Virus record (IMG/VR): IMGVR_UViG_3300033153_005136
Span: 1-32,570 of that record
Length of the DNA stretch: 32,570 bases
Direction: 5' to 3' (one strand)
DNA from: a virus
Part shown: positions 1-32,570 of the stretch, one piece after another
Numbering within the stretch: the stretch's first letter is position 1
Layout of the letters: every line of letters begins with the position of its first letter
Made by a program: the position numbers and the translations under genes
Notes under the pieces: generated by a model
What the model saw: only the letters and a program-made list of their open reading frames with translations
What the model was told of the DNA's origin: nothing
The model's database searches: none

Positions 1-114
1 GTGAACCGCATTAGAAGCATCCAAATTCTGAATACCGACATATGCCCCTGTATTCTTTGCCGCTCTGATTAGTGTATCTGCTGTAGGTAGGGCGAACCCT
101 TCTGTTTCAATCAT
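1..114 (-). CDS. Start of a late-operon gene, truncated by the window edge
   Basis: An open frame of 38 codons starts at ATG 114-112 and runs off the left edge without a stop. It begins MIETEGFALPTADTLIRAAK. The ATG overlaps the TGA of the preceding gene (ATGA arrangement), and AAAGGAAAAGAA lies directly upstream as ribosome binding site. It is therefore the next gene of the leftward virion operon. Too little is visible to name it. Its place after several internal-virion-like genes suggests another virion or ejection protein, which is inference only. Confidence 0.75.
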   Translation of the reverse strand, partial: MIETEGFALPTADTLIRAAKNTGAYVGIQNLDASNAVH

Positions 115-2282
115 TTCTTTTCCTTTCCTTTGGCTGTAGCTCTTGCTGTAGCGCCTTCAATGTGTCGTTCAATACCTTGTATTAATTTAGTCATTTTTGG
201 ACTGTCTGGTTGTAACTTACTAGACGCTAAGAGGAAATTACGCCCAACTTTTGTTGTTAATAGCTTGTTTAGTACCAGTGTGGAACTCAAGGCGCCAATT
301 AGGGATAAGGGGCTTTTAACAGCTGTAGCACCTGCACCACCTGCTAGAGTTAATTGAATTAATCTTTGCCCTGTAGGTGGGTTTTCACCGTAATGACCGA
401 ATCTTTCAGCAGCTCTCATTAGCTTTGTTAACCCCTCAAGCTCCTTCGCTTGCTTGCCTTCAAAAAACACTCCACGGGCATCCTCTAAATCTTCAAGTGC
501 TTTAGCAAATCTACCCGGGCTTAGCGCATCCTTACTTCTTCCGTTTGTTACTTTTGCATCACCTATAGCGTCCTTGATCATTCCATATCTTACAGCAGAA
601 CGCCCTTCATCGTCTAACGCATTATAGAAATTTTGCGCTAGATCTTTCTGCTCTTTTCTTATGAATGATTTGAATATCTGATCCGGTTTATTTGATTTAA
701 GGGCTGCCTTTATTGTTTTATCAGTCTTAAAAGGTACAACTTTTTCACGGTAGAATTTATCAGCTTTCTTAAGTGCTTTCTCAAGCTTTACATCTTTGAA
801 TGTGGCCTCAATTGGGTCTGGTTCTAGCTCAAAGATAGGCTTGTTTACATCGGTAGTAACAACATCCTTTCCCCTCATTTTTGCAACACCTTTACCATGC
901 GTGTAAACATCGGTTCCTTTTACAGCGACATCAGTTCCAGTTGAGAATACTTCTGTAGGTTTAACTTTTGATTTAGGCGCTTTACCACTTGCAAAAGTAC
1001 CAACCTCTATCTTTTCTGATATAATATTATTTATATCTTTTTCGACAGCTGACCTTAATTCATTTGCGTATTTCTCACCTTGCGAATCTCCAGCGGTAGC
1101 GTATTTTCTAGCCATTCCTTTTAGGTCTGAACGTGTTCTCCTTAGGTTCCTGAATGTCTTATCACTACCTGATAGACTCTCCTGAATCTTGTTAAACTTG
1201 CCTTTAACTGAACTTGGCACATCTGACTCGTCTATCTCTCCAAGTATCTTCTTTGCTGATCTCAGTGCTGACTTTGGAGTGATTTGCCTATCACCAGATA
1301 GTCTCTCAACTTCATCGTATAGCTTTCTGGATGTATCTTTAACTTTCTTTAACTTACCACCAAGGCTCTTTTGGATTTCACGCCCCACGTCTTCACCGGG
1401 GGACAATTCACGGAGTTCTTTTTCTGCAACTCTCATTGCTTTAGTTGATTTTACAGCGCCCTTTGATCTTACTCCACCAGTACCAATAAGAGGTATTTCC
1501 TCCATTATCACTTCCGCTTTCTTAGCTATCGGGCTGCCACTTATATCACCGTATGTTACTGGTACATCATGTTGGTTTGCTAAAGCTACCATCTCTTCAA
1601 ATCTAGCATCCTTGAATTTACCTTTCATGGAGTTGTAAGCTTTCTTACCGACTTTACCGATTAATTTGACGCCCATCGCTCCACCAGCACCAAACAAGCT
1701 GCCATAGAGAGCGTTCTGCATCCTAGACTCATCTTCTTCAGTAAAATCTATTCCAGCCGCCGCAAACCCTTCAGTTAATCCGGGAATAGCTACCTTTGCA
1801 ACTTTAGCTGCTTTTGGTGCCATTGTAGCAAGTTTGGTTAGAGCTGGAGCCTTTGCCGCAAGTTTACCGAGTCCACCAACTGCACCACCTATAGGGAGTG
1901 TAGCAACTGTAGCCCCTGCAATCTCTCCGGCTAATGCATAAGGGTCGCCCTCTGTGGTTTCCTCATAGATCCGGCTTTCTTCCTCATACTCTGGGTTTAC
2001 ATCATCGGTAAACGGTAGAAGCTGTTTGGCTCCCTGAAAGATGTCTTGCATGCCTTTACCAACACCAGTTAGTAACCGCTCACCACCGCTCATTTCTGAA
2101 AACATTTTTTGATTATCGAAAGCTGTAGCCTGTTGAATGTAGTCCTCTTGATTTATCCCTCTTAGTATTTCAGGTTGGCTCTTTACTACCATTCTGACCA
2201 GTTCAATATCGCTACCTTCCTCGCCTTCATGGTCTTCCCTGATGTTTGCCGCAACTTCTGCTACTGATAATTTACCGTCCAT
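111..2282 (-). CDS. Large internal virion / DNA-ejection-like protein
   Basis: This 723-residue protein has no enzymatic motif I can recognise. Residues about 112-170 are a long Ala/Gly-rich hydrophobic stretch with GxxxG-like patterns followed by basic helices, and a second Ala/Leu-rich hydrophobic stretch lies near 650-685. The middle is Lys/Glu-rich and helical, and the C-terminus is basic. Membrane-active Ala/Gly helices next to charged helical regions are typical of podovirus ejection proteins (P22 gp7/gp16/gp20 and T7 gp15/gp16 types). The gene starts with GAGGAGAAGAG before ATG and overlaps the upstream stop by 11 nt. It is the largest of a run of ejection-type genes. The class is inferred from composition and position, not from homology. 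Confidence 0.6.
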   Translation of the reverse strand: MDGKLSVAEVAANIREDHEGEEGSDIELVRMVVKSQPEILRGINQEDYIQQATAFDNQKMFSEMSGGERLLTGVGKGMQDIFQGAKQLLPFTDDVNPEYEEESRIYEETTEGDPYALAGEIAGATVATLPIGGAVGGLGKLAAKAPALTKLATMAPKAAKVAKVAIPGLTEGFAAAGIDFTEEDESRMQNALYGSLFGAGGAMGVKLIGKVGKKAYNSMKGKFKDARFEEMVALANQHDVPVTYGDISGSPIAKKAEVIMEEIPLIGTGGVRSKGAVKSTKAMRVAEKELRELSPGEDVGREIQKSLGGKLKKVKDTSRKLYDEVERLSGDRQITPKSALRSAKKILGEIDESDVPSSVKGKFNKIQESLSGSDKTFRNLRRTRSDLKGMARKYATAGDSQGEKYANELRSAVEKDINNIISEKIEVGTFASGKAPKSKVKPTEVFSTGTDVAVKGTDVYTHGKGVAKMRGKDVVTTDVNKPIFELEPDPIEATFKDVKLEKALKKADKFYREKVVPFKTDKTIKAALKSNKPDQIFKSFIRKEQKDLAQNFYNALDDEGRSAVRYGMIKDAIGDAKVTNGRSKDALSPGRFAKALEDLEDARGVFFEGKQAKELEGLTKLMRAAERFGHYGENPPTGQRLIQLTLAGGAGATAVKSPLSLIGALSSTLVLNKLLTTKVGRNFLLASSKLQPDSPKMTKLIQGIERHIEGATARATAKGKEKK

Positions 2283-3486
2283 CTCTTCTCCTCAATAGTC
2301 TTGATGTGTTGTAGTTGCCACTTTCCAAAGATTCTTTTAATGTTTTTTTCGGTGTAACATTTGTAATATTTGTAACATTGTTACGGTTTGTTACAGGTGT
2401 TACACTGTTACTCTGGTTATCTTCACTTATGTTGTATGATTTATAATCATCCTCGATCATCTGTAACATTTCAGCCAAATTTTTGATTTGAGCCATGGTA
2501 ACATCTTCGGGCTCATTTCTGTTTGGTAGCGCCATATTTGCCAGCTTTGTCTCCATGTCTGACATAGACCCCTCACCAGCCACTCTTGTTAGTGCTCTAT
2601 TGGTAGACTTTAATGCACCAACGGCAACATCAAACATTCTGCCCTCTTTGGTGGGGAGCATCCCAAATCCTAGACCAAAAGCCCAAGAGTCCTTTTTAAA
2701 GGCAGATAGTACATTTGCTAACTGTTTCTTAGCTATCCTAATCTTATTTAATTTACCCTTTATGGTAGCTTTAAATTTAGGGCTAATCTGTTGTTTCTTC
2801 AACTGCCTTCTTTCGCCTTCTGCGCCTGTGGTTGTTATAGCTCTTGCTCTTGAGCTTCCAGGTGGCAATGTATAAGCTTCACCTTCTGGGCCATAAACGG
2901 TTTGACCTGCTTTTGGTGGCATATACCGTCTATGAATCACACCTTCCTTTGTTGTGATTGGAATCATAGTATTCTCACCGAAAGTCTGACTTACTTGCCA
3001 TGGTCGTCTTTCTTCATCCACAAAAACGTGTGCTTTTGGCTTTGAAACTCCAGATTTTCCGAACTTTGAATCATAGAACTTGTCCGGTTCAACCTGTTGG
3101 TGTTTGAGTAGTTCCGCCTCGATATCCTGCTTGTATGTTGGTGATTCAGGATCTAAACCTGAAACCCCTTCATAGAATCCAGACTTTCGCTCTTCAGCTT
3201 GAGTAACCTTGTCTCTCTCTTCCTGCGCTATCTCCATATCCAGCCTGTCTTTTTCGACTTTGGACTCATGAACTTCACGGGCTAACATGCGCTTTCTGAC
3301 CATCTCGTCAAGCATGGTTTGACGCTTCGTCCCCTCATCTTCACGCTGTTGATAACCTTGAGCCTCTTGCCCGATCATTCCAGCAGCTTGTCCGAGGTCT
3401 TGATAGATGTTTGACTGCGGCATTGGCTCGACTGGGCGTTGACCAGCTTCACGAATGCCCATACCTCTTGGAAATGGTACTCCCAT
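2272..3486 (-). CDS. Coiled-coil internal virion-like protein
   Basis: This 404-residue protein begins with a Gly/Pro/Gln-rich segment (MGVPFPRGMGIREAGQRP) followed by a charged coiled-coil region around residues 50-110. The middle is basic, and Asn/Thr/Val repeats (VTPVTNRNNVTNITNVTP) lie near residues 362-380. No catalytic motif is visible. AGGGGGCTAGTT precedes the ATG. It sits between two other Gln/Ala-rich proteins in the late operon, and an internal capsid or ejection role is the most likely reading. The Asn/Thr repeat is encoded by a run of GTAACA/GTTACA words, listed separately. Confidence 0.5.
   Translation of the reverse strand: MGVPFPRGMGIREAGQRPVEPMPQSNIYQDLGQAAGMIGQEAQGYQQREDEGTKRQTMLDEMVRKRMLAREVHESKVEKDRLDMEIAQEERDKVTQAEERKSGFYEGVSGLDPESPTYKQDIEAELLKHQQVEPDKFYDSKFGKSGVSKPKAHVFVDEERRPWQVSQTFGENTMIPITTKEGVIHRRYMPPKAGQTVYGPEGEAYTLPPGSSRARAITTTGAEGERRQLKKQQISPKFKATIKGKLNKIRIAKKQLANVLSAFKKDSWAFGLGFGMLPTKEGRMFDVAVGALKSTNRALTRVAGEGSMSDMETKLANMALPNRNEPEDVTMAQIKNLAEMLQMIEDDYKSYNISEDNQSNSVTPVTNRNNVTNITNVTPKKTLKESLESGNYNTSRLLRRRDGR
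2351..2413 (-). repeat. GTAACA/GTTACA microrepeat inside the coiled-coil gene
   Basis: About 60 nt contain at least six copies of the hexamer GTAACA or its near-inverse GTTACA/ATTACA, some direct and some inverted. One copy pair forms the perfect small hairpin GTAAC-ATT-GTTAC at 2372-2384. In protein the block reads as repeated VT-N/P units. It looks like slippage-driven expansion within a coding region. Hairpin potential at the RNA level is a by-product or a possible second function. Confidence 0.6.
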
Positions 3487-3488
3487 AA

Positions 3489-3941
3489 CTAGCCCCCTGC
3501 CTGTCTATAGCCGCCGTAAGAGCCTGCAAAACGGTCTTCAAGCCCTTGAGAGTATTCACCACCAAAGTAATTCTCTTGTCTCTGTAGCCTTTCTTGCTCT
3601 CTTGCCCTATCAATGTTTTCTTGCTCTTTATCGAGCTTATATTGTCTTAATGCCTCTTTGTGCCTAATGTCCGCTTCTTCACGCTGTTGGTATTTACCAT
3701 ATATATCCAGTCCGGTACCTATGATTTTAGCGCCAGTTCCAGCCATTGCGGCATAAGGGTTTCCGCTTGCTATAGCGGCATCACCAGCTTGATTTGCTAC
3801 GCCTCCTGCATCAGAGTAGCCACTTGATATTGCTCCACCATAAGAAGGCGGTTGTACGGCTGACGATTGGCTTCTAGTTAATGGAGAAAGTGAATAATCC
3901 ATCATTCTTGGGTCTTCGTTTAAATATTGTCCGTATGCCAT
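3489..3941 (-). CDS. Small Gly/Ala-rich ejection-like protein
   Basis: This 150-residue protein has a Ser/Gly/Tyr-rich N-terminus and an Ala/Gly-rich amphipathic stretch at residues about 45-80 (NQAGDAAIASGNPYAAMAGTGAK). A highly charged Glu/Gln/Arg coiled coil follows (about 82-122), then a Gly/Tyr-rich tail. A short membrane-interacting segment plus a coiled coil is common in small podovirus ejection proteins. AGGAGAAACT precedes the ATG. It lies 8 nt after the previous gene and 2 nt before the next, so it is tightly co-translated with its neighbours. No catalytic motif is seen, and the role is inferred. Confidence 0.5.
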   Translation of the reverse strand: MAYGQYLNEDPRMMDYSLSPLTRSQSSAVQPPSYGGAISSGYSDAGGVANQAGDAAIASGNPYAAMAGTGAKIIGTGLDIYGKYQQREEADIRHKEALRQYKLDKEQENIDRAREQERLQRQENYFGGEYSQGLEDRFAGSYGGYRQAGG

Positions 3942-3949
3942 AGTTTCTC

Positions 3950-5509
3950 CTAAAATGGGTTAAGGGTGTCGATAATTGAACCCGCTGTTGATCCTGTTGT
4001 GCCCTCGAACCTGCTCGACCTATGTATTTGTTCTTCAGGGCCGCCCTTAACTGGCTTTGCAACTACAGCTATACGCCTGTTGTCTCCGCCCTCATTAACC
4101 ACACGCATTGGGTCAATGATCTCATATAAGATACCATCTTTCTCAACAATCTTACCTTTGTTTTCAGCTTTGGATATTGGGTTTTTAGATAACCATGTTG
4201 ACTTAGCATCACTTGTTTTCATGTTGTCAAGATCAGACCAGTTATCACCAGAGTTTGAGGTCGTATCAAACTCAACAATGTTTCCGCTTTCTTTAGCTTT
4301 CATTATTTGAGATTCTGAAATCTTAGACCAATCTGAATTAGTCATCTGGGAGTAATCACCGCTTTCAACTGCTAAGTCTACCCTTCCTTTGGCTTGCTTT
4401 TGCTCCACAACCTGTTCAGACTGAACCTGTGACGGGTAAAGAATGTTTTGGAAATTATCGCGGTAAAACTTATCTGTGTAGTTCGCTTTTTCCTGATCAG
4501 TCCATGGTTTTCCAGTGTCAGGGTTAAGAGCCATTTGGCCTACTGACTGCTCGATACCTTGTTTGATAAGTTCAGGCTTGGTTTTATCGCTGTATTCAGG
4601 TTTGAGGTTTCCTGAAATATCATACATTCCGGACATACTAGCAGTTAAATCCAGCCCTTTAGCATTGGCTACAGCAAACATTTGTTGAGCCTTGTCTGAT
4701 GGTAGGAATTTGACGAGGTTCGCAAATTGTGCAGCATCTCTATTCTGTTGTGATCCTACACGGGTAAACTCGCCACCTGCCAAAGTTTCAAGTTCTCTTT
4801 GTTGGTCACTTCTGCGCCCTCTTGAGAAATCACCAAAAGCGTTTTCAGCTTGAATATTGGCGTTTCTGGCATCGGTCACAGCACTTCTTCTCATTTGTTC
4901 ATATTGTGGAGAACCTGGGGTAAATCCGGCTCTCACGGCTTGCTCATGTGCGTTTCTTTCTGCTGATTGCAATGATACCGCTTTATTCCTTTCCATGCGT
5001 TGGCGTTCTGCTGTTACCTGTGGATCTTCATCACCCATAGCATACTCAGTGTACTTGCCTAACGCTTCCCTTCCGGTTTTGGTCGTATCGTATCCTGTTG
5101 GCGTTTGCTGATCAGGTACGACTGTTTCGAAAAGAGGTGGTAAAGTTGGTTTGGTTAACGGTACATCTTGCATAGGTACGCCAGTAACAGGAGGAATAGT
5201 TGTTCTCGGAGTTTCCTGCACTGGAGTAGTTGGCGTGATAGGTGCTGTAACATTAACAGGTTGCATCGGCTGAATCTTAACATCAGGAAGAGTCGTATTT
5301 GGCAATGGTGTTGCTTGCGTCCAATCTGGTTGCTTTTTAATATCTGGTATATTCGGCTTAATCATCGGTGCTACATTTATTGGAGTCCCGTCAGCCCACG
5401 TTCCAGCAGATTTTGGAGGTGCCGTTGTTGGTGGTGGGGCTGATTGATTGATTGGAGGTAAGCCAGCTTTGTTCTTCTTCCAATTTTTGTAATTAATTTC
5501 CTGTGGCAT
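3950..5509 (-). CDS. Proline-rich virion protein, likely internal
   Basis: This 519-residue protein opens with about 130 residues very rich in Pro and Thr (many PxTxP-like repeats), so that part is probably extended or unstructured. A helical Gln/Arg/Ala-rich middle (about 150-260) and a mixed C-terminal half follow. There are no recognisable enzyme motifs. GGGGTGAATA stands before the ATG, and the start overlaps the preceding 61-codon gene by 17 nt. Gene order (fibre, glycosyltransferase, small protein, then this) and composition suggest an internal or tail-associated virion protein. I cannot assign a family. Confidence 0.5.
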   Translation of the reverse strand: MPQEINYKNWKKNKAGLPPINQSAPPPTTAPPKSAGTWADGTPINVAPMIKPNIPDIKKQPDWTQATPLPNTTLPDVKIQPMQPVNVTAPITPTTPVQETPRTTIPPVTGVPMQDVPLTKPTLPPLFETVVPDQQTPTGYDTTKTGREALGKYTEYAMGDEDPQVTAERQRMERNKAVSLQSAERNAHEQAVRAGFTPGSPQYEQMRRSAVTDARNANIQAENAFGDFSRGRRSDQQRELETLAGGEFTRVGSQQNRDAAQFANLVKFLPSDKAQQMFAVANAKGLDLTASMSGMYDISGNLKPEYSDKTKPELIKQGIEQSVGQMALNPDTGKPWTDQEKANYTDKFYRDNFQNILYPSQVQSEQVVEQKQAKGRVDLAVESGDYSQMTNSDWSKISESQIMKAKESGNIVEFDTTSNSGDNWSDLDNMKTSDAKSTWLSKNPISKAENKGKIVEKDGILYEIIDPMRVVNEGGDNRRIAVVAKPVKGGPEEQIHRSSRFEGTTGSTAGSIIDTLNPF

Positions 5510-5678
5510 TATTCACCCCGCCTCTGATTAGTTTCTTTATATCTCTAAGTTCCACTAATATAGTATTATTTTGCTTTTGGATATCTTCATTTGTTACTCT
5601 TTCTTTTCTGTAACCAGTTTGTCTCAATAGAGTATTGGTCTCTTCAACCGCTGCGAGTATATCATCTTCAATTGCCAT
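5493..5678 (-). CDS. Small coiled-coil protein of unknown function
   Basis: This 61-residue protein is mostly helical and charged, with heptad-like Leu/Ile spacing (residues about 5-20 and 35-55). It overlaps the glycosyltransferase stop by 11 nt and the next gene start by 17 nt, so its translation is coupled at both ends. The ribosome binding site is weak (GGTGTAA). Small helical proteins of this type in late operons are often minor virion or assembly proteins. Nothing in the sequence settles this. Confidence 0.5.
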   Translation of the reverse strand: MAIEDDILAAVEETNTLLRQTGYRKERVTNEDIQKQNNTILVELRDIKKLIRGGVNNATGN

Positions 5679-6393
5679 TTACACCAACTTGATTACAGAT
5701 TTTCCTGTAGATTGGATCCGAAACTTTTCTGGGTAGCTCATTCAGCCCTTTTAGAACAAAGCCTATTTCAAGTGGTTCAAGTGAGATTGTGCGATTACCC
5801 TTTTCATCATCTCTAACAATGTGTGTTGCTGGTTGGTCAAAATCAACATGAATCTTTAAACCTACCTCTTGGATTCTTCTACAAAATCCAAAATCTTCTC
5901 CAGCTATATCTTGCCCGTGTTCGTTGTCCGCTTTGATTATCGGTGAGTGATACCAAGGAAATATCATAGGTTTGAGTATTTTTGTTTTGAATAACATCAA
6001 CCCTGCGCCTATCCAGCCATTGACCTTTTTAAATCCGCTTGTGGTTAGCGGGAATTTATCACCAAATGAATCACAATTATCATTCGTATAATAAGCCCCT
6101 TCGTAACAACCAAAGTGTTTCATTTTGTACGGGAATGCAACTACATCTAGATCCCTGTGAAATGCTGACTCAATCTGATCGAGTGTAAAAGCAATATCCG
6201 AATCAACAGTTAAAATGTAATCATAATCAGAGGCATCTATAAGCAATTGATTTCTAACCATTGGCAACAATGCACCTTTAGCTTTGATCATTGTCAATTC
6301 AAACAACATGCTTTCGTTTAATGCCGCTATGCTCTTCATACATTCTGGCTCTATGTGTTGGTAATATGGTACTACTACAGCTAACCTAACCAT
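5668..6393 (-). CDS. Glycosyltransferase, GT-A fold (GT2-like)
   Basis: This 241-residue protein begins with the nucleotide-binding strand LAVVVPYYQ (residues 4-12). The metal-binding DxD motif is DSD at 64-66 in the context YILTVDSDIAF. Later hallmarks are GAGLMLF (129-135) and an acidic GEDFGF (165-170) matching the ED catalytic-base region, followed by His191. These are the expected landmarks of a GT-A glycosyltransferase that moves a sugar from a nucleotide-sugar donor. It lies between the fibre gene and ejection-type genes and overlaps both neighbours (8 and 11 nt), so it is made with the virion proteins. The acceptor could be a virion protein or a host surface glycan; the sequence does not decide. 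There is no membrane segment. Confidence 0.8.
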   Translation of the reverse strand: MVRLAVVVPYYQHIEPECMKSIAALNESMLFELTMIKAKGALLPMVRNQLLIDASDYDYILTVDSDIAFTLDQIESAFHRDLDVVAFPYKMKHFGCYEGAYYTNDNCDSFGDKFPLTTSGFKKVNGWIGAGLMLFKTKILKPMIFPWYHSPIIKADNEHGQDIAGEDFGFCRRIQEVGLKIHVDFDQPATHIVRDDEKGNRTISLEPLEIGFVLKGLNELPRKVSDPIYRKICNQVGVNGN

Positions 6394-7717
6394 TACTTAT
6401 AATCTCCCAATTGCTTACACTTGTTGCGTAAAATATCTTTGATGATGTCCCTGGTAAACTTATGACATATGGATCACCAGTTATTGTTGCTGTAGGACTA
6501 GGATAAACGAAAACATTTGTTGCTGTTTTATTAGTTAGTATCATGATAGCCCCAATTCCTTCATTTGAAAAATCTGAAGGTCTAGGTATTGAAACCATAC
6601 CGTTTGATGGTGCAACTACAGTTATAATGTTAACGGTTTTTGTTAACTCATTATCACCAGCAGTTGTTGACTCTATGGCTGTTACAGCCCCATCTAGGTT
6701 TGTTAATGCAAATGCATTTCTAACGCTTGTGTTAATTGTGTCGACATCAAACACGGATTGACTAGTGGCGTTGTCTATGACGGAAAAGCCTTGTGTTCCA
6801 TCGGTCAGAACTTTTACGTCACCACCATTCAGTATGTCTATTATGACTCCACCGCTACCTACTCCAGACTCAATTACCAGTGAATCACTAACACCGGCTT
6901 TCCCTGTGATTTTCGTGACTAAATTAAGCTCACTTTCATTTAGATTTATATTGCCATCATGAATAGAGTTTCCGGTAGCTTTGACTAGCTTTCCAGTAGT
7001 TCCATCAAACCTAGCTATTGCAGTATCTACGGCACTAGCTGGCCCAACGACAAACCCTAAGGCATCTATAGCGGTAGTAAAGTCTGTAATTTGTGTAGTT
7101 ACTACATTGTGAGGGTTTCCGGTAACTACTAAACCATGGTCATAAGCTACTTTTCCTCTATCTCCACGGTAAGCCGTTGAAGAGGTTTCGCCAAGCTGTA
7201 CGCCTTCCGATATCTCAACGTAAACAGTCCCTCCCCATCTCCATTGTTTATTATCATCTAAAGTTATATAGATTTTACCAGTCTCACCAGTTACAGGGAG
7301 CGCGGCAAAGTTAGCATACTCCAAAACGTCACTAACATAAGAAGGGAGTTGTGATTCTGGAACTAAGCCGCCCACAAGATCAGCCTTAATGTCAAGCACA
7401 TTACCAATACCATCTATACTTAGCAGTATCGTGTTAACGTGCTCGTCAACCTCTTCCCATAACGCTTGTTCATTTGACTGTGTTAGTACTAATAAATTAC
7501 CGTTATAAGTACCTATTTTTTTCGCACCTGACTTACTCTCTGTAACATCTGCAAGTGTGTACTCTGACGGTAAGAAATCATAAGTAATCAGGTCCTCATG
7601 CTTGTAATATCCTTCGCGTTGATCTTCGTTCCAAGCAATTTCTTTTCCAACCATTCTTCCACGCATTATCCCGCCACTTCCGGTTGCTTTTGCGTGCTTC
7701 TGTAATACTTTAGCCAT
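6386..7717 (-). CDS. Tail or head fibre protein
   Basis: This 443-residue protein is rich in Gly, Thr, Ser, Asn and Val and probably mostly beta. Residues about 128-190 contain the phage fibre pattern GKIYITLDDNKQWRWGGT followed by STAYRGDRGKVAYDH, a segment found repeatedly in fibre and adhesin proteins of tailed phages. The C-terminal about 90 residues form a small beta domain. The N-terminus is basic and polar and probably anchors to the virion. AGGGAGTAACA precedes the ATG, two bases after the stop of the large tail protein. It overlaps the glycosyltransferase start by 8 nt. Fibre assignment is firm; whether tail or capsid is not. Confidence 0.75.
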   Translation of the reverse strand: MAKVLQKHAKATGSGGIMRGRMVGKEIAWNEDQREGYYKHEDLITYDFLPSEYTLADVTESKSGAKKIGTYNGNLLVLTQSNEQALWEEVDEHVNTILLSIDGIGNVLDIKADLVGGLVPESQLPSYVSDVLEYANFAALPVTGETGKIYITLDDNKQWRWGGTVYVEISEGVQLGETSSTAYRGDRGKVAYDHGLVVTGNPHNVVTTQITDFTTAIDALGFVVGPASAVDTAIARFDGTTGKLVKATGNSIHDGNINLNESELNLVTKITGKAGVSDSLVIESGVGSGGVIIDILNGGDVKVLTDGTQGFSVIDNATSQSVFDVDTINTSVRNAFALTNLDGAVTAIESTTAGDNELTKTVNIITVVAPSNGMVSIPRPSDFSNEGIGAIMILTNKTATNVFVYPSPTATITGDPYVISLPGTSSKIFYATSVSNWEIISNG

Positions 7718-7719
7718 TG

Positions 7720-10035
7720 TTACTCCCTATTTTCATCACCAGCATCGTCCTGCCGAAATTCTGAAATTGTTCTATTTTCATCACTTGCATCATTTTGCAC
7801 ATATTCAGACGTATCTCTATCTTCATCACCCGCATCTTTAATAATATCACCAGTCGCCCAAGGTGGAGCAGTTGGCACATTTTCCAATATGCCAAATGGA
7901 TCAAAGCCAGCCCTTATTTGCCCGCGCTGTATTAAACAATTTAACATAATTGAGTAAATAGTGGCGGGTGCCTTGCCAGAAATGACATAATGCAGGTAGT
8001 TAGCTATCGGTTTTGTCTCATTATAACCTTGATACTCTGTTTCTCTCAATGCTATTTCCGGGTATAATTGAGGGTCGAGTAACATTGTAAATGGTGAACT
8101 CCAAAGCTTACCGTTGACATATGGCACACAAGATAGATTTGTGCTCAAGTTTGCGACTATCGAAAGCCACCTTTGCTCAACCAATGACCTGCCCTTTTCA
8201 GCTTGAAACTTATATGTTGTGAATGAGTAGCCTATAGTTTGAAGCGTATTATTTACGGTGTTAAAATCGTAGTCAGTACCATCTATTTCGATTTCGACAA
8301 TTGGCGCATTACGTGAAATAATTGCCGCTCTTCTGCCTTCATCAAATGTAAACGAAGCCTCTGACAGTCCATTAAGAGGGTATTCGTAAGTAGTCCAGCC
8401 TCTACGCTGCTCAACACCAAGTACTAAAAATTGAGATTCACCACCGGAAATAAATAGTTTCCCGTTCATGTAGAAAAAGTCAATATCATCAGCATCAAAT
8501 GTTTTAATTATATCTCTTATTGGCCTTGACACTTGCATCCCTGCAAAATCACTATGCCACTTAAAATCATCGCCAAATATTCTAAAATCTTGCTGGTCAT
8601 TAACAATTGCACATATCCCAACATTTGGAACGTATTGAGCGAAATCAGCATTCTCAATACCTATTACATGATCTTCAGTTATCCATCCTGAATTTGGGTC
8701 GCCATATGGCACTCTACCAGTTTTCCCTTGTTTGATGCCTAGTAGATCCTCCTTGAAAGATATGAGCTTAATCATCTTCTCACCATCACCCGGGTCTGAC
8801 TCAATAGAATCTAGAGCACGGGATGATTCAGAGTACTTTGTATTACTTTCTGGTGTAAAAAATATCTTTGATTCGATCGCATCCAAAGCATAAGAGCCAT
8901 TTGGCCCAGGTATCGACTTCACCCCTGAAACCCAGATCTTATTACGGTGAAAGGTTCCAATTGATGCACCCGGTAAAACGGTCATATCTAATCTATCACC
9001 ACTCACAAAATCAAGCGGGAATAATACGTCATCATCCTTTACTTTATCCGCGGCAAAGGTATATTCATCACCTACTAAAGTCGCTAGGAAAGTAGCTTTA
9101 TCAATTTCCTGAACAAGAAACATCTCATCTTCACGACCTATAATTTCGGCTGGTCCTTGTAGGCTTGGTACTGCATTTGTTGCTGTCGTAACGTCCTTGG
9201 ACCTATATAGTCTTGCGTGGGTCCAATTGCTATTAGCAATACTCTCCATCCCGGTCCCATCATTCAAGATTGCATCTACTTTAATTACATACTCTTGATC
9301 CGTACCCTCTGCATAGGCAAGTCGACCCTCTTTAAACGTTGGGCTTGCCAGTTTTACAGCTCTATTTGGACCTGACACAATCAGGTCCACCTGTGGAGTA
9401 ACTGAAGTATCCTTATATACCAATTCAACAGCGTATACTCTTTTACCATCTAATCCGGTTCCTGGAGCTCCAACTGTTGCGCCCGTTACTGATGTTATTT
9501 GTGGTGCAGGTAAGCCCATTTTTCTACGAACAAATTGTTGATCAAAAGAATCGTACTCAATAATGGAATTTCCTGACGTGTGAAAAACGTAAATCTTTTG
9601 ATTCGACATCATCCAATCTACCTTACCGTCAGCGTAAAGCTTCATTGGTGCGCCTGTTGATTTTTCCGTAACATTAGACCAGGAGTCGTAAGAATTTAAC
9701 GCATGAAACTTAAATAAAGAGTCTCCGTCGGTATCCTGTTGAATTACAACAAACTCAACATCACCAGCATCAAACACAATATGATTTATTATGTCAAATT
9801 CTCCGGTAAATGAATTTGTGAGCCTATTTGATCCTCTACGGGTTTTTAGATACCCTCTTGAACTATCCGACCCTGCATATACAGCGGATGGACTATAGAT
9901 ATCCATATTAACAAGATTTCTTAGTTCGTTTGGGTCAAGATCTGCATGGGGGCCAAATGTATTGAGTCCTGAAAATTGATCAATACTTAACTCTGACTCT
10001 GTAATTGTCGGTTGATTCTGTCGTGCACGTATCAA
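7720..10035 (-). CDS. Large beta-rich tail protein, nozzle / gp10-like
   Basis: This 771-residue protein starts SIDQFSGLNTFGPHADLDPNELRNLVNMDI, a pattern seen in podovirus tail-nozzle and stabilisation proteins (P22 gp10, T7 gp12 types), which are beta-propeller-like. Long beta-strand-rich stretches follow. The last about 45 residues are acidic degenerate 15-residue repeats. The likely start is TTG at 10035-10033, overlapping the TGA of the adaptor-like gene; there is no ATG nearby, and GAGG/GGAA lie upstream. Its place after the adaptor-like protein and before the fibre supports a distal-tail role. The family is inferred from position and pattern. Confidence 0.6.
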   Translation of the reverse strand: MIRARQNQPTITESELSIDQFSGLNTFGPHADLDPNELRNLVNMDIYSPSAVYAGSDSSRGYLKTRRGSNRLTNSFTGEFDIINHIVFDAGDVEFVVIQQDTDGDSLFKFHALNSYDSWSNVTEKSTGAPMKLYADGKVDWMMSNQKIYVFHTSGNSIIEYDSFDQQFVRRKMGLPAPQITSVTGATVGAPGTGLDGKRVYAVELVYKDTSVTPQVDLIVSGPNRAVKLASPTFKEGRLAYAEGTDQEYVIKVDAILNDGTGMESIANSNWTHARLYRSKDVTTATNAVPSLQGPAEIIGREDEMFLVQEIDKATFLATLVGDEYTFAADKVKDDDVLFPLDFVSGDRLDMTVLPGASIGTFHRNKIWVSGVKSIPGPNGSYALDAIESKIFFTPESNTKYSESSRALDSIESDPGDGEKMIKLISFKEDLLGIKQGKTGRVPYGDPNSGWITEDHVIGIENADFAQYVPNVGICAIVNDQQDFRIFGDDFKWHSDFAGMQVSRPIRDIIKTFDADDIDFFYMNGKLFISGGESQFLVLGVEQRRGWTTYEYPLNGLSEASFTFDEGRRAAIISRNAPIVEIEIDGTDYDFNTVNNTLQTIGYSFTTYKFQAEKGRSLVEQRWLSIVANLSTNLSCVPYVNGKLWSSPFTMLLDPQLYPEIALRETEYQGYNETKPIANYLHYVISGKAPATIYSIMLNCLIQRGQIRAGFDPFGILENVPTAPPWATGDIIKDAGDEDRDTSEYVQNDASDENRTISEFRQDDAGDENRE
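7727..7840 (-). repeat. 45-bp tandem repeats at the 3' end of the nozzle-like gene
   Basis: Copies begin at 7727, 7772 and 7817, a spacing of exactly 45 bp; the third copy is partial. They keep the reading frame and encode 15-residue acidic units: roughly IIKDAGDEDRDTSEY, VQNDASDENRTISEF and RQDDAGDENRE at the C-terminus. Conserved positions are D-A/S-G/S-D-E-x-R. The array is a repeated, probably flexible acidic tail that could vary in copy number by slippage. Confidence 0.85.
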
Positions 10036-11105
10036 TTCCAGTTACCGCCTCTTCCGAAGTAACGGTCTCCATTGTGGCCGCCACTTGAGTCTCCGAGTGT
10101 TGAAAGGTCTGAAATGTTATCGCCATGAGAAATCCAGTCAGAACCACGTCCAAAAGCTTGATACTGTGTTTGTGCATCTTCCCAAAATTTGGAACATATG
10201 GGAATCATCATTTCCCTTACACTCCCTTGATCCCCATAGGTCGCTGTGTTTGCAAATGCTGAAATACCTTTATACAGAACTTCATATCTGTATTCTTCTG
10301 GTATAACTATGTTCGCTTCATCCTCAATACTTTCTATTGCTGGCGGGTTCCTGTAGTACGCCCATCGCAAACGTGAGGTATTCAAGGTTGTTCCACTTGG
10401 GCCACAAGCTTTCTCTGTTTGTAGTATCTCTAGTGCTGTAGAGGTTACAAGTGTTATCTCTTGAACTTCACTTACCTGGTCAAACCTATAAGGGAAAAAC
10501 GACCTTCTTCCTGGTTCATTATCCGTAATCAGTCCGTAATCATCCGGCCCATTGTACCCACTATTTGCGGGTACATGGAATATTGTTTCATCTGATACAG
10601 TTGTTATACCTATCAATTTTCTGTATGGTGGATTACCATCTGCTACAGAGGGCATTCTATACGGGCCTTTACTGACCTCGAACGCCTGACCATCACATAT
10701 AACGCCAGTGGCAACACTCCCACCAGCAATGGTTAAAATCTCGCCATCTGGTATGGTTATATTTGTTCCACCGTCTGGGGGCTCTATAATCCATTTATTC
10801 AAACGGTTCTGAGTTCTGAAATTTAGCAGAGTTCCGAAAGTACCTAATGTATTTCCAGAAACGCTCTTGCCTATGTCAGCCTCGATAGGTGAAGTATAAG
10901 TAACATCAGTATTAAGCCAAACATCTTGACCTAACTTCATCACTTGCCCCCATTCCTCGAAAGCAGCTAAATCTTTATTGTAGGCAATGTGTTGCACCAT
11001 GTTAGCGAACTTGACTAACTGCGCTTGGCTAACTTGAAACCGGATACCATACTCTTCATGTGCTAAAAGTATAACATCCTGTAATGTTGTAACTGGTGCA
11101 GACAT
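10032..11105 (-). CDS. Head-to-tail adaptor-like protein
   Basis: This 357-residue protein has a helical N-terminal part (residues 1-55, TLQDVILLAHEEYGIRFQVSQAQLVKFANMVQHIAYNKDL), a beta-rich middle, and a helical C-terminal part ending in a Gly/Asn/Ser-rich tail. It lies after the capsid genes and before the nozzle-like gene, where podoviruses encode adaptor or head-completion proteins. The helix-beta-helix layout fits such a connector. GAGGTAAAA precedes the ATG. I see no catalytic motif. The assignment is contextual. Confidence 0.45.
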   Translation of the reverse strand: MSAPVTTLQDVILLAHEEYGIRFQVSQAQLVKFANMVQHIAYNKDLAAFEEWGQVMKLGQDVWLNTDVTYTSPIEADIGKSVSGNTLGTFGTLLNFRTQNRLNKWIIEPPDGGTNITIPDGEILTIAGGSVATGVICDGQAFEVSKGPYRMPSVADGNPPYRKLIGITTVSDETIFHVPANSGYNGPDDYGLITDNEPGRRSFFPYRFDQVSEVQEITLVTSTALEILQTEKACGPSGTTLNTSRLRWAYYRNPPAIESIEDEANIVIPEEYRYEVLYKGISAFANTATYGDQGSVREMMIPICSKFWEDAQTQYQAFGRGSDWISHGDNISDLSTLGDSSGGHNGDRYFGRGGNWN

Positions 11106-11114
11106 TTTTACCTC

Positions 11115-11753
11115 TTACTTTTTACTTTCAGCGAGCATTGCATCGAGAGTTTTCAATGATGCATTTTTAGGAGGCGTTACTCCAGCTTTTTTAAGTTCTT
11201 CAATCTTCTCTCTTTTAAGTTCTTCGATTGCCGCTTTTTTAGCTTCCTCGTCGTTCTTGCTTGAGTTGAGTTTCATTTCGGCAAGTTCTTTTCTAAAAGC
11301 TTCAAGCTCTTTGGATGCCTCACTCTTGATCTCATTTAACTTAATTTCAGATTCAGCTTTTTGATCTGCCAATTCTTTTTTAAGACTTTCAACTTCTTCA
11401 GACCTGTCGGGATATTCAAAAGGGTTCGGGTCGTGATGTTCAGAGTTGTCATAGCTTGCACCTTCAACGTCACCACTGAAAACTTCAGGCATACCCTTCA
11501 TGATATCAACCTTAACAATTTCGGCCTCTTCACCAGCTTTTAAAACGGTAAAATGACTATAGTGTCGTGAAATCCAACTTTGATTATGTTGATTGTTTGG
11601 AATAATCCATTCAAGCAATTTGTTTTCAACTGAAACACTTGTAGGGTCGAGCATTTCAATCGGGTTTAAATCATTTGTTTTCATCCCCGGAAGACTATAT
11701 GATAGTTGATCTTTTTTAAGCTTTTTTTCTGCTTGTAATACGAAATATTCCAT
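11115..11753 (-). CDS. Coiled-coil structural protein after the capsid genes
   Basis: This 212-residue protein has an N-terminal mixed region (residues 1-110) and a long Glu/Lys-rich coiled coil (about 116-180), then a short basic tail ending LKTLDAMLAESKK, which resembles a small helical peptide-binding or docking motif. I place the start at ATG 11753 because AAAGGAATTT is ideally spaced before it. A longer in-frame GTG start at 11774 would lie inside the terminator hairpin. It is the first gene after that hairpin. Possible roles are head completion or capsid-associated protein; the function is unknown. Confidence 0.55.
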   Translation of the reverse strand: MEYFVLQAEKKLKKDQLSYSLPGMKTNDLNPIEMLDPTSVSVENKLLEWIIPNNQHNQSWISRHYSHFTVLKAGEEAEIVKVDIMKGMPEVFSGDVEGASYDNSEHHDPNPFEYPDRSEEVESLKKELADQKAESEIKLNEIKSEASKELEAFRKELAEMKLNSSKNDEEAKKAAIEELKREKIEELKKAGVTPPKNASLKTLDAMLAESKK

Positions 11754-11760
11754 AAATTCC

Positions 11761-11794
11761 TTTAAAATAGCCACTACACCGGAATGTAGTGGCT
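11761..11794 (-). terminator. Hairpin terminator downstream of capsid and decoration genes
   Basis: A perfect 10-bp stem (AGCCACTACA with TGTAGTGGCT) encloses a 6-nt loop at 11769-11794. On the minus strand it is followed by ATTTTAAA. It lies just after the stop of the decoration-like gene and just before the next gene. The short, interrupted T-tract suggests a leaky terminator. This would let capsid genes be expressed above the downstream tail genes, a common late-operon arrangement. Confidence 0.7.
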
Positions 11795-11800
11795 AATGAT

Positions 11801-12121
11801 TTAAGCCGCTTTCTGGCCTGTGTAGGTTACTTCCACAGTGTAAGAAGCAGTTGCAACGTCAGCAGTTAAAACCTGATAAATACTTACATTCATTCCGGTT
11901 TTAGTGATTGCTGTAGCTGCATAGTTGCCTTTAATTGCGCCAAGATCCGTGCAAACAACCCCGATAATATCAGGAATATTTACAAATGATTTATCAAACA
12001 CAACTGCTACTGTAGTAGTTGTGTCATTACCAGCAGTTACCGCAACTGTAACGCTAGCTTTATTAACGGTTTCCCGTGCCCCTAATGCGGCAACGGGTAG
12101 TTTTTTCTGTGTATCAGCCAT
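11801..12121 (-). CDS. Small beta-rich protein, capsid-decoration candidate
   Basis: This 106-residue protein is rich in Thr, Val and Ala, with alternating hydrophobic/polar stretches that suggest beta strands, and it has no Cys. It follows the major capsid gene by 12 nt, has the strongest ribosome binding site seen here (AAGGGAGGTGTCAC before ATG), and is followed by a terminator. Together these features fit an abundant capsid-decoration or head-fibre-base protein. No family is recognised. Confidence 0.5.
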   Translation of the reverse strand: MADTQKKLPVAALGARETVNKASVTVAVTAGNDTTTTVAVVFDKSFVNIPDIIGVVCTDLGAIKGNYAATAITKTGMNVSIYQVLTADVATASYTVEVTYTGQKAA

Positions 12122-12133
12122 GTGACACCTCCC

Positions 12134-13396
12134 TTAAATTGTTGTCGCTGGTGTAGCGGTAGAGTAGATAAATGAACTCTGGTTTAATGGTTTGTCTGTA
12201 GCGACTGAGCTGGCTAAGTCGATACGTTCGCACCCACAAGCTTGGTGAGCCGCGAGACCTTGAGAAAAACCATAATCAAAATCTTTTTCCGTAAAGTCAA
12301 GATCTTTAATTTTAGCCATACCGATAGTTCCTTTACCCATCATTATGGCGTTTTCACAAGTACCAACTCCAGCGCCAGTCTTAGCCACTGGAAGTCTTTG
12401 GTCTTCAATTTTGTAATACTGAGTTCTTTCAGCGTCTGTAGCTGGGCCTGAAGCAGTATTCCAAAGAGGTTGACGCTCGTTTGTAACCCACAAAGTGCGC
12501 TTGTATGTGCCGATGATACCAGAAATTGCTCTATTGTCAATGCCACGGCTTCCAGCATTAGTCATAAGCTCACGCCATGTTCCTGACCCTGTAGCTGTTG
12601 TCAGTTGACGAGACTGTGTCTCTGACAACATGCCAATGTACTGAACAGAATTGTTACCACTTTTCCAGCTAAGCTTTTGAAGCTTAACGCCATTTGAAGC
12701 GTCTGCTTGATGAACCATAGAGTCCATTGAAGCTAGCGAAAAGGTGTTTGCTGTTGTAAGTGCATCAAGAGCAGTTTGGATGTTTCCGGCATAAGTAACG
12801 TCATTAGAGTTGTAAGTCACTGGGCCTGTTGTACCTTGAACCAGCCAATTTGGGTGGTGAGATACTGATACAGGAGCGGATACAAGCGTTTCACCAGTCC
12901 AGTACTCTGCTTCCGTTAGGAATTCATCAGCACCCTGAAACAAGGCACGACTGTAGTTATAATCCATCAATTCACCGAAATAGTCGGTGAGAAGTTGAAC
13001 CTTCTGTGCCGCAATGTTGTAATAATCAGTGGCATCACCTTCAACCGACATATCTGTGACTGAAGTAGCTTTACGCTGTAGATTGTAGTTAATCTGCTTG
13101 TAGCGCATTTTAGGGGTTTCTTCGCTACCCTCTACCTTCTGCCAACCACCTTGACCCATGATTTTCAACTTCTCAAGGAAAGGAATGGTTGTTTTCATTA
13201 CCCCTTTGTTGAACGAGTCAGATACAACCTGAACAACTGAGTCAGAGATTTTATTTTTACCGCCATTTGGAACGGAACTTGTCGTTTCAACGCGGTTAGA
13301 TAATTGTGACCATTGAGAGTTAGCGATAACCTCTTTGGTCATATTTTTTCTCCAAGTCTGAACCTGGAGTGGTGCAAAAACTGGTACTGCTGCCAT
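12134..13396 (-). CDS. Major capsid protein (N4-gp56 / DUF4043-like)
   Basis: This 420-residue protein follows the scaffold-like gene and precedes the decoration-like gene. The pattern fits the N4-gp56/DUF4043 capsid family: an N-terminal helical segment with a TWRKNMTKEVIANSQWSQLS motif, a KTTIPFLEKLKIMGQGGW stretch (about 68-86), DYNYSRALFQGADEFLTEA (about 140-160), and a C-terminal region reading AIMMGKGTIGMAK followed by DYGFSQGLAAHQACG. In this family, length and HK97-type position are conserved rather than catalytic residues. AGGAAACTAGCTC precedes the ATG. The assignment rests on pattern and gene order together. Confidence 0.8.
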   Translation of the reverse strand: MAAVPVFAPLQVQTWRKNMTKEVIANSQWSQLSNRVETTSSVPNGGKNKISDSVVQVVSDSFNKGVMKTTIPFLEKLKIMGQGGWQKVEGSEETPKMRYKQINYNLQRKATSVTDMSVEGDATDYYNIAAQKVQLLTDYFGELMDYNYSRALFQGADEFLTEAEYWTGETLVSAPVSVSHHPNWLVQGTTGPVTYNSNDVTYAGNIQTALDALTTANTFSLASMDSMVHQADASNGVKLQKLSWKSGNNSVQYIGMLSETQSRQLTTATGSGTWRELMTNAGSRGIDNRAISGIIGTYKRTLWVTNERQPLWNTASGPATDAERTQYYKIEDQRLPVAKTGAGVGTCENAIMMGKGTIGMAKIKDLDFTEKDFDYGFSQGLAAHQACGCERIDLASSVATDKPLNQSSFIYSTATPATTI

Positions 13397-13412
13397 GAGC
13401 TAGTTTCCTATT

Positions 13413-14711
13413 TTATCCCCTCGGAAATAGACGTTTGTGGAATCTTTTGGGAATCTTACCTTTAATAAGAGTCCCGCTTTCATCCGTCCAACTGTCAGGA
13501 ACATTCATTTCACCTTGTTCCATTTTTGTAATTGAACTTTCGTCTATATGTGGGTCTTGTTCGTTATTTTTAACACGTCCTTGCAAATTAGATAAAGATG
13601 CATTAACGGACGGTTTGTGCTGAGTGGACTTTTGCCCTTTTTTCTCAGCGTCTATTAATTGGTTTACAAATCCACCATTCTCATGCTGGAACATAATATG
13701 AGCAGTTTTTAAATCCGGCATATTTTTTTCATGAGCATATCTAATTAACTTATCAATTTGCTCGAACTTTGGATGAAGAGCTTCATTACTTCCACCAAAG
13801 TACTTTTTACCAAGTTCCCGAGCTTCTGAAGCTGTTAAATTAAAGACCTTCTGGTTGTGACTTACCAAATCAACGATATCGTCAACCCATCCGTTTGTTG
13901 CGGCTGAGTATTCACTATCTTCAACTCTCTTAGTCTCATTTCCGGTTAATTTCTCAACAGTAGCAGTGAGTTTTGCAATTGCACTGTCTTGGCCTTTAAC
14001 GTACTTCGCCAAACCCTCATCCATATAATCATCGATATCAAACTCAACCGTTTCCGCCTCATTAGTTTGTTTTGCGGTATTGGGTGTGTTATTATCTCCC
14101 ATCAATTCATTGAAATGAGCTATTGCCTCCGGCTTTCCAGCCCTGTAGTCTTCAATCCATTTTAGGTGGTTGGCTTCACGACCCTTAACTTCTTTAAGTT
14201 CAGCGCCAAGCTTTCCACCTGACTTTTTTACGCCATCAATCAAACCCTGAACTTTTGTATTTAGTTCACTAATATCTTTAGCGCCTATAGATGTCATTGC
14301 CTTTTGCAGAGTGTCAGCGTTTTCATTAGATAGATTAAAATCCTGAGTTGTTTCAGCTGGCTTTTCTTGGGTGCCATCTGTCGCCTCTGGTTCTCCTTCT
14401 GTCTTTTCGCTTTTCTCTTCAGTGCCCTTTTTTGCCGGCTCTTCAATCTTACCGTCTCTAACTTTTTCAGAAACAGAATCATAAACATCTATTTCCTCAT
14501 CGGTCATCTGGTAATTGTTGTCATCGTCATATTTAGCTAAAATTTCTTGATACGTTTCGATTTCAGACGGTTGCGCCTGTTCTTGTGTATCTGATGTAGC
14601 TACTTCTTGGGGTGCCGTTTCCCCTTGTATTTGAGTTTCAGCCACTTCAGGCAAATCAGTATTTACAACTGTCTCAACTGGTACTGTCTCAATAGGTATT
14701 TCTGTGCTCAT
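13413..14711 (-). CDS. Scaffolding-like protein
   Basis: This 432-residue protein lies between portal and capsid, the usual place for scaffold. Its first about 130 residues are strongly acidic and low-complexity (Glu, Thr, Gln, Pro). The middle is helical (about 130-360), and the last residues are basic (GKIPKRFHKRLFPRG). An acidic disordered head and a basic C-terminal helix that binds coat protein are the classic scaffold layout in P22-type phages. AAGGAAAGCAAAAT precedes the ATG. There is no visible protease domain. Confidence 0.7.
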   Translation of the reverse strand: MSTEIPIETVPVETVVNTDLPEVAETQIQGETAPQEVATSDTQEQAQPSEIETYQEILAKYDDDNNYQMTDEEIDVYDSVSEKVRDGKIEEPAKKGTEEKSEKTEGEPEATDGTQEKPAETTQDFNLSNENADTLQKAMTSIGAKDISELNTKVQGLIDGVKKSGGKLGAELKEVKGREANHLKWIEDYRAGKPEAIAHFNELMGDNNTPNTAKQTNEAETVEFDIDDYMDEGLAKYVKGQDSAIAKLTATVEKLTGNETKRVEDSEYSAATNGWVDDIVDLVSHNQKVFNLTASEARELGKKYFGGSNEALHPKFEQIDKLIRYAHEKNMPDLKTAHIMFQHENGGFVNQLIDAEKKGQKSTQHKPSVNASLSNLQGRVKNNEQDPHIDESSITKMEQGEMNVPDSWTDESGTLIKGKIPKRFHKRLFPRG

Positions 14712-14771
14712 ATTTTGCTTTCCTTAAAGGTTTAAGCGGTTTTATTTCGGTTTATGCTTTCACATTCCGTA

Positions 14772-16805
14772 TTAATAGGCCATTTGTGGTGGTTGTGCAG
14801 TTTGTGGTATTCCACCACTCTGCTGACCACCTATAGCCCCTGTTTGTTCTGCCTCTGTCTGGGCAAGTCCTTGCATTTTACTCATATTGTCCAATTCCGC
14901 ACCTTCTGCTTGTGTAGCTGATAACTGTTGTTCAGCTCCACGCTTTGCAATTTCTGCCTGTTGGATTATGTTAGAGTATTTCTTTAAAAATTCTTTTGTC
15001 TTCTCTGGAGCATCACCTAAACGTATGATCTCTTCAAGTAGCCCAGCAGCTAAGCCAGGATCATTCTGAATAAAACCCGACTGCATTAGTGCACCCATGA
15101 TTTTCAACTGCTTATCCCTGTAAGTTTGAGACCTTGAAGACTCTTTAATATTTATACTATAGATAGCCGTATTGATATCGTTAAGCTTTTTATATCCACC
15201 CGTGAAATTACCTAAAGCATCCTGTTCAGGTACCATTTTATTTATAGTGGCAAACGGGTTCATTTCCGGTGTAGTCATATCCACAATGCGAAATGTTTTT
15301 TCCTCGGTGTAGTAAGTGCGCCAATAGTAGTATCTGAGTTCGTCACGTCTTTCCAAAAACAATCTGTAATTCTTCATTAGTGGCTGTAATTGAACAGCCC
15401 CCTGCTCTATTCTCTGAGCATTTAACACACCTGAAACACCGCTTTCTTCCTGTACACCCTGCATTGAAGGAGGAGTACTTGTTATCTCTTGCAGAAACGA
15501 CATAGAGTAATCGAGTGCATACTGGTGATCCGCTGTAACTCCAGCCCTTGGAACTGGTGCCATTGCTTCACCTATATGGCCTTTCCTAACTTGGAACGCC
15601 CTATCTGAATCTGAATGATGTCGAGCTGCTAACTTTGCCTCACGCTCCGAGATAAAAGCAGTAGGGTCTATTAACATAGCTCCAGCCGCTGAGTGTGTAG
15701 CCGCTGAAACGATGTTACTCATCATTGCGTTTACTACTTTGTTAGGCCCTCTCTCATGATCTATAAACCCTTGTGGTTGGCCAGCTAAAGATTCCGCTAC
15801 CATTTCAAGTATAGGCCAAATTATTTTATTTGTTCTTGGGTCTCTTGGTTGACAATGGTATTTCCCGTTATACAGGTATTCAGTGTTTGAGAAATCTTCA
15901 CAAGCTATTGCAATGTAGAGAAATTCAGCATCCTCTTCCTGTATTTCCGCTTCAGGTTGAGACTGCTGAAACTCTTTTAAATCCTCTTCGTCAATAATTA
16001 TTTTCTTATCTTCAACTAATGCAAAATAAGCAGTACCGTCAACTTTGTAAAATCTCTCAGTCAGTAAGTACTCACCGTTTCGCTCATTCTTTTGTTCATG
16101 CCCTCTATCGGCAAAAACTTGCACCTCTTCATAGCTATTATTAGACTTTGAGTCATTCTCTAAGCTAAATTGAAGTTCTTTTTTCTTCTTTCCAAAATAT
16201 TTAGTTAGATAACTGTATGAAACAAATGAATCTCGATCAACAAACTGGGCATCATCACGGGTAATCAATACTCTTGATTCTGGATCCCAATAAATAGCAA
16301 ATGGGTTCTGCTGTACGGTTTTCATTACTGGTTTGCGACCGTCAACAACATCCATATAGCATTCTTGGAACGAATTACCACCTGCCCAAGCTTGACGCAT
16401 GAGTTCAATGTCGTTCATGTCATCTTTTTGGTCAGCCGATTCTCTGGCATCCAACTGCTGTAATATTTCTGAAATATCATCATCTTCAGGGGATGTCGCC
16501 TGAAACTCTGCTTCATACTGATTCTGAATCATCATACCCAAAATGGTACGTTCAGAGGTTTTTATCTGATTGAAGACAATTGGCGTTTTACGCTTATCCC
16601 GATATCTCTTAAGCTCATCACCATCATTGTGAAAGCCTCTAAGAAAATTATGATTAACTTCACGATTGTTATTGAATTCACCATGATATTCACGCACAAA
16701 TCTATGGTGATAGATTAAATCATTAGCATCTTTAGACTTATGTAGTTCATAAGTTGCATTAATATCGGTGTCGTGGTCTGAATTCTTATCTATATTAATC
16801 GCCAA
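14772..16805 (-). CDS. Portal protein, P22-type
   Basis: The 677-residue product starts at TTG 16805-16803, preceded by AAGGGA at good spacing; no ATG occurs until well inside the conserved region. A longer open frame goes back to TTG 16862, without a ribosome binding site. Recognisable portal features are NHNFLRGFHNDGDELKRYRDKRKTPIVFNQIKTSERTILGM, the tryptophan-rich QNPFAIYWDPESR segment, and a long helical region ending in a Gln/Ala-rich tail. The length (P22 portal about 725) and its place between TerL and scaffold agree. The start overlaps a 26-codon ORF by 11 nt, the same overlap seen at three other junctions of this operon. Confidence 0.8.
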   Translation of the reverse strand: MAINIDKNSDHDTDINATYELHKSKDANDLIYHHRFVREYHGEFNNNREVNHNFLRGFHNDGDELKRYRDKRKTPIVFNQIKTSERTILGMMIQNQYEAEFQATSPEDDDISEILQQLDARESADQKDDMNDIELMRQAWAGGNSFQECYMDVVDGRKPVMKTVQQNPFAIYWDPESRVLITRDDAQFVDRDSFVSYSYLTKYFGKKKKELQFSLENDSKSNNSYEEVQVFADRGHEQKNERNGEYLLTERFYKVDGTAYFALVEDKKIIIDEEDLKEFQQSQPEAEIQEEDAEFLYIAIACEDFSNTEYLYNGKYHCQPRDPRTNKIIWPILEMVAESLAGQPQGFIDHERGPNKVVNAMMSNIVSAATHSAAGAMLIDPTAFISEREAKLAARHHSDSDRAFQVRKGHIGEAMAPVPRAGVTADHQYALDYSMSFLQEITSTPPSMQGVQEESGVSGVLNAQRIEQGAVQLQPLMKNYRLFLERRDELRYYYWRTYYTEEKTFRIVDMTTPEMNPFATINKMVPEQDALGNFTGGYKKLNDINTAIYSINIKESSRSQTYRDKQLKIMGALMQSGFIQNDPGLAAGLLEEIIRLGDAPEKTKEFLKKYSNIIQQAEIAKRGAEQQLSATQAEGAELDNMSKMQGLAQTEAEQTGAIGGQQSGGIPQTAQPPQMAY

Positions 16806-16875
16806 ATTGATCCCTTGGAAATATGCAACTATTCGCCATATGTCCAATATAGCTTGTAACAAATGTTTTTGCCAT
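16795..16875 (-). CDS. 26-residue ORF coupled to the portal gene
   Basis: ATG 16875-16873 overlaps the TAA of the HTH gene (TAATG) and has AGGTGAT six bases upstream, a better initiation signal than the portal itself has. It encodes MAKTFVTSYIGHMANSCIFP and six more residues, then stops at 16797-16795, 11 nt inside the portal gene. It may be a real microprotein or leader that couples portal translation. Alternatively, it may be the true N-terminus of the portal separated by a frameshift or sequence error. No similarity is recognised. Confidence 0.45.
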   Translation of the reverse strand: MAKTFVTSYIGHMANSCIFPRDQFGD

Positions 16876-17081
16876 TAAAAATCACCTAATTCAGGGAAAA
16901 CCTCTAATAATTTAGGCTTGTATACTGATATAGGGCTTGATACACCATTCTCCCAACGGTGCCAAGTTCTAGCACTACACCCTATTTTTAGTATACATTC
17001 CTTTACCTTAACCCTTTTTTCTTGGCGTAGATTCTTTAATCTTCCACCAAAAATAAGCTTTTTTATATCATCTTCTTCCAT
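16875..17081 (-). CDS. Small helix-turn-helix protein (XRE/Cro-like)
   Basis: This 68-residue protein has a Cro/CI-type fold signature at residues about 14-60: RLKNLRQEKRVKVKECILKIGCSARTWHRWENGVSSP. The recognition helix is probably CSARTWHRWENG. It is unusual in a virion operon: it sits between the overlapping gene pair and the portal, overlapping the upstream gene by 14 nt and the next start by one base. It could be a transcriptional regulator made late, or a small DNA-binding protein recruited for packaging, since small terminase subunits also carry an N-terminal HTH. The start has only a weak binding site. Confidence 0.6.
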   Translation of the reverse strand: MEEDDIKKLIFGGRLKNLRQEKRVKVKECILKIGCSARTWHRWENGVSSPISVYKPKLLEVFPELGDF

Positions 17082-17313
17082 ACTTTTTGGACTTCTTAAA
17101 GTTTAGTTTACTTCCTATTGCGGAAGGCTTGCGCTTTATCTTCCGGCTTGATTGGTTGGATGTAGTCGCTCCAGTAGTCGTCCCTTTCTCCACTCTCTCC
17201 GGTAGGCTCGCTATGTCCTGACCCGCCTTCAGACTCTCTTTCAGGAACTTGGCGTACACTTCCGGTTCGTTCTGCTTCAGGTGCTCTACCTGTGCTTTGC
17301 TTTTGAATGACAT
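17068..17313 (-). CDS. Basic small phage protein overlapping its neighbour in another frame
   Basis: This 81-residue protein starts MSFKSKAQVEHLKQNEPEVY. It has a helical Lys/Glu-rich first half (through SLPERVE, about 40) and a very basic C-terminus (KIKRKPSAIGSKLNFKKSKKYGRR). The FKSKAQ...SLPERV pattern is common in small phage proteins of unknown function. I choose ATG 17313 over 17319 because AAAGGAAA lies eight bases before it. Nearly all of its first 206 nt overlap the 3' part of the preceding gene in a different frame. Both frames look constrained. Confidence 0.65.
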   Translation of the reverse strand: MSFKSKAQVEHLKQNEPEVYAKFLKESLKAGQDIASLPERVEKGTTTGATTSNQSSRKIKRKPSAIGSKLNFKKSKKYGRR

Positions 17314-17578
17314 CAGCATTTTCCTTTGTTTGCTTTAAAACTCCACTGTGAGGTAACATTGCGCATGAATACACGCAACCATCGCCATCCTTGTATACTA
17401 GTGCTACATGGTGAGTAAACCCAAGATTACTATGATTTGGCCTTCTCGCAACCAGCAACTCATACGCCAATAACCCCTGTTCCATGTCGTGCGCACTTTC
17501 AAAGTCCTCTATTGGGATCTTTGAAAAAAGAGGAGGCTTTTCAACTTCCTCCTTTTGTGGCATGTATGGATTATACAT
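17108..17578 (-). CDS. Unknown protein with a long out-of-frame 3' overlap
   Basis: The 156-residue product starts at ATG 17578 and overlaps the GroES-like stop by 8 nt. The first about 80 residues (to HSGVLKQTKENAD) look like a folded domain: VARRPNHSNLGFTHHVALVYKDGDGCVYSCAMLPHSG. A Gly/Glu/Arg/Ser-rich low-complexity stretch follows where the gene overlaps the 81-codon gene, then a natural-looking end DDYWSDYIQPIKPEDKAQAF. The low-complexity segment probably reflects constraint from the other frame. A TTG start at 17605 is possible but less economical. No family is recognised. Confidence 0.6.
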   Translation of the reverse strand: MYNPYMPQKEEVEKPPLFSKIPIEDFESAHDMEQGLLAYELLVARRPNHSNLGFTHHVALVYKDGDGCVYSCAMLPHSGVLKQTKENADVIQKQSTGRAPEAERTGSVRQVPERESEGGSGHSEPTGESGERDDYWSDYIQPIKPEDKAQAFRNRK

Positions 17579-17927
17579 TTTTTGATAATTCCGCTTCCTC
17601 GTCAAACTCCGTATCGATAGCTATCATGGCGTTTTCAGGGAGATTAATGTATGATTTTTTGCTTTTGTGATCTTTTATCTCTGTACCCAAATCCGACACA
17701 TGTACAACAATATCACCAACATGCACGGTCTTAACTTCTGGCCCAATTGCAACAACTCTACTTTTTACAAGTGACTCATTGTAACCACTTGGAAGGATAA
17801 TATTACCAGATTTTAACTTCATAGGTAGTAAATCAAGTAACAATCTGTCTCCGCACATGTGAAATCTTACTGTAGACTTGCCTTGGTTTTTAGCTACTTT
17901 TACTGTACTTTTTGTTTCTTTACTCAT
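17571..17927 (-). CDS. GroES-like co-chaperonin
   Basis: The 118-residue product contains the GroES pattern: GDRLLLDL (26-33); a mobile-loop-like SGNIILPSG (40-48), where the IIL tripeptide matches the GroEL-binding IVL of E. coli GroES; VVAIGPEV (58-65); VGDIVVHV (70-77); and a final YINLPENAMIAI (93-104). The core is GroES length, with about 20 extra residues at the N-terminus and an acidic C-tail. ATG 17927 was chosen because AGGATTAG precedes it and it lies 4 nt after the upstream stop; an earlier in-frame start at 17972 would overlap that gene. As with phage T4 gp31, it may team with host GroEL to fold the capsid protein encoded downstream. Confidence 0.8.
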   Translation of the reverse strand: MSKETKSTVKVAKNQGKSTVRFHMCGDRLLLDLLPMKLKSGNIILPSGYNESLVKSRVVAIGPEVKTVHVGDIVVHVSDLGTEIKDHKSKKSYINLPENAMIAIDTEFDEEAELSKNV

Positions 17928-17931
17928 ACAT

Positions 17932-18180
17932 CTAATCCTGTTTGTTGGGTTTTGTTTTGTCTTTAAATTCACGTAACACTTGGTGGCTCACATCTACATT
18001 TATCTGCAATTCCACCCTAAAATCTAGTGCAGGATTAACAACACCTTTTCTGCACCTGTACTCATGATCCGATACCATACACCTTTTAGTGGTTATATCA
18101 TCTTCTTTTGAGTATTCAATAAGCCACTCACCAAGCCTTCTTATGTCATTAGCTATGGCCTTCTTTTTTTCATCATTCAC
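17932..18180 (-). CDS. Small protein of unknown function
   Basis: This 82-residue protein starts at GTG 18180 with AGGAGAG eight bases upstream, and its GTG overlaps the TGA of the preceding gene. It has a helical N-terminal part (EKKKAIANDIRRLGEWLIEYSKEDD) and then a Cys/His-containing middle (CMVSDHEYRCRKG, about 35-47). The two Cys and one His are too few to call a zinc finger. A beta-like end follows. It is part of the TerL-to-GroES cluster of small co-translated genes. Confidence 0.55.
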   Translation of the reverse strand: MNDEKKKAIANDIRRLGEWLIEYSKEDDITTKRCMVSDHEYRCRKGVVNPALDFRVELQINVDVSHQVLREFKDKTKPNKQD

Positions 18181-18325
18181 TATAACTCTCCTCTAAATAT
18201 TTTAAATAATCACAAATCATTACTTGCATATCTTTGCTTATTTTCTGAAAAATTAAGTCTGTTTTCTTTTCAGCCTCACTTCTTGGTTTATTTATATCAT
18301 AGGCTTTGCCTGACTTAATCTTCAT
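18173..18325 (-). CDS. 50-residue protein coupled to TerL
   Basis: ATG 18325 lies 11 nt inside the terminase gene and is preceded by GAGG and GGTGAG. A longer in-frame start at 18382 would only translate terminase sequence in another frame, so I reject it. The product, MKIKSGKAYDINKPRSEAEK and 30 more residues, is helical, Lys/Glu-rich, and ends DYLKYLEESYSE. Its stop overlaps the next start by 8 nt. The function is unknown. The tight coupling to TerL suggests a packaging accessory, which is inference. Confidence 0.5.
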   Translation of the reverse strand: MKIKSGKAYDINKPRSEAEKKTDLIFQKISKDMQVMICDYLKYLEESYSE

Positions 18326-19892
18326 ACTCACCATCATCCTCATAGTATTCTTCATAATAAGCTTCGTCGTCATTGTCTTCATTGCGTTCTCTTAATGACT
18401 CTTCCATGTACCCATCTGGGTTTCTGTCATCATCAGCAACTAACCCACCATCTTTATAGTGATGTCTCCTTGTCCAATTCCAGATAACCAACGCATCCCC
18501 AAAGTCGGGAGATCGCCCTAATCTTTCCGGTTTCTTGAGTTCTGATTTTGGAACAACAATTATATGCCCGTTGTTGACTTTGTAGGTGTGCATTAAGATA
18601 TCTTCTTGAAGAGTGTTAAACTCATCAAAATACCCTTGATCGCTATCTTCGTCTATTTCGCCATTCTGCAATTTAGGTTTATCCATAAATGCAGACAGAT
18701 CAATATCACCGTTTTCCATGTCAATTCTAAAACACCACCACATTTGGGAGCGAAGGTTATCAAACTTGATATCACCTATGTATTTAGCGTCAAATTTCGG
18801 GTCTTTATGTGTGCACCTCTCTAAAATAGATGAACAGTTGTGGTCTTCTTCTAAGCTGTCAGCCACCCCAGTACCGGGGCCGATTGAGTCAACACCAATC
18901 ATTACCTTGGATCTGTCAACACTTGAAGCGGTTTCAGCCAATGCCCTTGCGAATGTAGTAGTCTTTGTTTTAGCCCAACATTTGCAGCGGTATGGTTTAT
19001 TTCCTACCCCTAGAAATTCAACAGATTTATCTACACCTTGATAGGTACCATAGTCAGCCCCAATAGTGTACTTTCCATTGTCTTTAAATTCGTTCTTACC
19101 CTTAATTGCATTTTCCCACCAGTCCGAAGCGATAAGCTGGTCCGGCTTGTCTTGCATTGTCCATAAGCCTTCTTTAAGTGCACGCTTTTTATCTTCTGGT
19201 AGCTGATCCAGTCTGTTCTCATACTCTGGGTCAGCATCCATCAAGATTCTATTTTCAGCACGCACGCACGGTATAAACTTTCTAGAACATGAGCCAGGGG
19301 TGTCCTTTGTTACCTTGACATCTTTATCCATTACGGTTTTAAAGTACCCTGTTTCAAGTGGCTCCATGGGATCGAAAAACCGATTTTTAACCCACATAAG
19401 GAATTCACCATCTGGGTTCCCAGTACCTCGAATCATTCTTTTTATGTTCGGATTAGAACCCCGTAGTCGTGAGAATAAATAAACATATGCTAATTTTGGA
19501 AACTGTGGGAGCTCGTCAAATCCGATATAATCATATTCCTGCCCTTGGTGTGAGTATATTGTTTTAACATACTGCATGTGGGCAAACTTAATAGTAGATC
19601 CATTGGGCCACCTAAATGTGTGTTTAGAATCATTATAAGTTGCGCCAGTAGGAATATACCATTCCCTAGCAAGATTTATCAATCCCTCAAGATCTGGAAA
19701 TGTACGCCTAAATATTACAGCTCTATATCCAGGTATTGGAACTTGGTACAATGCATCTATCAGTAAAACAGCACTCTTCCCACCACCAGCTTCACCACCA
19801 TAAAACACCTCCGTTTCTGAAGATTTGGCGAACTCGGTTTGCATTCCGGGCTGTGGGGCGATTATAATTTGTTTCTGTTCTTTATCGGACAT
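18315..19892 (-). CDS. terL: Terminase large subunit (DNA-packaging ATPase/nuclease)
   Basis: This 525-residue protein powers DNA packaging into the prohead and cuts the concatemer. Walker A is GGEAGGGKS (residues 32-40). Walker B is YDYIGFDE (120-127), with Asp126-Glu127 as catalytic acids, and RMIRGTGNP (152-160) fits the coupling motif. The C-terminal RNase H-like nuclease shows GADYG (Asp280), IGVDSIG (Asp335) and SPDFGDALVIW near 477-487. It is complete and of normal length, with an acidic tail. It is the first gene of the leftward late operon. No Shine-Dalgarno sequence is visible before its ATG, and no small terminase gene is recognised next to it. Confidence 0.95.
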   Translation of the reverse strand: MSDKEQKQIIIAPQPGMQTEFAKSSETEVFYGGEAGGGKSAVLLIDALYQVPIPGYRAVIFRRTFPDLEGLINLAREWYIPTGATYNDSKHTFRWPNGSTIKFAHMQYVKTIYSHQGQEYDYIGFDELPQFPKLAYVYLFSRLRGSNPNIKRMIRGTGNPDGEFLMWVKNRFFDPMEPLETGYFKTVMDKDVKVTKDTPGSCSRKFIPCVRAENRILMDADPEYENRLDQLPEDKKRALKEGLWTMQDKPDQLIASDWWENAIKGKNEFKDNGKYTIGADYGTYQGVDKSVEFLGVGNKPYRCKCWAKTKTTTFARALAETASSVDRSKVMIGVDSIGPGTGVADSLEEDHNCSSILERCTHKDPKFDAKYIGDIKFDNLRSQMWWCFRIDMENGDIDLSAFMDKPKLQNGEIDEDSDQGYFDEFNTLQEDILMHTYKVNNGHIIVVPKSELKKPERLGRSPDFGDALVIWNWTRRHHYKDGGLVADDDRNPDGYMEESLRERNEDNDDEAYYEEYYEDDGEYED

Positions 19893-20009
19893 ATGGCTTA
19901 TAATATAATATAATTAACTGACATTTGGCGAAAAACAACCAACATTAGTAGTGAAATGTTTGAAAATAAATTATTATAGGTATATGTCTACACCTCCCCA
20001 TGGTTTTAA
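19893..20009. promoter_or_regulatory. Divergent spacer between late operon and receptor-binding gene
   Basis: This 117-bp AT-rich spacer separates terL (leftward) from the tailspike (rightward). A perfect TATAAT occurs on the plus strand at 19899-19904, within a triple ATAAT run, but its -35 partner is poor. On the minus strand several TATATT/TATTAT words lie within 5-20 nt of the terL ATG, again without a clear -35. Late phage promoters often need a phage-coded factor, so the lack of sigma70 -35 boxes may be real. I cannot define either promoter exactly. Confidence 0.4.
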
Positions 20010-20019
20010 ATGCCTATAG
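19984..20019 (+). CDS. 11-codon leader ORF overlapping the tailspike start
   Basis: ATG 19984 has TAGGT just upstream and encodes MSTPPHGFKCL before TAG at 20017-20019. The tailspike ATG (20010) lies inside this ORF in the -1 frame and has no binding site of its own. The simplest reading is that ribosomes load here and reinitiate at 20010. A frameshift joining the two frames is possible but no canonical slippery heptamer is present. Confidence 0.35.
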   Translation: MSTPPHGFKCL

Positions 20020-23000
20020 AATCCGTTGATAATCCGTTTGGTAATTTCAGAATTGGTTTATTCCCCCCTTTTTCAGTTGGCATTCATCTTAGGGAAACTT
20101 ATAATATATTCGGTTCCGAGCCTGTAACAATGGCAGGAAATCCGTACCCAGTGGAATGGTATGTTGTATCTGATGCTTTAGTTAGATACCCTGCTGAAGA
20201 TGGTACATATTTCACTCAAAATGAGACTTTGGTAAATGGTGCTAATGCCATTTCAATTATCGATACGCATACAGGGGACCCACAGCCAACTTTAAATTTC
20301 ACAATGTACAAAGCGGCTAATTTTATTATAACCACTGCAAACAATGCTTTCAGTTACAATGTTGCCGAAACTATTGAAGCCCAGTTAGATGATGGTGTAA
20401 TTACCTGGAGTACTAACCTGCCTAAAGTATATAGCAATACATTCAAAACTTACTTAGGCGGCCAAATCCCTGAAGAAGGTGATTATAGCTTAACATATTC
20501 TTTCACTGATCCAGTCGGGAACGTGTTTAACTCAACGGACAACGGTAATATATTTAAATGGGCTCCACGTGTTTATATTGTATCAGTTGATGGCAATTAC
20601 AACGTTGAAGACCCTCAGCCTAATACTGAGAAAACAAGTGTAGCAGTAAGATATATTAAAGGTCTAGAGGTCTACACAGAAAACAATCTACCCGTATATG
20701 ATGCTAATGGTGCAATAATTTATTTTGGCGATATATCAGACGAGACCAGTGTTAACATTAATTTAGATCTTGGCGCAAATGATATTACCAGTCAGATTAT
20801 AAATATACCTGATGATTTCGGAAACCTTCAAAGTGCAATGAATCAGATTGATATTAGTCGGGATGAGTCAACAGATTTCCACCTTACTAACAGGGTTCAG
20901 GATTCGCTTTCTCAAATTTGGTTTGCCTCTGAAATGGACGGGTCAAACAATATCGTAGCTAGTAAGGGAGCAAATGACCTTATAGCTATTCAAGGCATTA
21001 CTCTTAATGAGGTTGAAAGTGATCCATTACAATCCGGTTCTGATCCAGAAATATACACCCCTCAAACATATGCTGAAACAATCCGTTATGATAATGGTGG
21101 AATGTATGAAGAGAATTCTGTCGGTGCAATGGCTCCCGAAACTGAATGGAGTAGATCTTTAAGAATTTATAATGATGCCACTTCAAGCACTTATTATGCT
21201 ATTGCCTGTGGTAATTCGACCGATGTAAACATAACTGGCTTGTTGATTGTTGGTAATACATTGTATGTTGATTTCGGTGGTACTCGTAAAAACTTGGGTA
21301 CAATAGTTCCGACTGATGAATGGTATGAATTCACCTTAGAAAGTTATCACGATGGTGTAGAATGGGTTTATGATTTCTACATGGATAAGTCTAAAATCCA
21401 CACGTCAAAGGGCACATCTGATTACGGCACATCTACCTCAACACAAAATGTTGTTTATGGGGCAAACTACACTAATGACACATCAATCACAATTGAAAAC
21501 GATTTTTCCGGTGACATGAACTCTATTGTAGTTTCTACCACTGCTATTGGTTTTGCTCATAATTGCCTATACAACAACTCTTTGTTGTGGCCTGTAGTGT
21601 CATGGCGTGGCGACTCTAATGCTGTTGGTGTTGGAGCTACTACTGAGTTAACCTCTACGGGCGGTCTACTTTTCACCTATGCAGAAACCAAGAAAGTTTT
21701 AGTGATTAAAACCGTTGAAGCGGGTGAAGATTTCTACGCTGGACTTGAAGAAAAAGATAACACTCCTTCATGGGTTGCTTCTTTACCAGAAACACGCCCA
21801 GAAGGTGAAGCAGATAAATCACTTGATTACTGTTATGACTCTTTGCTTTGTAGTATGATAATGGATTTATGGACTCAAAATTTTATTACAGCCGGATATA
21901 CAGAACCAAACCCAGCGGGATATAATAATGTAGCTGATGAATTTGGCTATGGTATTGATACTAGAATTGCTTTCGCTCAAAGTAAAAGCATTCCTTCGAT
22001 ACACACAACACCGATGGCCGTTACACCTGCCTCAAAAAAGGATGATTGTAGATTAGTATCTGACACATTGAGCGCAGATAGCAAATATTTAAACACTGAA
22101 ATATATAACCTCCAAGAGCTTACACGTGTATCTGCAGGTGATGATAGCTTAAAACCTGAATATGACGCAGGTGACACGATACACACAAATGATGATGGCC
22201 AGTTAATGCAGTATAATGAGTTTCAGAATTTCTCACAAAAATATCTTGATGACACTTTAGAGTTTTATTATGACCCTGTTGTAGTTATTACAAATCACTC
22301 AGACGGTGACAGAGCTTTAACTGAGCCAATTACAATAAACTGGACTATTGACGGGGTAGCTCAAACACCTATTAGTCAAGATTTGGTTCTCGGTGACAAC
22401 GAAATAACATTAGACCATACAAATAAATACGCTCGTTATGGGTCAACAACTATCACAATCAGATACTACCCTGCTGGTCAATTGCCAGTTACAAACCAAT
22501 ACGCAATGGATACTATCACCAGTAGTCAGATACTGGATGAAGTTGGAACTATTGACATTGATGTTTTTGGATCTGAAACAACTAGAGATGATGGCTTTTA
22601 CTTTAATGGTACAACTGATTATGCTGTTGCTGGGACAAGTGCACAGTCTAATGATTGGCTAAATGTTGCACATGAGCAAACAATTTCCCTTCAGATTTAC
22701 ATAGACCCAAGCGCGGCTACATTCTCTAATAGAGTTTGGTTTAGTAGATTATGGAATAATGCAGGGACAGGTTTTTACCCGAACCAACATGATCTAACCA
22801 CAAAAGTAAAAGACTCAAACAACGACCTAACAACAGGTGATTGGATACAGAGCAATAGAGAGCGTTGGATTCCTATCATTATTACGATAAGTTCAACAGG
22901 TGTTTATAAAGTCTATGTTGATAAAGTTGATTTGACTAGCGGTGGTGCAACATACGTTCCCGCAACTGCTGACAATAATTTACCGTTTATATTTGGTGCA

Positions 23001-23132
23001 AGATCAGACACAGATACAACGGTTTTAGCGGAACAATTTGCTGACGAGATAGTAATACGTAACTTTACACGGTACGATTTAGAAGGCATCCAAGCAGATG
23101 TAGACGCTATTTCTGATGCGTTCCCCACTTAA
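20010..23132 (+). CDS. Receptor-binding tailspike with SGNH-esterase domain
   Basis: This 1040-residue modular protein has beta-rich, Ig-like N-terminal modules (to about 300) and a LamG/ConA-like module (about 330-510). An SGNH/GDSL hydrolase-like domain follows, with the nucleophile motif GDSN (Gly534-Asp535-Ser536, context WRGDSNAVG) and a block V DxxH, Asp722-Thr-Ile-His725, 186 residues later, as expected. Then come another Ig-like module (about 757-825) and a second LamG-like module (about 860-1035). Such proteins bind and deacetylate or de-esterify surface polysaccharide. Block III (GxND) is not evident. It is transcribed opposite to all other virion genes. The in-frame TAA directly before ATG 20010 leaves little choice of start. 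Confidence 0.75.
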   Translation: MPIESVDNPFGNFRIGLFPPFSVGIHLRETYNIFGSEPVTMAGNPYPVEWYVVSDALVRYPAEDGTYFTQNETLVNGANAISIIDTHTGDPQPTLNFTMYKAANFIITTANNAFSYNVAETIEAQLDDGVITWSTNLPKVYSNTFKTYLGGQIPEEGDYSLTYSFTDPVGNVFNSTDNGNIFKWAPRVYIVSVDGNYNVEDPQPNTEKTSVAVRYIKGLEVYTENNLPVYDANGAIIYFGDISDETSVNINLDLGANDITSQIINIPDDFGNLQSAMNQIDISRDESTDFHLTNRVQDSLSQIWFASEMDGSNNIVASKGANDLIAIQGITLNEVESDPLQSGSDPEIYTPQTYAETIRYDNGGMYEENSVGAMAPETEWSRSLRIYNDATSSTYYAIACGNSTDVNITGLLIVGNTLYVDFGGTRKNLGTIVPTDEWYEFTLESYHDGVEWVYDFYMDKSKIHTSKGTSDYGTSTSTQNVVYGANYTNDTSITIENDFSGDMNSIVVSTTAIGFAHNCLYNNSLLWPVVSWRGDSNAVGVGATTELTSTGGLLFTYAETKKVLVIKTVEAGEDFYAGLEEKDNTPSWVASLPETRPEGEADKSLDYCYDSLLCSMIMDLWTQNFITAGYTEPNPAGYNNVADEFGYGIDTRIAFAQSKSIPSIHTTPMAVTPASKKDDCRLVSDTLSADSKYLNTEIYNLQELTRVSAGDDSLKPEYDAGDTIHTNDDGQLMQYNEFQNFSQKYLDDTLEFYYDPVVVITNHSDGDRALTEPITINWTIDGVAQTPISQDLVLGDNEITLDHTNKYARYGSTTITIRYYPAGQLPVTNQYAMDTITSSQILDEVGTIDIDVFGSETTRDDGFYFNGTTDYAVAGTSAQSNDWLNVAHEQTISLQIYIDPSAATFSNRVWFSRLWNNAGTGFYPNQHDLTTKVKDSNNDLTTGDWIQSNRERWIPIIITISSTGVYKVYVDKVDLTSGGATYVPATADNNLPFIFGARSDTDTTVLAEQFADEIVIRNFTRYDLEGIQADVDAISDAFPT

Positions 23133-23158
23133 TTAATTAAACAAAAAGGAAGTAAAAA

Positions 23159-23869
23159 ATGAAAATGAAAACAATATTTTTAACACTATTACTATTAATC
23201 TCAATGGCTCACAGTGGGCTAAAAAATGTAGGCTCAGCTCAACTTAATAACAGGGTTAGGCTACTCGATACAGTAGGCGTAAATCTATCTGTGAGGGATT
23301 CAAATGATGTTCTATTAGGTGTATTGGATGCCGCGACCTTTGCGGCTAATGACAGTACTAAGCTGATTCTGGCAACGTATGACGCTCAGGATTTTATCGA
23401 AACAATTAGGCGAACACTCAACCCTTATGAGTCGGTAACATATCTACCGGAAGGAACCCCATATACAACGCCATCCATAACGGCAACTACTCCAACCAAA
23501 ATATTAATACCAACCACACCCAAAACTATAAACGGTTTTGCATTTAATGATATAGGGGGCGGTGAGTTTGCGCTACAGTTTATAGAGGTCGTAACAGGTA
23601 CAAAACGGTTTGATCTAAAAGCCACCACTGGTATTTTAACAGGTACAAATAACACTGTAATAACATTGAGAGTCTATAAAAATGGAGTACCGATAACAGG
23701 AGCCTACATGCCCAGAAAAGTAAGTTCTGGGTCTGACGTTGGGTCACTGAGTATAATTGCATCTTTTGATATGGCTACAAATGACTATATTGAGATATAT
23801 ATAGAGAGCTCGTTGACATCTACGGTTACATTTGAAGGTACAAGCATAATCATCCGAGAAGTCAACTAA
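23159..23869 (+). CDS. Beta-rich protein with a signal peptide
   Basis: This 236-residue protein begins with a textbook signal sequence: basic MKMK, a hydrophobic core TIFLTLLLLISMA, and a probable cleavage after AHS (residue 19). The mature part is beta-rich. Its last about 100 residues (TGTKRFDLKATTGILTG...) resemble the jelly-roll/C1q-like heads of phage fibre proteins. It follows the tailspike by 26 nt with AAAAGGAAG before the ATG. A secreted phage protein is unusual. It could alter the host envelope, such as superinfection exclusion, or the signal-like segment could anchor a virion part. No catalytic motif is seen. Confidence 0.6.
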   Translation: MKMKTIFLTLLLLISMAHSGLKNVGSAQLNNRVRLLDTVGVNLSVRDSNDVLLGVLDAATFAANDSTKLILATYDAQDFIETIRRTLNPYESVTYLPEGTPYTTPSITATTPTKILIPTTPKTINGFAFNDIGGGEFALQFIEVVTGTKRFDLKATTGILTGTNNTVITLRVYKNGVPITGAYMPRKVSSGSDVGSLSIIASFDMATNDYIEIYIESSLTSTVTFEGTSIIIREVN

Positions 23870-23870
23870 A

Positions 23871-24242
23871 ATGGATACCCGCCAAAAACACGAATGGAAA
23901 GACGGTGCATGTAAAAGATGCGGTGAGAAGTTCACCCCAAATGGAACAGGCCCACAAGGTAAATGGTATACTTTTCTAATCCGTATTTTCCCGTTTAATC
24001 GTTGGGTGGATGATATTTCTAACAAACATGATGAAGACTATTTCGAGGGCTTTAATATGCTTCATAAATGTGATGCTGATTCTCGAATGTATCAATCTAC
24101 TATTTACAAAATTGAATCTACATGGTGGTTGAGACCTCACTGGCTATGGAAGAAACGAGCTAAACTTAATTTTGAAGCTGTTGAAGAAGGCGGTGATGAT
24201 TCGTTTAATTGGTTCGGGTGCGAAATTGGCGTTAAAAAGTAA
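23871..24242 (+). CDS. Cys/His small protein with an HDxxY motif, PLA2-like candidate
   Basis: This 123-residue protein starts one base after the previous stop. It has an N-terminal CKRC pair (residues 14-17), a Gly/Asn-rich loop (FTPNGTGPQGKWY, about 21-33), and VDDISNKHDEDYFEG with HDEDY near residue 53-57, followed by HKCDADSRMY. His-Asp-x-x-Tyr followed by an AD/CD helix is the layout of phospholipase A2-like catalytic helices in phage and parvovirus proteins. The match is by eye and short. With the downstream holin-like gene, a lysis or envelope-active role is conceivable. Otherwise it is unknown. Confidence 0.4.
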   Translation: MDTRQKHEWKDGACKRCGEKFTPNGTGPQGKWYTFLIRIFPFNRWVDDISNKHDEDYFEGFNMLHKCDADSRMYQSTIYKIESTWWLRPHWLWKKRAKLNFEAVEEGGDDSFNWFGCEIGVKK

Positions 24243-24284
24243 CGCCACAAATAATTTTAAAAAAACTTAACTTTTAGGTAGATA

Positions 24285-24599
24285 ATGGAAGAGAACGAAA
24301 TAACATTGGAAGATCTAAGAACATTATTACAGCCAATTTCTGATAATGTTTCTGGTATGCGATCAGAGCTTAAAGATGCACGCTCAGAGATAAGTGAGGC
24401 GGTAACTGATAACAAAATAATGAATGAAAGGTTTAATTCGTTGAAAGAAAATAACAAAGAAGCCCATAAAAAGCTTGAAGATTCACTGAGTAAAAACTGG
24501 GAACTAACAAGGAAAACAGACCTAAAAATAACTCGTTGGGCTGGTGCAATAGGCGCGATTGCTGTACTAGTTCCTCTCGCCCTTAAGTATTTAATTTAA
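24285..24599 (+). CDS. Coiled coil with C-terminal membrane anchor, holin/XhlA-like
   Basis: This 104-residue protein has about 75 residues of Glu/Lys/Asn-rich coiled coil, then one membrane helix (WAGAIGAIAVLVPLALKYLI, 85-104) at the very end. This is the layout of XhlA-type proteins that work with holins in lysis. TTTTAGGTAGATA precedes the ATG. Its stop overlaps the stop of the opposing gene by 3 nt, with no terminator between them. No endolysin is recognised in the window, so the lysis role is a suggestion. Confidence 0.5.
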   Translation: MEENEITLEDLRTLLQPISDNVSGMRSELKDARSEISEAVTDNKIMNERFNSLKENNKEAHKKLEDSLSKNWELTRKTDLKITRWAGAIGAIAVLVPLALKYLI

Positions 24600-25102
24600 C
24601 CGTTTGTAATCTCAAGAGAAACATGGGTTGTACTTGGTGTAGCCCTCCAAACATCAACCATGTTTAACTCAAACACATTTTCACCAACTGAGTAGTTTTC
24701 AAAAACCCAATTATCCATTATAGCCTCATGCGCTAACTCATTGCTAAAGATCGCAATGAATTCATCGTGCTCAATATTTATATTTACATTTTCAACGTCA
24801 AAATTAGTCAACTGTTCAGATAGGTGTTTTGTTACTTCACTTATTTCAGTTAACTCGACACAGTCAACCACAAGCATATCACTAATCATACCCTTGGCGA
24901 ACTCGGAAGCATCAACTAAATAGTGATTTTTAGAAAACCTCCTAACTACATTGAGTGGATTAAAATTAAGCGTCTCACGAATATGTGCCTTATACCATTC
25001 TTCAGTATCAGGCCGAATAGTAACATAAAAGCAATTTGGCGCATTAAGAGCAAACGAAACACGTACTTTATTATTGTATAATTTTTTGATAGTATCAATC
25101 AT
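24596..25102 (-). CDS. Protein of unknown function at the end of the early left operon
   Basis: The 168-residue product starts at ATG 25102, one base after the TAA of the preceding gene, with GGGGGAT as binding site. A GTG at 25126 would add eight residues translated over the upstream gene. It appears to be a mixed alpha/beta protein with many Asn, Glu and Val (IDTIKKLYNNKVRVSFALNAPNCFYVTIRPDTEEWYK at the N-terminus). I recognise no motif. It is paired with the metallopeptidase-like gene and lies beyond the terminator at 25481, so it may be expressed only by read-through or from its own promoter. Confidence 0.6.
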   Translation of the reverse strand: MIDTIKKLYNNKVRVSFALNAPNCFYVTIRPDTEEWYKAHIRETLNFNPLNVVRRFSKNHYLVDASEFAKGMISDMLVVDCVELTEISEVTKHLSEQLTNFDVENVNINIEHDEFIAIFSNELAHEAIMDNWVFENYSVGENVFELNMVDVWRATPSTTHVSLEITNG

Positions 25103-25103
25103 A

Positions 25104-25460
25104 TTACATATCCCCCACACTATCACATAATTTTATTTTATGTTTTTTAGCGAATTTGATACATTCAACCAAGCTGTAGGTGTGGTGGTAGGTGAGACAC
25201 TCGTCTGATGGTTCTCCAAGTTTATCAAAACCCCTATTGTACAGTATATCTCTAACTGCATGAAGCAACTCATGAGAGATTGTGCCAATTGGGACTTTCA
25301 GGTTTGTATTAAAATAAACTTGTGGATTAGTACTCCCTTCATCATTAAAAGTTGTTGTATACGCAATTGAATTATCTTCGAATTTCTTTGTCCAAAATAT
25401 TTGTATTCCACATCGTAATACTGGGAATAAAATACTTTGCTCTTTATATTGTTTTTTCAT
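25104..25460 (-). CDS. HExxH metallopeptidase-like protein
   Basis: This 118-residue protein carries HELLH (His63-Glu64-x-x-His67) in the context GTISHELLHAVRDIL, followed about 20 residues later by SDECLTYHHTYSLVE, where Glu87 may be the third zinc ligand. This is the layout of small zinc-peptidase-like phage proteins. Proteolysis itself is not proven; some such families are structural or inactive. GGAGAGAGAGTT precedes the ATG. It is transcribed with the next gene and lies just beyond a strong terminator, so its expression may be low or separately promoted. Confidence 0.6.
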   Translation of the reverse strand: MKKQYKEQSILFPVLRCGIQIFWTKKFEDNSIAYTTTFNDEGSTNPQVYFNTNLKVPIGTISHELLHAVRDILYNRGFDKLGEPSDECLTYHHTYSLVECIKFAKKHKIKLCDSVGDM

Positions 25461-25480
25461 AACTCTCTCTCCATTAAATT

Positions 25481-25511
25481 AAAAAACCCTAGAGGGTATT
25501 AATCTCTAGGG
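25481..25511 (-). terminator. Intrinsic terminator after the recombination operon
   Basis: A perfect 8-bp GC-rich stem (CCCTAGAG with CTCTAGGG, 9-nt loop) at 25487-25511 is followed on the minus strand by six T (25486-25481). It is the clearest Rho-independent terminator in the window. It ends the transcript that carries the coiled-coil, Cys-rich and exonuclease genes, and insulates the metallopeptidase-like gene. Confidence 0.9.
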
Positions 25512-25559
25512 CCAAATCAACCAATATGCAACAAAAGAGGAGTTAAGTGCATACTGGTT
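25481..25559 (-). ncRNA. Candidate small RNA with anti-Shine-Dalgarno loop
   Basis: Eight bases after the stop of the coiled-coil gene, minus-strand RNA forms a 12-bp stem (AACCAGTATGCA with TGCATATTGGTT; 25559-25548 and 25530-25519). The loop is 17 nt, CTTAACTCCTCTTTTGT. The terminator hairpin and six U follow. One stem pair is G-U in the minus RNA but A-C in the plus RNA, so only the minus transcript pairs fully. The loop plus one stem base (CCTCTTTTGTT) is complementary to AACAAAAGAGG, the binding site of the 28674 gene, and closely to those of 28833 and 26866. Hairpin, seed and terminator resemble a 3'-UTR-derived regulatory RNA. Function is inference. Confidence 0.45.
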
Positions 25560-25567
25560 AATATAGA

Positions 25568-26866
25568 TTATTTTTCAGCTTTCACAATGAAAACACCAGG
25601 TTTTTCCGCATCGAGGACAATTTGTTTTAGAGTGACATAAACCGCTTTACCCTCATGTTTAGCTCTCTCGATTTCTCCAGCTGTGATTTCTGTTGATCCT
25701 TCAGAGAGTTGTTTTAGTGCTTCAGCGAGTTTCTTTTCTGCTAATTCTTTCTCTTTTCTAGCTGTTTCGATTTCTTCAAGTCGCTTGGCTTCTTTTTCTT
25801 TAGCTTCACGTAAGATTCTTGCAGTTTCCAATCTAGCGTCTTCAGCCTCTTTATCGGCCTTAATTTTAGCCTTTGCAATTGCGTTAAATTCGTTTTCTTT
25901 TTTAAGCTTATCACGCGCAACCTCTCTATCTTTTTTGTCCTGAGCCTCTTTTGCGGTGCGGTCTTTTTCATCTTGATCGGCTTTTAATTTAGCTTGTCTC
26001 ACTTCCTCAATATCTCGCTCTTCTTTGAGTCTTTTGTTTTCTTCTGCAATTCTTTTTTGTTCCGCTTCGTCTTTTTCTTTCTGAATTCCAGCAAATTCAA
26101 TTATTCTATCAAATGCCTCTGGTTCAATTTCACCGAATTCAACATTATCAAAGTCAGGAATGTAATTAGATAATTTATAAGCAACATCTTTTCTAGCTCG
26201 GTGTAGTTTCTGCTTTTCAAGAGCAATTCTCTCTTCTTCAATAACCCGTTCAGCTTCTTTTTTACATTCTTCAAATTCCTCTTTTAAGCCCTTTTTGACG
26301 TGCTCAAAAATGCTAGGTGCCATTGCTGCAAAGTCGGTACTTTCATCAATTTTACAGTACTCAGAGTATTGCTTAAGTTCTTCTAAGCGTTCTTTTCCTA
26401 GAGCTTCCTTTTCTTCGCGGTCAGCTTTTTCCTGCTTAATTCTTAGTGATTCATTGTGGTTTTCAATTGCTTTAACTTCGTTTTTATCATCAGCAATCAA
26501 GTCTTTGACAAACGAAGCGAGTAAGTCATTGCCTTTTTTCGCAAGATTCAAATCAATATTACAAAGCTTTCTGGCGTTTTCTGCCGCTGTCCACATCTTC
26601 CCTATGTCAATTCTGTGACGTTTAGCTCTTGCAACTAGCTCAGGAGGTACCATTTTACCAGTATCTTTGTATTTGTCGAACTCCGACATGATGTCTATTT
26701 TATTTTCTTGATGAGTATTGAAGGATTCCAACATTGGCACAAATACTTTCTTTAACTCTCCAATTCTTCCCTTTGGTATTTGAGTTTCATCAAATCCAAC
26801 TATTTCATAATTAGCTGTTGTTAATTCGCCTTCTTTAACTTCTGTATTTTTTATTTCTTCAGACAT
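25568..26866 (-). CDS. Long coiled-coil protein of the recombination cluster
   Basis: This 432-residue protein has a folded N-terminal third (about 20-130, including PPELVARAKRHRIDIGKMWTAAENARKLCNIDLNLAKKGNDLLASF), then extended Lys/Glu/Arg coiled coil (140-225 and 270-385), and a short beta-like end (GKAVYVTLKQIVLDAEKPGVFIVKAEK). Proteins of this look often lie beside phage YqaJ-type exonucleases, where they may assist recombination. No RecT, Erf or Redbeta signature is recognisable, so calling it the annealing protein would be a guess. AAAGAGGAAATT precedes the ATG. The Cys-rich small gene overlaps its start by 16 nt. Confidence 0.55.
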   Translation of the reverse strand: MSEEIKNTEVKEGELTTANYEIVGFDETQIPKGRIGELKKVFVPMLESFNTHQENKIDIMSEFDKYKDTGKMVPPELVARAKRHRIDIGKMWTAAENARKLCNIDLNLAKKGNDLLASFVKDLIADDKNEVKAIENHNESLRIKQEKADREEKEALGKERLEELKQYSEYCKIDESTDFAAMAPSIFEHVKKGLKEEFEECKKEAERVIEEERIALEKQKLHRARKDVAYKLSNYIPDFDNVEFGEIEPEAFDRIIEFAGIQKEKDEAEQKRIAEENKRLKEERDIEEVRQAKLKADQDEKDRTAKEAQDKKDREVARDKLKKENEFNAIAKAKIKADKEAEDARLETARILREAKEKEAKRLEEIETARKEKELAEKKLAEALKQLSEGSTEITAGEIERAKHEGKAVYVTLKQIVLDAEKPGVFIVKAEK

Positions 26867-27009
26867 AATTTCCTCTTTTTTGGTTTATTTTTCTCGAACC
26901 GATTACACCAACCGGACGCATTTATTGTTTTGTGCCACTCTAGACACATAAACCCTGTACGCCTTGAGCAGGTCATACAGGAGCCTTTTACTTTTTTACG
27001 TTTCTTCAT
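26851..27009 (-). CDS. 52-residue Cys-rich, zinc-finger-like protein
   Basis: The open frame starts at ATG 27009 inside the last codons of the exonuclease gene (14-nt overlap), with AAGG just upstream. It ends at 26853-26851 inside the next gene (16-nt overlap), so it fills an otherwise empty 130-bp gap. The product is very basic (MKKRKKVKGS at the start) and has CMTC (11-14), Cys22 and Cys35: CX2C-X7-C-X12-C, a plausible four-Cys zinc site. Similar small Cys-rich genes are common in phage early operons and could bind DNA or RNA. It is short and unsupported by homology. Confidence 0.6.
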   Translation of the reverse strand: MKKRKKVKGSCMTCSRRTGFMCLEWHKTINASGWCNRFEKNKPKKRKLCLKK

Positions 27010-27667
27010 CTGCCTTGTAATCTTTGCGATGCTTTTTAATGTCTTCCATCAGCTTTTCAACTTCAATTTTTGCTAATTCAATTTCATTCTCTATTCTAGT
27101 CTGCATTTCTTCGTCCGGTTCAATTCTGACTTTCAGCAAACGATAGTTAGGGTAATATACTGCAATGTCAACCCACTCAAACCCACATACATAAATTTGA
27201 GCTTGAACTTGCTTCCAGTAGTCAGCTTTAATTAATTCGTTGTTAAAAATATAATCCAGAAACTTTTTATAGCCTACGCACTTACATTCAAGCCCGTTAT
27301 TCTTATCGCCTTCAACAATATTTCCATCAGGTGAAGCTCCCGCCCAATCGGTAAATTCATAAAACCCACCACTATCAACGGTTGAAAATGTTAGCTCTTC
27401 ATAGGCTTTAACGGCCAAAAACTCTAGCTCATGCCCCCGTTCAGTATATCCCGTTCCGAAAAACTCAGTTTCAACAGGTTCGCTAGATAGTCTTTCAACG
27501 GCACATTTTTTAATAGTATCAAGATAGCCTTTTGTCTTTTTACCCATTAGTAAATTAGATATAGAAGAGGCTGTAAATTTACCGCTTCTCAACCGTAGCC
27601 ATTCATCGGTATTCTGCTCAACAATATGGAATTTTCTTTCCTTTTTATCATGTATTGATTTATACAT
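26996..27667 (-). CDS. YqaJ-type (lambda-exonuclease-like) recombination nuclease
   Basis: The 223-residue protein matches the PD-(D/E)XK YqaJ/lambda-exo family: QNTDEWLRLRSGKFTAS (18-34), GHELEF with Glu80/Glu82 (78-83), GASPDG with Asp114, and LECKC with catalytic Glu127-x-Lys129, then YWKQVQAQIYVCG (150-162). Such enzymes chew 5' ends to give 3' single strands for phage recombination and replication. ATG 27667 is chosen over 27670 and 27697 because AGGA is best spaced and it overlaps the previous stop by only 8 nt. It is complete, with normal length and all key residues. Confidence 0.9.
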   Translation of the reverse strand: MYKSIHDKKERKFHIVEQNTDEWLRLRSGKFTASSISNLLMGKKTKGYLDTIKKCAVERLSSEPVETEFFGTGYTERGHELEFLAVKAYEELTFSTVDSGGFYEFTDWAGASPDGNIVEGDKNNGLECKCVGYKKFLDYIFNNELIKADYWKQVQAQIYVCGFEWVDIAVYYPNYRLLKVRIEPDEEMQTRIENEIELAKIEVEKLMEDIKKHRKDYKADEET

Positions 27668-28178
27668 CATTTTCCTTTTCAGCTTTTTTATCAGCATATT
27701 GTTTTAGGAGTTCAACTTTATTTTCTTCAGAAAGCCTATACATGGTCAAAACCTTCTCAATCGTTGTACCATTAACCATATGTAAAACCCCATTATTCCA
27801 AGCCTCTGTTTCCGGCAACAATTCAGGTAATTCAGTTTGCGGATGAAAATCTCTAATTCTGAGAGCATCAACCATTTCCCGAGCGACCTTTACTTTCTGT
27901 ACAAAAACTTGGATAGGCATACCACACCAATCCTCAATAAATTCTGATTTAGAAAGCTTCATGAGTACCTTTGAATTGGTTACATTCAGTATCATCGGTT
28001 TAACATTCTCTTTGAAATAAGCCACCATACAGGAGCCTTTTTTACCGTTCTGGTCTATCACCTCTACATCCTGCCTAACTGATTGTATTGTAACAATTAT
28101 ATCACGGTATTCAGGAGCTAAACTATAAGCCCCCAAGTAGTCAGGATTAAAACCTTTTCTCCAATGCGTTTTACTCAT
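27660..28178 (-). CDS. Conserved phage protein partnered with YqaJ nucleases
   Basis: This 172-residue protein reads HWRKGFNPDYLGAYSLAPEYRDIIVTIQSV near the start, then VAYFKENVKPMILNVTNSKVLMKL and IEDWCGMPIQVFVQKVKVAREMVDALRIR. These patterns occur in a common phage protein usually next to exonuclease/annealing genes. It looks beta-rich, and an OB-fold-like single-strand binding role is possible but unproven. The last about 30 residues are helical and basic (ENKVELLKQYADKKAEKEND). GAGG lies before the ATG. It overlaps the stop of the preceding gene by 4 nt and its own 3' end overlaps the nuclease start. Confidence 0.7.
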   Translation of the reverse strand: MSKTHWRKGFNPDYLGAYSLAPEYRDIIVTIQSVRQDVEVIDQNGKKGSCMVAYFKENVKPMILNVTNSKVLMKLSKSEFIEDWCGMPIQVFVQKVKVAREMVDALRIRDFHPQTELPELLPETEAWNNGVLHMVNGTTIEKVLTMYRLSEENKVELLKQYADKKAEKENDV

Positions 28179-28462
28179 ACCAAAGCCTCACATTTTGCGT
28201 TAAATTTCATTTTCTTGTCGTATTTATAGTCAGGAATTAGTCTTGCAAATTCCTCAATCACATCATCAACATTTTTAATTACCAAGCTGCCACCCTTAAA
28301 TATATACCCGTCAGTGTGGCAAACTATATCGGTATCACCCTTCAATCTAAGACAAATCATCCCTACGTATGCGCCATCAAGAGCAACACTAATATCAATA
28401 CGATACCCGTAAGGCACAATATCCATACAAAACTCTTTCAGTCTAGTTATAAATTCAATCAT
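28175..28462 (-). CDS. Small protein of unknown function (early left operon)
   Basis: This 95-residue alpha/beta protein starts with a helix (MIEFITRLKEFCMDIV), then beta-like segments (YRIDISVALDGAYVGMICLRLKGDTDIVCHTDGYIFKGGSLVI), and ends with a helix. It has three Cys in the body but no paired motif. GAGGTGAGTGG precedes the ATG, and its stop overlaps the next start by 4 nt. No family is recognised. Its place before the recombination genes suggests an early role. Confidence 0.6.
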   Translation of the reverse strand: MIEFITRLKEFCMDIVPYGYRIDISVALDGAYVGMICLRLKGDTDIVCHTDGYIFKGGSLVIKNVDDVIEEFARLIPDYKYDKKMKFNAKCEALV

Positions 28463-28674
28463 CCACTCACCTCATTGGTTGTAGTTTCTGATTCTTCTTC
28501 AGTAAATGTTAACTCAGCGGATAGTAAAAAGTTGTTTGCATCCATAAAATCAATATCCCACGAATCATGTGTATAATCATCCTTGTAATGTGTAAGTATA
28601 GCGTTTGCAATCTCAGCCCGTGTCAAAACTAGTCTAGTTGTTTTGGTTTTCTTTTCCTCGATTATTTCAGTCAT
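28459..28674 (-). CDS. First gene of the leftward early operon, small unknown protein
   Basis: This 71-residue protein has a Lys/Glu-rich start, a possible small helical DNA-binding-like segment (LTRAEIANAILTHYKDDY), and an acidic Thr/Glu-rich end. It is the first gene behind the TTGCCA-17-TATATT promoter and has the binding site AACAAAAGAGGGAAT, the best complement of the candidate small RNA loop. The role is unknown; first-gene position is typical of regulators or host-takeover proteins. Confidence 0.6.
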   Translation of the reverse strand: MTEIIEEKKTKTTRLVLTRAEIANAILTHYKDDYTHDSWDIDFMDANNFLLSAELTFTEEESETTTNEVSG

Positions 28675-28702
28675 ATTCCCTCTTTTGTTATTTGGTAGTC
28701 AA

Positions 28703-28731
28703 AATATAACAGTGTTTATCTATGTTGGCAA
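28703..28731 (-). promoter_or_regulatory. Leftward early promoter (sigma70-like)
   Basis: On the minus strand, TTGCCA (28731-28726) and TATATT (28708-28703) are separated by exactly 17 bp. Transcription would start near 28696, about 20 nt before the ATG at 28674, leaving room for the binding site AACAAAAGAGG. This is the best sigma70-type promoter in the window. Confidence 0.75.
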
Positions 28732-28744
28732 CCATTTATTTTAT

Positions 28745-28764
28745 ATTAATAAAATTTTATTAAT
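28745..28764. promoter_or_regulatory. Perfect 20-bp palindrome in the divergent control region
   Basis: ATTAATAAAATTTTATTAAT is its own reverse complement over 20 bp. It lies 13 bp upstream of the leftward -35 box and about 70 bp before the rightward first gene. Perfect dyads between divergent early operons usually are operators for a dimeric regulator. AT-only composition makes a chance match more likely than for mixed sequence, so the evidence is moderate. The remainder of 28675-28832 is AT-rich, and a rightward -10 candidate (TATATT, 28789-28794) has no good -35. Confidence 0.5.
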
Positions 28765-28832
28765 CCCCACAAATTTTATTTTACTTACTATATTTTATTT
28801 AAACAAAATTACAATATAACAAAGAGGTAAGT

Positions 28833-29147
28833 GTGAGCGAAATAAACATAAGTGTTAAAAGACTGGTGGAGCTTGAAGACCAAGAAAGGAAGCTTATGGC
28901 TTTAGAGGCTGGCGGTGTTGATAATTGGGATAACTATGGTGATGCTCTAGATGAGTACCATAGGGAAAAAGAGGAGAGTGAAGCTTTTTCATGTTTAGCT
29001 GAAGACATATGTGAAGAATTATCTTCTGGATCTTATGAGCCATCAGAGAGGGGAGCAGGTGTTGCATTTAAAGATGACGCTATTTTAAGAGTTCAGAATT
29101 TAATCAAAACAGTATTTAAAGACATTTTAAACGAGAGGGAAGCATAA
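28833..29147 (+). CDS. First gene of the rightward early operon, unknown
   Basis: This 104-residue protein starts at GTG 28833 with AAAGAGGTAAGT directly before it. It is acidic and largely helical: MSEINISVKRLVELEDQERKLMALEAGG, then NYGDALDEYHREKEESEAFSCLAEDICEELSS. I recognise no family or motif. The stop overlaps the next ATG (TAATG), so the operon is translationally coupled. Its binding site also resembles the target of the candidate small RNA. Confidence 0.6.
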   Translation: MSEINISVKRLVELEDQERKLMALEAGGVDNWDNYGDALDEYHREKEESEAFSCLAEDICEELSSGSYEPSERGAGVAFKDDAILRVQNLIKTVFKDILNEREA

Positions 29148-29410
29148 TGGCTAAGAAAATAGAGACAATGACAATCAAGCAAGCTCAGAAAATGGTTAGG
29201 GGTGAAGACCAGAAAGGAATATTATCACTATTATGGAGTAAACGTAGAAATAAAGACAAATCAATGCGCCTGAAAAATATAGCTGAAAAAATAGGAAAAC
29301 CACCAAGTACCATCAAAAACGCTATGGACGTGCTGACTGCTCCTGATTTAGAGATAGCCGTAAAGGTCTGTCGTGGAGTATACCAGATTAGCGATAAGGT
29401 TACTGTATGA
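29147..29410 (+). CDS. Small helix-turn-helix / winged-helix-like protein
   Basis: This 87-residue basic protein has the segment MRLKNIAEKIGKPPSTIKNAMDVLTAPDLEIAVKVCRGVYQISDKV (about 40-84). It reads as a helix-turn-helix (IAEKIGKPPSTIKNAMDVL) followed by a wing-like beta hairpin ending CRGVYQI, typical of MarR/winged-helix domains. GAGGGAAGCATA precedes the ATG, which overlaps the upstream TAA. As an early DNA-binding protein next to the divergent control region, it is a candidate regulator of the palindrome at 28745. That link is inferred. Confidence 0.55.
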   Translation: MAKKIETMTIKQAQKMVRGEDQKGILSLLWSKRRNKDKSMRLKNIAEKIGKPPSTIKNAMDVLTAPDLEIAVKVCRGVYQISDKVTV

Positions 29411-29742
29411 GTAGACTAATACAGTTTCGAGCGTGGGATAGTGCTATGAATAAATATCACTATTGGAACAATAAATCAAATAGCTATGACGGTATATTCT
29501 GGTCAATGGTTAAGCGTTCAGAATTCAAACATGGTGTCGAGCAGTACACAGAACTCAAAGATAAAAACGGTGTTGAGGTCTATGAGAATTGTGAGATTGA
29601 CAATAAGTTTATTGTCCTATTTGTTAACGGGTCTTATGTCTTGCACGATATATCAAATGAGGTTATATTTAATCTATACAAGCATTATGAGGTTAGCAAT
29701 GGACAAATTGAGGTTACGAAAGAACGTCACGAAATGGCGTAA
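29407..29742 (+). CDS. YopX-like protein
   Basis: This 111-residue protein matches the phage YopX family pattern: an N-terminal IQFRAWDSAMNKY segment (residues 5-17) and a central TELKDKNGVEVYENCEID (about 48-65), equivalent to the family's TGLKDKNGKEIYEGDI. YopX proteins are common small phage proteins with an SH3-like barrel and no settled function. The start overlaps the preceding stop (ATGA), with AAGGTTACT before it. The 3' end overlaps the next gene by 44 nt. Confidence 0.8.
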   Translation: MSRLIQFRAWDSAMNKYHYWNNKSNSYDGIFWSMVKRSEFKHGVEQYTELKDKNGVEVYENCEIDNKFIVLFVNGSYVLHDISNEVIFNLYKHYEVSNGQIEVTKERHEMA

Positions 29743-30202
29743 AACTAAAAGAGGACTTGTCACCAATCTTTACCATAAAATGAAAGAGAGGGGTTGTGTT
29801 GAATTCAAGTTGGAATTTCTTCATGAGTTTGCTGAATGTAAAAAGTTCGATAGACTCTTTGAGGAGTGGGTAAAAAACAACTACAATAAACAATTTAAAC
29901 CCTCAATAGATAGAATATCGAACAAAGGCATATACGCTAAAAAGAATATCCAATGGTTGACGTGGGCTGAAAACAGGTATAAGCAAACAATGGAAAGAAG
30001 ATCCAGGAATGGCGCTGTACTAATGATGCTTGGTAATAAAGTTGTTGAAAGATTCAAATCTCAAAGGGAGGCAGTTATGAAGACAGGATTATCTCAATCT
30101 AACATGAGCTCATGTTTAAACGGGAAAAGAGAAACTTGCGGGGGGTACAAATGGAAGTATCACGAAAACCCTGAGCTAATAGAGGTGCCAAATGAAGATT
30201 AA
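29699..30202 (+). CDS. HNH-type nuclease with NUMOD-like DNA-binding tail
   Basis: The 167-residue protein starts at ATG 29699, preceded by GAGGTTAGCA; an earlier in-frame start at 29486 would run entirely over the YopX-like gene. Residues about 67-93 read KPSIDRISNKGIYAKKNIQWL plus TWAENR, the second half of the HNH/SIDRID fold common to phage endonucleases. Residues 113-153 (NKVVERFKSQREAVMKTGLSQ and the following SSCLNGKRETCGGYKWKY) match the NUMOD1/IENR1-type modular DNA-binding element of homing endonucleases. A clear first zinc/His motif is not obvious. It overlaps YopX by 44 nt, so it looks like a free-standing homing element inserted between genes. Confidence 0.65.
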   Translation: MDKLRLRKNVTKWRKTKRGLVTNLYHKMKERGCVEFKLEFLHEFAECKKFDRLFEEWVKNNYNKQFKPSIDRISNKGIYAKKNIQWLTWAENRYKQTMERRSRNGAVLMMLGNKVVERFKSQREAVMKTGLSQSNMSSCLNGKRETCGGYKWKYHENPELIEVPNED

Positions 30203-30305
30203 AAAACACAGTGACATTATAGACTGGCTCCAATCAGCTCTAAAGATAGTAGTAACAGTGGGCGGTACATACGGGTTCTTACTTTTAATTATGGATATCA
30301 TATGA
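30192..30305 (+). CDS. 37-residue single-span membrane peptide
   Basis: ATG 30192 has AGAGGTGCCAA directly before it and overlaps the end of the HNH gene. The TGA at 30303-30305 overlaps the next ATG (ATGA). It encodes MKIKKHSDIIDWLQSALK followed by a hydrophobic span (IVVTVGGTYGFLLLIMDII), so it is a small inner-membrane protein with a basic cytoplasmic end. The coupled overlaps on both sides argue that it is translated. The function is unknown. Confidence 0.6.
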   Translation: MKIKKHSDIIDWLQSALKIVVTVGGTYGFLLLIMDII

Positions 30306-30781
30306 ACAAAGAGCATAAAATGCAAGTAAGAGGCTACGAAAACTACCGATACGATAGAAACAACAATAGACTATTCAGGGCGCATACAGAGGGAGAGGTT
30401 TTTAGTCGTTCCGGAAAATTTACCTTGAAGAAAAACGGTTTACCTCACGTACTTAATCCAGACGAATTGATGATATTGACTAGGCCGTTATTGGTGAGCC
30501 ATGGAAGTGGAGCGACGCACAATAAGCAAAATATACTTAACGATATGGAAAAAGGCATGACCCGTATACAGTTAATTAATAAATACGGCATGCCTAATAA
30601 TCTGATTGTTAGGCTTAGCGAGCAGAACGGGTATAATTATAAGGCAAGAATTAAACTAGAAGTGCTCGAACATCTTAAAGAAAACAGGAGTCACGACTGG
30701 ATTTTTAATCATTGCCAAATGTCGAAATCATTTATCAGTAAAATTAGAATATCGTTAAGAAGGGACGGAGAGGATGTGTAA
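30302..30781 (+). CDS. Small basic protein with HTH-like segments
   Basis: This 159-residue basic protein has an N-terminal domain (about 1-60, YRYDRNNNRLFRAHTEGEVF) and two helix-turn-helix-like stretches: MEKGMTRIQLINKYGMPNNLIVRLSEQ (about 82-108) and LEVLEHLKENRSHDWIFNHCQMSKSFISKI (about 119-148). Two such segments suggest a DNA-binding protein, possibly a regulator. The ATG overlaps the membrane peptide stop. The next gene overlaps its stop by 8 nt. No family is named. Confidence 0.5.
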   Translation: MNKEHKMQVRGYENYRYDRNNNRLFRAHTEGEVFSRSGKFTLKKNGLPHVLNPDELMILTRPLLVSHGSGATHNKQNILNDMEKGMTRIQLINKYGMPNNLIVRLSEQNGYNYKARIKLEVLEHLKENRSHDWIFNHCQMSKSFISKIRISLRRDGEDV

Positions 30782-31061
30782 TATAGTCAGGGATAGAAGA
30801 GAGCTTAATGAGGTTTCTGAATTTTACGAAAATCTTAAATTAGATCAAAACGAACATAAAAAGTGTTGGAAGGATGAAGAAACACAGGTTCTTATTGATA
30901 AAGTCGTTGAAGAATTTGGAGAGCTTGTTGTTGAGTTGAGTAAATTTAATTATAGCGAAGCCCTTAAAGAGTCGGCAGATTTAACCAATGCAAGCAAAAT
31001 GTTAACATTGAGATTACACGAGATAATGCAAAAGGAACGACATGATAGTATCAAACATTAA
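30774..31061 (+). CDS. MazG-like nucleotide pyrophosphohydrolase
   Basis: This 95-residue all-alpha protein has the MazG metal-binding signature: Glu47-x-x-Glu50 (VVEEFGELVVEL) and 15 residues later Glu66-x-x-Asp69 (LKESADL). MazG-like enzymes hydrolyse NTPs or dNTPs to monophosphates; phage versions may shape nucleotide pools or alarmones. Key residues are intact. GGACGGAGAGG lies before the ATG. The 3' end overlaps the next gene by 20 nt. The exact substrate cannot be read from sequence. Confidence 0.7.
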   Translation: MCNIVRDRRELNEVSEFYENLKLDQNEHKKCWKDEETQVLIDKVVEEFGELVVELSKFNYSEALKESADLTNASKMLTLRLHEIMQKERHDSIKH

Positions 31062-31245
31062 GAAACCAGAACCACCAAAACCGACAGTGTTAAAGCCTGA
31101 ATTAAAAATGCATGAGGTCTCAGTCCGTGGAGATGATGGAATTTATGTTATACCAGTTAGCGCCACGGATAACACCATGGCTATTGATATCGCTATGAAA
31201 AAATACAATCTTACTGAGCGTGAGATTGTCGGGGTAAATATATGA
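31042..31245 (+). CDS. Small protein of unknown function
   Basis: This 67-residue protein opens with a Pro/Lys-rich linker (KKPEPPKPTVLKPELK), then a short beta-alpha fold (MHEVSVRGDDGIYVIPVSATDNTMAIDIAMKKYNLTEREIVGVNI). AAAAGGAACGAC precedes the ATG, supporting translation despite the overlap with the MazG-like gene. The stop overlaps the next start by 4 nt. Unknown role. Confidence 0.55.
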   Translation: MIVSNIKKPEPPKPTVLKPELKMHEVSVRGDDGIYVIPVSATDNTMAIDIAMKKYNLTEREIVGVNI

Positions 31246-31598
31246 AAATTTGCTCAAACCCAATTTGCACCAAGAAAGGAAAACAACAGCCGCTAGATAA
31301 TTTCAATAAATACAAATATGCTAAAGATGGGCTCAACCCTAAATGTAAATCATGTGTATCTGAATACATGTGCAATCGTTACTGGGCTATGACTCGGGAG
31401 CCTGAATTACACAAAGATGCGTATAGGGTGAGGGATTTAAAAGAGATATTTTCTCATTATCCAACAGTTAATATCAACACCTTAAAAAGTTACGTGTATC
31501 GCCATCTAAAGGTTGGTTTTTCTGGCATGACCGACGATGATTTACATGCCAATATAAAGGGGTATATTGAATACAGAGAGGGGTTGAAAAAGAAATGA
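31242..31598 (+). CDS. Zinc-finger protein, HNH/recombination-endonuclease-like N-terminus
   Basis: This 118-residue protein has Cys4 and Cys9 (CSNPIC), then Cys35-x-x-Cys38 (CKSC), with the spacing and PLDNFNKYKYAKDGLNPKCKSC pattern of the zinc knuckle that begins many phage endonuclease VII/HNH-like proteins. The catalytic His-rich part is absent; the C-terminal half (LKEIFSHYPTVNINTLKSYVYRHLKVGFS) is helical. It may be a DNA-binding relic or a distinct zinc protein. GGGGTAAATAT precedes the ATG. Confidence 0.6.
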   Translation: MKICSNPICTKKGKQQPLDNFNKYKYAKDGLNPKCKSCVSEYMCNRYWAMTREPELHKDAYRVRDLKEIFSHYPTVNINTLKSYVYRHLKVGFSGMTDDDLHANIKGYIEYREGLKKK

Positions 31599-31948
31599 TT
31601 ACACACAATATAACGTTAACAGGTTTGCCAAAGTTCAGCACTAACATGTTGTACTCTGGCACTCACTGGACTAATAGAGTTAAATTTAAACGCAAACTCA
31701 ACTATATTATCAAATCCCAATTTAAGCATGTTTTTAGCAAAGATAAACAGTATACAGTAGGTTACAAGTTTTATTTTAAAGGTACGCCTCTGGACGCCTC
31801 AAACTGCTCTGGTATGCTAAAAATGATAGAGGATATAATTTTTGAAGATGACAAACACGACATTATAGACATAGGTGGTATTCAATCAAGAAAATGTAAA
31901 AATGAACGTGTAGAGATACACATAATTGAAAAGGAAAAATATGAGTGA
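31595..31948 (+). CDS. RusA-like Holliday junction resolvase
   Basis: This 117-residue protein shows the RusA layout: a basic N-terminal part (HWTNRVKFKRKLNYIIKSQFK, about 24-44), a beta-rich YTVGYKFYFKG, then the acidic signature PLDASNCSGMLKMIEDIIFEDD (Asp67, Asn70, Asp80, Asp85-Asp86). The end VEIHI is also typical. RusA resolves four-way junctions formed in phage recombination and replication, fitting the YqaJ cluster across the control region. The usual second Asp of the D-x-D/N pair is replaced here by Asn70, a variation within the family. The start overlaps the previous stop by 4 nt. Confidence 0.75.
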   Translation: MITHNITLTGLPKFSTNMLYSGTHWTNRVKFKRKLNYIIKSQFKHVFSKDKQYTVGYKFYFKGTPLDASNCSGMLKMIEDIIFEDDKHDIIDIGGIQSRKCKNERVEIHIIEKEKYE

Positions 31949-32204
31949 ATCAATTTTAGACGAAGCTGAATCGATAGTGAATGGAGAGCGTGCAACTGAT
32001 TACGGCAGTGCACAAGAGAGCTTCCATAAAATAGGTGCAATGGCAAAGCTTATGCATTGCGAGGGTGATACTGACGATATAACAGCCTGTAAAACTCTAA
32101 TCGCTGTAAAGTTAGTTAGAGAGAGCAATAAACACAAGCGTGATAATTTAGTTGATCTATGTGGATATGCTGAATTATTAAATAGATTACACGAAAACAA
32201 TTAA
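31941..32204 (+). CDS. DUF6378-like protein
   Basis: The 87-residue product starts at ATG 31941, overlapping the RusA-like stop, with AAAAGGAAAAAT as binding site; the ATG at 31926 has none. It reads ILDEAESIVNGERATDYGSAQESFHKIGAMAKLM, then TLIAVKLVRESNKHKRDNLVDLCGYAELL, which matches the small conserved phage family DUF6378, whose function is unknown. It is helical throughout, with conserved acidic and KxDNLVD elements that resemble nucleotide-pool or MazG-related folds. Confidence 0.75.
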   Translation: MSESILDEAESIVNGERATDYGSAQESFHKIGAMAKLMHCEGDTDDITACKTLIAVKLVRESNKHKRDNLVDLCGYAELLNRLHENN

Positions 32205-32244
32205 CACCAACTGTTAATTAAAACCAAACAAAAAGGAAAGTAAA

Positions 32245-32570
32245 ATGAAATCAAACTACCATAAACATTTTGAAAGAGAGATTAAGGTATTACTATCAAG
32301 CTGGGACGGGCAAGATGAAGATAGTGAGCCGATAGTCAATAAATTCAAAGATGATATAAACTCTATTCTTGACAAAATTAGCGATCAAGGGCATAGTGGA
32401 TCATCAATACATTATTACGCTAACATTGTTTCTGGTTGTGTAAAAAACGCAATCCTAATGAAAGCCATAGGGCCGTTGGTTGGTTGTGACTCAGAATGGA
32501 ATGAAGTAGGCGATCAAGACGGTAAGTTGTATCAAAACAATAGGGATGGTGCAGTTTTCAAGGATGATAA
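32245..32570 (+). CDS. Start of a conserved phage protein, truncated by the window edge
   Basis: The frame is open from ATG 32245 (AAAAAGGAAAGTAAA upstream) for 108 codons to the right edge. The visible part reads MKSNYHKHFEREIKVLLSSW, then ISDQGHSGSSIHYYANIVSG and IGPLVGCDSEWNEVG. The QGHSG...PL-G...EWNEV pattern is found in a widespread phage family of unknown function, usually in early or metabolic regions. It is 40 nt downstream of the DUF6378 gene, so it continues the operon. Confidence 0.75.
   Translation, partial: MKSNYHKHFEREIKVLLSSWDGQDEDSEPIVNKFKDDINSILDKISDQGHSGSSIHYYANIVSGCVKNAILMKAIGPLVGCDSEWNEVGDQDGKLYQNNRDGAVFKDD

Follow-up and report, generated by a model that had tools for sequence, protein, structure and literature searches.

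The minus-strand early operon of this phage ends in a hairpin whose loop can pair with the ribosome binding site (RBS) of that operon's first gene. Is this complementarity an antisense control exerted by the 3' end of the operon on its own start, or a chance resemblance among sequences close to the Shine-Dalgarno (SD) consensus? The window, i.e., the whole stretch of DNA that was analysed, is an entire virus record of 32,570 bases, which encodes a P22-like portal and a large terminase. The early operon has its gene starts in the order 28674, 28462, 28178, 27697 and 26866. The features concerned are the following.

28833-29147, plus strand: first gene of the rightward operon, with PHROGs matches annotated as host RecBCD nuclease inhibitor; candidate secondary target.
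28703-28731, minus strand: predicted sigma-70-like promoter of the leftward operon (TTGCCA-17-TATATT, 10/12; prediction only).
28679-28689, minus strand: target AACAAAAGAGG in the first-gene leader, exact complement of CCTCTTTTGTT.
28459-28674, minus strand: first gene of the leftward operon (71 aa).
27660-28178, minus strand: P4 gene (phrog_21613), a query for finding relatives.
26996-27697, minus strand: exonuclease gene, YqaJ/RecE-like.
25568-26866, minus strand: coiled-coil gene (432 aa), immediately preceding the element; its leader, with a 9-nt match, is a possible secondary target.
25516-25562, minus strand: hairpin of 15 pairs including G-U (12-pair core at 25519-25559), with a 17-nt loop.
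25531-25547, minus strand (read 25547-25531): the 17-nt loop CUUAACUCCUCUUUUGU, from sequence and base unpaired probabilities.
25530-25540, minus strand: anti-RBS segment CCTCTTTTGTT, an 11-nt exact complement of the 28674 leader.
25481-25513, minus strand: second stem GGCCCTAGAG/CTCTAGGGTT plus U6, intrinsic-terminator-like, from sequence and fold.
25104-25460, minus strand: next downstream gene, phrog_1365; candidate cis target with a weak contiguous match only.

The hairpin starts 5 bases past the stop codon of the coiled-coil gene. On the minus strand, its 12-pair core is formed by the 5' arm AACCAGUAUGCA (25559-25548) and the 3' arm UGCAUAUUGGUU (25530-25519). It has the top minus-strand score of the whole record in an ungapped scan. 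The element folds at −29.2 kcal/mol (z −5.4), a result equalled by none of 200 shuffles, and the plus-strand fold is weaker (−23.9 kcal/mol). The second stem (25513-25485) leads into the U6 (25486-25481), and the phrog_1365 gene starts about 20 nt past this U-run, at 25460 on the same strand. This stem is missing from the terminator scan because its loop has 9 nt, the maximum of the scan being 8 nt. The hairpin described by the first-pass annotation, i.e., 12 pairs closing a 17-nt loop, with a terminator-like stem and U6 behind them, is seen in the sequence in all its parts. That annotation had also deduced the folded strand from one stem pair: G25554-U25524 is indeed a G-U pair in the minus-strand RNA and an A/C mismatch on the plus strand, but a single G-U pair is weak evidence of strand by itself. 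A promoter just upstream of the hairpin (TTGTGA-16-TATATT, 9/12) was rejected, as its score is at chance level and its start would fall inside the stem. Two other structures of the record must be noticed: a 19-pair hairpin with a 20-nt loop at 2350-2407 (plus strand), in or at the edge of coding sequence, which has the top plus-strand hairpin score in the record; and a nearly perfect inverted repeat of 11-12 bp at 11768-11795, between the genes 11115-11774 and 11801-12121.

The perfect pairing of 11 bases announced for the 28674 leader is borne out, CCTCTTTTGTT (25540-25530) facing 28689-28679; it extends to 13 nt (25529-25541) when G-U pairs are counted. The claim that the entire loop is complementary to an RBS was overstated: the pairing with the 28674 leader involves about 10 of the 17 loop bases and one base of the stem. 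Neither strand of the record has a better complement of this 25-nt leader than the loop, and 28674 ranks first among 42 leaders for the match to the loop. The observed score is reached by 2 of 2000 dinucleotide-shuffled loops. The nominal p is about 0.0003 (20-nt core) or 0.0013 (whole intergenic region), values insufficient by themselves to settle the question of chance since the site was picked by eye. Duplex energy discriminates poorly: with the 18-nt loop, leader 31595 has a lower value than 28674, and the −15.4 of the 28674 duplex is not rare among random 18-mers scored against all leaders. The argument is thus built on contiguous-run scores and on the comparison between phages, not on duplex energy. 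The near-matches formerly noted at two other leaders exist but are weaker than that of 28674, with 9 contiguous bases at 26866 and 7 at 28833. The silencing of both operons in the window would depend on these weaker matches (28833 in particular) and is a candidate role.

Searches with the P4, exonuclease and coiled-coil proteins gave six metagenomic relatives in which these three genes stand together in an operon: L002, L003, L004 and L011 (group I), and L008/L022 and L025 (group II). In each of them, the coiled-coil gene is followed by a structured RNA. The group II element reads CAACG-CCTCACA-CGTTG; the long stem that comes next has a different sequence in each of the two phages and pairs in both. 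The group I element has an 18-pair stem and an inner hairpin, with 10 pairs changed on both sides (equalled by 0 of 500 shuffles). RNAalifold recovers its main stem unprompted, and an invariant GGATCAA/TTGATCC pairing would give a pseudoknot. This conserved RNA of 160 nt (L002 10589-10752, L003 4791-4948, L004 10451-10615, L011 7243-7400) deserves mention in its own right: strong two-sided covariation, a probable H-type pseudoknot, one strong copy per genome and no matching Rfam family. A released small RNA, such as the terminated one of roughly 80 nt put forward by the first-pass annotation, is not a shared feature of the lineage, because a clear terminator at the element is lacking in all six relatives (L008 has just a weak U-rich stretch). 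The group I covariance model (four members) finds nothing in the window, group II or G3, thus sequence homology of the element across classes is not demonstrated.

As far as seen, the device belongs to this lineage only. In G3, used as negative control, the gene of a distant coiled-coil homologue abuts the one that follows, and the element is absent. Against phage records, no match was obtained by megablast with a 12.6-kb query, nor by tblastn with the coiled-coil and portal proteins; profile scans of genome contigs with two coiled-coil alignments gave no relatives. The DNA pattern GCCTCACACGTTGG has 55 matches in viral contigs; in the checked context of these matches, a downstream GTGAGGC copy occurs just in the two known group II contigs. 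Two other conserved sequences were met in group I. L003 (5376-5437) and L004 (10770-10830) share a second-hairpin-like stretch, ATCAAA..GCTAAGATGGTTTTTGGGGAG, 3' of the post-element gene. A small ORF, M.LTDFNN.PPRDQRVIASLCFGAVSRYIK, is almost unchanged near the early operon start in the four group I phages (L002 near 7308, L003 1681-1789, L004 7739-7840, L011 4488-4590).

The complementarity persists, with changed sequences, in the six relatives: each element is complementary to the leader of its own first gene over 8-13 nt. The lengths are 9 bp in L002 (10 with G-U), and, with G-U, 8 in L003, 10 in L004 and 13 in L011; in group II, they are 10 in L008 and 8 in L025 (10 with G-U). The pairs fall into three unrelated classes: CCTCTTTTGTT/AACAAAAGAGG in the window, CTCACACG/CGTGTGAG in group II and GTTGATCC/GGATCRAY in group I. 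A table of every loop against every leader is block-diagonal, with scores of 17.5-28.5 within a class and 8-15.5 between classes, it being understood that the mutual resemblance of SD-like sequences inflates match scores and that the seven phages represent only three independent, non-alignable classes. On the whole intergenic region, the best p of each group is 0.0017 (L011) and 0.0023 (L025), the others ranging from 0.008 to 0.12; L003 (0.12) is weak alone. For both groups the question was set in advance by the window finding, but the choice of core segments in the relatives was made by eye.

A change in the loop goes with a change in the leader, whereas the first and downstream genes encode different proteins in most phages. 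What is preserved is thus the leader-loop pair, tied to the promoter and to the operon end. The first-pass annotation had named a loop varying freely beside constant binding sites as the pattern contrary to its proposal; the opposite is found, loop and first-gene leader covarying in the six relatives. That the element pairs with the leftward operon's first gene is supported by these relatives as well as by the window match. The seven predicted leaders are short (about 25-30 nt; about 25 nt in the leftward operon of the window) and lie behind good sigma-70-like promoters, so that a duplex of 8-13 bp would cover the SD and much of the leader. However, the anti-RBS segment may not be free in the two groups, since it has alternative partners: the invariant upstream GGATCAA copy inside the group I element, and, by prediction, the RBS of the next gene or a nearby copy in group II.

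In group I, several early leaders besides that of the first gene, on both strands, also fit the element and share the motif AAGGATC[AG][AG][CT]. In L011, six leaders pair with the element over 11-15 nt. Most substitutions in the motif are A-to-G facing U or C-to-T facing G, which fits RNA pairing, although transitions are common anyway and their excess is modest evidence. The window has just a few loosely similar leaders, vs. a clear repeated motif in group I. Apart from any pairing, it must be noticed that the repeat in the four group I contigs (L002, L003, L004, L011) exceeds what an SD requires.

The match between loop and leader is probably a real antisense feedback switch and not chance. 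The best explanation, to which we give somewhat better than even confidence, is that the early recombination operon carries, at its 3' end, an anti-RBS element which controls the leader of the operon's first gene. That six relatives keep the match with quite different sequences argues for this feedback. The exposed loop would pair with the very short 5' leader, SD included, of the first gene, and the duplex would lower translation of the operon. As the operon is transcribed, the element would accumulate and block first-gene translation, i.e., act as a feedback brake. It could act in trans from a terminated or processed 3'-UTR fragment, and the terminator-like stem right behind the loop in the window would suit such a free RNA; alternatively, the 5' and 3' ends may pair within a single mRNA of about 3.2 kb. 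Other early leaders are possible secondary targets, most clearly in group I.

The main and serious rival, which we consider unlikely, is a cis element like c4: the loop would control the next gene via its RBS, and the first-gene match would be a by-product of shared RBS sequence. The loop does fit the RBS of the next gene in 5 of 6 relatives. In group II GCCTCACACG faces TGTGTGAGGC over 9-10 bp (core p 0.0005-0.002), and in L025 the minimum-energy fold directly pairs the loop with that RBS; in group I, p is 0.0015 for L011, 0.007 for L003 and 0.022 for L004. L002, however, is without this fit, and so is the window, where no contiguous match to the next RBS stands out (the longest has rank 1055; a bulged duplex reaches −13 kcal/mol) and the terminator-like stem stands between loop and RBS. 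Moreover, the next genes differ in most phages, yet the element stays with the coiled-coil gene. The two roles could coexist, and the fit in five relatives suggests that a cis function at the next gene may be part of the role of the element.

Rather less credible is an ordinary 3'-end hairpin plus terminator, with a complementarity due to chance aided by SD similarity. An anti-SD-like sequence would match some leader in any genome, the site was chosen by eye and the complementarity is read from sequence only. But the six relatives show the match again, and the sequences that form it are of three unrelated kinds. Moreover, the group II CGTGTGAG has little of an SD consensus, and that strand of the 38-kb L025 contig has four copies of GTGTGAG, two of which are the two leaders. 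The least probable of these readings takes the leader motif as a start-associated sequence bound by a protein, or as a DNA operator, with the inverted copy as a second site and not an antisense. The repetition of AAGGATC[AG][AG][CT] at several early starts of group I recalls the start-associated sequences of Cluster K mycobacteriophages (PMC3203893), and would agree with it. On the other hand, the motif copies are spaced from the start codons as an SD would be, pairing with the element survives most substitutions as G-U, and the element carries its copy in antisense orientation within a folded RNA.

By comparison with known systems, the proposed antisense feedback element works like c4 and like OppZ/CarZ, by analogy, and is not called a member of either. 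The c4 RNA of P1/P7 has sequences complementary to an RBS region, probably in loops (PMC12197685). Like c4 (RF01695), the element is a phage RNA with a loop complementary to an RBS of what gene order suggests to be the same transcript. Unlike c4, which belongs to an antirepressor operon, it is at the 3' end of a recombination operon, the first gene of its own operon, lying 5' of it, is its most constant target, and it is not upstream of an antirepressor (ant) gene: phrog_1365 follows in the window and various other proteins in the relatives. The Rfam model RF01695 has no match at gathering score in the window and L002-L004, and none on the window, L025 and L011 elements when E values up to 10 are allowed; more generally, Rfam gives nothing credible at gathering and permissive thresholds and no family at curated thresholds. 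OppZ and CarZ of Vibrio cholerae are operon 3'-UTR RNAs that pair with their own transcript and inhibit its translation; these host RNAs are processed by RNase E, as shown experimentally (PMC7398697). The element shares with them a 3'-UTR sequence complementary to the translation start of the same operon, and the same proposed logic, but it is in a phage, its processing and repression are putative, and a terminator-like stem, as for the 3' end of OppZ/CarZ, is found in the window only.

RNAIII and the Rsa RNAs of Staphylococcus and LhrC of Listeria are anti-SD small RNAs with C/U-rich loops, encoded by stand-alone host genes and acting on many targets. The element has in common with them an unpaired pyrimidine-rich loop able to pair with SD sequences (for LhrC, see PMC4132741); unlike them, it is in a phage operon. 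The LhrC model (RF00616) gives it 18.5 bits (gathering 110, E 1.3), far below the cut-off. Cluster K mycobacteriophages have a phage-specific SD-containing motif repeated at many starts (PMC3203893). The group I motif also contains an SD and is repeated at several starts, but its sequence differs, and the available part of that source mentions no complementary structured RNA, unlike the situation in group I.

A wider proposal is put forward tentatively, and we regard it as possible rather than likely: the lineage would keep the regulatory relation and rewrite its letters. The antisense RNA at the operon end would co-evolve with the short leader of the operon, and in group I also with the early start-associated sequences, giving each phage a private anti-RBS code. 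A few classical cases of antisense control of translation are known in phages. If true, the present one would put a feedback on the recombination functions of a phage, and could be recognised by paired changes of loop and leader. It would also point to a testable meaning of the start-associated repeats of phages, i.e., a complementary structured RNA should be sought in the same genome.
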